Translations under genes and position numbers: made by a program | Part shown: positions 1 to 64,000 of the stretch, piece after piece | Position numbering within the stretch: position 1 is the first letter of the stretch | Layout of the letters: each line of letters opens with the position of its first letter | Notes under the pieces: model-generated | What the model saw: the letters and a program-made list of their open reading frames with translations, nothing else | The model's database searches: none | What the model was told of the DNA's origin: nothing | NCBI GenBank assembly: GCA_950295325.1 | Contig: OX485809.1 | Coordinates: 28,334,001-28,398,000, forward strand | Direction of reading: 5' to 3' | Origin: Polytrichum commune | Taxonomy: Eukaryota; Streptophyta; Polytrichopsida; Polytrichales; Polytrichaceae | DNA: 64,000 nucleotides

Positions 1-1722
1 TTGCAAAGAAATGGATAGAGATCAAACATGAACCCCAAAAAACACACAAAGAAGGTATTACTTTGTGTTGGGAGGTAACATCTTCGGCAAAGTGCACTTG
101 GGAATAGGAGTGAACTATCCACGCAAAGGTTTAATGCCATAGCCAACAACTAGCAAAGAGGAGGGTGGCCACCGAGGCCTTCCCGCCATTGCCACATGGC
201 GGACCCCACACCCCCCACGTTCAAAGGGTGTCCTCCATTTGAACCTAACAGTTGTCATTTCTTGCTATAATGGCTAATGAACTACCTAGGTGGGAGGTTT
301 TATGGCAATTTTTTTTTCTTGTTCCCTCTTTCACTATATCATTTTTGTTGCCCCCCATTCTAATATTGCCATTTGGATTTAAATAGCCAATAGAAAAGTA
401 TTACATTCAAGGCTAGATGCCCACATCTCCAAGTTGGGTCCCCATCAATTACAAAGGTAAAGGAGGTCTAGTTAAAAACATGATCCTTAAAAATTTCCGG
501 CCAATTTATCTTAGGTGAATCTCCCTAGACTAATTTGGAATCTCTGATATTAATTTAAGAGTCGAATTTTCCAAAGAAATAAATATACATTGTATAATGA
601 ATTCTCTTGTGTTTTCACCTCAAGTAATAGTTGTAGGGGCCCATCTCAAAGAGTTGAGTGTCTAGCCCTGGCCCACCTGAGAGAGTTGCCACGGAAAGGA
701 TCTTTGGCCACCGGTGGCCTTGTATGTCTTTTGGCAAATGAAATTTAGTGTATCACTTGTCTTAAAATAGAATTTAGGTAAAAATGAAAAATCCTATTGC
801 ATGTTTGCTAAAGTGAGGATCCAAGTCGGAGGACTAGTATGTTTGGCCTGGGTCCTGGGATAATTCAATACAAGGTTATGAAGGTCTATTCTATGGATAT
901 TCATCTGCACAAGGGTGGGGAGCTTTTTCCAAATTCGTTGTATCTGAGTATAGCATCTGAGTATTTGCAAATCTCCAAATTCTAAAGAAGTAATTAAAAG
1001 GCAGTTTTGGTGCAGTTCTTGCTCAAAACTGTTCGTAACTTGAATCTGCTATATGCTATTGATTGTGAGGGGACACTCTAGAGATGCAATTTCTGCAGAG
1101 GGAGATAGTTACCACATACAGGATTCATGCCATAGTCTACATAATAACATTTCATCATAACCTGTAATGTAAAAAAATCATGACCTGTAATATAGTAGAT
1201 ATTGTAGCAAATAACCTCTCAACAAGCAGAATCCACAGCACAAATAAACCTGCAGTCACGTAGGTAGAGTGAGTGAGAGTGATGAGAGTTGCTCAATCTG
1301 CTTGTGTTTATGTGTGTGTCAGGTGGAGTGGAACCACCAACTGTACAACCCCAACTATGGGGGTGCAAGAGGGATGAAACAATCATGCCTTGCAGATTCT
1401 ATCTAACTCTATCTACTTGATCTACTGTTACAGATTATCACAACTGGGTGGTGGTCTTTTTCTAAGTACAGGCAAGTCTCCATGATCACCCTGTGAAGAG
1501 AAAAAAATATGTCTCTCGCTCTTTCGACTTCTCCTACAAAATATGCTGCTGCTGCTTGTGGGTTGTGAAGGTGCTGGAGAGCAAATGAATTGACATTTAA
1601 AGGAGGGTGTGATCCAGAATGGAAAAATCATAGTAATGGACAATCACATACAGCCAACTACTTTAGCAGTGAGAAATTATGCCCATATGTTCTTGAGGCC
1701 CCTGTGGTTTTTTCCTTGAAAA
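1..1722. other. Downstream flank of the DUF547 gene
   Basis: Beyond the stop codon I find no coding segment that resembles a known protein. The stretch must contain the 3' UTR and polyadenylation site, which I could not place with confidence. A GAGTGA-rich patch lies near 1266-1300. The small open frames on both strands have no recognisable motifs. Confidence 0.4.
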
Positions 1723-3777
1723 TCAGAAAATCTTCTTCAGGCCCACTTCAGCAGGAAAGAGGTATCGGAAAGTGAAATCGAGGGGAATGATGTTAAAATT
1801 TCGTGACGTGAGGATGCGGTGCCGCCTTTGTTGAATACAATCGAAGACCACAGCGACTTGATTACTAGGGAGGAGATTGCAAACCCAGTCCAGAATGTCA
1901 GAGTCTTCAACATTTTCCCGTGCGTACGTGTACAGTAACTTGGGAATGAGCAGCCGACCCTTTGGTGAGATACCCACTGATGCCCGCGTATAATCTTGGA
2001 GTGCATCTTCGAGTTGAGAATGCACATGTTTAGGTGTGTAGATGCGAACCTGCACACACACCAGGTTGTAAACAAAAGTCATTCACAAATTCAAGCTGAA
2101 GATTATGAATATCAACTCCACAGAACTTTTGGCTGGAAGTTTGTTGTTTTGCATACAACACCTTCCATGTTCAGAGGTGGAGGTTTTATGAAGAACATTC
2201 TATATCATTTCATTGCAGGTCAAACTCATTTTGGCATGCCAACAGGTGCTAAAATGAGTTTGGCCCTCAATGAATCAAAATAGGTCGCTCTTCTCTCAAA
2301 TTCAAACACTACCTCAAGCATGCACAACAAGCAGAAAGGTATTGTTAAATTCGCATGCAAAACAACGAATGAGGAAACAAAATTCCCAACCAAAACTATC
2401 GTCAAGTTGAACCATAACCCGGTAACTGGAATTTGATGGGTTCTTTCCCTCCCACTCAAGGGTCATTCTATGCTCTCCAATGAATTAATACAAAACTTTG
2501 TTACAGCTACAGAAAAGGACAGAAAAGGACTTTCTATACTGACATGTAGGTTTTCGTGCACATCTATTAAGAGTAAATGCTCGCAGATTACAAGGGAAAC
2601 CCTAGAACACAGCTTGTGCATCAGAATGCGTTATAGAGATGATTACCATGGGGGATGACCAAATTCCACTGCTCAGAGCAAAGCTGGTCAGTGGTTCGGG
2701 CTTGTCAATTGCAAATTGACTTTGACTCTCGGTCAATTTATTCTTGTGAAGTGCCATGAGGCGAGCCTGTCATCAAGGACATAGAAAGCATCAGAGACAC
2801 TTTATATACATAATACATCTCTCCCTGTTCAGCAGCATGTCGCAAATCTGGCCCATGACACTCTTCAAATGTAAAGTGCTCTTAGACTGACTACTGTGGA
2901 CTAGGTAATGAATGCAAGGAGCCCTGCCACAGGCTGCAGTAGGCACTCGACCTAATGAGCCTCCATAGTGGCAAGATAGGTGCTAGGTGTCTACAACAAC
3001 ACATGGCAAGACGATATGTGTCCATTACTAGACATAGTGGTCATGCCACAACAAGGTCATCGATTATGGGTGATAATGTGCCTCCTTGTATCCAATCAAG
3101 AATAGACACTTGGCATGCCCACTATGCTGCAGCACGTTTTGGAGTACTCACAAGCTGGGGACGGTGGGCTGTAGATTTCGACTTCAAGAGGCAAAACTCG
3201 ATTGTAGAAGCATTGAATGAGTGGCCACCAACAGTGTATGCAGCCTGTTCGGACAAAAACAGGACAACATTATTTCACTGTGATATTGCACAACGATATA
3301 TTTGAGTGATGGAAACACAGTTTGACCCTTGTGTTTCTTATAAGAACATTGCATTCAAACAAGACTATTATTTTCTTGATCGACTGTAATTACCTTCTGA
3401 AGCAAAGCAAAGAATTTCAAATCACTTCTTGGAATGCCATACGCCAGGTAAGCCTGCAGAAATACATCACTTTAAAATTTCAAGCTGTGTAGGGATGCAT
3501 TACAAATAAAAATTTCAAAGTATGAAGAAATTCATCAAACTAAATTACCTCTATAGATGGGAGGAGAGGAACAGGAGGTATAAACAAGTCAACTAATCAA
3601 GTGAACCTTTTGAATGCACTCTTTCAAACTTTTCTTCACCATTGTTCAGGTATTTCATTTTTTTCCATGAGACTTACGTGCATCAGAAGCGCGTTGTAGA
3701 GATTGATCCAGAAGGCGAGTTTTTCATCGTGCTTCAAATCTGATGGGTCTACTCTAGCCAATTCCTCCACTAATAAC
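1723..3777 (-). CDS. DUF547 domain exons and C-terminus
   Basis: Five exons (3777-3678, 3453-3394, 3244-3152, 2766-2647, 2049-1723) encode the whole DUF547 domain. Landmarks in order are DEKLAFWINLYNALLMH, AYLAYGIPRSDLKFFALLQK, AAYTVGGHSFNASTIEF, ALHKNKLTESQSQFAIDKPE, then VRIYTPKHVHSQLEDALQDY and GRLLIPKLLYTYAREN, closing with the family's tail of an RRHRI segment, PLDFTFRYLF and a short Lys/Phe end. Exon lengths of 60, 93 and 120 bp keep phase 0. The segment usually containing a Ser-Cys-Gly before HSSP reads Ser-Ser-Gly here, a minor change as judged from memory of the family. No frameshift or stop is seen, so the gene looks functional. Confidence 0.92.
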
Positions 3778-6700
3778 CTGCCAAGAGATTACCATCCAGT
3801 TGTCAAAACTTTGGAACCAGCTGTACTAGGAGGAGTCTAATCTGTAAAATCTCCAGTTCAAACTCCAAATGAGTTGGGTAAAATGTGAGTTTGAGAGCTT
3901 ATGCATAAAGCCACCCAAGTTTGCTTAAAGCTTACATTAACTTACTAAAAGAGTGGGGCGGGGCTATAAAATAGCCCCGCTTTTGAGGTTCTCATACTGG
4001 GTTTGGTGGGCCAAGCTAGCCTTGCATAAGCCGAGCCAGGATGTAAGGTGGCAGATCCCTTAAGTCAGACTCTATTGTAGATCCTAGAGTTCTCTCAAAG
4101 TTATTTGGATTGCACGAAGAGGTCCAAGAGTATCACTCAATTATCAAAATTAGGCTCCGACACAAGACGCTCTAATGCTCTTCATAGAAAAGTCACTCAA
4201 AGAAGGACTTTGCAGATAACTCTAATACATGACTAACATCCTGCAGTACAAGAATCTGTGTTGAGAAGAGGAATAATTTGGGTCCCAGAAAGTCACCTGA
4301 AACTTCCTAGAGCTTGTGCAGCATACTCAAGCTGGTCTTTCCCCACAGACAACCAGGGAACCTCCAAGGCACGGGCATAGGGACCTATCTCCGCCCACGG
4401 CACTTTACCCCTGGCTTTATAAGGATCAGGGGTGGCATCTGTCCCCAACACCTCTTCCTTCCTCCGCAGATCCACCAGAGGACTTCGAGTTATCGACAAC
4501 AAAGACGACTCGGAAAGTGAAGAGGCAGAGGAATTTGCCAGTGCTCCAAAAGGCGAAGTCGGAGATGGTATGTCACCTGAGTGTGATGACCCTATTCCTG
4601 TGTTGTTTGGATCTACAAGGTGACGGTAAATATTTATCATGCATCGCACCATTTGTTCAGAGAGCTCATTCAGAGACTGTGTCACTGAGTGTGAATCATG
4701 AGCATCACCTTCCCTGTTTATACTCTCCTGGGATCCCCAAAAATATTCACTCTCTGCTCTTGCATCCACCGGTGACCATATTGGAGATAGTGGGACACCA
4801 GACTTGATCTGCCACAAGATAAACTGGGGTGAGTGATTTTCTTGAAGATCATCAACAGTACATCACAAACCTCTAAATTCATATATAACATATCAACCCT
4901 GCATTCACAATGAAACAATGCCTAACAAACAAATATAGGGTTGTACTTTCAATTTTCTATATTTTATAGTTGCAAGACCTAAAGAGTTGAATGATGAGTT
5001 GAATCAATGTGGAATGAACCATTAGCTCACTGTTGAGGTAGCACTGAAAAGAATAATACACCCTGGAGGATATGTATCAACACTGACTCGACAGAAGTGC
5101 TGGTCATTATGTATATGATACAGGCAATTGCAGAAATCGCTTGGTGACACACCAAAAAAACAGAGAACTGTTGAAAGATCTACTGGCAGGTTACCGATGA
5201 GATGCTGGATGCTTCCAAGGAGCCCATTTGTTTCAATCTGTCAGCCTGCTTATCCTTGGTTCCTTGCCTCCGTTCCGCTCGAACCTTCAGGACACCGATG
5301 CGGTACTTAAGTCTTTGCTGCACAACAGAAATTTACATCAGTTAGGAGATAAGTATTCCTCCCAGTTTCATGCAGCCTTTATTTATTGATCTCTAGTAAT
5401 TCTGCTAACTCAACATGGCTTTCGGTCGGGAGTTGGTTGTTTTGTATACAACACCTTCCAAGTTCAAAGGGACTTCTCGGTGCACACTGGGAGAAAATGT
5501 GGAGCTTTGAATGAAGGACATTCTATATCGGATCATTGAGGGTCAAATTTATGCCAAGAGGTGCTAAATTGAGTTTGGGCCTTGATGAACTGAAATAGGC
5601 TGCCCTTCATTCAAATTCAACCACTACCTCCAAGCACTCACCACAAGTGGGGAGTTTTTTGATACCGTATGCAAAACAACCAATAAATAATCATCCGGCA
5701 CCACCTCCTCACAAAAAGTCCTATCAAGTTAATGGATAACCTTATTACATTCATAAAAATCTCATTCCCAGGACCAAAACGGTCAAAGAGTGTTACCTCG
5801 TCTACAGAGCTCTCAGCCAATTGTGCCCATGGTTGATCTTCAAAATTCATACTGTGGGGGACAGAGCCGCTCTCTGGCCGTGGATGATCATCCTCAGAAG
5901 TAAAACTCCAAGAGTCGGGCTTCGTGGCTGGTGATGTGATCATCCTTGGCACTTCCATTTCCAGTTGCTCCAACAAGCCCGAAGGCTTCACCGAGGAAGG
6001 TTTCCACAAAACTTCAGCAACAGGTAAGAAAGATCTTGAATCTTCTGCTGGTTCTGGTTCTGGTTCTGGTTCTGTTTTTGTTTCTTCTTCTTCTTCTGCT
6101 GCTGCTGCTGCTTTGGTAGGGTTTAGGGACTGATGTAGCAACGTTTCAGCAATGACAGCAGGGGAGAAACAAGGTGGGTCTTCTTCATGGGCTTCCCCAT
6201 TGGCTGATTGTAGTAGACATGGGCCTTCATGACAATCAAGATCCTCATGAGCAAACATTGCTTGTGGGTGATGCTCATGTAGTGGGATCCAGTGGTCTTC
6301 CTCTTCCAGGGGGTTGTGGTTCCAGGGTGCTTTCAGAGGGCAGAATTTGCCTTCCCAAGGGGACAGGGATGTGTGGTTAACATCAATCACATCTGGAATT
6401 GTTAACCGGAGGTCTTGTCGTAGAGTGAGTGCCTGTTGTTCCTGCTAAGACAGATGTTCGCACACCAACAATGCATCAGGGTGGCTGCCAAAATCCATGT
6501 CACTAAAAATTCTTTGTGAGATATATGGCCCTATTATGGACACTTCAAACTCCACAGGCATTTTTAGAAATTGGATTAGATCAGGAATCGTCTCATCTAG
6601 TTAGCAATTCTGATGAATCACTAAGATTGTCATTTCAAGTTTCAAAATCACAGTTGAGATGCAAAAGTTATAAGAGGTCAAAGTGAAGATTCTCTTTCTC

Positions 6701-8514
6701 CTTAACCAATCACATAGGCCCTCCCCCATTGTGATGTTTAACTATTGAACCTAGAATGGTGATGTCTTCGAAATCATCATAACACGTGTTTTTTTGGTGT
6801 CGGTCCTTAACTACAAGCCTTGCCATGTGACACTCAAATATAGGTGTCTAACGAAGTAAAAGTGACCACACACCTTAGACACTATGGACTGAACCACAGG
6901 CATAGACACAAGAAAAGAAAAGGAACTGCAGAGGATGCCTTGAAACAACTAGAAATATTGAAAGCTCATCATCTCAACGGAGAACTCAGCAATGGCGAAA
7001 TCAATCAGAGCCTTCAACAGTTAGGATAACATTAGATTTGGAATGACTGAACCATGTATGAATGCTTAAAGCTACAACATAAAAAGTGCACTTGCAACAC
7101 ACCTTCCAGGTGTTTTGAGCCTGTTCACTTTGATCTGGCTCGTCTCCATGGCTGGAGATGCACAAATCTCCACTAGAGTGAGGTGGTTGCGCAGTTTCTT
7201 CAATCAGAGATGGTGCTACTAATTGCTTCTGACCCTGCTCCTTAGAATGGGAAATTCTGACAGGTGAGCCACTAGTTTGAATTTCTTCGGTTGTCACATT
7301 ATTAGAGTCTGGGAAAGTGGGATGCAGAAGAGGCCCTTGCACTCGCATGGAGTGGGAGTGTTTTGAGGCATGTCTTAATTCCGCTATCTCTCTCTCCGTG
7401 TGTGCCTGTCCCAATTCTCTTTGTAAAGTTGCAGACTGCTCTTCTAATTTCAACACAGCTACTTCAAGCACTGTAATGTCAGCCAAGAGTTCCTGTGTCT
7501 GCACCAGAAAAGTTCATAGCATGTCAGGAATTTCATGTATTTTAACAGGAAGGTGCAAAGCATTTTTTAAGCACATGTAAGATGTCCTAATCAAATAGGC
7601 CCAATTGATTAGGCAATGCAGAGTCCCACATGAATGTCCTTACAGAAATGGGAAGATGGCGCGGAAAACTTGTCAAGGTTCCTGGTGCTTGTTCCAAGGC
7701 ACTCTCAAAGACAGCACGTAACTCAAGCTCCTCCTCCAACCGTTTCCGCAACATGAAAACCTAATCACTTGCATAATTAGACCCTTGTCACAACTTCGAA
7801 TTTTGCCACAGATAATCATTATTCTGCATTGGAAAAGACATACATGTAGTGAAGCATATATACCCGAATGTGGTCATGAAATGAATGTACTTACTTCCTC
7901 TTCCAATTCAGAACGTTGAACGAGGCGCTCAAATGTTCTATAGTTTGACATGTAATTGAGGTCCTCATCGCCACTTCCCTATGGACATGGAGAAATCAGG
8001 CTTATTAGGACATGCTCCAAAAACATCTACGAAGCAACTGCAAACTTCGAAGTTTAAATTTGTGACCCTCCTAGACTTCGTCAGAAACATCAAGTGTACC
8101 TGGCAATAATTAAAATCAAATAAGTTTATCATTACCTCGCCTTCACCTGGCAAAGCATCTATGAATTTCTGGTTCAGACAGACTTTTGAGGCCAATGAAT
8201 GCCGACCCTTGTGCTTCTTGCGAGCCTGTTTTTGACTTGTGCTGTAGAAGAGACGTACAATATTGTCAGCTCTAAAAGTCAGTTTCTCAACAATCAGCTG
8301 AAAAAAAATCAGAGATACAATGAGAGGTGAACGCCATTACTTGAATAGTTGTGAAACAGAATTGGAACAAAATTACTATGTTAAACAAGCCATATATCAT
8401 TTCTAAAGGAGAACTGGGGTACCTCTTCGCTTCCAAATTCTTTTTGCCATGGCTTGAACTTTGGCCAAATTCATGCTCCTCAGGATTTTCAGTGCTTGTC
8501 TGAAGAGTGGACAT
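1723..8514 (-). CDS. MIP1-type leucine zipper / DUF547 domain protein, 13-exon gene model
   Basis: Proposed exons, 5' to 3' on the minus strand: 8514-8423, 8241-8136, 7978-7895, 7760-7644, 7498-7103, 6444-5797, 5317-5195, 4808-4297, 3777-3678, 3453-3394, 3244-3152, 2766-2647, 2049-1723. Every intron has GT...AG borders and all phases agree, giving about 925 residues without an internal stop, ending in TGA at 1723-1725. The order matches the plant family: an N-terminal Lzipper-MIP1 coiled coil, a variable acidic middle and a C-terminal DUF547 domain. The biochemical function of DUF547 is not established; the zipper of the founding member was described as binding a MADS-type ternary complex partner, so scaffolding is plausible but inferred. 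Least certain are the start (the ATG at 8512-8514 could lie inside an exon that begins upstream, since an acceptor-like TTAG precedes an open in-frame stretch near 8553) and the acceptor of the eighth exon (4808 or 4823, both in phase). Confidence 0.85.
2139..2368 (+). mobile_element. Intronic MITE, GGTTGTTTTG family, copy 1
   Basis: The intron between the last two exons holds a ~230-bp element with inverted ends (GTTGTTTTGCATAC at the left, GCATGCAAAACAAC at the right). Its inside matches the copies at 5432-5683 and 62,330-62,535, for example the block around ACATTCTATATC and the text near GCCAACAGGTGCTAAA. It has no coding capacity. It lies wholly within the intron and leaves both splice sites intact. 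Confidence 0.65.
3850..4245 (+). repeat. Dispersed repeat with conserved stem-loop, intronic copy
   Basis: The intron between the eighth and ninth exons holds a copy of a ~350-bp family recognised by GGGCCAAGCTAGCCTTGCAT and by the later TCTCTCAAAGTT and GGCTCCGACAC words. Other copies are at about 45,500-45,850, 52,260-52,560, 52,990-53,400 and 61,525-61,930. At 3958-3980 this copy forms a perfect 10-bp stem, GCGGGGCTAT with an AAA loop. No terminal inverted repeats were seen, so the class is unknown. Confidence 0.6.
4297..4823 (-). CDS. Exon with conserved pre-DUF547 block
   Basis: The exon runs from an acceptor at 4808 (TGGCAG) or 4823 (CCCCAG) to a GTGACT donor. About 170 codons include LNELSEQMVRCMINIYRHL, which matches the conserved block that precedes DUF547 in the family, then a Ser/Pro-rich spacer, then KVPWAEIGPYARALEVPWLS and LEYAAQALGSF. 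The final AG joins the G of the next exon to make Arg, giving a smooth run into LLVEELARVDP. The two candidate acceptors differ by five codons and neither can be excluded. Confidence 0.8.
5195..5317 (-). CDS. Short basic exon (41 codons) of the DUF547 gene
   Basis: A 123-bp phase-0 exon between TTGTGCAG and GTAACC. It encodes a Lys/Arg-rich stretch starting QRLKYRIGVLKVRAERRQG and ending in a Ser-rich tail. I do not recognise a named motif. It is accepted because both splice sites are good, the phase matches both neighbours, and the plus-strand open frame over it reads as a shadow. The charge pattern could act as a nuclear targeting or binding patch, which is inference. Confidence 0.6.
5432..5683 (+). 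mobile_element. Intronic MITE, GGTTGTTTTG family, copy 2
   Basis: Inverted ends GGTTGTTTTGTATAC and GTATGCAAAACAACC border ~250 bp in the intron between the sixth and seventh exons. The interior aligns with copy 1 (ACATTCTATATC, AGGTGCTAAA, the CACTACCTC segment). This shows that one family entered two introns of the same gene in the same orientation. Confidence 0.7.
5797..6444 (-). CDS. Long central exon, acidic linker with EP and A/E runs
   Basis: This 648-bp exon (216 codons, phase 0 at both ends) begins QEQQALTLRQDLRLTIPDV after a TCTTAG acceptor and ends SSVDE before GTAACA. It codes for a polar, acidic linker with His/Trp patches and no recognised domain. A simple-sequence tract at about 6050-6112 (plus-strand TTCTGG, TTC and TGC runs) encodes a run of alanines, then glutamates, then alternating Glu-Pro. 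This resembles microsatellite growth kept in frame. The linker separates zipper and DUF547 in this family and is its least conserved part, so the exon rests on splice sites, phase and open frame rather than on homology. Confidence 0.7.
6705..6852 (+). repeat. Dispersed repeat end (CACTCAAATATAGGTGT family) in an intron
   Basis: The intron 6445-7102 contains a block running from a C-rich start (CCCTCCCCC), through AACTATTGAACCTAGAATGG and a GGTGTCGGTCCTTAACTAC segment, to CACTCAAATATAGGTGTC. The same ordered words recur at about 32,702-32,870 and 51,637-51,795, and in inverse orientation elsewhere. It is non-coding. The short GTG-initiated frame at 6844-7029 overlaps its end. Confidence 0.55.
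7103..8514 (-). CDS. N-terminal exons: basic region and MIP1 leucine zipper
   Basis: Five exons (8514-8423, 8241-8136, 7978-7895, 7760-7644, 7498-7103) encode the first ~265 residues. A serine- and lysine-rich stretch (KQARKKHKGRH) is followed by an acidic GEGEGSGDEDL, then a long helix with heptad-like leucines: RLVQRSELEEEVFMLRKRL, ELRAVFESALEQAP, and after the next splice QELLADITVLEVAVLKLEEQ. The last block is the most recognisable signature of the family's zipper. The split codon between the first two exons (AG|C) gives serine, which supports the junction. The rest of the 7498-7103 exon is polar, rich in Ser, Glu and Gln, and probably disordered. Confidence 0.85.
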
Positions 8515-10061
8515 GAGTGAACTGAGAGCTCGGATAAGAAGATTATCACACTAACAAAAACAACAGGACCCACTCTAAACTTCCTGTGTGTCGCCAGATT
8601 TTCAGTGAATGTGGAGAATGACTCTTCACCCATCTATGAGAGCAAGAGGCTAAGAAAGTCGATCTGCATTTCCCTTGTATTTTTACACACAAATTCACTT
8701 CTGAGGGATGCCTTGAGCTACTTCTTCAGTCGGACTGCTATCCTGAACCATGTGATTTGCAAGAGAATACTAGTGGAATGCTTTCAACAATACTTCCAGC
8801 AATACTTTCAATAATGCTTACAAATGCAAGCCCTTGTTTACAATCAATTAGAAACATAGATGTGGTCCAATATGAAGCTCGACGCACATACCCAATGACT
8901 TGGACTCGCACTCGATCGACGCCTCTGATGCCCGAGCTTCTCTGTTTTCAAGTTTTTCTACATGACCCAGCACAACTTGGGTAAGGGACAGAACCCGCCT
9001 CTTGTGATTGAAAAAATAAAAAGCTTAGAACCTGTGAGACAATCTGCTGAAGCTATCAAGGAGAACTCAAAAAAATTGCTGATTCATATCACTTGGGAGA
9101 TATACTTGCAGCAACAAGTTTGTGAATGCAATAGGAGGAATAACTTCTATGTGTATCTATAACAAAGTCCACACATACACCGAGAGGTAAGCCAGTCAGT
9201 TTCTCCTCGGTCCAGGCTTGCAAGGTCCAAATCCACTGGAGAAATGCCCATCCTCACGACTGTGATGAAATTTACCGCTTATCAAAGCACGTAGGATCAA
9301 GCTTTTGGATCAAGCCTTCTCTTCCTTTCTTTCCGGCAACGCCCAAAATGAGAGGCCTGGATAGATGTTCTGAAGGTTTTAACAAAACCGCCACTACTAA
9401 GTTACCTCCTTCATAAATTATGAAGAAATTTCTAGAGGAGTCAACCATAATTGTACCCTACACCAGTGCACTAAAATGCTCATCGGCAAGGAAGTGACTG
9501 AGGTTCAGTAACATTGCTGATTGGATAGTCCTTGTTGTCGGACCACATTATCCCACATTGTATTTCACCACTTCCCATGGACAAGGTTTTGGCAGTGGTT
9601 ACCAGGTTGAGGATACATAATAAATAAGACCTCCTTTTCATCTGTCATTGAACCTCTCACTCGTTTGTTCAATCGCCCGGGAGGTTTGCAAGCCAAAATG
9701 ACAATGAAGAACGAACGCAGCTTCAGTGCCAAAAATGCAGAGAAGAAAATCTTAGAATGCACGTGCGCAAAGCGTTGACTGACAGGAAGAGAGCTTCGAT
9801 ACAGAAACCAAAATGGTTTGTGGCCAAGAAAGCAACGGAGAAGTGTTCGTATGGGATAACCCAGGAACTATTAGTGCACCAACCTACTAATCCTGCAAAA
9901 TGAAAAATAGAAGATCCTAACGAAACTCCAACACTGCTCGAAAATGCCCCACTGCATAGCCATGGCGGCAGAAAGGTTAAGAAAATGAGTGCCTAAGATT
10001 GGGGGTAGAAAAAGAAATGTCTGTCTGTCTGTCATTAAGAAAATGGGATCCAAAGATTGTG

Positions 10062-10108
<47 letters not shown>

Positions 10109-11929
10109 TGTGTCTGTGTGTCTTGTTTTTGTGTCCGAAGTGTTGTCTTGTACCTCTCGATCCGACCGTTTTTCTGAGATGGAGGGAGTGCAAACAGCAT
10201 CACCGTGAGATGGAGAGAAGGATTCATAAGATGTTGAGGCGGAGGAAGCAAACTCAATCCCACCGCTGTAGCTGCGCCCTTTCCTGCTCCTCTCTCTTGT
10301 GCCTCTCTCCACCAATGTATCCATCATCACACCCACCCTCTTCTCTTCCTCATTCGCCTTCTGGTCTAACCTTCCTACCACAGCAACAACAAATAATCCT
10401 TGCTTCCTTATGCTTACTCTCACATTCCTTTCTTTTCTTCAACTTCTCAACCCCTTCACCTTTTCAAAGCCTTGGGGGGGACCAGCTCTTTGCTTTTCTT
10501 GAGTATTTTTCAGTTGGGAGATGGAAGGATGGTCAAGGATAAGTGCAATGGAAATGGAAAAAAACAACAGAGTTGTTTGAGATCGCCACGGTTGCTGGTT
10601 TCAATCCTCGGACAAATAATAATAAGTTCCTTGAACCACTATCCTTCCTTCTACTTGGAAATTGAATGATTCAGTGCAGCAGTCATCCATCCACTGTTGT
10701 TTCCTTCTACTTCTTCCTCCTCTCGGGTCTCTTCTCTTCAGTATTGAAGTGAACAGTCTATCTATCTATCTATCTATCTAACGGTGCTGCACTGAATGGA
10801 AGAATGGACGCTAGGTTGGGACCAACCACCGATTGCTGCATATTTGTTTCTTCTCCAAACCTCCCAAAGTGGATGCGTCACACGCACTTCCTTCCTTGCC
10901 GAAAAAATGTTGAAACCAAATGTCCATAGCCCAACCAAACCCAAATGCTCCGCCACCCACCAAACCAAACCCACTGGTCAACGGGCTAAGTTACCCCCCC
11001 GAATTTCATCTCCCAAACACAAACAAACAAATAAACAAAATCCTACCAACGCTCCCAAGATCTGCACCAACTCGAGGAGCCCTTAGTAACTTAAGTTGCT
11101 GCTACCTCGGCCACATTGCCCTTTTCTCCCTGTACTCCACCCTCCTTGCGCCCCTAATCGGAGCCTTGGATGCCATTATCATCATCGCAGGGTAACTAAA
11201 GATTAAAGGGTTAAATACGTGTAACTCTAACCAACACTCTCGGACTCGTGCCAAACGCTGAAGGAGATCCCTCCTCCTTTGCTTCTCCCAATGGCCACGA
11301 GTGACGACCATTGACTAATTACATGCCAATCAAGAACAGCCTCCGACCTTTCTGCCCACAAACCAGGTGCGACTCCGGCGCCATCCTTCTTTAGAAGTCT
11401 TCTTCTCCTTCTTCTACTAACTTATTCCCCTCCTTCCTCATTGCTCAATACTTATCAGCATCGCAGGGCAGCTCCATTCTGATTCCATTTCCCTCCACCC
11501 TCCTTATAATTAATCCTCCTGTCTTGTTGCAGTATGGCTATGGGTAGAAACCGTCCTCAAGCTGTCCAGACTCCAGACACACCATGCCTACATGTGACCG
11601 CTCCCAACCTTCACGTGCCTTCGAAGATGGGACAGCAGGGGTAAGGTAGTAGCAGCATCAACCATTCGCCAAGCCAATAGGCTGATTGAATGGCCCCCAG
11701 CACGCATGTGACCAAAGTACTTTGAAGTTAAGTACCACTGTTGTTGCTGGCTAAGGAGTCCTCCCACGAGTCAAGTGATGATGTAAGTACTCATCAGAGC
11801 TTTATATGAAGCGAGAGTGACGGTAAGTCAAGTAAAACTTGAAGAACCTGCTTGATGTCTTTGCAAACTACCAAAGAGCACGGTTTCTGCCGCTCAGTAA
11901 CTTAAAACCAACTGAACTGTTCTCTCACC
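8515..11929. other. Upstream region of the DUF547 gene, simple-sequence rich
   Basis: No exon could be assigned with confidence. The region must contain the promoter and possibly 5' UTR exons of the minus-strand gene. It holds a (GT)n(GA)n tract near 10,058-10,109, a (TATC)n tract near 10,757-10,780 and pyrimidine-rich stretches at 10,280-10,450. One plus-strand segment, about 11,534-11,640, has an acceptor-like TTGTTGCAG before it, an open frame starting MAMGRNRPQAV and a GTAAGG after it, but nothing links it to a larger gene. Confidence 0.4.
10058..10109. repeat. Compound (GT)n(GA)n microsatellite
   Basis: Alternating GTGTGC/GTGT units run directly into GAGAGA units. The apparent open frames on both strands here are products of the repeat. 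Confidence 0.95.
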
Positions 11930-12680
11930 TGAAGTTGCAACTTAAGTAGGAGGAGGGGAGGAAATGGTCCAAAGAAAGGTTGGGATTCTCAAGCATGGGT
12001 ATAATAAAGAGTGCTGTAGCTAGCTAAGGAAAACCTTGTTGTGTGAAGTGTCTCGCAACAAGCAAGTGTGAGGCTTGAGCAAAGGTTTCTTCGAGAATGT
12101 AAGAATTTTGTATAAGCTTAGGCTCGGTAGAACCTTTCTGTTTTCTCGTCTGATTGCAGCAAATAGCAAAAGGTCGGTTCGACAGGATTCTCAAGCTCGG
12201 TAGAAACCTGTTGGGCGTCTTGCAACAAGCAAGTTTTTCAAGCTAAGTTAAGTACAGTAAAGTAGAACCACCTTCTGTTCTCACAAATTGCAACAGACTG
12301 TAGGAAATGGTGACAAGGTCAGGATTTGTCAAGCCTGGGTGGAGTGCTGTAGCTTAGTAAAAAAGCTGTTGGGTATCTTGCAAACATGAAAACGTAAGCA
12401 GCTAACTAGAACCCACGTCTGTTCTCTCACAATTCCGTTTCCAACAAGTAAGTAGGTGGAAATGGAAATGGCGACATCCAGCCCCAGCAAGGCGAAGGAT
12501 TTTCCCTCAAGCTCCACGGGACGAGTACCGACTCCCGAGTGCTGTAGAGCTGAGTCAGTAAAAACCTGTTGGGATATCTTGCAACAAGCAACTCAAGTCC
12601 TCTTGGAGAATGTGTAAGCTACGTAGCTCCAAAAGTAAAACCTGTTGTTGTCTGTTGCAACCCAGTAGGATATGCTGCGG
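11930..12680 (+). repeat. Degenerate tandem array of ~170-bp units
   Basis: The segment CCTGTTGGG ... TCTTGCAACAAGCAAG recurs at about 12,034, 12,208, 12,368 and 12,566. Between copies the same succession reappears: a GTAGAACC word, a pyrimidine tract ending TTGCAAC or TTGCAG, GGAAATGGTGACA-like text, then TCAAGC and GAGTGCTGTAG. Spacing is 155-200 bp, so this is a decayed tandem array rather than exact satellite. CTTGTTG and CAACAAG within a unit can pair as a short hairpin. It lies 3.4 kb or more upstream of the gene's apparent start. Confidence 0.6.
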
Positions 12681-13343
12681 CTACCACCACCACCAGGTAA
12701 GAAAAGTACAAGAAAAGGAAGGTCTCCTAATTCGGCGATGGAGTTGGAGGTAAAACCTGTTGTTGTCTCTTTGCAGCAAGTGACAAACCCAAAAGTCCAC
12801 CCCACACGAATCTGGCTACTCCCCGACTCCTCACTTGTCCCTCCTGCCTCCCTCCCACCCTCCCTCACTCACTCACTCACTCCGACTTATTACAAGAGGA
12901 ACATGATGAACATGGGCAGGCTGAGGGGGGCAAAAGGAGGACGAAAGGGTAACTAAGTGAAAGAGAGAGCTTGTAAATGAAGAGGGTAACTAGCTAGGTC
13001 CCCTGCAAAGCTGCGGCTTTGCCTCTGATCTGATCTCTTCCCTCCCTACTCTCCAACAGTGTCCGGGGAGATTCTTGGGCAGAATGGGGTGAGATCAGAG
13101 GGTTTCCAAGTCCCACCGATTGCATGCTCACATCTTTCGGTTTTTCTTTGCTAATTTGAGGTACATTCCTATAAATTCCTCTAAAATATTGGGCAGGCAA
13201 TTTTCCTTCAAGTCTTCAACTTCAAGCTGCTATTTCTTGAACTCGACCAGTTCATGGGTAACTTAGCGGGAAGATCTCCCCCGTTCATTGCTCTCTAACC
13301 TTGACTTACTTCTCCCTGGACTTTCCTCGTAACATACCTCCCT
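12681..13343. other. Non-coding stretch next to the array
   Basis: It contains two more CCTGTTGTTGTCT/TTGCA words (around 12,645 and 12,752), a CTCACTCACTCAC patch near 12,865, and near 13,150-13,270 a copy of a family with the words AATTCCTCTAAAAT and TTCTTGAACTCGACCAGTT that recurs at 37,140 and 62,150. No gene was found. Confidence 0.4.
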
Positions 13344-14278
13344 GTTTATAGAATTTAGTGTCACGTACACTATTCGCAAAGTTGGGCCTAACCTACAGTA
13401 GACAGACACATTTCCAACCCCCCCCCCCCTCCTTCCTCCTCGCCACACAATCTTAATACATAGAGTCCCCTAAAGCCATGAAGAATTACACGTGTAGCTA
13501 TTCCATTGAGCATAATGGGAAAAGTAAGTTTAAAAGGGTATGGATTTGGGTTCAAGTTTTTGTATATTAGTTATTGGAAATAGGTCAGCCGATGCTCTGA
13601 ATATGGGTTGGCAAAGAATCTTGCATTTGGAAATTTACACCGATTCCAAAACTTGGAAATGAATTATAATTTTGTTGTTGAACGTAGTGATGTCAATTTC
13701 CAGACTTGTGAAAAATCATATTGGGATCACACATGCAGTGCACTTATGCAAAATTGCGTAACTTATTAAAAATGGGCTTGTCTACTCTAGATGCCTAGAG
13801 GTCTCAAAGTGTCACATTTACTAATTCCCGATATATACTATTCATCATCATCATCAGTAACTCTTTGAAGTGAAAAAATATTTACTATATGACATTTAGC
13901 ATAAGACATTGGGATACTTGAGAAGTTAGTTTTAACGTCTTAATATGCAAGGGATAGAGATTATTGAGCATACTAATGGTAAGTATAATGTGTTTTACAT
14001 TTTAGTATGCAAGAGGAAGATATTCTTGAGCGTGCTAATGCCAAGTGACACTTGTGCACACTTTAGTCAACTTGTAGACCGTTGTGTAACATAGGTATAC
14101 ACCTCATAACACCGTCGAACATACTCATGTCAAGATTTAGTAAGTGCACTTGAACGCCAAGTGTCACAAGGTGACACTAATGGTGAAGTTGTTGATCGTA
14201 AGTATAACCTGGCATATGTCTCAAAATGGGGTTTGTGACACTTTCCGCATGTGACACTAAATTTTATAGATGATGTAC
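13344..14278 (+). mobile_element. CTACACC-type MITE copy interrupted by ~380 bp
   Basis: The left end near TTTATAGAATTTAGTGTCACG and the right end TGACACTAAATTTTATAGAT are inverted to each other. The interior from about 13,776 matches the complete copy at 47,178-47,733 (TCTAGATGCCTAGAGGTCTC, the TATGCAAGAGGAAGATATTC segment, AAGTGCACTTGAACGCCAAG). Relative to that copy the sequence is broken at about 13,397-13,776 by unrelated DNA that includes a C-run, so a second insertion occurred inside the element. Confidence 0.65.
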
Positions 14279-14692
14279 TACGTTGATTATCCCAATTAGC
14301 GAGGGAGGTCTAAAAGTGCATGTGGAAAACAAGTGAAGGAGATGTTAAATTTCTTTCCGCTATGAAATTAGTGCCACCAAAATATCTAGGAAACATTATT
14401 CATTCCAACACTATTCACTAAAATGCTAAGCAAAGCATCGTTATTCGTTGAAGTACCGGCACTATTCATACTAGCACTACTCACTGACAAATATGTGTTG
14501 ACATCTAATTTTTTCTACGGCTCCACGAACACCTTAGAGCACGTATTGATTTTCTTGGAATGTGATGCGCATGTATTCATGAAATTAGTATCACTCATTA
14601 AAAAAATCCAACCCCACTAATATTAAGACTTGGCAAAATAGAGTGTATTTTGCGAATTAGTACCACACGCACTAATTGGGACAATTAGTGTG
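14278..14692 (+). mobile_element. CTACGTTGATTATCCC-type MITE, copy 1
   Basis: The left end CTACGTTGATTATCCCAATT and the right end ATTGGGACAATTAGTGTG are inverted repeats. The interior matches, in opposite orientation, the element at 40,535-40,911 (GAAATTAGTGCCACCA, CACTATTCAT, TTGGCAAAATAGAGTGT). It begins at the last base of the preceding element, so the two abut. The short open frame inside has no coding signature. Confidence 0.7.
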
Positions 14693-15152
14693 CTAATTAT
14701 ATCAACATCTACAATAAAATACTGGGAAACGTTTCGGGTACAACTGGACCTCGCCTCAAGTTATGAGAATCGCATTAGAATAATAAGCAACATTAGTACA
14801 GGAGAAGCACTTAAGTCTGGACTCATTACAGCTGGGTTTGCATAAGTACGGGTGCTTTCTATAACTTAGTTTATTCATGGAGTCCGCACATGACAAAATA
14901 GGCAAGGCTGTTTGACATTTACGTAAGTTAGACAACATATTTTTAGGTTATTGAACAGCAACATGCTTGGCAAAAATGAAGGTTACACAGTGCACGGATG
15001 TTCATGGAGCCAATGAAACAGTGAAACAAAATTGATTTTAAAGTCCACGAAGCCAAAACCTAAATGGGAATAGAAGTACATCAAGAGGATGGTGTCGAAA
15101 AGGCTAATTTCCTAGAATAGTGGAGTGCAGCGGCCTCTCTAAGATAAGGAGG
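14693..15152. other. Intergenic, nothing recognised
   Basis: AT-rich sequence with no supported gene. A short stretch from about 15,050 (GAAGTACATCAAGA, GTGCAGCGGCCT) recurs at 56,410-56,480, so it belongs to the flank of another dispersed repeat. Confidence 0.4.
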
Positions 15153-15425
15153 GGGAGAGAGAGAAAATTGTCGCATATGTGTGTACCTCTCATCCTCTAA
15201 GATAGGGAGAGAGGAAATTGTCGCATATGTGTGTACCTGTCATCCGTCCAATATAAAAACTTGACCCCATGTAGGTTTATGGCCGATTTATCTCAATTGA
15301 CTTTGCATTAGGCTAATTTGAGGTTTAACATCGGTGTCAAATCAACTAAAAACAGTAACCTCCGGGTTGCTCACTATTTCAAGGTTTTCGTGTTGGATGA
15401 ATGAAAGGTACACTCTGTACATGAT

Positions 15426-15472
<47 letters not shown>
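15153..15472 (+). mobile_element. GAGAGAATTATCG family MITE with (CT)n
   Basis: The left end (GAGAGAAAATTGTCGCATATG ... CCTCTCATC) and the right end (GGATGAATGAAAGG ... TGATAACTCTCTC) are inverted. The interior carries ACTTGACCCCATGTAGG and CCGATTTATCTCAATTGAC, shared with 21,087-21,327, 48,417-48,646 and 60,937-61,188. The left end contains a short direct duplication of its GTCGCATATGTGTGTACCT block. The right end has grown into a (CT)n microsatellite at about 15,429-15,471. Confidence 0.65.
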
Positions 15473-18109
15473 AGATAGAGACGAATGTCAACTTGATGAT
15501 TTAGGTGGAAGAAAGACTTAAGGGCTTGTTTACACCAAAGTCATTAGGTCATGGCTCTTAAATGACCATGATACCCCACTTTTTGGATGAGACCATGGAG
15601 AACTCCATGGACTATAGCCCAAAGTCGTTTGGAGGGCACAAGCCCTTAGTGTGAACCCAAATTCTTGCCACAAATTCCATTAGACATGCCTTCAAGAGCC
15701 ATCTTGAAAATGTTCTTTGCAATCCTGGCTAACCGTATCAATATAGGAACATTGTTTCTAGATACTAAGACAAAAACAACACTAAGTAATCTTAAACCAC
15801 TATGTATAACATCAAAACGCCCATATTAGGCCCCTCAAACGCTACACTAAATATTGACTTTGCTTGATAAACTTTTACACTCTCATTAAATAGTTATAGC
15901 ACTGCGTAACTCCAAACAGTAACATGCACTAACTGGGGTGATTAGTGTAGTGTAGTCATGAATTGTTGCCAGTTGTATGCACCAACTCTCCCCATCTAAG
16001 ATTCATTGCACTTATTCTCGTTTTTTAAAAAAAAACTAGACACTTTAGTATGCGCAAGGCTCATAAATTGGGGTAGGGATAACTTAGTGTCTTGCTCCTT
16101 GAGTCAGGGTCCCCACCACTATTTACCAAGTGGAAGATGTAAGTCAACTATATTGCAACACAAACTTTACTTTCGTGGAGCTTTAGATTCCAAAACGAGC
16201 ATCAGAGATCCCAAATCAATCTTGAGAAAACATGTTGGGCTAAATTAATCACAAACATGTTGGGGGTGGAGGGGACATGTTTCTAACTAGATCCCACTTT
16301 ACCTCGATAAGATTGGTGGGTGGGGGTCACACTAGGGTCCAAGACTAGAGAAAACCTCAAAATCGATCAATCTTATTGTTTGAAAGCAAAATTATGGACC
16401 CAAGGAGTTTACACTAGGGTTCAAGCCCAAGGTACGAAAAAAATGAAGTGGACGTGAATGTGACACCTCTTGTCCGCTAATTCTCATTGGTCCCCAATCA
16501 AAAGAGTACTCCTAGTCTTGGAAAAATTAGTCTCCAAGCTTGGGTCCTATCTTGAGTCTAGAAATAAGATTCATCAACGAAGGTTTTAGGCCTCAAGTTT
16601 CTTGGAACCATTCCCCAATGCAAAACCCACCCTAAACAAGCAACTCATCCACTTGCCCAAGTCCATAAATGGGACATTAACTTCAAGAAAATTTTACAAA
16701 ATAACTTAGACAATCCTTTTTTTAAAATACGGGTCAAGGAAGCATGACAAATATGTGGATGTTGTTGATAACTTGGACCCAATTGGCAACTCCACTTTAC
16801 GACATGACAATCGTGCTTGTCTAATATATTTTCTCACAATACATTTTGAATCACAAGCCAACCCTTGTAGGGCCAATTGTGTAGTAGTATTATTATTGTT
16901 CTTGTTCTTGTAGATCAAAATCTTGCCGCAATTCTATAATGTGCTAGTTTTTAGTTCTCGGTAAATGAGAGATACGCACGAAATGCAAGATCCCCTTTTG
17001 GCCATGAGGACTCAGTCCCCTCCCATGTCATGCTTTATATTGCCCACACAAACTCATCCGTTGGGAAGGTGAAAATGTAGTGAATTATGTTATAGGACGC
17101 AACAGTGTTGATTGCATATGGTTTGAAATTGGATATAGCATCTTGATCTCAAATTACTCTAGTGAAAATGGGTGAGTTCACATAGGCACCACAAAGCTCC
17201 GACCTCCCATCTATGGTTTTCTCAACGGTTGATCATAAAAAAATTTAGAACATTTGAAAGTCACCGCACATGACATATATAGTACCTTATCGGTTTTTGC
17301 ACAATATAATATTCTTATCGTGTGAATGTGCCACATGTCACTCAGTTGTTGGTTGGACAGTTTGGAAAGTTAATATGGCACAAAAGTAAATTCATTTTGG
17401 GCAAGCAAGGTGCCTAAACTAATGAGATGTTACCATAGGAGAAACTATTGAATTGGTAGTTTCCATGTCTACTGATATATGGTAAGGGGATGGTACCTAA
17501 GCATATAGAAACAAATATTTTTAGCTCAACACCCATTTCTTGTAGGATAAGAAGCATGCAATTAAGGTAGATGTGTCTACATTGAACATAACCACAAGAA
17601 TCTAGACACATGTAAGTGAGTGATCTGTGGTCAAGTGTGGGTTTCAGAACTAGCATTGAAATTACATGTGTTTAAAAGAGATTGAACTACGTGTTCAAAA
17701 TATGTTAACCATTATAGCTTCAATAGTCAACATGATTGGAGGCTCCTATACGACCATATGATGAGCACAATCATTTTCACTTCACTTTGATAATGAATAA
17801 GATATTCACATGACATGAATAGAAAACCCTATATATATATATGTCTTACTCAACACCAAAGTAAAAAATATGTTTCTTATTGATGTATTGAGAAAATGAC
17901 AATAGTAAGAAAGAGCCCTAAATTATGTTGATGATGTATGATGATTGTCTTTTAACTGTCGCTAATTCTCATTGAGCTCAAAATAGCTAACAACTTATGA
18001 GCACTTGGTCCAATCTCTTTTAACATGTGTATAGTTGGTGTTTGTTCTTTGATCCACACGTACCCATATAACACTCAAATATAGGTGTTTCTTTGAGTAT
18101 TAGCAATCA
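15473..18109. other. Intergenic repeats, no gene
   Basis: A palindromic pair AAGGGCTTGT ... ACAAGCCCTT at about 15,520-15,645 looks like a small foldback. A right-hand half of the CTACACTGATTATCCC family lies at 15,860-15,956. Fragments of the AACCATT(C/A)TAAG/CACTCAAATATAGGTGT family are at 17,690-17,830 and 17,985-18,092. No supported coding sequence. Confidence 0.45.
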
Positions 18110-18260
18110 AATTTCTTCTTCTTCTTTTTCTTGGAATTCAAGAGGCGCTTGACCACCTAACTAATTTTTTGTCAGGTAGAGAGACGATTTCACGGCCGGG
18201 AATCGAACCGCCAACCACTTCATTTGATTTTGGTACCTCTCCACTATCATTCGGTAGTTA
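18110..18260 (-). mobile_element. tRNA-derived SINE candidate
   Basis: On the minus strand an A-box-like TAGTGGAGAGG is followed about 25 nt later by a B-box GGTTCGATTCC (plus 18,199-18,209), the pattern of an RNA polymerase III internal promoter. The segment then runs into an AAGAAGAAG tail at 18,115-18,125. It cannot fold as a tRNA gene from what I can see, so a SINE head is the better reading. A second copy would confirm it, and none was found in this window. Confidence 0.45.
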
Positions 18261-18559
18261 AGGGTCATCTCGGAGCCAATAAGCAACCAAATTACATTCA
18301 CTTACCCTCCACATCCCTCCAATTTCCAAAAACCGAATGTGAGGAACTCGTAAGTTGTGTCAGACTAGTGCCCCCCTCTCTAAGGTGGGTGGTATTGGGA
18401 GAATCATCATTTCTCCATACCACAACTACCATTTATTTTTAAAGAATTCTTCCAAGGACAAGAAATCATATGAAACCGACAACAAAAGTAAGGCACGTGA
18501 ACTTTTGGGATGGCATTGTCTATGATTTTTTAAGAGCATGCATAGGCAAGTTTCCATGT

Positions 18560-18893
18560 AGGCCACCCACCCACCAAATTCTAGTGTGACAAACAACAAG
18601 CCCACCCAAATGTAGAGGGAATATGGTGGGGTAGGGTTTGTATGTGCCAACTAGCTACTCCCATCTTCTCAAATCCAGGCCCACCTACTATTTTCTTTCT
18701 CCTTCTAAAACAAGTATTCGGCCCTTTGGTGACCGGCACTTGTAGGTTAAAGATTCTTTAGTGGGGTCCATGGAAGTCTAGCGGCCCATGTCCACAACCC
18801 TCCACATTCTAGTGGCCCATCATAATGTGGTTGGATGGTGGTTTGTCCTTAACTACATGCAAACACCTCATGAAAACCCATCCTAAAACATCT
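18560..18893 (+). repeat. Long dispersed repeat, copy with intact site
   Basis: This segment (GTAGAGGGAATATGGTGG, GTGCCAACTAGCTACTCCC, ATCTTCTCAAATC, ACTTGTAGGTT, CTCCACATTCTAGTGG, TTAACTACATGC) is paralogous to 24,940-25,640. Here GCCAACTAG runs straight into CTACTCCC, whereas the other copy carries a 342-bp element at that point. No coding sequence is recognised. Confidence 0.65.
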
Positions 18894-18895
18894 CA

Positions 18896-19054
18896 TTTAG
18901 TGTGGCCCACAATCTTCATCAACGACCCACATTAGTTGCCTTAAAATCATTGGGTGGCAACTAGAAAAAGGTGTCACGTGACACCTGGTGCTACATGACA
19001 AGTCATGATGATCACTTTAATTAGCATGGCACACCAATTCTAATCCCACACTTA
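18896..19054 (+). mobile_element. TTTAGTGTGGC-type MITE, copy 1
   Basis: Ends TTTAGTGTGGCCC and CCCACACTTAA are inverted. The interior shares GTGTCA-centred text, TACATGACAAGT and a GACCACT/ATCACTTTAATTA-like stretch with 23,761-23,903. In the middle, 18,974-18,989 is a perfect 16-bp palindrome, GGTGTCACGTGACACC, with a CACGTG core. The other copy has a mismatch there (GGTGTCATTTGACACT). Confidence 0.55.
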
Positions 19055-20509
19055 ATTAAAATTTTAGCATATAAATCCACACTTGTACCATGATAACATC
19101 ATTTGGTTGGATTGAACATGCTTGGGTAATTGAACCTATACGATGCTCGGAGCAATATGGTTTCCTAACTCCAACCGAGGAGGCAAGAGTAAAAATTGAC
19201 CCCCTATAGGCTGGTTGTTGATTCATCCCAAATTATACTCACTATACTAATTTGAGGTCTTTGACCCCGATCCACGAGTTGGTTCAACTAAACATAGAAC
19301 ACAAGGGATATACAATAGTAAACAATGTCTTCACCCTCCCCTCCCTTGGTTTGCCCTCCCCCTCATTAGGTGTTGTGAACATTCACCTATCCTTAAAGGA
19401 TGTAAAATGACCAAGGCAACTACCAACGTTATCCAAAGTAACATTACATGCATCGTTGTTTAAGTTGGGATTCCAGTACATGTACTACTTATATTACATT
19501 TTAGGCTCTTTAACCATTAAACACCACCAACAATAATGCTCATTGCTTAAGAAAATGCCATTCTTTTCTAAACACTAAACAGAAATGAATCAAGGCATTG
19601 TAGGAGACACTTGTTTGATTAAGATTAGGGAATCGTTAAATCAATCACACATTGGTTAAAACAACCACAATCGATGTGTAATGTGTCAACTAGGCTATGA
19701 CTTGTCATCTAGGTTGGTCAAGTTTAGTAATCATAACACGGAGCTAATACTGTACCTTGATCCTCTTCATGTGTGTGATGAAAAATCAAAATTTGACAGG
19801 CCATGTGACTGCACAACGCATCTTTGTGGTTGTTTTAACAAACTAAGTGCTCGATTACAAATTACCCTAAAATTATTGCTATCATGATAATAGAATCAGG
19901 ACCAACCACATTTCGTTAATGTGTTCATTCTGAGATTGCATTATAAACATGTCTTAGGAGAAAAAGATTAACTCCAAAGTAACATGTATTGCTTGAGAAT
20001 GATCATTAGTTATCCTCAATAATCTGAACTTATTGAGGATAATTGTAGGCTTGTTCTATTCAAATCATCTTTTGTTCGGAACTTCTAAGCAGGGAATGTT
20101 TTATCCAAAACTCCCTTTTTGGTTTTTTTTGCTTTCTTTATAACCAAAATTCAGTCTCATTTGATTGGAATTTACAATTCTTGTTGAACTTGATTTGTGA
20201 CTACACGCATCATTCTATGCATGATTCTACCAATGAGATTCATGTCAAAACACATTTATTCGTAACATTGTTAAGACATAGATTTTCTTACCCTCCTTTT
20301 TTTCCCCTAATAAATGGGAGGCTAGGCGCACAATATTAAATTAACACTTAGTAAACAATTGTAAATTTCAAATCTAACCCCAAAAGGGGCCTGCTATAAT
20401 CTTTTTCATTTCCAGCATATCACTAGAAGAATTTATTTTTTTGTAACCATCCATTGCAACTGGCCATTGCGACTCATGGTGAGAAATTGTGCAAGTAAAT
20501 CATTTTGGT

Positions 20510-20544
<35 letters not shown>

Positions 20545-21086
20545 AATAAATATGACTTTGATGTTGCTACCGATGTGAATTATGGTATTTCTTCATATTC
20601 TGAGTTAGTATAAGTCTACATATAATCCCAAAACAACATTATGAGAATTAGAGGCCCCCAAATGACCTATGTCTCCTTTCGAGGGTGAACACCTTAAACG
20701 AGCATGGACAAGCCAACACATGTTTTCTCCTAGGGCAAGCCCCTATGTTTCAACATGGCTGGTTGAAAACATCTAGTTCACACAAGTACCCCGGTCCCCA
20801 CTATATTTGGGTGGACCATATGTGGTAGGGTGCACCAAAACCAAGTGCTAGGAAAGTCACCCATATGAGTCCTATTTTGGGCTTTAATGGCTTAAGCTTG
20901 GAGTTCTCATGGGACCTGGGTTAAGGCCTTGAGGTTCAAATCACCCTTCTTCCATCAACTACTCACATTTTTCTAACTGGGATATGAGCACACCATAGAC
21001 AAGAATGAATGCCCCACAATACAAATATGCCATGATATGTGCATTTATCATACACATGTTGGGCAATGGGAGCAACCATAGAGACA
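19055..21086. other. Intergenic, microsatellite near 20,512
   Basis: No gene found. A (CT)n(CA)n tract lies at about 20,512-20,543. A segment at 19,190-19,330 shares words with the interior of the GAGAGAATTATCG family (GACCCCCTATAGGCTGGTTG, TCATCCCAAATTA), so a decayed member is likely. Confidence 0.4.
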
Positions 21087-21327
21087 TTGAATTATTATCG
21101 TACTATATGAGTGTACATCTCATCCATTCAACATAAGAACTTGACCCTCTACATGTTTGTTGCCGATTCATCTCAAATAACCTTGACTACACTAATTTTG
21201 GATCTTTGAAGCTACTTCTTCCAGTATCAAATCAACCCAAAAAAACAAAGTATGGGTTGCATTGTATTTCATGGGTTTTATGCTGGATGAATGAGAGGTA
21301 CGCTTGTATACAATAATTCCCTCTCTC
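21087..21327 (+). mobile_element. GAGAGAATTATCG family MITE, second copy
   Basis: A left end with ATTATTATCGTACTATATGAG and TCTCATCCATTCAACATAAG is matched in inverse by GGATGAATGAGAGGTACGC and TACAATAATTCCCTCTC. The interior has ACTTGACCCTCTACATG and GATTCATCTCAAAT. The length is about 240 bp and there is no coding capacity. Confidence 0.6.
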
Positions 21328-23760
21328 TTCCCCAATCTTGCAAGTTTTTCACCATGCGTACGTCCCCCAATGGCTAATAATTGTTGGGTTTACGTAATAG
21401 GTACTAAAATCCTTAATCATTAGAGTTTGAATAGGTTGAAGTGGTTCCTAAAGGTATACAATGCCGTATGAATGCGGTCTTTCTTCGCTCTAATGGTAAA
21501 GGCTCCTATCATAGAATGCGCGCGGGCCTTTCCATTTATGTGTTGTTATGGTTGTAGGCCTTTACCATGTGTACACACCTTGCTTCACCTATTGGCCTTG
21601 TTATTCTCGCAATTACTTCGGGCCTTTATTTCCCGCTTATCCACCCACATGGTGAACGGGGGCCTTAGCATGGCCCCACCACTTTCCTTCCATGCATGCA
21701 AATAGCTTGGCTTTCTTGGTCATCTTGCCGGTGACGTGGGGTGGCATAGAGTCACATATACATATATATATATATATATAATTTATTTCTTTGAGAGTGA
21801 GGATGGAATTTTCTACCGAGTCATACTAAATTCAATAAGTTGTGTGTTTTGGCAACGATTATGCAAGAAAATGTTGTAGTAGTGGTTTTTCTTGAGAAAC
21901 GAATAAGGTTGTTGGTCGAGAGAAAGGGTGGAAGGGTTTTTTGTTGGTTTGTGTTGGTAGGAGGACGTGTTTGGGACATGTGGGTTCCTAGTTTGGAAGG
22001 TGGCATGGGTTTGCAGAAGTGTGGGAGGCCAATAGATGTGATTCAAGAAGTGGGCACCTCTGGATTTGTTGAGAATGGTGTCACCTTAAAAGAAATCGAG
22101 GAGATATGTAATTATTTTTGGGGCATGTTGTCAAGTCTTTCATTTTAGGAACGTTTAATTGCGTGGTGTCACCCTTTCCAGTTTGCGGTGGCTCGTAACC
22201 CTTTAACATGTTTCTATTCTGGTAATGTGGATGAACATCATCATTTGACCTCCCTACCTAGCTCTCAATTTCTCCCTCTCCCCTCAAGCCCTTGCATGGT
22301 TCTTCTTTTAATGTTTTTGTAATTTGTTATGATAAATTTTTTGGCACCCCTGTGGTAATAGAGAACACAATTGCTCAAGTGCATGACTATTTATGTATTA
22401 GGGTGGGTGGTTTTATAAAAGCCTAGGTTGATCATATGTCATGACATGTTGTTTTCTACATTTTTAACATGGATTATGAAGATGTGATACTTGACATAAC
22501 AAGGAATTTATGTGAATTGTGCATGGTAATTGGTTGAGTTGAGTTCCAAGCCAATCCAACACCCATAATTGTTTGTGGTGCTAGAAGTGCCCCACAATAG
22601 GGGCACATGACCTATGTGATGAATAAACCCTCCTTGCCCGCTACCTAAGCTACATAGTGCTTTATGACATCAATGTTAAGCTTACATAGAGGGAGGACAA
22701 AGTGACACCATTTAGTGGGACAACAAAAAAGATTTTCAATCTTGAAGGCCCAAAAAAAATTCCCTTAACTCCGAACAACGTGGGCAACCACAAAGTGGTC
22801 AAATTCTAGTCATAGGACCAAATCATCAATTTCCAAACCTTTATTGGAGGTACTCCTTTCACAAGATGTTTAATTTAGGCTATAATACATCTTTTAACCT
22901 TTGCAATTGAGCAAAATACCTAATTTGTAGGTTCTAAAACATTGAGAAATTTGAAATGTAAGTGCCCAAAATGCAAATCGAGTTCCATGGATGCTTCAAT
23001 CATGTGCCTATGGTAAGTTTTTCTATGAGTTTCTTACCTACTAGTGAATACATACTATCTCTACAACAAATGAAATTTTGTGATTACAATATATTTATTT
23101 CAATTTTATGTTTGTGCATGCAAACCATCAAAACTAAATCAAAATATGGTCCACTCAAATTAAATACATGCACTTGTTTGAACATATACTTTGAATTATA
23201 TGCACTTGCCTACTCATGTAGGATTTTACTTCAGAATTTGTGCTCCTTCAAGTCAACAAAAATTACTCATATTCAATGCTTTGACTTTTTGGAAACATGC
23301 CCAGGCATTTGGGGGTTACTAAAAAATTTGGCTTCAAGGCACCCGCGGCCAAGTTGGCTTTGGATTATGATTTATAGAATAAATGTTTGTGTTGCTTGTA
23401 GATACAAATTTATACTTACTATCCAAAATTCAAAGCGTTTTGAATGGTTATTGTGTGGGTTCATATGGTTACATGCATATCAACACAATATTAAGATTCT
23501 ACTATGCAATAAAAGGAATTGATTTTCAAGTCTAGAAAGCCAAAAGCTATTTTTTTAAGAGGAACGAAGTGTAGTGGTCCCCATAAGAGAAAGGCTAATA
23601 TCAATAATTAAAACTTTTTAAATATTATATTTTTGAGACATTTTATTATAAATTCTACTTGGTTTGTAGTATTTGTTTTCTAAAAAGATGACAAACATTA
23701 TTAGGAATTTTTTCATGACTTCAATAGTAAAAAATCTTTACCATGCTACACTACACATTT
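21328..23760. other. Intergenic, no supported gene
   Basis: An (AT)n tract lies at about 21,762-21,782. The longest open frame here (22,962-23,522, plus) has no recognisable domain, and a CPKCKSS-like reading appears in another frame at its start. That may be a trace of a decayed transposase, but I cannot support it. Confidence 0.4.
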
Positions 23761-23903
23761 TATTTAGTGTGGCTCAAACTAATTGTGTTGCAATGGTTGT
23801 GTGGCAGCTTAAGAGGGTGTCATTTGACACTTGTTGCAATATGACAAGTTGTGTAGACCACTATAATTATCATGACACACTAATTTTCGTGCCACGCTAA
23901 ATA
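23761..23903 (+). mobile_element. TTTAGTGTGGC-type MITE, copy 2
   Basis: A 143-bp element with ends TATTTAGTGTGGC and GCCACGCTAAATA, inverted to each other over 12 of 13 bases. The interior aligns with 18,896-19,054 (TGACAAGT, ATCATGACACACTAATT). It carries no open frame of its own. Confidence 0.65.
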
Positions 23904-24939
23904 AGAGATTTAGAGGTTTGGTGTGGCCCACTTTGTGTGATAGGCCAGATCAAGTGTTCCCACACATTTATCCACCATAGTATTCATAACATTGCTTAGG
24001 CGATGATTCGTATTCACGGGCCCAACATTAGATTCGAGAATAAAACTCCAGATGCCATAATCCCATTACTTCAAATTGTATAAGAAATCATGGCAAACGA
24101 ACACAAGTCATCGAGCAAGTAATGTCATGTTGTTCAAACAAAACCATTATAACATAGTATTGCTTTCCCTTTTTCATTTACTACAAGGTACTTCAACGTT
24201 TCTTGAAACAAATTGTAAACATCTAATAAATTTCAATGCTTTAGATATCAATGTGTCTAACTTGGTCACTTGTTTCAATCACATACCTACATTTGAGTGA
24301 TATGTGATTACGTACAACTCCAAAAAACAAAAACAAAAAGACATATGTTTAATAAGATTGATTCGAATACGATAACCATTCTAAGTTCCATAGTCAATGT
24401 AATCAGAGGACTTGTATGACTAGTTAACAAACACGAGAACCTTCACCCTAATAACAACTACAATATTCATGCGAGCTCCAGAAGTTACGAGGAAAATGAT
24501 CATGGCCTCAATTTGAATTTGCTAACCATGTAAACCCTAAACCCTAAACTAACCATCCTAGGAAAAGTGGTTTTGTGGGCAAAAAATGGACTATTTAAGA
24601 CCCATTTACCTAAAGAGCAAGGACGGGGCTTCCAGCAATGGACATTGAACAGTCGCACATGATGAGATTGGCTGGCATCTCGTGAATTTAGAGCCGGGGT
24701 GTTGATCACGTTTCAATATAATTTCTCTTTTGAAAAAACAATAACAATCTCGGCAAGTGACGATAGCTGCACCGTGAAGTATCATACTGTTTACGGAACA
24801 AGAGTGGCCACATTGGGTGGTGAGTCTCCACACATTCCTTAGAATATTTCCAACCTAGAATGTCATTGCTCAACCTACCCTAAGGTCGACAACCCTCCCT
24901 TATTTGTTGTTTTTCTTATCTTACTAAGGGCGAGTGCTC
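23904..24939. other. Intergenic; AACCATTCTAAG family copy
   Basis: From about 24,310 to 24,590 the text (GATAACCATTCTAAG, CAGAGGACTTGTATGAC, CTCAATTTGAATTTGCTAACC) matches 17,690-17,830, 26,110-26,340, 46,560-46,740 and 59,815-60,000. Two telomere-like AAACCCT units at 24,533-24,546 are too few to mean anything. No gene. Confidence 0.45.
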
Positions 24940-25640
24940 ATGTAGGCCGCTCGTCCACTCAATTTTAATGTCAATCAAGACAAATCTATTCAGATGTAGA
25001 GGGAATATGGTGGAATAGTGTTTGCATGTGCCAACTACCTACACTGAACATGGTAGTCACTGTCACCATGGTAACTTTTTGGATGACACTTCTTGTGATC
25101 GTCATAGATGATGGATGAGTTCATCCATAGGCCAAAACCCTACCTTCTCTTGTCACTAACTTGTGATGAAATATTGTCATAGATGATTGAAATTTGGATG
25201 GAAAAATCACTTGGTAAGTGATAGTAATTGCAAATGTATTATCCCCCCCAAAAAATTTAACAAGGAATAACATGTGATGTTGGGTTAACATTTAGTGTTG
25301 GTGATACTATAGTACGGTTTACAATTAGTATTGAGCAAGATAATTATAATTGGTGACACTAAATATTGTATGTAGTGTAGTGTAGCTATTCCCATCTTCT
25401 CAAATCTGGGCCCACCTACTAACTTCCTCCTCATGGTTACCAAGGATAGAGTTCTAGACCAACATCAGTTCTATGGAGCCTTCGACCAGTCTTAATCCTT
25501 CCATGACCGACACTTGTAGGTTCTACGTGATTCTTTAATGGTCGCAAAGAAGTCTAGTGGCACGTGTCCATGGCCCTCCACATTCTAGTGGACCGCCAAT
25601 ATGTGGTTGGATGGAGCTTGTGCTTAACTACATGCGAACA
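24940..25640 (+). repeat. Long dispersed repeat, copy carrying an insertion
   Basis: Paralogous to 18,560-18,893. The flanks GTAGAGGGAATATGGTGG and CATCTTCTCAAATC are conserved, but the site between GCCAACTA and CTATTCCC is filled by the element at 25,039-25,380. Confidence 0.65.
25039..25380 (+). mobile_element. CTACACTGAAC...GTCACC MITE, copy 1 (with known empty site)
   Basis: The 29-bp ends, CTACACTGAACATGG...CTGTCACC at the left and its imperfect inverse ending in ...TATGTAGTGTAG at the right, both contain GTGTCACC or its variant at the inner border. The interior words (AAATATTGTCATAGATGA, AAGTGATAG, ACATTTAGTGTTGGTGA, TTAGTATTGAGCAAG) match 31,188-31,546. The empty counterpart is at 18,641-18,665. 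The flanking duplication is short, probably 3 bp (TAC/TAG), and imperfect. Confidence 0.75.
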
Positions 25641-28600
25641 CCTCCAATTTACTAGTATCTAGAATCTACATTAAAAGGGATCATTTGTGTTTGATACACT
25701 AAATACGAACGCATACACTAAATGTCAATAACCCTATGAAAGTAAGTAACAATAAATGTAAACTCAAACACTAAATATCAACTATGGTAATATGTGGAAG
25801 TTACATGTTTTGAATTTAGTTTTAGTAAGGACATGAGAAAAAAATAAAATAAAAAGGTGGTAGCAGGGAAGGTAGCGGCACATTTATGTCTAACACTAAT
25901 TGTCAAGGAATTGAAAATCAATGTTGAGCATGGTAGGGTGGTAACAACATTAATTATGTTCAAACACTAAATATCCTTTTTTAGTATAGTTAGTGAGCGG
26001 CCTACATGAAAACTCACCCTAAGACACCTATATTTAAGTGGTATGCAGTTGGCTATGGCTTCAATAACAATTTTAAAAACATTATTAAAAGGATATTATT
26101 AAAAAATTGGACAGTGTGCTCAATATATGATAACTTCTCTAAGCTCAATATTTTACATACACGGGGAGAAGGAGGAGGTAGGGAGGGGGGCATGTATGGT
26201 CGTTTAACGAGCACATAATTTTTTGACAATGAATAGGGTTTCCATATGAGCTACAAAAATTATGAGGAAAGCGGCTCCACTCTCAATTCGGATTTGCTAA
26301 CCATCTTATACTTATCACGTATATCCTAGGAGAGGTGAGCTACTTGAAATTTTTAAACCGTTTAAGACTCATCCACCTTAGATGGCATACAAACTAATGC
26401 ATGGGTTATAATAGCCACATATTACTATAAAGTGCCAATGTTTGTTAGTCTCCTCTTATGTTTGGCTATTGCTTTGAGTACGTGGGCTCTTAACCCTTTA
26501 CTTGTCCCCGGGTGCATTCCATTGAACTTAGAACTTTCATACCACACTTGATGTCGCCGTGGGCAATTCACTGACATATTTTATGATCAACCACTTGTAT
26601 GTAGAAGCCAATTTCATTATGAAGATACTGGCTTGGGCCAATGCCATCCCAACATGTTGCACATGTGCATATGGGTTAATATTCCAGCAACCCTATATCC
26701 GTGTTTCCCCACTCTTATATCATGTCGTACCCATGCTTAGGAATGAGTATCATGTTGCACCCATGCATGTTATTCCATGTCCAAGGCCAACTCAACCCCT
26801 ACACCCATGCAACCATATGCCCCCCAATACCCGTGTGTACCTGCCATATGTATGTAGGCCCGTGCCCAATGTTCATAAGCCCCCCTTGGCCCTCAATCCA
26901 TCCCATGCTCACCACCTCTCCCATATTTTCCCCACCAGAGTGGACTTGTAGTGCAGTTGTACTCCACCCACCTTTGCACATTTGTTTCTTATGTTGTTTG
27001 TCACGTGTTGGAGGAAGTCTTTGGCATGTGGCCCTCTTTCTTTAAATTTTATTTGTACGTTAGGCAAGAACGATAGGGAATAGTTTGGTGATGCCTCTGC
27101 CACCACCACCACCACCATCATGTCTTCTTTAGGACCTCAACGTTCCAAGAATTAAATTCTCAAATTTTGTTGAAACAAAAATAATTCTCTCCCGATCATG
27201 TGGTGGTGGTGAATTTCCCACCACAAAATTGAATTTCCAAATTTGGAGTTCATATGCCTATTCTAGAGGTGGGCAAAGTTCATTGATCGGACGATGAGTG
27301 TCTCTCACATTGAACTTGACTGCCATTTTGAAGCATGTTTGGTTTGGGTAGTTGCCCACACTACTAAAGATGATTGATCCTTACAATGGACAATGCCCAC
27401 ATGCAAGAAAATTCGCTTTCTCATTCAAGTCTCAATGTCTTTCTACAAGCTTCAAAATCACTTATGAGCATTATTCTCCTTCAAATTTTAAACAAAATGT
27501 CTAGGTTGAATGACATGGGATATAGACGAAGACATGACATAGCTCCATGGTGGCTTTTCTTTTTGAGAGAGTCCGTGGAGCTCTCGCGGGCATTATAGGA
27601 CTTAAAAAGATTTCCAATTCTAAAAGCTTTTTGATTTGTGGTATACTCAATAACCTCCTACCCTTACCAAACATAACACATAAAATGGTATGCTGGATTC
27701 AATAACCCAAACATGCGAGTCCATAATCTATAATAATTCCAATCTCCATCCCTCAAGAAAGAAAGAATGATCATACCACATGCTACACACTTCTCATTGT
27801 GTAGCAATAGGAAATTGAGTAGTTATGGATATTTGAATGTGTTTGAATATATTCATTTTACAGACACAAAGATGAACACATGTTTCACACAAAACAAAAC
27901 AAATCTATATACAATGAAAGACGTGGTGGTGGTAATGAGGCCGTCAACCACCATTCTTAGCCGTGTCGAGAACGGTGAGAGCTCACATGAAAAATGCTTA
28001 ATGGTCTCCCATAATCTTGGGTACACTTCTTTCAAAGAGTGAGTCGGGCTCAAGCTTAAAGATACTCATTCAAAACTCAACAAAAAAAATTTAGTGACAA
28101 AGATAGAATTGTGGTAGTGTATAGACAATTGGAAAGATTATTATGATTACTATAGTGAGTTGTCAAGTGATGAACAAGTGATAGAGAATAGATTAGTTCA
28201 CACATATTGATGGGTAAAAGGATATTGTTTGGCTCATCAATGCCTACATATTATCTTGCACCAATAATTGAAAAGGAGAGAAAAAAAACTAAAAAAATAC
28301 AATGAGAATTACTATTATACATACTTTGAGAAGCAATGGTGCCGAAATACCACTCTAAACATATGTCTTTCATAGAGTTTCAACATTCCAAAATATGTTA
28401 TCCATTTCTAAGCTATTTTACACAAAATAAAATCTATCATGAGACCACCGAGAGGTCTATCTATGGATACAACTTCATTGGCTTGAATTCATGCCTAAGT
28501 TCTAGATTTACTTCATACCTACTTTATTCATGAACTCTTCAACATCTTCATTCAAACTCGACCCACAATTGACATCATGAGGAGCCTTTGGGCATCATGA

Positions 28601-30119
28601 GAAACTCAACACATTGTCTTATCCAAGCGCGGGATTGCCGTCCATGCACTTAACTCCGTGCCTTCAAACTCAAAATTCAAAATCTCCCCCCCAAAAATTG
28701 CCACATCAAGAGTTGAATGATAAACGATTAAAAGGTGGTGGCCATTGTTGTAGAAGGATACAAACAAATGAAGTGACTTCGGATTGGATCATGACAAAGT
28801 TTGGAACACCAATAATACCTTACAAATGTTTTTTACAAACATCCAAATGTGCCCATGATTGAATTGGCACATTTGTACATCATTTCTCGATGAATGTTGC
28901 GCACAAAAGGCCCACTTTTTTCAAAACAAAGCTCACAACTACCCATAATAAGTTCACTTACACCGAGTACGAGTGCCCAAGGGCGGAAGCAGGCTTTGGG
29001 CAGCCTTCCTAATTCCTAATATGTACCCGACGTGAACATTTCACTAGCGACCACTCACTTCGCTCCCGACTTTGATTCATCATCACCCGAATTGAATCTC
29101 AACTACGGAGATTGTACATGATCTATGTTTTGATGGGCGTCCTCGACTTCTTCTTTGCATCGATGATGGATAGATATTGCAATAAGATAGATGGTGCTAA
29201 AATTGTCACTTTTAAGCGCCGAGTATACATATGTACTATCGTTGTATTGAAATGCTTTACATAACTATCCTTACGAATCAACATAGGATTCCAAATCACC
29301 AAGGACGTCTTTGTTTGAATTCCTCATGCAAAAGCTAGAAGGGTTCAAAGTTATATTGCTTATATGACTTGGAATAAACACAAGGGATTCTTAAATAAAC
29401 GACGAAGTTTGTGAAAACAACCACAGATACGTGTCAAACAGTCATAAGACTTATCAAAATTCAAATTTTCATTGCACTTGTGAAGAGGAGCAAATTATCA
29501 GCTACGTGTAGAATTAATTAAACTTGGCCAACTAAATAAATTAACAAGTTGGTCAATGATTATGTACGCATCGTTCTGGTCGTTTTAACCAATCTCTGGT
29601 CAATCTAACAATCCCCTTAGCATATGCTTATAGTGCAAGTTTACATGTGTTGGGATTGGAGGGGGGGTAATGGTTTTAACGTTCTAAATGTCATACGGAT
29701 GTTGGAGTTAGTTTTATGTCGCAAATGGTAAGATATGTGGACCTTGTGTGGTTTTTTTCAATAAAGAAACTAGACACATGTATTTTAATAGCGTATGGCA
29801 AGGCTTGTAGGTAAGCATGGACACCAAAATAAACACGTCTAACAATGAGAATGGACCAGTGCACTATAATTGTAAACACCATGCTATGTACAATAGCCAC
29901 ACAAATGGAAGGACATCATGTGTGATCTTTTGAAGAGTACAAAAATTTCCACTCTTAACTCTTGTAGCTTGTGAAATTTTCGTCCAATCCATTAGCTTGA
30001 ATTGACAAATAATCCTCATAATTTGCAATTGCTTATTGGAATAAAGAACTCCCGAGAACGTCTATGTGGAGTTGGAAGTGTCAAATTCATGTAGAGTTGG
30101 GGTGAAGATAACATAACAA
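25641..30119. other. Intergenic, no supported gene
   Basis: It contains an AACCATT-family copy with its CACCTATATTTAAGTG end at 26,022-26,340 (inverse orientation, with a G-rich run near 26,170). A CCCATGC-rich stretch at 26,690-26,960 resembles, in inverse, 63,600-63,850. A GATGGTGCTAAAATTGTCAC block near 29,188 is shared with 39,347 and 49,070. No convincing coding sequence on either strand. Confidence 0.4.
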
Positions 30120-30960
30120 AATGGACAAAAGGTTGACCAAGAAAAAAAAACATTTTCCACAATTCTATATTTTGTAAGTTTCCCACATTGTGGTCTTTTT
30201 AAAGGCTTTTAAAAAATTCAATACTTTTGGATGGAGTGGCCGGTCATCAACCTACCCCCCCCCCCCCCTTCCACAAAACAACAAGCATATACCGTACCTC
30301 ACATTTGAAGTCCATTCATGGCACTTAAGGGGCGCCCATTCAACCATCTCAAGGCATCCCATTAGGGGATGGTAGGGTGCTCAAATGGCTACGGGAGGAC
30401 TGCAACAATGGGGGGATTCACATGAGCCAACCCCTATCAACCAAAAACAAAACAAAACCTCAAGGGCACTTAAAAGGGCCATAATGTGGAAAAATGAACC
30501 AACAAAAATAATCAACAAATGTGGAAACTATTAACTTGGTGCTAAAACGACATTTTCCAAAATTTTAATTTTTTTTAAAGGTTTTTTTCCCCACAATGTG
30601 GTCCCTTGAAGAGCCCTTAAAAAATTTACTCTATTTGGCTACGGGGGGATGTTCATCAACCTAGCTCCCCCCCCCCCCCCCCCCCCCCTCTTTCCACACA
30701 ACAAAAGGCTCATACTTGGCATTTGGGAGTCCAAAGAGTTTTTGAAAGATCCTTGTAAGGGTTTGAATGTGGAGAACAAACAAAGAAAGAAAAAGACATC
30801 CAAATTTCTAGAAATTTTCATCTTGGCATTGAGACGACAATATCCAAAATTTTGGATTTTTTCTTCCTTGGTTATTTTTCCACATTTTGGCCATTTCAAA
30901 GGCTCTTCATAAATTCAAATATTATGGGTGAAGGCGTTGGTCATCAAATCCAAGTTCCAT
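30120..30960 (+). repeat. Three divergent copies of one segment with long C runs
   Basis: Successive copies start near 30,150, 30,548 and 30,835. Each reads ACATTTTCCA..., then a CCCACA(T/A)TGTGGTC-like line, an AAAGGCTTTT/AGAGCCCTT/AAAGGCTCTT line, an AAATTCAATAC-like line and a GGTCATCAA or TTCATCAACCTA line. The first two then run into C14 (30,255-30,268) and C22 (30,667-30,688) and a CTTTCCACA(A/C)AACAA line. The open frames on both strands across the C22 run come from the homopolymer. Confidence 0.65.
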
Positions 30961-31187
30961 TTTGGATTGGATACGAATCTCTTGTAGACGAGATACTCAT
31001 TTACTCTTGGACATGTAAGACTCCATGTCACTACCATGCCCCATGTCACTTTCTTAATTTATTTTTGGTTTTGTTTTTGACATGGTCATTATTTCTTGGC
31101 GACCTTGTGCGAAACAAAGCAAGTCTACCTCCTATTCTTAACCAATGTCATCGGAGAATTTAGAAAGCAAAGGTCATGGTCACTACT

Positions 31188-31546
31188 CTATATATTGTAT
31201 TAAGTGTCATATGGTATTTTATGTCATTGTGGTAGTTTTTTCTAATGACATTTCTTGTGAGTAAGTTTACCAAGTATTGTCATGTCGACTTACTTCTATT
31301 GAAACAAAGTTTGGTATCTTCTGCATCCTAACATATCTGTAACGAAATATTGTCATGGATGACTGAATTTTAAATGAAAAATTACTAAGTAAGTGATAAT
31401 TAACGCAAAATAAACAAATTGTTTTACGAGGAATGACAATATAATGATAGGTTTACATTTAGTGTTGGTGACACTATGTGCCAATTTACAATTAGTATTG
31501 AGCAAGACAAATAGCATTGGTGACACTAAATACAACATTTAGTGTA
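31188..31546 (+). mobile_element. CTACACT...GTGTCACC MITE, copy 2
   Basis: It matches 25,039-25,380 through AAATATTGTCATGGATGA, AAGTGATAATTA, ACATTTAGTGTTGGTGACAC and TTAGTATTGAGCAAGACAA. The ends TATATTGTATTAAGTGTCA and GTGACACTAAATACAACATT are inverted, and the right terminus is TTTAGTGTAG. Only five bases separate it from the next element. Confidence 0.65.
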
Positions 31547-31551
31547 GTCAA

Positions 31552-31774
31552 CTACACTGATTATCTTAATTAGTGCGTGTTACTATTCAAAGTTATGCAA
31601 TGTAATAATGTCTTATTCATAGTTCAATTTTGACGAATGAGAGTTTTTAATAAGTTATAGAACATTATAGAACACAAATGATGTTGCTTGGTAAAATATT
31701 ACACTCTCATTAGATAGTTATAGCATTGCGTAACTCCGAACAATAACACACACTGATTGGGATAATCAGTGTAG
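31552..31774 (+). mobile_element. CTACACTGATTATCCC...GGAGTTACGC MITE, copy 1
   Basis: The left arm (CTACACTGATTATC, AATTAGTGCGTGTTACTATT, AGTTATGCAATG) and the right arm (TAGCATTGCGTAACTCC, AATAACACACACTGATTGGG, ATAATCAGTGTAG) form terminal inverted repeats of nearly 60 bp. The centre is only about 100 bp. Related copies are at 46,956-47,178, 47,949-48,168 and 57,297-57,518. Confidence 0.8.
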
Positions 31775-31812
31775 GCTTGTAAACAAGCGCTTACGTGGGA
31801 GAGTGAAGAACC

Positions 31813-32318
31813 TAAGGGTCACTTCACACACGAGATTGAGAGCCCATGATCATTACACTTCAAGCACTCTCATTGGTGGAAAAGGCAGAGCCGGTCCAAG
31901 TTCACTTCACACTGCGCTTGAGGGACCAACTAAGTATGTGAATGCATGATGGACATAAAGCCTACATGGATCCCTACATGGCATCGCACAGATCATGTTT
32001 CATGGTCACTTGGACTATTTGCAAAAACCACCTCTTGGAGGGTGGCCTAACACAAAACCGGGAGACCGTGGCACTCCGAATGCTCACAGCCGTTGATTTA
32101 TTCTATTTTATCACGTGTGACGACCCACATGAATAAAAATTCACTAAAATAACATTTGGTTAAGAACCCAGTCACATGTGACTTCACACTACACTTGAGG
32201 ATCCGTGACCACACTACATGGTGTTGGAAGGTGTCTTGGGATGGCCTTTGGACACTTTCTTTTGGGCTCTCACAGTTACATGGTCACGGCTCTTGGCTCG
32301 TGTGTGAAGTGGAGTCAA
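31813..32318 (+). mobile_element. TAAGGG(C/T)CRCTTCACAC element, copy 1
   Basis: The left end TAAGGGTCACTTCACACACG is the inverse of the right end CTCGTGTGTGAAGTGG. The interior has CTTGAGGGACCAACTAAGTA, CCTACATGG, CTTGGACTATTTGCAAAAAC, CCACCTCTTGGAGG and GTCACATGTGACTTC(A/C)CAC, repeated at 35,640-36,011. The short open frames inside are not conserved between the copies. The TIRs are not like any family I can name with certainty. Confidence 0.6.
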
Positions 32319-34620
32319 TGTACATCACATACATATTGCGATAAGATCATGAGAGTGGGATATGTCTCCCTCACATAGATTTGATGTAAAATGTACATAA
32401 TGAGCTGGGGTTGAAAGAAATTAATAGTGCAGCATCATGGTATTCAGGGAGATTCTATTCAAAAGATATGGAGCCACAATTCAATGCAATTCAGGATCAA
32501 TAGTAGGAAGGTAAAGTTAGATGTGCTTTAGATGGATACTTTTTCTCCCTGCACCCACTTCTCGAAGGATATATAAAACACGCAATTAAGATAGTATAAG
32601 ATGATTGGCAAATCCAAAGTTTGCATGTTATCATGTGCTTCATAATTTCTGGAGCTCATGATATCTTATTCATTAGAATATGACGATTATGGCGCTCATT
32701 AAGTGGTCATTTAGCCCCCCCCCCCCTTCCCAACCATGTTAACTATAGAGCTTAGAATGGTTACCACATTTTGAACACATAATCAACTCTTTTTTGAGCA
32801 CATGTCTTTTTGGTGCCAATTATTAGACCCACACCTAACTAAATAACACTCAAATATAGGTGTTCAAATTGTTATTGTGTTAAACTTAGGCACGTTTACC
32901 TGAAAACATCTCAGGGTTATCTAACTTACCGGGTTTGTGAGTTTGAATGGTATAATAGCTTTGAAGACAATCGTCCTACTACTGTGCCTGAGTTAATGAA
33001 TGGTTACATCGTTCCTCATAAACAATAAAGAAATTTACAAATACAAGGATATATTCGTACCTATGTGATATTGTAAAATAACTAGGTATGTACTTCAAAG
33101 TGCTATGTACAAGAGTAGCTTGGACCCCACGGTCTCAGGCCTTTCCACTTTGTGCATGTGATTTAATGTCCCTGACCCTCCCTCTACCGCGTGCTTTGTA
33201 TGTTGCCATTGATGGCTAGCCATTTTGAAACTTTGGAATGGTAGAGTTGCATCATACCGTGCCGCCGCAACCCATGGCACCCGTGCATATGAATATGACT
33301 CGTGAAGGACATAGTTGAACTCATTGTTGTTATGCATATTTCCCCCTCCCCCCCCCTCCCCCCCCTCCTCCCCTTCCCTTAACCCATTGAAATCCTCCTC
33401 TTCCAATATAGGCCCCATCCAATGGCCATAATTCTCCATTCCCCATCTATGTTTCTCGGCACCCCCTCTCTACCCATGTTTCCTTGATCCCCTGTACATT
33501 GAGTATGGTAAACATTGTGCGCCACACTAATAAGTGCCAAAATTGCCTCCTAATTCTTAGCCATTTGGGTAGAGTGACCATTTCAAGATCAACTATACAT
33601 ACACACAAGGAACACATGTATGTAAATTATGGATATTTCTCACGGGGAGGTCACTTCATTGTCAAGTTGACACCACGTGCGGACAAAGTTTGCTACCCCT
33701 ATATTACATGCCGTACATAATTTTAAAATTTATGATATTTTTTCTACATATACATAACCATTGATAGTATCTTTTGTATACTTTTTTGAAAATTTTAGTC
33801 ATCTTTATTTCTTTTAGTAATTGTTTTAGTTCAATTCTGTGTCATTCTAGTTAGAAATGGTATGTTTTATGGAAAAAACAAATCATCAAATTTAGTTACC
33901 ACTTTTAACTATGTCATAGGTACTGTGTATATCTACTCATGAAAAAAATTTGATAAAATTTTGACCCATTTTGGTGGTGCAACTTACCAAAAGAAGATTT
34001 TTTTTGGTCGCACGTGGTGTTCAACTTGACAATGGAGTGATCTACCCGTGATATTTCTCTCTCTCAATTCTTGGAGTTAGGAAGTGAGTTAACGCTCTTT
34101 CGATTTGCAGTAACAATTGCTTTCAATAAAAATCTTACCCACAACTAGAAGTGAAAGAATATGACCATAGCGAGTGTTTAAAGATTCAAGTGTAACTAGT
34201 GTTGCACACTATTTTCATGCATGACGGTGTATATTGTTGGCCACATTTATAGGAATGTGAAGGGTAAGTCCCATTGGATTTTGTTTAATTTGAAGGAGAA
34301 TGATGTTCTAAAGTGATTTTAAAACTCACAAATGGTCATTGAGACTTGAAATGAGGAAGCATATTATTTACCCAACAATACCCTTGGCCCATGCATGCTT
34401 TCAAATTGGCATTGAAGCTCATTGTGAGACACTCATCATCTAGTCAATGAACCCTTACCACCTCTAGAATAGACATATGATTTTCATATTTTACAATTCA
34501 AACCCTCGTATATGAATTTGAAACATACACTCATGCTTATTCTATTTTAATTTATTTCATTAAGGATCCTCATCCATCCCATCACCCAGAATTATAAACA
34601 CAAACACAAGGTTCTCACAA
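32319..34620. other. Intergenic; C-run repeat at 32,702-32,870
   Basis: A copy of the CACTCAAATATAGGTGT family (C-run, AACTATAGAGCTTAGAATGG, ...) lies at 32,702-32,870. Pyrimidine runs occur at about 33,340-33,380. A minus-strand frame at 33,095-33,439 is glycine/glutamate-rich only where it crosses the C run, so it is not accepted. No gene found. Confidence 0.45.
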
Positions 34621-34832
34621 AACTAAATATGATATTTAGTGTCACTTACTATTCGGGGTTACGTGATGCTATTTGTTTTTACTCTTGATGTTTACCAAGT
34701 AAAGTTGCTAGTATTCTGTAATGTCCAAACAAACAATTTGACATTTTTGGTAAAATATGACATATACAATAAATAGTTATAGCATCGCATAACTCCAAAT
34801 AATAAGTGACACTAAATCCAATATTTAATGTA
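34621..34832 (+). mobile_element. CTA(C/A)A(C/T)TAAATAT...GTGTCACTTAC MITE
   Basis: The left arm (CTAAATATGATATTTAGTGT, CACTTACTATTCGGGGTTAC) is matched in inverse by the right arm (GCATAACTCCAAATAATAAG, TGACACTAAATCCAATATTTA). It shares the inner GGAGTTACG...GCTATAACT part with the CTACACTGATTATCCC family but has a different tip. Confidence 0.7.
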
Positions 34833-35639
34833 GTTCCCCCAACTTGAGAACTTTGATACTGCAACCGTTGAATCCTCTCAAACTTTGTTGAAAACAAAGA
34901 TATTTTAAAACCAAGTTATGATGATGAAGTTGGTTTCCACATATAGGTGGTCGATCATAAAACATGTTAGCGGTAGTGGATTGAATTGTCTTTGATATAA
35001 AGAGTAGTCTAGAAGTCCTAAGTTCATTGGAATGCACATGTGTGCAATAAAGGATGAATTGTTGGAAAATTACAAGTGAAGTAGTTTTCAAAGGTTGCTT
35101 CTGGGCGAGACCCCTAAATGTGAACTTTAGCATTATCTCTCCCAATTGAATAAACTTAGATGTGAATATTGAATTAGTGTGGGTTATTATTTTGGAGTTA
35201 TGTGCTTAAGCTCCTAAGCTTATTGTAAAAACACAAGCTCAAGCAACACTTAAGGGGTCACTTTTTCTTTAATTGGGCACCTATATTTGAGTGGTACATG
35301 GCAAGGCCTATAGTTATAAATGAAGACCAAAGAAACGCGTGCCACAATGAGATTGGAACATGTGTTCATAATAGAAACATTATTCTAAGTCCAATAGTGA
35401 ATACAATTAGCGTGCGCTAGGAAGTTCTTTTTGCTTGTCTTCCAGAGCAAGCATACTAATTGTAAGGAAGGCAATGACCTAGTACTAGACATGCCCATTT
35501 GATGGGAAAATAATCTTAAACTTTGACGTCTTATAATTTTGACTCCATTTATGAAACTTGAAATGTTATATGTAATGTAATCCAAATGGGGTGGATTGCT
35601 CCCTTTCCAACAACAAAAATTGTTGGAAAAGGCCAAGAC
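34833..35639. other. Intergenic with fragments of dispersed repeats
   Basis: At 35,277-35,400 an inverse-orientation copy of the CACCTATATTTGAGTG family is visible, with its ATGGCAAGGCC and AGACCAAAGAAACGC words. No gene. Confidence 0.4.
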
Positions 35640-36011
35640 AGTCCAAGTTCGCTTCACACTATGCTTGAGGGACCAACGGAGTAAGTGATTGCAAGATGTA
35701 TGTAAAGTCTACATGGATTCCTACATGGTCACTTGGACTATGTTCAACAACCACCTCTTGGAGGTAGGCCTAACAAAAAGTCACCGGGAGACCATGGCAC
35801 TTCGAAATCTGACAACCATTGATTTAATATGTTTTTATCATGTGTGAGGACCATGCATGAATAGAAATTCATTGAAATAGCATTTGGTTGAGGGCCCGGT
35901 CACATATGACTTCCCACTACATGATTTTGGAAGTGCCTTGGGACGGAATTTGGACACTTCTCTCAAAAGTTCATGGTCCCGGCTCTTGGTTCGTGTGTGA
36001 AGCGGCCCTTA
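35640..36011 (+). mobile_element. TAAGGGCCGCTTCACAC element, partial copy 2
   Basis: It shares the interior with 31,813-32,318 (CTTGAGGGACCAACGGAGTA, CACCTCTTGGAGG, the GTCACATATGACTTCCCAC line) and ends with a well-preserved right terminus, GTGTGTGAAGCGGCCCTTA. The left terminus is missing or too decayed to see. Confidence 0.55.
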
Positions 36012-36139
36012 GGCCAACTTTGGGTATAGGACAGTACGGAATAATGAGGATGTGATCCCAATGGTTTTTCCTTTCCTTGCCTCACAGTGCACCAATGTTG
36101 GTAAGGTAGGATAATGGAAAATGGTGAATGACCACTATT

Positions 36140-36520
36140 GGTGCACTAGACCAGGAGTAGAATGAGGCTTATGTGGACCCAAAATGGGTGTAGTATGAAA
36201 GTGGTGGCATGGAAAGGATACAATGCTAGATTGGATGGAGTGATTGGCCATATATTTTAATTTTAATTTTAATTTTTTTTTCACAACACTTGGGATCACT
36301 TTTGGGTGCTAATTGTTTTATGCATTCGTAAGCAATGTAGGATATTTTGATGCACGAATTAGGGAGACTCTACTATACAAGTAGGGTGGTTTGACTTACT
36401 TTCCTCTTGGAAAAAATGTAACTACTTATGTATAGGAAATAAAATCACCAAACGACTTGCATTCCTCATTATTTCCTCATCTCCATCTCTGAAAAACATT
36501 GAACGAATTCGAAGCCACTC
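36140..36520 (-). repeat. Dispersed repeat shared with 49,440-49,815
   Basis: Read on the minus strand, this stretch follows the order of 49,440-49,815: GAGGAATGCAAGT, a GTTACATTTTTTCC line, AGTAAGTCAAACCACCCTAC, AGTCTCCCTAATT, a CACCACTTTCATACTACACC line, CCCATTTTGGGTCCACA, TAGTGCACCA. A shorter relative lies at 55,640-55,850. No coding content is recognised. Confidence 0.5.
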
Positions 36521-37692
36521 TTTCTAAGCGAATCAACTTGTTCTCACCGTTTCCCATTTCTCTACCTTAGTTACTTACTAATAGTAGAGGCATGTATTCT
36601 CAATTAGGATACCTCAATTTCGATAAGGCTGCGATTCAATGCCGATTAGGCCAAGACTCAATTTCAATCAAGCCAAAAACGAACAGTGCCATGATACATG
36701 TCCCCGGTTTTGAGTGCTAAAGTGAGGAGGAACGAGTGGCTTAAATGAGAGGTTATGGTAGACTCTAGACATTGGTAATATGTTCAAGTCAACTTTTGGC
36801 TTCAAAATCACAACCCTCCTGATTTCTATCTTCCTACATAGGAAAGGGAAAAAACAAACAAACAAACTTACGCTGCCGCATACTTCTCCAGAGCAGGTGC
36901 AGACTCTCTTGAGTGATTGTTTATGGGCGCCTCGACTCTACTCTACTCTACTCTAGATACGAGTGAGTCACAGCGAGGCCTTAATTTCATTGCATGTGGG
37001 TGGTGGTGTGGCATCAAGTTACGCTTCTTTAACCAGAGTTTGAACCTATGATCAGGGAGAACTGGCAGTTAGTTACAGATGAACTAACTGGTTGAGTTTG
37101 AGAAATAAGTAACCGGTTGAAGTAGTTCAAGACTGTAGGAAATTTACCCCTCATTTTAGAGGAATCTATAGAGGAATATACCCCAATTTAATAAAGGAAA
37201 ACTGGAGGATGTCAACATGTAACCGGCTGGACTTGCAAACACACTCGGATCTCAACCCATTAGTATGCCCCAAAATCTCCCCCATCGCTGGTTTGAACTT
37301 GTGACTAGAGAAATTGAGAAACATGATGAGTGTGAGGATGGGCATGGGCCTGGGTGCATCATAATTAATGTAAGGTAAGGCAAAGTGAGTCAGGTTAACT
37401 AGAATTCCATCATGGCATGCTGAGGGGCGTTCCCCATGGGCCTCTGTGAGGATCCCTAGAGGCGGCTCTCTATTCCGACAACAATATGATTACTTATTTT
37501 TCTCTCAAAAATTGTCATGTGTCATGCTGGCATTTGTTACAATTTCGCATGTGGAAACTACATTCCGACACCTGTAAAGATGGATGGAAGAGGAACAATT
37601 CCACTCCTTGTGTTAGACGTATTCCATTGCCCTATACTTTAGGTATGTATTCGATTCCATCCGCTACGTTACCTCATGCCCAAGGAGGGCTG
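36521..37692. other. Intergenic with tRNA-like B-box words
   Basis: TTTGAACCTATGATCAGGG at about 37,033 and GTTTGAACTTGTGACTAGAG at 37,290 are the complement of B-box-like motifs (GGTTCAAAC). The surrounding text (AACATGTAACCGGCTGGACT, CAAACACACTCGGAT) recurs at 44,445-44,510. A decayed SINE-like family is possible. No gene. Confidence 0.35.
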
Positions 37693-37928
37693 GGGATTCG
37701 TGGCACTCACTTAAAATCATCCATCCAAGATATCGTGGATGAAGTGGCTCCAATAAAAAAAGCCTCCCTATGGGGTTGAGGGCCGATTCATTCGAATGTG
37801 ACGTCACTAGACTAATTCGGGGCCTTTGACTCTATTTCCGGAATCAAATTGCCCAAAAATAGCCATTTAGATGATTCATGTGTTTTTTTCATCCGCACGG
37901 ATGATTTTAAGTGAGTGCCACGAATCCC
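37693..37928 (+). mobile_element. Foldback element with perfect 30-bp arms
   Basis: Positions 37,693-37,722 (GGGATTCGTGGCACTCACTT...) and 37,899-37,928 are exact reverse complements over 30 bp. Similarity continues outside as CCCAAGGAGGG at 37,679 against CCCCCAAGGAGGGAGG at 37,932. The 176-bp spacer contains a piece resembling the GAGAGAATTATCG family interior (GGCCGATTCATTCGAATGTG). The perfect arms imply a young or conversion-maintained structure. Confidence 0.8.
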
Positions 37929-37943
37929 TGGCCCCCAAGGAGG

Positions 37944-38180
37944 GAGGGAAGTATTGTATACAAGCATAGCTCTCATTCATCTGACATAAACGCCTTCAAC
38001 TAGTATGCATTCCGGAGTTTGTTATTTTTAGTTGATTTGACGTTGGAATGAGCATTAAAGACCCCGACTTGGTCTACTGGAGGTCATTTGACATGAATTG
38101 GCAACAAACCTATAGGGGCTTGAGTTTTTATGTTGGATGGGTGAGAGGTATAGTCGTATATGATAATTCCCTTTCTCTCC
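37944..38180 (+). mobile_element. GAGAGAATTATCG family MITE, third copy
   Basis: The left end (TTGTATACAAGCATAGCTCTC, ATTCATCTGACATAAA) and the right end (TTTATGTTGGATGGGTGAGAG, TCGTATATGATAATTCCC) are inverted. The interior has the AAACCTATAGGGGCTTGAG line. It begins within 16 bp of the foldback's right arm. Confidence 0.6.
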
Positions 38181-40534
38181 CCAAGCTTGCAGCTCTTCGT
38201 CATGAAATCAATCGATTTTTAATGACATGTTGCTAGCGTGCACTAATGACAGTGTGTTACAAAAGCGTGGTAACGATATTCAACATCGATAATGGTATGT
38301 CCACAAATCATAACAATGCATTCTATCAAATAGAACACACACCTCAATCAAACAAACACACAAGATTTTAATACTCCTATTTATGTAGGAGACCAAGAGT
38401 CTAGATCCCGATAATTAACCATTTCAGAATGGTTAATGTTATGTGCATGTACCCTCACATGATGCACATGCATGGCCAAATCAAGACCAAACATTTGATG
38501 TGTATTAAGAGCCCCAATGACAACCAACCCGTGCTAACCTCAATCTCAACAAATACCATAGAATTCATAGATTTCACCTAGCGACATGACAAGGGACCCA
38601 CCTCAACCAACATATAAATGAATACAACAAATATAACCCACTCATTCAAACACTTAGAACTGCAAGATGGAAGGTTGCGAAGATACGAGGAGCCATACAC
38701 GAAAACTCAATTCAAGCATTAGAACACCTTTCAATACCCCCAAACGAGATCAAAATACTCATGAAACACATGCATCAAATAGCCATAAGTATCTTGCATA
38801 CTTAGTATCAGACAAGACAAATTTGGACAACAAAGAAGTCCCCATGGACCCACTCTAGGAGGGATAACCCTCCCGTTCACTACATTACTCAAAGGCTCAC
38901 CCTTCGAAAGATCGGAAGAAGTTACTCTGCTTTGAAGCTTGGTTAAAAAATGATCAAGGTAAGGAAGAACATGTTCTCATTCACGTCGGTGGAAAATCAA
39001 CACTAATGTTATTTTATTTTATTTTATTTATATCAACAAACCTACCCGTGGATATCAAAATTCTAGTACCAATCAATTGTTGATATTTGGTGGGTATCTC
39101 AAGTTGAGACAATCTATATTTACCTAGATAATCATTGGGGTCAATCCATGTTTGTACATATTGATACTAGGGTGAATCTTTGCCCAAGTGTAAAGGTTCT
39201 TGCAATGTATATAGACCCAAATGCTATTCAAAATAAAACATAATGTCATCAACATAATACTCATAACTTATGGGTATTAAGGAATACGTGGGTTCACATT
39301 ATAGACACCTAAATGGTATCAAACAAATACTGGTTTGAACTAAGGTAGATGGTGCTAAAATTGTCACTTTCAGAGCCTAGGATGGATAATGTTATTGTGT
39401 TTGAAATATTTTTAATTAATTCTCAATAGCAATTGACATGAGACTCCAACTTACCAAAGTATGTCGTATTCACATTTTGTATAATTGTTAAAACATGTCA
39501 AAGCATTGATGGTGGATGACTCCAAACCAACATGAGAATATGGTATTAAGGTGGTGGACATTGTCACAATTGATAGGATCTTATTGTGCAAGTAAAGGTG
39601 TTTGTTTTAGCTTCGTTGTAGCACCATCAAATGTTTAAAACTCAACATTCACTAATATTAGCACTCTAATGGCATTCCAAGAAACCCATAACAAGGAAAA
39701 CAAAGAAAAGAACAAGGGATTCACATCGTGACAAAGCTGGAGTTTTTCATGGTTGAAGTGCAAACTTGGGATTGTGATACTACACATAGGAAATCCTATT
39801 GAACAATGTCGTTGTCCTTATATGTGTGCATGTGATCGCCTTCCACTCTTGAGCATCTCAATGTTGCAGGTGACTCAACAAATGTTCACGTGTCAGTTAA
39901 AATACACCTACAAGTCATCCATCCTCCCATGAATGACATGTTTAAATGAAGTGATGACTAGTAGGGTGTTGTTGTTGTTGTTTTTTATCTTCTTTGCTTC
40001 TTAGTGTCCCCAATGGAAAATTAAGATTAAAAAATGTTCCACATTCAAAGGTTTAAGTTTAGCCAATTTGTATTGTGACATGTGTCTTACCTTCATGACA
40101 AGTACTTCACACGAACTTTCATTCCTAAGTGTTTATGCGTCATATGTCATATGAACAAAATTGTCCACAACCCCCAATGGTCCAAAATCTGCAACCAAGA
40201 ATCTTCAATTGACAACCAAATTTGTTTATTGAAAGATTTTTTGTGCAAGGATTCACAATGGACAAGTCACAACAAATGGTCATAAAGGGCATGTTCTCTT
40301 CTACCTAGCGTGTGATGAGAAATTCGATCATTGCCAAGGGATCGTTTTTTAAAGGCGGGAAACGATGAAGTAATCTAATGAAACTGAAAGTGCCCAAGCT
40401 TATGTACTTGATTTTGGGCTCCAAAGTCTTTTGAGGGCACAACTCCACCTTTGTTGCTTGTAAAAGTCCTCATGGAATATGATATAATTATCACCGTCAC
40501 AAAATGTAGCCTACAATAGCACATTTGGGAACGA
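38181..40534. other. Intergenic, no supported gene
   Basis: The GATGGTGCTAAAATTGTCAC block occurs at about 39,347 within a stretch related to 29,180 and 49,070. A (GTT)n run lies near 39,968. Short open frames here show no recognisable motifs. Confidence 0.4.
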
Positions 40535-40911
40535 CTAGATTGATTATCCCAATTAATACATGTGGTACGAATTCATGAAACACACACTATTTTGCCAAGT
40601 CTCAAAATTTGTGAGGGTTGAAATTTTCAATGAGAGATACTAAATTCATGAATAATACATGCTCATTTACCATACATGCTAAGAAAATGAGTGCATGTTC
40701 TAAAGATGAATAGTGCTAGTACTTTCAATGAAGAATGTTGCTCTAAATAGTGTTGCCATGAACAATATCTTTAGTGAATAATGTCGCGATGAACAATGTT
40801 TCCATATCTTCTGGTGGCACTAATTTCAAAGTGTAAAGAAATTTTGTGCCACCTTCATTAAAATCCCACACACAATATGAGCCCTCCCTCATTAGTTGGG
40901 ATAATCAACGT
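40535..40911 (-). mobile_element. CTACGTTGATTATCCC-type MITE, copy 2 (inverse)
   Basis: In inverse orientation it aligns with 14,278-14,692: ACGTTGATTATCCCAACTAA, GAGGGAGGGCTC, GAAATTAGTGCCACCA, GAAACATTGTTCAT, CTAGCACTATTCAT, GACTTGGCAAAATAG, then TTAATTGGGATAATCAATC at the other end. The terminal inverted repeats are about 17 bp. Confidence 0.7.
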
Positions 40912-41039
40912 GATTGATTTCTACGAGGTGTGGCTTTCGTACTTAACATGGCGGATAGGATGACCCTAAAATGGATAGTGACCATGATTTAATTTTTAAT
41001 TTTTTGGTACACGGCATGCATGTTGATGTTGCAAAGATG

Positions 41040-41150
41040 ACCTTCAAGTCAAAGTTGTAAGGAAGAAGTCACACCAAACTTACATTGTTCCACAAGCAGG
41101 TTTGAACCCGAGAGTTACTGGTGTACCATGAGACCATCACCTTTAGAATC
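41040..41150 (-). mobile_element. tRNA-like SINE head candidate
   Basis: On the minus strand GATGGTCTCATGGTACACCA resembles a tRNA D-arm/A-box region and is followed by CTCTCGGGTTCAAACC, a good B-box (plus 41,100-41,110). It adjoins the palindromic cluster beginning at 41,182. Confidence 0.4.
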
Positions 41151-41181
41151 GGTCGATAGTGACCTAAAAGGTTACGTATTA

Positions 41182-41416
41182 GGTAATCGTTTTATTGGAA
41201 CCGGTTCCAATAAAACGATTACCGGATGTAACCGGTTGGCCGCTTTGTTGAGCCGCGCAGGTGACCTAAACAGTGGGTCACCTGTCGTCTTCTTCAACAT
41301 ATCCGATTTAGATGATCATAACCGGTTGGGATGTCGAGGTTATCGTCTGCAAACCTGTGTGCTCAGAGCCAATCGTGTAGTGCCACCTCCGCGAAACAAA
41401 GCGGCCAACCGGTTAC
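41182..41416. repeat. Nested palindrome cluster with AACCGGTT motifs
   Basis: Three inverted structures are packed into 235 bp. Positions 41,182-41,223 form a 42-bp perfect palindrome centred on AACCGGTT. Positions 41,228-41,249 and 41,395-41,416 form a 22-bp perfect inverted pair (GTAACCGGTTGGCCGCTTTG...). Between them, 41,258-41,266 and 41,276-41,284 form a 9-bp stem (CAGGTGACC/GGTCACCTG) with a 9-nt loop. AACCGGTT occurs four times (41,199, 41,230, 41,320, 41,407). The segment is visibly richer in G+C than its surroundings. A 107-codon frame crosses it but is best explained by the palindromes. The class is unknown. Confidence 0.85.
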
Positions 41417-43853
41417 GGATGTATAGACACATAAGTAAGTCCAAAATGTAACACCCGTTTCATAATGCATGAGTAATGCTCTTATAAAACAGTTTGGAAA
41501 TAACAAATCTGCTTGTCATGTTCATGGCTTGGCAACTCCCATGTCACTAAGGCGATGTGCATGGGGGTGTGTGGTCTTGGGTAAATCACATTTAAGCCAT
41601 TCATTCACAGAGTCCCATCCTACGATGTACGAAACAGCTCGGGCGGCCTATTAAAATAATAATAATAAATAAATTATTACGTATGAAATTTTGGCAGATG
41701 AAAAACCAATGTTTGTAAGGTGAAGGGGTTGATTGTTCATCCCATCGTATTAGAGCATTTGTGTGGGATTTTAAAGGTTCCCAAGGGGTTTCCTAAGTTC
41801 CCTAGTAACCTTGGTTCTATCTTTATGAAGGAAGAGGTAGGAGTTTGAACCTCCCTGTTGGCATCATCTCCTCCGCACATCCTTTTCATGACGGACTTAG
41901 TTTGAAATTTTTCATCCAAGATTTGTGAGTGGATGGAGGTGGAGATTTCATCCAACGTGAAGTTTTTCAAACTCTACCCAAGGGGAAGAGAAGTTAGAAG
42001 TTAGGGCAACATGGGAGCTTTTAGATTTGTCATATTGCAATTGATGGCTGAGATCTTCCAAGCCCCTGACTATACAGGTGACGTTCACAACGCCTCAGTG
42101 ACGTGGTGGCAACTCCCCATATTATAAATTTCCATGTATTTTGGATTAAGTCGAGTCATTTTAGAGCTATTATAATGTATTCAAAAGGTTTTAAGTTCAC
42201 CATTCTTCTTCTTCTTCTTCTTCTAGTAGGGCTTAAATAGAGGATTCAAGTTTATAGCTTTCTATTACACCGAGTCATGTTACAATATCTTTATATGCTT
42301 TTAAGAGATGCTTTCAAGAAGTTGAGTTATGGGTATCCATGGACAATCATCCCCATAAATTTTTCCTTTTATAAGAAAAAATTTAATTTTTTTTCAACAT
42401 ACAACATATAAATAAAAAAATTATTTCATTGTTTAAAAAACAGGACATCAAGAGCACGTTGATTTTAAACGTGATTGCAAAATCATTTTCATTTTTTGAG
42501 TGAAAGCATACTAACTTGAAGGCCACGCTAAATCACCTTGTCAGTGTGGATCTGTTGGCGACCTAAATGTTCCAAAATGGAAATCCAATTTCAGTTGATT
42601 GACTAGTATTTATGTAATCCCGGACATTTTGGCCAATTTTAGACACAACCGGTCACAATTTTAGTTGTTGTGTATCGTATGTGACCAAGTATTGGTATTT
42701 CAAGGTGATAAAATCTTTGTACATGCGTGTTCTTCTGTGGGTTAATATCATTTAAAACCACGTTGATACTTGGGCAGTTTTACCTAGGTATGAAGGTTCT
42801 TGCATGATATACCGACATATATATTGTACCCAAATGGAATAATATCTAAACTTTAAAGTCACAAATGTTCATACTCTATTTGATATCAAAAAGTATGAAA
42901 TCTTCATTATAGACACCTTATTGTTATACAAATAGAAATGATACTAGTCCAACATTGGTGCAAACACACTCACACTACATGTTTATTTGAACTGGGGCTT
43001 TATCATTGGAATGCATATGCATAAGTTGGATGAGAACTTCATATGACAACCTTGTGCAAACCCACATATGACCATAGTAGAGGGTTTTAATTTATTTGAA
43101 ACAACATTTGTGATGTGGGTATTTTTGAAGTGATCTACCGAAGGTATGTGTGCCTTTTGTGGTCAACCTTCTTAACCATATACCTATATTCAAGTGGTCG
43201 TTGCATGGCAAGGGGATTGTAGTCAAGAACATACACTTTCCAAAAAACATTTACAAAAAAACGACGCATTTCATGATGAGATTGAACAATGTATCCGAAA
43301 TGTAGACATCGTTTCATGTTCAACACTGAACGCAATGGGGAGGGTATATGTGATTACTTAAATAGAAAGATAATCTTCACTTTGACCTTTTATAATATAT
43401 GCATCCCAACTCCAAGATTGAAACTTGGAGTGACAATCTTTCACGATTTGCTTTTGTTGACTAAATGAAAAAATCCCCCCATCCAATTCAATCATCAAGA
43501 TTGTATGCAGAGTTGGAGGTGCCCACAATAGGACCACACACATTCTAGAAACATGTGGACCTCTACAAATATGTGGTATGGTTGACCTTGGAAACATGTT
43601 GACTCTTTTACTCATGCAAATTACCTTGAGTAAAAATCATATCACAAAAACTAGTCACTTTGTTTAGTCATCCGTATACAACCACAAGGTAAGACATTTA
43701 TTATTTTGCTATTGTGGTAAAAAATATATTCAAAATAGCATTGAATGATGGGAAAAGTACGCAAGTCGACCTAATTGCACATATGAGTGTAGAATTTCCG
43801 GTGCACCATATTTTAGGCCATGTGAAAAGCTTCATCCTGATTGGTCTGTGACA
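41417..43853. other. Intergenic, no supported gene
   Basis: A (CTT)n tract is at about 42,202-42,223. Segments at 42,740-43,110 and an inverse CACCTATATTCAAGTGG-family copy at 43,175-43,345 are dispersed repeats. No gene or RNA gene was recognised. Confidence 0.4.
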
Positions 43854-43855
43854 TA

Positions 43856-44136
43856 CTACCTCTGTCCCAAAAGGATTGTCCTACTTCCCATAATTTTTTG
43901 TCCCAAAATGATTGTCCGGTTTCTACATGGCTAGAAATTTAAGGCTCAAAGTCAAATATTTTCGCGTCAGACTTTCTATATCAAGAAGTCGTTCGACACC
44001 GCAACTTCCGATGCATTTCGGAGTAGTTGTCGTTTTCTATTTTAAGAGTCATACTCACAACTACTCGGTCAAAGGTCAGCGGGCCTTAATCTCGCCAAAG
44101 TTAGAAACACAAACAATCATTTTGGGACGGAGGAAG
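43856..44136 (+). mobile_element. Stowaway MITE (Tc1/mariner-type)
   Basis: The ends CTACCTCTGTCCCAAAA and TTTTGGGACGGAGGAAG are the classic plant Stowaway terminal repeats, extended inward by GGATTGTCC and ACAATCA, and flanked on both sides by TA (43,854-43,855 and 44,137-44,138). At 281 bp it is within the usual size range. It carries no transposase and would rely on a mariner-like enzyme encoded elsewhere. The open frame through it (43,912-44,139) is incidental. Confidence 0.92.
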
Positions 44137-45499
44137 TAACTTTTAGTATATGATTAAAAAATTTACCTTTGTCCTATGATCTTGCCCGATATATCTTGCC
44201 GCTAATAAGATTCATGAAGATATTGGGGGCTCTTCATACTTTTAAAACTATAATCCACCCACATCGTCCATCAATTTTGGGATTTCAATAGGAAACACAA
44301 CAATATTAGGAGGGATAACTTTACCCAATAACTTTTAAAGGATGGTGTTGGGGGGGGGGGGTTGCAGTTCAAGAAGTCCCATCCTTTTAGAGGAGCTTAT
44401 GGAATATTCCTTGAATCACTAAAGAAAATCCGAAAGATCACAACATGTAACCACTTGGACTTGTAAACACTTGGATTTTGACCGATTATGCCCAAAAATC
44501 TTCCAATTAATTTAATATTTCTTTTTTTTAAGGGGGGGGGGGGCACAATACATATGCTACATGCAACAACTTGTATGAATCCTTAACAAGCTTTCAAATG
44601 ATGAATGAACCGATCTATATCCATGTATTGAAACCTTATTTAGCACAAGCTATACAAAAAGTGGAAGTGAAAATAACGTCATATGTGAAAAATGTTTGTT
44701 AGATACTTGCAAAAGGTACGTCTTTGAGTCTAGGTTATTAATATAATTTGTCTTTAAATAGTTCAACAAGTGAATTCAAATCCCTCAGTTCGACAAGTTG
44801 AGGTCCATAAATGGGTCTCTCATACATTAAATGGTTACAAGACGTGAAGTTTGTTGATATGGGATACATGATAATTTGTTGGAACTTCCACCAAGCATCG
44901 AAGTGAAAATTCATTCGATTTGGTGATATTGGATCCATACTCAACACAACCATATGAGTGCAAGCATGTTGAAATGGACCAAAACAATGTTCCAATATAT
45001 TGAAAGCATAATGTTTTGGTTGAATGCTTAAAATAAGTAGCAAAGTGTTATTTGAATTGGAATTTCTTTTATGGCAACTTCTATTGTTGTGTTAAACACC
45101 CAAATAAAGACATCGAGATGAGATCCTCGAAATTCATCATTGAAAGTGATGCTCAACGCAAATGCTAATGTGGGTCTTGACGTAAATTTCGAGCCTTAAA
45201 TATTATGAAGTTTGAAATGTTTTCATATTCCTTGATTTTCTTTAAACTTGAGGGCATCATCACAATTTATTATTTTGTAGAATACCATCATTGTAATGTA
45301 ATTATATCATATTTTGATCAAAATCTAGACAATTACTTGTTCAATGTCATCTATTTGGACACCACTTGCATTGTCTCCTTAAAATTGTAGACTCCTCCAA
45401 AAATTGCTTCTGTCATCAAAAAAAATGCTTGGCTTTGGAGATCAACATGTTTTTGAAATGTGTATGATTTTTTTCTTCACAAAATTCAAGGTTAGTATA
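44137..45499. other. Intergenic with G runs
   Basis: G homopolymers occur at about 44,348-44,361 and 44,534-44,544. The stretch 44,370-44,510 matches 37,130-37,330 (CATGTAACCACTTGGACTTG, TAAACACTTGGATTTTGACC). No gene. Confidence 0.4.
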
Positions 45500-45850
45500 T
45501 ACTATGCAATTCCCAATCCTTGCATTGTTTTAACTAAAAGTGACCCAAGTTTTCTTAATGCTTAAATCACCATCCACAAAGAGTGGTATCATGCTATTAA
45601 TAACCGACTTTCCAACTTATCCTAGTGGGTTGGGTGGCCCAAGCTAGCCTTGCATAGGCCGATCCAAGATTTAGGACAACAAATCCCATGGACATATCCT
45701 ATTTTAGATCCTGCAATCCTCTCAAAGTTTAAGAGGTGGAAAGAGGAAGCCCCAAATTCTCACCAAACTTTAAGAACAAACTACAATATACAACAACCCA
45801 ACAAGCTCTTAATAAATAAATAAATTCAAAGGAGGATCAAAGCCACGATT
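45500..45850 (+). repeat. GGGCCAAGCTAGCCTTGCAT family, copy 2
   Basis: The same order of words as the intronic copy at 3850-4245: AAAAGTGACCCAAGTTTTCT, a CAAAGAGTGGTATC line, GTGGCCCAAGCTAGCCTTGC, GGCCGATCCAAGATTTAGG and TCCTCTCAAAGTTTAAGAGG. Adjacent minus-strand frames at 45,873-46,253 lie just outside and show no recognised domain. Confidence 0.65.
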
Positions 45851-46955
45851 TCATCCCTCTTTGAGGCCCAAGCTAGATCACATCTGCCAGGGTTGGGCCC
45901 CACCTTGGGCACGCCTCCTTCTTTGCTTGAATGAAGCCCAAGCTCCTTGCCTGCTCCGCCTGACTTTGAAAATTAAAATCACCCTTGCAATCTTGAAGGC
46001 CGCATGTCCATATAACCCATATTGAGTGCACTTCGTCTTCAAGGTCCAAAATCCAATGTATATGTTTACTTCCATTGAGTAGATATGTAATTGATTGGGA
46101 TTCCATTTTCGAAATGAAACCGTCAATAAAGCATGTAATTAACTTGGAAGTCAAAAACAATACAAAACCCTCATTAGCATTGAGGTTACAATTTTTGTGA
46201 CCTACCATTGAAAGGGTCTTTGTCATTCTAGTTAGGTGTGATTGAATGCACATTCTTAGATCAATTGGGAATCATTTGCACATACGGATCAACAGAAAAC
46301 ATCTTAAGAATATGTTGCCCTAGACCACGGAGGCGACAAATGTCAAGTAGGCATTCGTGGAGCGGCTCCATTGGAAACCAGTGCAGCGCACACTCCCATG
46401 TTCAAATTAATCCAAAAAGAACAAACTTTGTCGAATCAAAATGATGCACGTGGCATGACAGAACATACATGAACATGAACAAGAGGAATAGTTGAAACGG
46501 TCTATACATCATCCGAACTGGTGTCAAAGGGGTTGAAGTGAACCGGTCACTACCATATATATTATGATCGCACAGGGCATCAAAAGTTAATGAGCACGAT
46601 AATCTTCACTTTGACAATGAATAACAAATCCATATGAACTCAAAAGTTTTAAGGCACATGGCTTAGGGGGGTGGGCATGATTTGGATTTGCTAATCATCT
46701 CACACTAACTTGATTACATGTTTCAATAACCTACAAGACATAAGCTTATGTATGGGTTCCTCACGTGCAGTTACAAGGAACTCAACTTAGCCTGATCAAA
46801 TGATTTGGTTAACTTCCGAAGTTGACTCTGTCACCATGTAATAATAATAAAGAATACTCCAAGTCAACACACTGGCTACGAATACACATGCCACCGAGGT
46901 CACTGCAGCAATCATAAAATTTATTTTAAGACTATCGTTGTAATAGTTATAATAA
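45851..46955. other. Intergenic, one AACCATT-family fragment
   Basis: At 46,560-46,740 the AATCTTCACTTTGACAATGA and TTTGGATTTGCTAATCATCT lines of the AACCATTCTAAG family occur. A minus-strand frame (45,873-46,253) is open for 126 codons without recognisable motifs. Confidence 0.35.
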
Positions 46956-47178
46956 CTACACTGATTAACCCAATTAGTGCTTGCTACAATTAGGAGTTAT
47001 GCAGGGCACTAATGTCTCCCTCCGGAGTTCAAATTTTGCCAACGAAACTTCAATTGGTTGTTTGGACATTATCGAACATAAATGACTTTGCTTAGTGAAA
47101 TCTTACATTCTCAATAAACAATTGTAGTGTTGCGTAACTCCAAACATCAACACACTATGATTGGGATAATCAATGCGG
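46956..47178 (+). mobile_element. CTACACTGATTATCCC...GGAGTTACGC MITE, copy 2
   Basis: The left arm (CTACACTGATTAACCC, AATTAGTGCTTGCTAC, AGGAGTTATGC) and the right arm (TGCGTAACTCCAAAC, ATTGGGATAATCAATGCGG) are inverted. The right end runs directly into the next element. Confidence 0.75.
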
Positions 47179-47733
47179 TACACCATTTATGGTATTCAGT
47201 GTCACGTACATTGTTTGTGAAGGACCTAACCTATCTAGATGCCTGGAGGTCTCAAAATATCACTTGTGTTGATTCCCAATAGGATTCCATTCATCAGCAA
47301 AAGTAACTACTTTAGGTGAAAAATATCTATGTTATGACATTGAGAGTAACGCATTGGGATGCGTTAGATGATAGTCGTGTAACTTAGTGTGAAAGGGGAA
47401 GATATATTTGAACATACTAATGGCAAGGGTTAGGTGTTTACATTTTAATATGCAAGAGGAAGAGAAGAGGAAGATATTCTTGAGGATATTGTTGCCAAGT
47501 GTCATTTGTGTACACTTTAGTCAACTTGTAGACCATTGTGTAATATTGGCATGCACCTCATAACACTATTGAACATACTCATGCCAACATATTAGTAAGT
47601 GCACTTGAATGCCAAGTGTCATGAGGTGACACTAATGATGAAGTTGTTAATTGTCAATGTAACCTAGCATACGCCTCAAAATAAGGTTAATGACACTATT
47701 ACGCAATGATACTAATTACCATAAATGGTGTAG
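47178..47733 (+). mobile_element. CTACACCATTTATGG MITE, complete copy
   Basis: The ends TACACCATTTATGGTATTCA and TTACCATAAATGGTGTAG are inverted. The 556-bp interior is the reference for the interrupted copy at 13,344-14,278, sharing GATGCCTGGAGGTCTCAAA, TGCAAGAGGAAGA, CAACTTGTAGACCATTGTGT and AAGTGCACTTGAATGCCAAG. No transposase frame is present. Confidence 0.75.
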
Positions 47734-47948
47734 TATTATGTCTTGAGGCAGTTGTTTTGCACTTATTTACCACAAAACGCACCGGCTTGAACATTTTGCA
47801 AATGTAAAGATGGCATAATCATGCATTATAGTAAAGTAAGTTAGTGGAAGATGAGTTCATAGCATTATTAGGAGAGGAATGTTGACTTTCCCTTCCGATT
47901 CTTGCAGAGTTTTTTTGAGTTGCTATGAACCATTGAGAATAAAATAAA

Positions 47949-48168
47949 CCACACCTACTATCCCAAGTAGTGTGTGTCACTATTCGGTGTTACGCAATGC
48001 TATAACTAATAATGAGAATGTATTTTACGACGCAAAGTCATTCATGTTCTATAATGTCTGAATAACCTATTGCACTTTCGTTAGTAAAATTTGAAACCCT
48101 AAGTAAGACGACATTGCATTGTGTAATTTTGAATAGTAACACGCACTGATTGGGATAATCAGTGTACC
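47949..48168 (+). mobile_element. CTACACTGATTATCCC...GGAGTTACGC MITE, copy 3
   Basis: The left arm (CCACACCTACTATCCCAAGT, CACTATTCGGTGTTACGC, AATGCTATAACT) and the right arm (GAATAGTAACACGCACTGAT, TGGGATAATCAGTGTA) form long inverted repeats about a ~110-bp centre. Confidence 0.75.
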
Positions 48169-48416
48169 TAACTTACAACCAATATTATTGCATAAGACTA
48201 CTAAGCAACTACATGATGGTGTACGTCTTTCGAAAGAAAGACGTTGCAATGATTTTTAAAAAAGTATGATAAATTAGAGTTGTTTGTCGAAAAGGTCACA
48301 ATACACATCTCGAGTGCTCCACATAAACAAGGAATACTAGAATCAAAGGATAATTATGCTCATATGATACATGGTCCCATGGAATGCTACCAAAGAGTTG
48401 TGTAATGGTTTGTGAC

Positions 48417-48646
48417 GAGAGAGAATTATCGCATACAAATTTACATCTCATTCGCCCAACATAAAACCCCTGAAATAATATGGATCCCGAAGGTGAACTT
48501 TTGAAGTGGATTTTACATTGAAGTTAGTTTTAATGACTTCAAATAAGTCTAGGCCAAGTCATCGGAGTGAATTGGCCACAAATCTTGCATGGGGTTGAGT
48601 TTTTGATATTGGATGGATGCGATGTATGCTCACATGAAATAATTCC
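48417..48646 (+). mobile_element. GAGAGAATTATCG family MITE, fourth copy
   Basis: The ends GAGAGAATTATCGCATAC... and ...CACATGAAATAATTCC are inverted with the usual CATCTCATTCGCCCAACATA and TTGGATGGATGCGATG inner parts. The length is about 230 bp. Confidence 0.6.
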
Positions 48647-49983
48647 AACTTGCCAACACTATTTCTCAACTTCCTTTGATTCCATATACGTTGGGTTGGT
48701 TCATTCAATTCATGATGATTTTGCAAGACATTTCTAAGAATGTGTCATCCACATTATTCATGTAGGGTTTGGGGAGTTTGTTTCAAAACACTTACCATAG
48801 GGGTGCGGTTAAATTGTGTTCCTACTAGTTTGTTGTTGATTCATCATGATTTAACCTCAAATGCTTCACTTGGAGTCTCTAAGTCCAATTTAGGTGTCAA
48901 TTTGTACTTTGTTCCTTTTTTATTTTTTATTTTTTATTTTTTTAAAGTGATCACATGGGATCTACCAATTATTTGAACCAAAAGTATGTGTTTTAATCGA
49001 AGCACATAGTCCAATACCATTGAAACACATTTTTCTTTTGTTCATTCTTATTAAAGACAAACATAAGGTAGATGGTGCTAAATTAATCCCTTGCTCAAAA
49101 CCAACACCTTGAAATCTTGCATAATAAGTACATATTCATTATGGGATTGTCCACCACCATAAACATCATGCTTTCCATGTTGATTTTGGATCATTCACCA
49201 ATAAAAAAATTGCACCTTTATAGTTATACATACAACATTCAAGGAAGACACACTTTGGTGCATTGGAATATCTTTGTACCCTTTGTGTCGGTTTGGACCA
49301 TGTTCATATGGATCTTAAAGTAATGTTCTTCAAACCATGTGGCTACTAGGGCCAAATTGTTTTTTAATCAATATTGGTACATAAGGTAGAGAAACATGAG
49401 ATGGTGAAAATGAGATGATTCGGCCAGAAATAACAGCTTGAAATTTGTGCAATATTTTTCAAAGATGGAGTAGAGAACTTGATGAGGAATGCAAGTTGTT
49501 TCATAATTGTATTCCATGTGGATAATTGGTTACATTTTCACAGAGAGGCAAGTAAGGCCAACTCCCTACCATAACCATAGAGTCTCCCTAATTTGAGCAT
49601 GAAAAATATCATATTATGCATATAAATGCACACAACATGTTTAATTTAATGGCATCCAACAGTGATCCTGAGTGGTGTGAAACATGTTTTTATCTAGCCA
49701 ATCACATGGCCTAACCTTGCATTCATTTCAGGCCACCACTTTTACATTACGCCATTTTGGGTCCACACAAACAAGAATCATTCAACTCCCAGTCTAGCGC
49801 ACCAAAGTTAATCAATCACCATTTTATGTTTTTTCCTTTCTCAAACTCCACCGGTTCATCTGTAACTATCGGCTAGTTCTCCCCATTCGTTGTACCTGAC
49901 CAACACCGGTTTTAACCACACTTTTATTTAATAAATTAAAAAACATTGAAATTTCACGGTCACCCTAAGCCTAACAACATTGC
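48647..49983. other. Intergenic repeats
   Basis: A GATGGTGCTAAATTAATCCC block occurs at about 49,073. From 49,440 to 49,815 lies the direct-orientation copy of the repeat at 36,140-36,520 (GAGGAATGCAAGT, AGTCTCCCTAATTTGAGC, CCATTTTGGGTCCACAC). No gene. Confidence 0.45.
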
Positions 49984-50564
49984 TAAGGGCCGCTTCACAT
50001 TATGGCCAAAGGTCGAGAGGCCGTCAATTTCCATCAATTAGATTGCAAGAAACCAAGAATATGGCCTCTTCATCCTTCACGCTAGAGGCCAAAGTCCAAA
50101 GGCCATCACAATTCATAGCAGTCCTTGTTGACCAAGGCGACGGACTCTCAAAGGAAGTTTGGGTCGCAGGGGAATGGAAACCCGTACTATGATTGAGTGG
50201 CCATAGGATTTTTTGATTTTGATTTTTTTTCATTTAAAAAATCAAATACCAACAAGATCTTGGCTGTTAGATTGGAGGGGTTGTTTTGAAGAGGAAATAA
50301 AGTGAGAGGGTCCTTCTTCCTCTGGACTTTGGGGGCTTCACATTATGGCTGTCCAAGTCAAGAGGCCGTGGATGTTCATGGCCAAAGGTTTGGACTTCGG
50401 ACTTTGACCTTCAGAGACTTCACACTGGGCCTCGCCAAAGGCTCCGTTTCCTATATTTTATTGGCAACCTATTTTCAGCCCATTCCTTTGGACACCCAAC
50501 AAAGTTTGGCCACTCAATCCCATGGCCCCTCGACGTCGACGGCCATCGTGTGAAGCGGCCTTAT
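49984..50564 (+). mobile_element. TAAGGGCCGCTTCACA element, full-length
   Basis: The ends TAAGGGCCGCTTCACA and TGTGAAGCGGCCTTA are inverted over 15 of 16 bases, enclosing about 580 bp. The left-end sequence recurs inside at 50,335 (GGCTTCACATTATGGC) and in decayed form at 50,430 (ACTTCACACTGGGCCT), so the element contains internal copies of its own terminus. The family also occurs at 31,813-32,318 and 35,640-36,011. The interior words differ, so only the termini are shared with confidence. Confidence 0.75.
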
Positions 50565-50812
50565 AGAGCAAGAGCGGTCGGTGGTTTGTTGGGTACGTCG
50601 CTAGCTAGGCAGGGTTAAGTTAAGTTAGCAGGAAGCCGACAGGCACAAGGAGTTACTACTTTGCAATGAGGTCTCCTTCGCTCGTTAGTTTATTTATATT
50701 TTTTGTCTTCTTGGTGTTGTAGCATTAGACGGACGAGGCAGGGGCATTTACTTGACTCTTAAATGGAGACGATGTGTTTCAAATGGTGCACGTGACTTAA
50801 CTTATAGGCGCC

Positions 50813-51637
50813 ATTTAAATGGGGAGGAGTGAAGTACAGCCGATACTAAATGCCCCAAGGCCACATGCATATATTCATAATGGTGGAATGGGCCTTATTC
50901 GGTTACCTTTGTGGTCGTTTGCTACCTTACATGACTCGGACTTGTGAGGTTGAGGTTTGTGTGCGTTTAGGAATGTCCAAAGAAGCCAAGATCAATCCCA
51001 CAAATTCCTTGGAGTTCCTCTCAAAATTATTATGAATTAACAAAGGTTGTTGATAACAAGTCATGAGAGGGTCACACAGGTTCACACATTTAAATGGGGA
51101 GGAGTGATGTACAACCGATACTAAATGCCCCAAGGCCGCAGGCATATATTCATAATGGTGGAATGGGCCTTATTTGGTTACCTTTGTGGTCGTTTGCTAC
51201 CTTACATGACTCGGACTTGTGAGGTTGAGGTTTGTGTGCGTTTGCAAATGTCCAAAGAAGCCAAGATCAATCCCACAAATTCCTTGGAGTTCCTCTCAAA
51301 ATTATTATGAATTAACAAAGGTTGTTGATAACAAGTCATGAGAGGGTCACACAGGTTCACACATTTAAATGGGGAGGAGTGATGTACAGCCGATACTAAA
51401 TGCGCCAAGGCCGCAGGCATATATTCATAATGGTGGAATGGGCCTTATTTGGTTACCTTTGTGGTTGTTTGCCACCTTACATGACTCGGACTTGTGAGGT
51501 TGAGGTTTGTGTGTGTTTGCAAATGTCCGAAGAAGCCAAGATCAATCCCACAAATTCCTTGGAGTTCCTCTCAAAATTATTATGAATTAACAAAGGTTGT
51601 TGACAACGAGTCATGAGAGGGTCACACATGTTCCTTC
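50813..51637 (+). repeat. Three-unit tandem repeat, period 275 bp
   Basis: Units begin ATTTAAATGGGGAGGAGTG at 50,813, 51,088 and 51,363, exactly 275 bp apart. They differ at only a few positions each (for example CCACATGC/CCGCAGGC and TTTAGGAATG/TTTGCAAATG). The 61-codon plus frame and 72-codon minus frame repeat in each unit, but because 275 is not a multiple of three they cannot join into one protein. The third unit ends at a C-run where another dispersed repeat starts. Confidence 0.95.
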
Positions 51638-51795
51638 TCCCCCCCCCCCCCAAATATGTTGACTACTGAACCTGAGATGGTTAGCAAAATTTGAGTACAT
51701 AGTCCACTCTCTATCCAACGGACATCTTATTTGTTGTGTGTCTATTCTTAGATCCACATCCAACCACAGCCCACTCAAATATAGGTGTCCAATTA
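51637..51795 (+). repeat. C-run plus CACTCAAATATAGGTGT family copy
   Basis: A C homopolymer of about 12-13 bases at 51,639-51,651 is followed by TGACTACTGAACCTGAGATGG, a CTATCCAACGGACATC line, TAGATCCACATCCAACC and CACTCAAATATAGGTGTCC. The same order occurs at 32,702-32,870 and 6705-6852. Confidence 0.6.
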
Positions 51796-52259
51796 TCGTT
51801 GTCGCCCTCGATTTGGGCACGTATTTCTTATGGTAGGTTTGAAATGGTCGAGTATTTGATTCAAGAGTTTGGAAAGCTCCCCACTATTGCTCACCATGAT
51901 GTCTTGAGGATGTTTGATAAGGTCCCATGTGTTAAGAGCTCATTTGATCGTAGGAGTAGTTTAGTGGTGGTATAAATACGGTCCGGCTCTAACTTCTATC
52001 TAGTAGCTAGCTTCCCTTGGGCGTCTCTATTTTGGGTCTTCCCCCTTCTAATTCCATTTTATTCTTTTTGCTTTTGCAAATGACTTGTTCAACATATATA
52101 ATGATGCAATCAAACGAGATTGATGGTCCTTGATTTCATGCCCTAAGGAAGGGGACACAATGGCCTTTCATTGGTTTCACGAGCGGATTTCAACCCATGA
52201 ATTTATGGCACCAAACCTTGGGCCATAGCGGCATACTTGCACCCTTAGAGTCAATTCAT

Positions 52260-52560
52260 TCATCATATTAGAGTTATTTGTAAAGTAAAGCAAATGAAAT
52301 TTATGGGTTTAATTCTAAATCTTTAGTTTTTGAGAATTAACACAAAGTCTCCAAGTTTTCTTGATGCTTAAGTTATCGTACACATAAGAGGGGTGTCGGG
52401 CTATTGAAAGCCGGTTTTTTTAGGTTGTCCTACCAAGACGGGTGGGCCAAGCTAGCCTTGCATAGGTTGCTCTGGATTTATGATAATGGGTCCCATGGCA
52501 CACCATGTTTTAGATTTTGAAAATCTCTCAAACTTTGAGAGGTGGAAATATAAAACTTGT
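52260..52560 (+). repeat. GGGCCAAGCTAGCCTTGCAT family, copy 3
   Basis: TTAGAGTTATTTGTAAAGTA, GAGAATTAACACAAAGTCTC, GTCGGGCTATTGAAAGCCGG, GGTGGGCCAAGCTAGCCTTG and CTCTCAAACTTTGAGAGG follow in family order. GGGCTATTGAAAGCC is the degenerate form of the stem-loop seen at 3958-3980. Confidence 0.65.
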
Positions 52561-52567
52561 GATTACA

Positions 52568-52799
52568 CTACACTATTTGTGGTGTTTAATGTCACTTACA
52601 ATCTAAATGTACACGATGCTATAACTTTTTTTACGCTTGATGTAAGTTTTGGCCAAGTAAAGATCTTAATGTTCTACAATGTCCAAACAATCCATTATAT
52701 CTTATTTGGTTCTAAGATACTATATAAATATATAGTAACTAATAATAGAACCACATAATTCCAAACAGTAAGTGACACTAAATACCATGCATGGTGTAG
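52568..52799 (+). mobile_element. CTACACTATTTGTGG...GTGTCACTTAC MITE
   Basis: The left end CTACACTATTTGTGGTGTTTA and the right end ACACTAAATACCATGCATGG followed by TGTAG are inverted. The inner ATGTCACTTAC and AGTAAGTGACA continue the arms. It begins just after the preceding repeat copy and resembles 34,621-34,832. Confidence 0.7.
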
Positions 52800-52989
52800 A
52801 GCAAAGCTTGTTCATGTCTAAGATGTGTCCACATGATTGCCTTTTAATTTCCAACATCTTAGTGTTGTAATGACCAACTTGCTCGGGAGTCATTTTTCCT
52901 TCTTGTAACGGACAACTATCAACAAGTCGGTTTAGATTCACTTCAATGTGTTGTTGCATCCTTATGATTCACAATGGTCAAATGAGTTG

Positions 52990-53400
52990 TCCATTTGTAA
53001 GTGTATTAGAGTCATTTGTAAAATAAAGCATATGAAACCATTAGTTTAGTCCTAAACGTTGAGTTTATGAGGATTAACGCAAAGTCACCCAAATTTTTTA
53101 ATGCTTAATCTACCATGCACAAAGAGTGGTGTCAAGTTATTAAAAATCAGCTTTCTAGGTTGTCTTACTAGCATGGGTGGGCCAGCTAGCATTGCATAGG
53201 CCGATCCAGGATTTAGGATGGTGGATCCTAAAAAAAATTCAAAGTTTTTGAGGTGCAAAGAGGAAATCCCAAAAAATCCACCCAACTGTCAAAATAGGCT
53301 TCGATACCCGACAAGCTAACAAGCTCTACTTGAAAGTATTCTTAAAGAAGGATCAAACCTATCGTTTCCAACCCCCTTTGAGGGACCTTTCGGATAACTA
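52990..53400 (+). repeat. GGGCCAAGCTAGCCTTGCAT family, copy 4
   Basis: TTAGAGTCATTTGTAAAATA, GAGGATTAACGCAAAGTCAC, CAAAGAGTGGTGTCAAG, GGGTGGGCCAGCTAGC and GGCCGATCCAGGATTTAGG, then GGCTTCGATACCCGACAAGC. The two copies here are only ~430 bp apart, flanking the MITE at 52,568-52,799. Confidence 0.65.
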
Positions 53401-56400
53401 TATTGTCTCTTTCTTTTCCGTTGCTAGAACTCCCCAAAAACTTATTTAAAGAGCTCATCTCACATTGCGACACCTGTTGATATCAAATGTCATGTAATTC
53501 ATCCCTTGCGCATTACAACTTGCTATAGACCGATGATGGTATAATAGGTTGAAAGCATCTAAAGACTATTGGGATATTTATTGAAACAACAAGTTTTGTT
53601 AGATAACTTAGTCCCGGGACTTTTATGATGTTGGAACAAGTATAAAAACAACATCCACACAAATATTCTCCTTCATGAAATCCCTAAAAGATATGTGGAT
53701 AGAGCTTAACTCAAAGATGTACTACCTATAAAGTATGTTTTCAACACCTAATTTGGAGTTGCCATACAAAATGAAACGATAAAGGGTGATTTCTAGACTA
53801 TATGTCTACTTTTAGAATTCCATCAATTACGATGGTTTTGACATAATGAACTCTAAAAACATTTCCTTCCTAAAGTGATAATAAATTTTTACTTCTACAC
53901 TAGGGAGGAGTGAAAGGACCAACAAATTAAAGTCCATAACCTTGATAGTTTTATTGTAAAGTGGATTGTAAGGGGTTCTATCAACATCCATTGACACTTT
54001 GGAAGGAGTAGCAGTCATGCTTTCAAAAGGGAAATGTGATATGGCCAAAAAATCAACCGCCGGGATTAGAAACAAATAACACAAGAACATCATCTTTATT
54101 AGGCTCCAATTCAATAGTGGAAACACTTGGAATTTGGACCATGGAAGTGCCAAACTTGTTTGGTAAGAGGACATTGTAGGTTTGCATATGGGAATCAAAA
54201 AGACAAGTAACACTAAATGATCTTGAACCCAAATCTAGACATGACCATCCTCACTCAAGGATCATATTTTCTCCGATATATTTTTCCGCATTGTACATCT
54301 CTTGCTCGATGTACATTGTTCCTACACGTAGATTGAACTGGAGACTAAGCATGTTTTTTGAAACACCCACATGATCATCAATCTCAAGAGGCAATGTGAA
54401 AGATACCGATGATCCTTGAGCTCTAATAGTAGCTATGATGAGAGGTATCAATTTCTTGCATGTGAAGGAAGAACATTTATATTTCTTTTGGGTGTTGGAG
54501 CTAGCTATAAAATTGTAATAAATTTTGTCACCTAATCGCCCCATCACCCCGTCATATTTGATTATTAGGGTTAGGGCCAATGTTGACATGCATAGAAGCC
54601 ACCTTAATTAAAATATTAGCATGACGGCAATGAATCATTAATCATTGGCGAAACAAACAACAATATATCCAAGGGAATGAAATTCATATTTTGATTCCAA
54701 ATATACATTTATTGCCTCACATTAAATGAGCACATTCTAATGATGGCAACAAAACAAGGACCATAAGTTTTTCTACATGTTTAGAAGGAAATTAAAAAAA
54801 AAAAAACCTTACGACTCTATGCACAACACCACACAATGCACAAAAGATAGCATCTCTTTGGTTTTTTCAAGGTGTGGCTAGCTCATGTATTGTGGTAGTG
54901 TTTACATTGCATGATTTCAAATGCATGCACGGCTCCTTGTGTCACATGGAAAAAAAGGAGATGGAATACATCATTCAAGTGCCACCTACTGGTTGTTGAA
55001 TTTCGAGTATAGTTATGCATTTACTTGGACAATTGCAATATGTTGAAACTCCCCTATGAGATACCTTAGGAAGCTAGTGTTGCAAGAAAATGCTCTTACT
55101 TAATTGAACCTAAATGGTGGCATCCACCAAATGCTTTCACAATTTCCAAGCTTTGTTGGAGGTTGTTTTGAAAAAAAATGTAAATTTTATGCTAAAATAT
55201 CATTGATATAGGGTGCTAGTGGTTATATTTCCAAATATGTTTTCTACCTCACTACCTATGTGTTACCGCTCACCTCACACTGCTCACTACTTGCAACTCA
55301 CAACTCACATGATAGCACTCCCCTGAAAAAACAAAATCATAATAAATTCTTAGAAGTGGTTCAATGAAGGTGGAGTGAATTGTAAACGCCACAAGTGAGA
55401 GAACAAAAAACTTTTAAAAACTAACTTCTTGGATCCATGTAAAGTAACTTCAAAAAACACAAGCCATCCATTTAGGTTTGCTTAGGCTTTGAATGGTCAA
55501 CCCAAAATATTGGGGAAGAGAGATACATTCTCAAGTTTCAAGCAAGTTGCGCTCTTTTTATGAAGTTTGTGTTCCTCAGATATGGAATTTCGCAAAGTAA
55601 GGTATACGTATAGAAAATGATGAAGAGGAGTTGATTAAGATAGAAAGAGTGGCTTGAAATTTGTGTAATATTTCCCAACGATGGAGTAATTAAAGAAACT
55701 GATAAGGAATGCAAGTAGTTTCTTAAATTTTCTCCTTCTAAATAATTAATTACATTTTCTTAAAGAGGCAAGTAAGTCAAACCCCCTACTCGTACAATAA
55801 AGTCTTCCTAATTTGACCATCAAAATATCCTACCCTGCATGGACTAATTTTTCTACCTTATATGCGACTTCACAATCCATGGCCGTTGAGTACAAAATGG
55901 CAAATGGGGGACCTTTAATTTGGTGGCCTAGGGTTTATAACTACTGTACTTGCAGTGCAAGTGCCAAAAGTTATTTTTTCATGCAACCTTTATATATAAA
56001 ATGAAATATTATAAAAAACCTGAATTTCATACAAGTAGGTGAAATGAATTCTATGGATATTTTTGCTGTCTTTATGTGACAAGATGTCTTATATGACAAA
56101 TTCCACATGTTGAATTCGACCAATTGAAATGTTAGTCCATGTGTTTCCTAGTAGAGGTTCAATGTAGGCTCACCGCTCCTAGTATACCATGATTGTTCAT
56201 TCTACTCAAGTGGATGTCGTCCTCCAATTGAAAGTTAAAGCAAACTTGGACCCACAAGTTGGCTCACAAATTTACGTAGCTTTTGTTTCAATAGAGCACA
56301 TGGTTTTGATTTTGACTTTGATTTTGATTCTTTTACTTTCAGCTTTTAACATTTAGTAAAATGAAATGGTTTGGTTTTTAAGCCTAAGAAGACAAGGTTT

Positions 56401-57296
56401 ATGGAACTAGAAGTACATCAAGATGGTGACAAAAAGGTTGATTTTTTAGAGAAATGCAGTGCAGCGGCCTTAGCGAGATAGAGGCTAAAGTTGACTTAAT
56501 GATCCAATTGGAAGAAAGACTTAAGATTATCTAATATTATATTTTGAAATAGGGTGGGAAACCTGTATGTAATGGAGTTGTAGAGGAGACACTCCAACAC
56601 AAAGTGTGACTCATTTTCCATTGTGTTAGAGCTCACAACATAATCTCGTTGTGTATGAGTAATTCAGACATTTGATCCCAAATGGCCACCATTTGAATTG
56701 TCCTATTCTGGAATGAGCAGACAAGTTGGGACTACACTAAATAATACTAATATTGTGGGCCATATTCTACAAGTCTAGTTGGAAAATCAATGTGGGCTGC
56801 ATCAATTGTTTTCTCCTTCTAGTAAATCAACGTGGGTGATTCTTTTATGTTGTGCTACTTCTGTGCTATGACTAATATTCAATGTGTTCGTCGGAAGCCT
56901 TCATGAAGACTTAGAAGGAAACCCATGGTCTTAGATCCACATTAATCTCACCTTGACTAGTGCAATAACCTTACCTAAGCTACAATGCTCAACATGAGGA
57001 CACATAAAACGGGGGCACCCGTGAATAACGAGAGCATAATACAAATGTTAGTTTCGGGACCCACAATGCATTTGAGATAGAATTGAGAAATGTTATGTAC
57101 TATAGTTAATCTCGTTGTTATTGTTCATGGTAGAATTGACAAATCGACTTTAAAAAAAAAGGAAGAATAAAAAAGACTAGAAGATAAGCCGTGATCCCCC
57201 ATAAGAGGGGTCTTTTGTTTTGTTCTATTTCTTTTTATTCTTCTTTTACATGTGGGAGAGAGGACATGCAGCATGGGAGTAAACCATTCTTGACAC
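53401..57296. other. Intergenic; one unidentified coding-like relic and repeats
   Basis: See the separate entry for 53,827-54,589. At 55,640-55,850 there is a partial copy of the 49,440-49,815 repeat. A short stretch at 56,410-56,480 (GAAGTACATCAAGATGG, AGTGCAGCGGCCT) is shared with 15,075-15,140. Nothing else recognised. Confidence 0.4.
53827..54589 (-). pseudogene. Possible decayed coding fragment, unidentified
   Basis: Minus-strand frame 54,589-54,251 (112 codons) is followed after one stop by further protein-like reading in the same frame (GSRSFSVTCLFDSHMQTYN and LLPNKFGTSMVQ), and another frame later reads ATPSKVSMDVDRTPYNPLYN. The amino-acid composition is balanced and less repeat-like than most frames in this half of the window, but the stops break it and I recognise no domain. 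It could be a captured gene piece, an old transposon-encoded protein or chance. Confidence 0.25.
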
Positions 57297-57518
57297 CACA
57301 CTACAGTGTCTAATTAGTGTGGTTACCTTTCGGAGTTACGAATTGCTATAACTTTCTACTGACATTATCGTTTTTGAACAACTAAGTTACATCATATTCT
57401 TCAGTGTGGATACTAACTACTTATGTCGTGTGGGTAAAAAAGGACACTCTCAATCAGATGTTATAGCAACATGTAATTCCAAATGGTAACCCACACTAAT
57501 TAGACAAAGTAGTGTAGC
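57297..57518 (+). mobile_element. CTACACT...GGAGTTACG MITE, copy 4
   Basis: The left arm (CACACTACAGTGTCTAATTA, GTGTGGTTACCTTTCGG, AGTTACGAATTGCTATAACT) and the right arm (TGTTATAGCAACATGTAATT, CCAAATGGTAACCCACAC, TAATTAGACAAAGTAGTG) form inverted repeats of about 55 bp. The tip reads TGTCTAATTAG where other copies have GATTATCCCAATTAG, so it is a sub-type. Confidence 0.75.
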
Positions 57519-60052
57519 TTTGGGTCCTTTGTGTGACAAGCAATATTAAAAGTAAAACCCTAAAGAAGTACAATATAACAAGGATACTAAAGTTATGAGT
57601 GCGGCCCACATGATTTTCAAAGACCTCATTACTTTCCACCTAGGTAAGCAATCATGAAGAATAGGCACTTTCCACACATGTCATTTGGAGTTTTTTTTAG
57701 CTTTCATTTGGAGTCATTTGGAGTTTCCACACATGTCATTAGTATTTCTTTAGCTTTTGGAGCCAAGTTTTGTGTCACCGTATTGCCACGTAACAAGATT
57801 CACCAACCACAAAAATGTATCATAGTTTATGGAACTTCGAGACTTTCCAATAGATCTCAATTTGCCTTTCCACACGTGAAAGTTTCACAAGAGTCAACAA
57901 GTCATGCATTGTGTGTCTATTTCTTATGGGCACCATGCATATAAGGAGGCCACAAAAGAAGGGGAAAAGGAAAACTCAAAGAACTTGTTATTGGTGAGAG
58001 TAGAATACATATATCATTTGTGGGGTGCATAAAGGTCGTGTGTTTGTTGGCTTTGTCTATAGGACAAAGACTATACATCAACTTCTCTGTCTCAAGAGCA
58101 AATTTCCTAACCACTTTGTGTTCACACTTGGACGTTACTTGTTCTTGCTATTTGGTAGACTTTATTTAATGTGGATGTTAACTATAGTTTATATATATAT
58201 ATATATCCAGTTAACTATAGTTGCTCTCTAAAATGTATTGAAAAGAATTCCTACTTAACTATAGTTATTTTGGCAGTTGTTAATTTTTTATTTCAAAAAT
58301 TTCAAGTGATAAATGAGTAGCCTTAGTCCTTGATCCTCATTTGAGAAAAAGGTGCACAACATCCAAGAAAGGTTTGGTTATATGTATAGTAAATAGCCAC
58401 GGATTGGCATGAGCAAAGTAGACAGCTACAACCGTAGTCTTTCATTATAAAGGACAAAGCCTCACGGTTATACCGTTTTCTTGTTGTAAGATGTTGCACC
58501 ATTGCAAGGAGATGTTAACTTAGAACATGACAATGTTGACTTATACCAACTCATACTTGAAAAAATCTACATAAGATCCATAATCGTGTTATGTGGGACC
58601 GATAGTATTCCACTGAATATTCCCCATATTCAGACCGAATGTGGGGAGTACTGCATGAAATACTGTCAATCCCATATAACATTCTTATGGATCTGAATAA
58701 TATTATGTACCACAAATCATGCTAAGCTAATTAAACTATGGAGAAAATATGCTTGTTGATGACTTTTATGTTGACTTGTGGTTCCAAGTTACTAATATAG
58801 ATTGACATGTTCACATGTAGACATGCGAAGTTGCATGCATGTGTCTACTCTTAAATGATTAGGGTTTTTAATGCTAATCAAATTCATTATTTACTGCAAT
58901 AATTTATTTTTTGGATCAATTTCGGTCTAATCCAACAATCATCGTTGTGAAAAAAAATAAAAAATTGGATTGAAACATTATAACTTGATAATTGTCTTCA
59001 ATCTCATGCTAGGTGAGATCTCAACACTCTATATCTAATCCTCATGACTCCCCTTCTCCACATTTTTTATTCGATCTAGACTAAGAGACTTTGCACAATA
59101 TCACACATAAATTGATACTTGGTATGGCTTGCAACTTGGAGTTGCTATGAATGCATCAACAATATGTTGACTTATATTTGTAATATAACATCTTATGAGT
59201 CATACCGGAAGGTGCTCATTGGCTTGGCTATTTGTGGTTGAAATTCAACAAAATAAAATAAAATGGAAGAAAACAATGACGGTGTTCCACACCTTGTTCA
59301 TATTCTTAAGAATTCTCCAACTCACTCACAAATAACCACTCTTTTACTATTGCAAGACACCGAGAAATGGGTAGTCAAATGGTTGTTTCGACCTTGCTTG
59401 TGAAGTGGGAGGGTTGAATTCTTGCAATTTCCAATAGTCATACGTTGGAGTTCATCCATCCACTTGATTTGTTAGATGCAAAAACCAAGGAACACCTCAC
59501 CGGGATACCATAGCTCCATATTGTACTATAATTGATACAATGTTGCATTCTCAATACACCACATGCATCATTGAGTCGTTGTACCACTTCTTCATGGCCA
59601 CAAACGTTGTTTTATGGTTCATGAAGGTGGTGGATTTCTTAAACCAAGTTTATGGGTTTGTTCACATGGACGAGTCTACAACTATGTATTCCATGTAGTG
59701 AAATATAGCAATACTCTAGACACTTGCATTTGTGTGGTATGTGGTTAGTTGTGAATCTCAAGAACGGACAATGTTGAGACATGTGTTATAAAATATAAGA
59801 CTACTTATCATAGCATGATAACCATTCTAAGTTTAATAGTTGATATGATCAAGTGACTTGTATGACCATTGGAAAAGCAAGAGAATATTCACTTCGATTG
59901 AATAAGATCTTTGTATGCACTCCCAAAAACATTATGAAGCAAACGGCTAGGCTACGGGCAAAATTTGAGATTGCCCATTCACCCTCGCACTAATCACGTG
60001 TTTTCATATCTCGCGGGAGTGGGTAGGGAGAGAAAAGTATCCGAATAGCTTC
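57519..60052. other. Intergenic, no supported gene
   Basis: An (AT)n tract occurs near 58,188-58,206. At 59,815-60,000 the AACCATTCTAAG family is present (ATAACCATTCTAAGTTTAAT, AGTGACTTGTATGACCATT). Open frames here lack recognisable motifs. Confidence 0.4.
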
Positions 60053-60660
60053 CAGTAGCCTCCCACCTAAGTACGCACCCATTTAAGTACGCATCCCGGT
60101 AAAGTACGCATTATTTTCCCGAAAAAATAGGGTTCATATTTATTTAGTTCAACATGTCATGGATTGTCATTTGGCGCAAGTTTTGAAGATTCTTGCGTTT
60201 GGATTTCAAGGTGATAGCCCGGACCTTACTTTGAAACGATTCAGACAACTTTCTAAGATCATCGAATGTTTCCTCAGCCTCTTCTCGAACTTCGGAGCAG
60301 AGCAACTGATCCTCTCGGTGAAACGACCAACAGAGGATCGAAAAGTCTTATCTTTAGCTTCATCAGACATTAAGGCAGATCGCTCTAGGATTTGCTCCCG
60401 CTTGTCCCACACCTTTCTGTTAGCTCCTTCACTAACATCGTACTCGCGCGCTATAGCCCTTTTACTATGAGCATCCGTCTTGCTAAGCTTCGCTATGATC
60501 TCACATCGCTTAGACTCATTGAGGCGTTTCCCATTCGGTTTCTTTGACATTGCAGCCGAATCAAGCGATTAGGAACCCTAAACCCTAAAGTGCGCACCTA
60601 CCGGCTAAGTACGCACAATCCTCCCAGGTTCAAGTTGCGTACTTAGGCGGGAGGCTACTG
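60053..60660 (-). mobile_element. Pogo/Emigrant-like DNA transposon relic
   Basis: The ends CAGTAGCCTCCCACCTAAGT (plus ACGCA) and the inverse CAGTAGCCTCCCGCCTAAGT match over 24 of 25 bases. Repeats of AAGTACGCA lie just inside: three at the left (60,068, 60,083 and 60,101) and one or more in inverse and direct form at the right (60,606 and around 60,636), as expected for transposase-binding sites. CAGT termini fit the pogo branch of Tc1/mariner, which duplicates TA. The flanks here are TC and TA, so one side may have mutated. A 608-bp length means most of the transposase is deleted. Confidence 0.8.
60206..60550 (-). pseudogene. CENP-B/pogo-type helix-turn-helix fragment of a transposase
   Basis: A 114-codon frame begins with ATG at 60,550 and stops at 60,206. 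Residues 1-60 read as a psq/CENP-B N-terminal domain: KRCEIIAKLSK, then AIAREYDVSEGANRKVWDK and REQILERSA. This is the DNA-binding head of pogo-like transposases. The DDE catalytic domain is absent, so the product could bind ends but not cut DNA. The later residues drift into text that is not obviously protein. Expression is unknown. The non-autonomous status is inferred from length. Confidence 0.7.
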
Positions 60661-60936
60661 TACCTCAAAGAACAAAGGCGGAAAGAAAAGCACCATCCGA
60701 ACAACTTTCACCTAGTACTTGGCTATTTTGCACTACAATGCTTGGCATCACGACCTCGCGGAGGTGATGAACTTTGTACAAATTTCCCGAGAGGATGTAA
60801 CGTACGGGGGTGAGAAATTTTTGACTCTTGCCCACCTCATGAGAGCACCTGCATTCCCCCAATTGATCGATCGATTGATTGATCGATTGAGTGAATGGTT
60901 GGGAAAAAGTGCCGTCGTATACATCAATCCGTCCGA

Positions 60937-61188
60937 GAGAGAGGGAATTATCACATACGCACATATCTCACCTCTCATTCATGCAATATAAAAAGTCCTA
61001 AAATATTATGCAGTCCCAAGGTTGTTGTTTTTACTTCATTTGACATCGGAATCGGTTTCAAAGATCCAAATCAGTATAACGGTATAACCCAAGTCATTTG
61101 CGACGAATCGCTCACAAACTTACATGGGGTCGAGATTTTAGGTTGGAAGGATGAGAGATATGTCCATTTGCGATAATCCCTTCTTTCC
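60937..61188 (+). mobile_element. GAGAGAATTATCG family MITE, fifth copy
   Basis: GAGAGAGGGAATTATCACAT and CACCTCTCATTCATGCAATA at the left are matched in inverse by GTTGGAAGGATGAGAGATAT and TTTGCGATAATCCCTTC at the right. The interior has GACATCGGAATCGGTTTCAA and CTTACATGGGGTCGAG, as in 15,153-15,472. Confidence 0.6.
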
Positions 61189-62329
61189 TTGTCCGTCACA
61201 CATGTCATCCCAAAAACTCATCAATGGGACTAATTTTGTACAAGATGTATCAACTCGTACAAGAGAAGTGGGCTTAGTTCGGTTATTCATCATTGACACA
61301 CACACCTATGATTGATTGGTGTGGTTTGGTGTGGATCTAAGAATAAGCACTGGAAAAAATGTGTATGTGAGAGATTGGACTATGCACTCAAAACTTGTTG
61401 AGTATTACACAGTCAATAGACAATATAATGGTGGTGATGGTGGTGGGGAGGGAGGGAGGGAGAGAGGGAGAGAGGGAGAGAGGGACGGGCTATATGTGCT
61501 CAAAATCGGTTAACCATTCTAGGTTCAATAGAGTCATTTGTAAAGTAAAGTAGATGGAACCATGGGTTTGGACCCAAACCTTGAGTTTATGAGAATTAAC
61601 ACAAAGATACCCAAGTTTTGTTAGTGCTTAAATTATCGAGTAGTCTTGGGCTATGAAACCGGCTTTCTAGCTTGTCCTACTAAGATGGGTGGGTAAAGCT
61701 AGCCTTGCATAGGCCAATCGGAGATTTAGGACAACAGGTGCTGTGCACATACCCTATTTTCAATCTTAAAATTATCTCAAAGTTTGACAGGTAGATAAAG
61801 GAAGTCCCTAAATTTTCACCCAACTTTCAAAAAAGGTTTGATACACGACAAGCTAACGGACTCTTAATACAAAGTTTCTCTAAGAAGGACCAAACTCACA
61901 GTTTTGTCCTTCTTTTTGAGAGACTTTACGGATAACTCTAGCAATCAACATATTTTGGGGGAAACTATATGGCCATTCAAGATGAAAGCCAAACTTGACT
62001 TGGATAATAAATTTTTCATCTGTAAAAGCTCTGAAGATAGGAGGAAAATGGCTACAAGCTCAATTGGATTTGTTAATGAACATATGCTAATTGTGTGTTT
62101 AGGACCTTAGGAGAGCGAGAGATTTCCTTGATTAATTCAGGGTATATTCCATAGATTCCTCTAAAATGGTCGGTGATTTGCACGAAGTCTTGAACTTCAA
62201 CCAGTTACTTCTCAATTTCACAGACCCATCTGTAATTACTGTAGCGCTCCTCTTCAATTCATAGCATAGCAAGCAATTATGGATAAAAGAAGAAGAAGTG
62301 GTGTATAAGGTCCTTGGTTGAGGGATAAA
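61189..62329. other. Intergenic; two dispersed repeats and a GA/GGGA tract
   Basis: At 61,300-61,530 an inverse CACTCAAATATAGGTGT-type copy carries a GGGAGAGA-rich tract (61,446-61,484) where other copies have a C-run. At 61,525-61,930 lies copy 5 of the GGGCCAAGCTAGCCTTGCAT family (GTAAAGCTAGCCTTGCATAG, TATGAAACCGGC). Around 62,130-62,240 the AATTCCTCTAAAATG family recurs. No gene. Confidence 0.45.
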
Positions 62330-62535
62330 AATGTCATTGTGCAAATATCACACACCATCATTAGACTTGGCCTATGTCATCACTACTTTAGATTAGCTTC
62401 ATCTTGGCATGCCAAAATGAATTTGGTACCCAATGAACCGATATGGAATGTCCTTCGTTCAAACCTCCACATTGACTCCAAGCCTGCACCCAAAACTTAC
62501 CAAACATGGAAAGTTATGCATGCGAAACAACCAAC
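62330..62535 (-). mobile_element. GGTTGTTTTG family MITE, intergenic copy (inverse)
   Basis: Read on the minus strand this follows the intronic copy at 5432-5683: AGTTGGTTGTTTCGCATGC, TTTCCATG, AATGTGGAGGTTTGAACGAA, GGACATTCCATATCGG, TTCATTTTGGCATGCC. The far end is not clear. It shows that the elements in the DUF547 introns are a mobile family and not conserved intron sequence. Confidence 0.6.
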
Positions 62536-64000
62536 TCCCTACTAAAACTCCGGTTGAGTTAAAGGATAACTCTATTACATCATGAATTTACACCATGTCA
62601 AAATTTCATGAACTCACTTGATGGATTTTCTTTTTTCTTTTTTTCTTTTTCTCTTTTTGTATGCCCAAGTAACAATAACGTTATTTAGTTGCTATCAATC
62701 GTTCTATCCTAATAATATTCACTAATAATGATTCACTTGAGTTTATCAAGTTGAATTTGCTTAAACAAGCATCCATGACGTATATTTCTAGCACTTTACA
62801 TGACATATTCCCAACCCCACCCAACTTGGTCATTCAACTGAATAACATTATGATTAAGTATGCACTTCAAGAATGTTACTTATGTTGGCATCTAGTGTCA
62901 TGTTTGCAATTAGTGGACGTGACACTACTGGAGTTTTAGGCATCTAATTTAGACCGTTTGTCAATCTATATAAGGTAGCCAATCCATTCCACTGCCACCC
63001 CATTTTTGCAGCTTAGGCTAACCTATTTCCATGCATGACAATATTGATCTATGAATTGCGTTGTCATGTCATGGTCGGAATCCAACTTAGCCAAATGCCA
63101 ATGGCTAAGTTGACACAACAAGGTTTAGATTACAAGCATATTTAGGTTCAAATTACAGGAATCAAGTGTTCTCGCTTTTGTAATCAATCAATGATCGGGA
63201 AATAGGGTATCCTATATCACGAGTATTGGTTGAAGAGAACATCAACTTAGTAAATTCATAGTAATTTGGTTATTGCAAAAAACATTTTGAGAATCATGAA
63301 TTGCTTCAAATTTCTATTTCTTAGCATGAGGATTTTTTTTAAATTTTTTTTCTACGATCACACTTAAACTGCAAATATGATAGATTGCTTAACTCGTCGG
63401 GAATGGGTTGGCTTCCTTACAATAAACCTCGTGGTGTTGGTGCTAATTGCCACCCCACCATTCCCCGTCGGTTTTGCTTAAAAAGTAAAAGAATTCCAAA
63501 AGCAAAAAGAGGAAAAGACAAAAAGAAAACACATGGCAAAACAAACCTTTGACAAAAGAAAGATAAAACTACAAACGCAAAAGGTGAGTATGGTGGGGGA
63601 AACTCAGGAAGGTGGTCGGCATGGCATAGGCTGGGGAGGGGTATATGGGCGGGTAATGGGAGCTCACGAACATGGACATGGGGCATCCACCTGCATCAGG
63701 GGGGGGGGTATAAACATGGACATGGGCAAGGAGTTCCACGGGTACATTGGGCTGGGGTAACTCATGATATTAAATCATATGCATGGGTGCAACGGAACGG
63801 GATGCACATAGGCTTGCTGGGATCTTAAGTCATATGCACGGATGCAATGGGCAAGGACTGCATAGGTCCAAGCTAATAATGTGCATGACACTGAATACCC
63901 TAAACCGGTGCAGTGGAATAGAACCAGCGGTAAGTCCATGTGATCCCTGTAGTGTCAGGAGGGAGGAAAAAGTAATTATAATCACAAAATCCGACTCAGA
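62536..64000. other. Intergenic, no supported gene
   Basis: A TTTTCTTT-rich tract lies at 62,630-62,657. A GGGCATGG/CATGGGTGCAA-rich stretch at 63,600-63,860 includes two loosely repeated units (CATATGCATGGGTGCAACGG, then CATATGCACGGATGCAATGG) and resembles in inverse 26,690-26,960. A G-run lies at 63,699-63,707. Short open frames on both strands are driven by this composition. Confidence 0.4.

Follow-up and report, generated by a model that had tools for sequence, protein, structure and literature searches.

The question raised by this locus is what kind of element could place a 42-bp perfect palindrome, a 22-bp inverted pair, a 9-bp hairpin and four AACCGGTT motifs side by side in the 64-kb stretch of plant DNA analysed here (the window). 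The preliminary description, which listed these features as one unit at 41182–41416, suggested a foldback element, a structured non-coding RNA locus or a cluster of host sites of the Grainyhead/CP2 type. All four features are present (Table 1), and the palindrome is far beyond chance, since the second-longest perfect one in the window measures 18 bp and none of 50 shuffles gave one above 22 bp. The AACCGGTT motifs lie at 41199, 41230, 41320 and 41407, with one further occurrence in the window, and the one at 41320 reads AACCGGCT in most copies of the repeat examined. The predicted fold of the locus is strong (z -9.4). From its sequence we judge, with a probability of about 85%, that what lies here is a Crypton-like DNA transposon of the tyrosine-recombinase (YR) type, present in a plant genome as a short, non-autonomous copy.

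A tRNA-like SINE head, earlier placed beside the nest of palindromes, finds no support: ARAGORN detects 0 tRNAs in the window, and the joined flanks match their own locus alone genome-wide. The window also contains an Lzipper-MIP1 match and, at 60209–60568 (-), a fragment with a weak match to the CENP-B N-terminal DNA-binding domain, which is probably a relic of a pogo-like transposase.

Table 1 Parts of the element and of its target site, in window coordinates
Feature	Position	Strand	Sequence or remark
Complete non-autonomous element, 241 bp	41176..41416	+	5'-GTATTAGG...CCGGTTAC-3'; ends common to 83 copies read, flanks unrelated
42-bp perfect palindrome, the shortened left-end hairpin	41182..41223	.	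52-nt left-module class
5' terminal GTATTA	41176..41181	+	Faces GGAT (41224–41227) when folded; loop mostly unpaired, beside cut point
Inner 22-bp arm	41228..41249	+	GTAACCGGTTGGCCGCTTTGTT; in a circle would pair with right terminal arm across the hairpin
Right terminal 22-bp arm	41395..41416	+	AACAAAGCGGCCAACCGGTTAC; complements inner arm 100%
Internal 9-bp hairpin	41258..41284 (stems 41258–41266 / 41276–41284)	+	CAGGTGACC-9 nt-GGTCACCTG; retained in most copies
Left half of target site	41173..41175	+	TAC (family consensus TAY); cut 3' of TAC
Right half of target site, first base	41417..41417	+	G in 77/83 copies

A young dispersed family

The 235-bp query matches about 40 other places in the 408-Mb plant genome at nearly full length and 94–99% identity. 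With up to 2 mismatches and both strands searched, the left-end 22-mer has 385 matches and the right-arm 22-mer 432, with 0 for the reversed control of each; because inverted-repeat probes can match each copy twice, we count at least 216 dispersed copies. Lack of a second copy had been named beforehand as a sign that would refute the preliminary reading; more than 200 copies are present, and the locus is not an isolated rearrangement.

When 83 copies were read together with their flanks, all were found to have GTATTAGG as left end and CCGGTTAC as right end, rare base changes aside, while the flanks are unrelated, so the window copy spans 41176–41416. The unit as first delimited thus lies within the element, and its true left edge is six bases further left. 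The two ends match as inverted repeats of each other over the first three bases only, and the window element has the orientation of the recombinase open reading frame (ORF) in the long copies described below. Mean divergence from the consensus is 1.9% over the last 95 nt, mainly through C-to-T and G-to-A changes, which bears out the recent origin proposed at the outset; by general plant substitution rates the family is young, perhaps a few million years old. Pairs of copies less than 25 kb apart number 5 on contig C2, where 1.1 are expected (p 0.004), and none on C1. At locus L011 (C3:11787901-11788378) two copies lie head to tail with the junction GGTTAC|TTATTAGG, as if one copy had inserted at the other's own TTAC end.

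Target site and junctions

Left flanks end in TAY, with T in 60/83, A in 74/83 and Y in 80/83 copies, and right flanks start with G in 77/83. Paralogous empty sites place the insertion between Y and G of TAY|G (the bar marks the cut point), and these unfilled sites align gap-free and free of duplication once GTA...TAC is taken out. The clearest of them, GACCGATTAT|GTTTG, is present in many paralogues of a common repeat and has been filled independently in three copies (L027, L042 and L062). The check for flanking target duplications was itself informative, in that none was found at any clear empty site.

At informative positions -4 to -1, right-end junctions retain the element base in 54/54, 23/23, 9/9 and 69/71 copies; left-end junctions do so at positions +1 to +3 in 6/6, 37/37 and 56/58. 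The crossover is at one point, with an overlap of zero or at most one base, so ordinary target duplication is ruled out; zero overlap is unusual for a staggered recombinase. A one-base target duplication of G was also considered and rejected, since in all 6 copies with a non-G right flank (6/6) the left end still shows the element base.

Origin of the left-end palindrome

Among copies the left module is always a hairpin, with lengths between 52 and 138 nt. Pairwise deletions between the four AACCGGTT motifs of the 136-nt form predict six products, five of which were found (in 1, 5, 2, 17 and 8 copies). The 52-nt class, to which the window copy belongs, corresponds to deletion between the outer AACCGGTT repeats of this form, and so the 42-bp palindrome is most plausibly what such a deletion left of a longer hairpin. 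Left modules of 52, 70, 88 and 136 nt each pair with more than one type of right half, and thus either the shortening is recurrent or the halves have been exchanged. Covariation between the hairpin arms is nearly absent within this young family, with one double change in 1577 cells.

If the ends of the window copy are joined, the 96-nt site has a folding energy of -47 kcal/mol, against -12.3 for shuffles (z -14.3), and in this fold the mostly unpaired GTATTA/GGAT loop lies at the cut point TTAC|GTATTA. The palindrome of one copy (L063, C2:9663700-9663975) continues right up to the end of the left module (CCTAATAC|GTAAAC), where the usual spacer is GGAC. Window positions 41169–41234 have a sub-threshold similarity to the MIR6288 precursor (26.6 bits vs a cut-off of 74), which is probably what any perfect hairpin would give.

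Long copies and their putative recombinase

Searches with internal sequence from the longer short-form copies located long copies as matches in two pieces, separated by 2.9 kb on C3 and by about 4.2 kb on C4. The C3 copy (58736.7–58739.8 kb, 3207 bp), assembled from the overlapping loci L097 and L101, has both family ends, the left hairpin, the target TTAT|G and a 512-aa ORF. Residues 56–148 of this ORF align with PF00589 over its C-terminal half (E=1.5e-4; 22 bits vs the curated cut-off of 27.1), and it is also matched by PHROG integrases (5.2e-6 and 9.6e-5), by the NCBIfam XerA model (1.2e-3) and weakly by the integron integrase IntI4 (E=1.1). Pfam, PHROGs and NCBIfam are concordant, and on these similarities the ORF is taken to carry the catalytic C-terminus of a tyrosine recombinase. 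In the region TNKSGRITSITRM...ALNTGHKNMKSIERYNR the R, GH and Y are present, with K where the H of HxxR is expected. PF00589 is the sole significant Pfam domain in the 512-aa ORF, and in this ORF, which covers the recombinase without its N-terminal part, there is no match to DUF3504 or GCR1_C. A single-sequence AlphaFold run on the YR fragment gave no usable model (pLDDT 37).

The C3 copy is without the N-terminal part of the recombinase, and the upstream catalytic R would fall in the deleted part. In the C4 copy the recombinase domain is 97% identical to that of C3 and lies in a 527-aa frame; its extra length of about 1.2 kb falls in the N-terminal coding region, and the C3 upstream sequence matches this copy on both sides of the gap. 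The missing N-terminal part should therefore be encoded in the 1.2-kb stretch of C4 that C3 has lost. Because a long copy with both family ends, and a second long locus that matches it in parts, encode a YR domain, the short copies are read as non-autonomous derivatives.

Diverged relatives of the recombinase occur on C3, C6 and C7 (52–57% identity), some with 528-aa frames. Two of these, C7:30499606 and C7:30531798, have identical scores and 528-aa frames and lie 32 kb apart; they may be domesticated genes or belong to a different family. The long element's 5' coding region is also present at a third locus, C3:31511503-31511844, which has no recombinase-domain match nearby. In a genome search with PF00589 the plant element copies score below the cut-off; it is exceeded in the whole assembly by one match only, in a 370-aa open frame (C23:4199-4615) of a small contig that is possibly organellar or a contaminant. 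The host of the family is a plant, since many chlorophyll a/b-binding genes share its chromosome-size contigs; the Lzipper-MIP1 match in the window agrees with this. A 95-kb stretch at C5:1751760-1846160 contains fourteen copies of chlorophyll a/b-binding genes whose domain scores are identical.

Relationship to Cryptons and integron cassettes

The preliminary description knew no usual plant transposon class that would fit, and this is borne out. With Cryptons (Kojima and Jurka 2011, PMC3212892) the family shares a YR gene with no other transposase domain found, the lack of a target duplication and a short TAYG-like repeat at both junctions, and the CryptonS termini TATGG resemble its target preference. 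It differs from them in its land plant host, its long terminal hairpin and 22-bp inverted arms, its zero-overlap crossover, its hundreds of short derivatives and the lack of a DUF3504 or GCR1_C match. Crypton termini are 4–6 bp direct repeats with no terminal inverted repeats; the family has TAYG at both junctions, yet also long inverted arms and a hairpin. We class it as a Crypton-like YR DNA transposon outside the named Crypton subgroups.

Integron cassettes and their attC sites (PMC2727003) likewise combine a YR with a site in a long imperfect palindrome, which leaves some bases unpaired at the cut side and varies in length in its terminal part, and with a single-point crossover beside ...AC|G. 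Here, in contrast, the system is eukaryotic, the recombinase is on the element, dispersed genomic targets replace attI, the length variation is explained by direct-repeat deletion, and any use of a single strand is argued by analogy.

Proposed mechanism and alternative explanations

The short copies would be moved by the recombinase of the long copies. Acting at both ends (GTATTAGG and GGTTAC), this enzyme would yield a circular copy, and because the two 22-bp arms flank the left palindrome in the circle, a very strong hairpin would form with the joined ends TTAC|GTATTA in one of its arms. The recombinase would then join the circle site to a genomic TAY|G site. One folded strand may be recombined and afterwards resolved by replication, as for integron attC, and a single strand exchange would also yield a zero-overlap junction. 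The hairpin across the cut site together with the single crossover point suggests such attC-like recombination. Taken as a whole, a eukaryotic integron-like system in a land plant, in which an element encodes its recombinase, the joined ends form, from one strand, an attC-like hairpin for single-strand exchange with TAY|G and subsequent resolution by replication, and hundreds of gene-less cassettes have spread, is a tentative proposal to which we give somewhat less than even odds.

Its main rival keeps the same YR transposon and has it move by ordinary double-strand recombination, with two staggered exchanges between circle and target, the hairpin serving binding or replication only, and the single point arising from biased repair of a short overlap. 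This route suits the L011 head-to-tail pair and the TAYG at both ends of family elements, and movement as circles with 4–6 bp direct repeats is presumed for known Cryptons (PMC3212892); we would put its chances, too, a little below one half. Against it, a 6–8 bp overlap would be expected to mix donor and target bases, and more than 250 informative positions are without mixture, two possible C-to-T changes aside.

Helitrons have 5' TC and 3' CTRR ends and insert at A|T. They and their hairpin-ended short plant derivatives resemble the family in zero target duplication, a terminal hairpin and a tandem copy, and these likenesses, with the precise insertion point and the position of the hairpin near one end, are what a Helitron, Replitron or other HUH single-strand transposon carrying YR genes as passengers would explain. 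Such an origin is nevertheless very unlikely: the ends are GTATTAGG and GGTTAC, the target is TAY|G, and both long copies have a YR in place of Rep/helicase, with no other significant domain in the ORF. For Replitrons, duplications of 2–8 bp are expected (PMC10741241) and the family has none; they are also reportedly absent from seed plants (PMC10741241). We think still less of a DDE-type MITE or foldback element with unusual ends. Small size, palindromic structure with inverted arms, high copy number and internal deletions would suit it, but clear empty sites are free of target duplication, the inverted-repeat match of the ends stops after three bases, the long copies encode a YR and no DDE-type partner was found. 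The original suggestion of a foldback element nevertheless came near the truth in pointing to a foldback-like mobile element. Least probable of all is a palindrome maintained by the host as a regulatory site cluster or small-RNA locus. The strong fold and the MIR6288 similarity would agree with it, and individual family copies could yield small RNAs, but a host-maintained origin is refuted by a dispersed repeat with transposon ends. For locus and window alike Rfam has no family at gathering score, its best sub-threshold match being a generic perfect hairpin, and a structured RNA locus finds no support; the AACCGGTT motifs once likened to Grainyhead/CP2 sites belong to the transposon end.

Significance

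Cryptons are known from fungi, animals, stramenopiles and Chlamydomonas (PMC3212892). YR DNA transposons are undescribed in Arabidopsis (PMC7385966), a 2022 land-plant survey makes no mention of Cryptons, and a 2026 review gives YR DNA transposons/Cryptons as undescribed in plants (PMC13317346). Our own search covered the open-access literature, with Repbase outside its scope. Plant genomes would gain a transposon order through a young, high-copy family whose recombinase can be identified, and short zero-duplication repeats that standard annotation may overlook would be accounted for. If one-strand recombination proves true, the integron trick would exist beyond bacteria, and loose TAYG targeting could make such an enzyme technically interesting.
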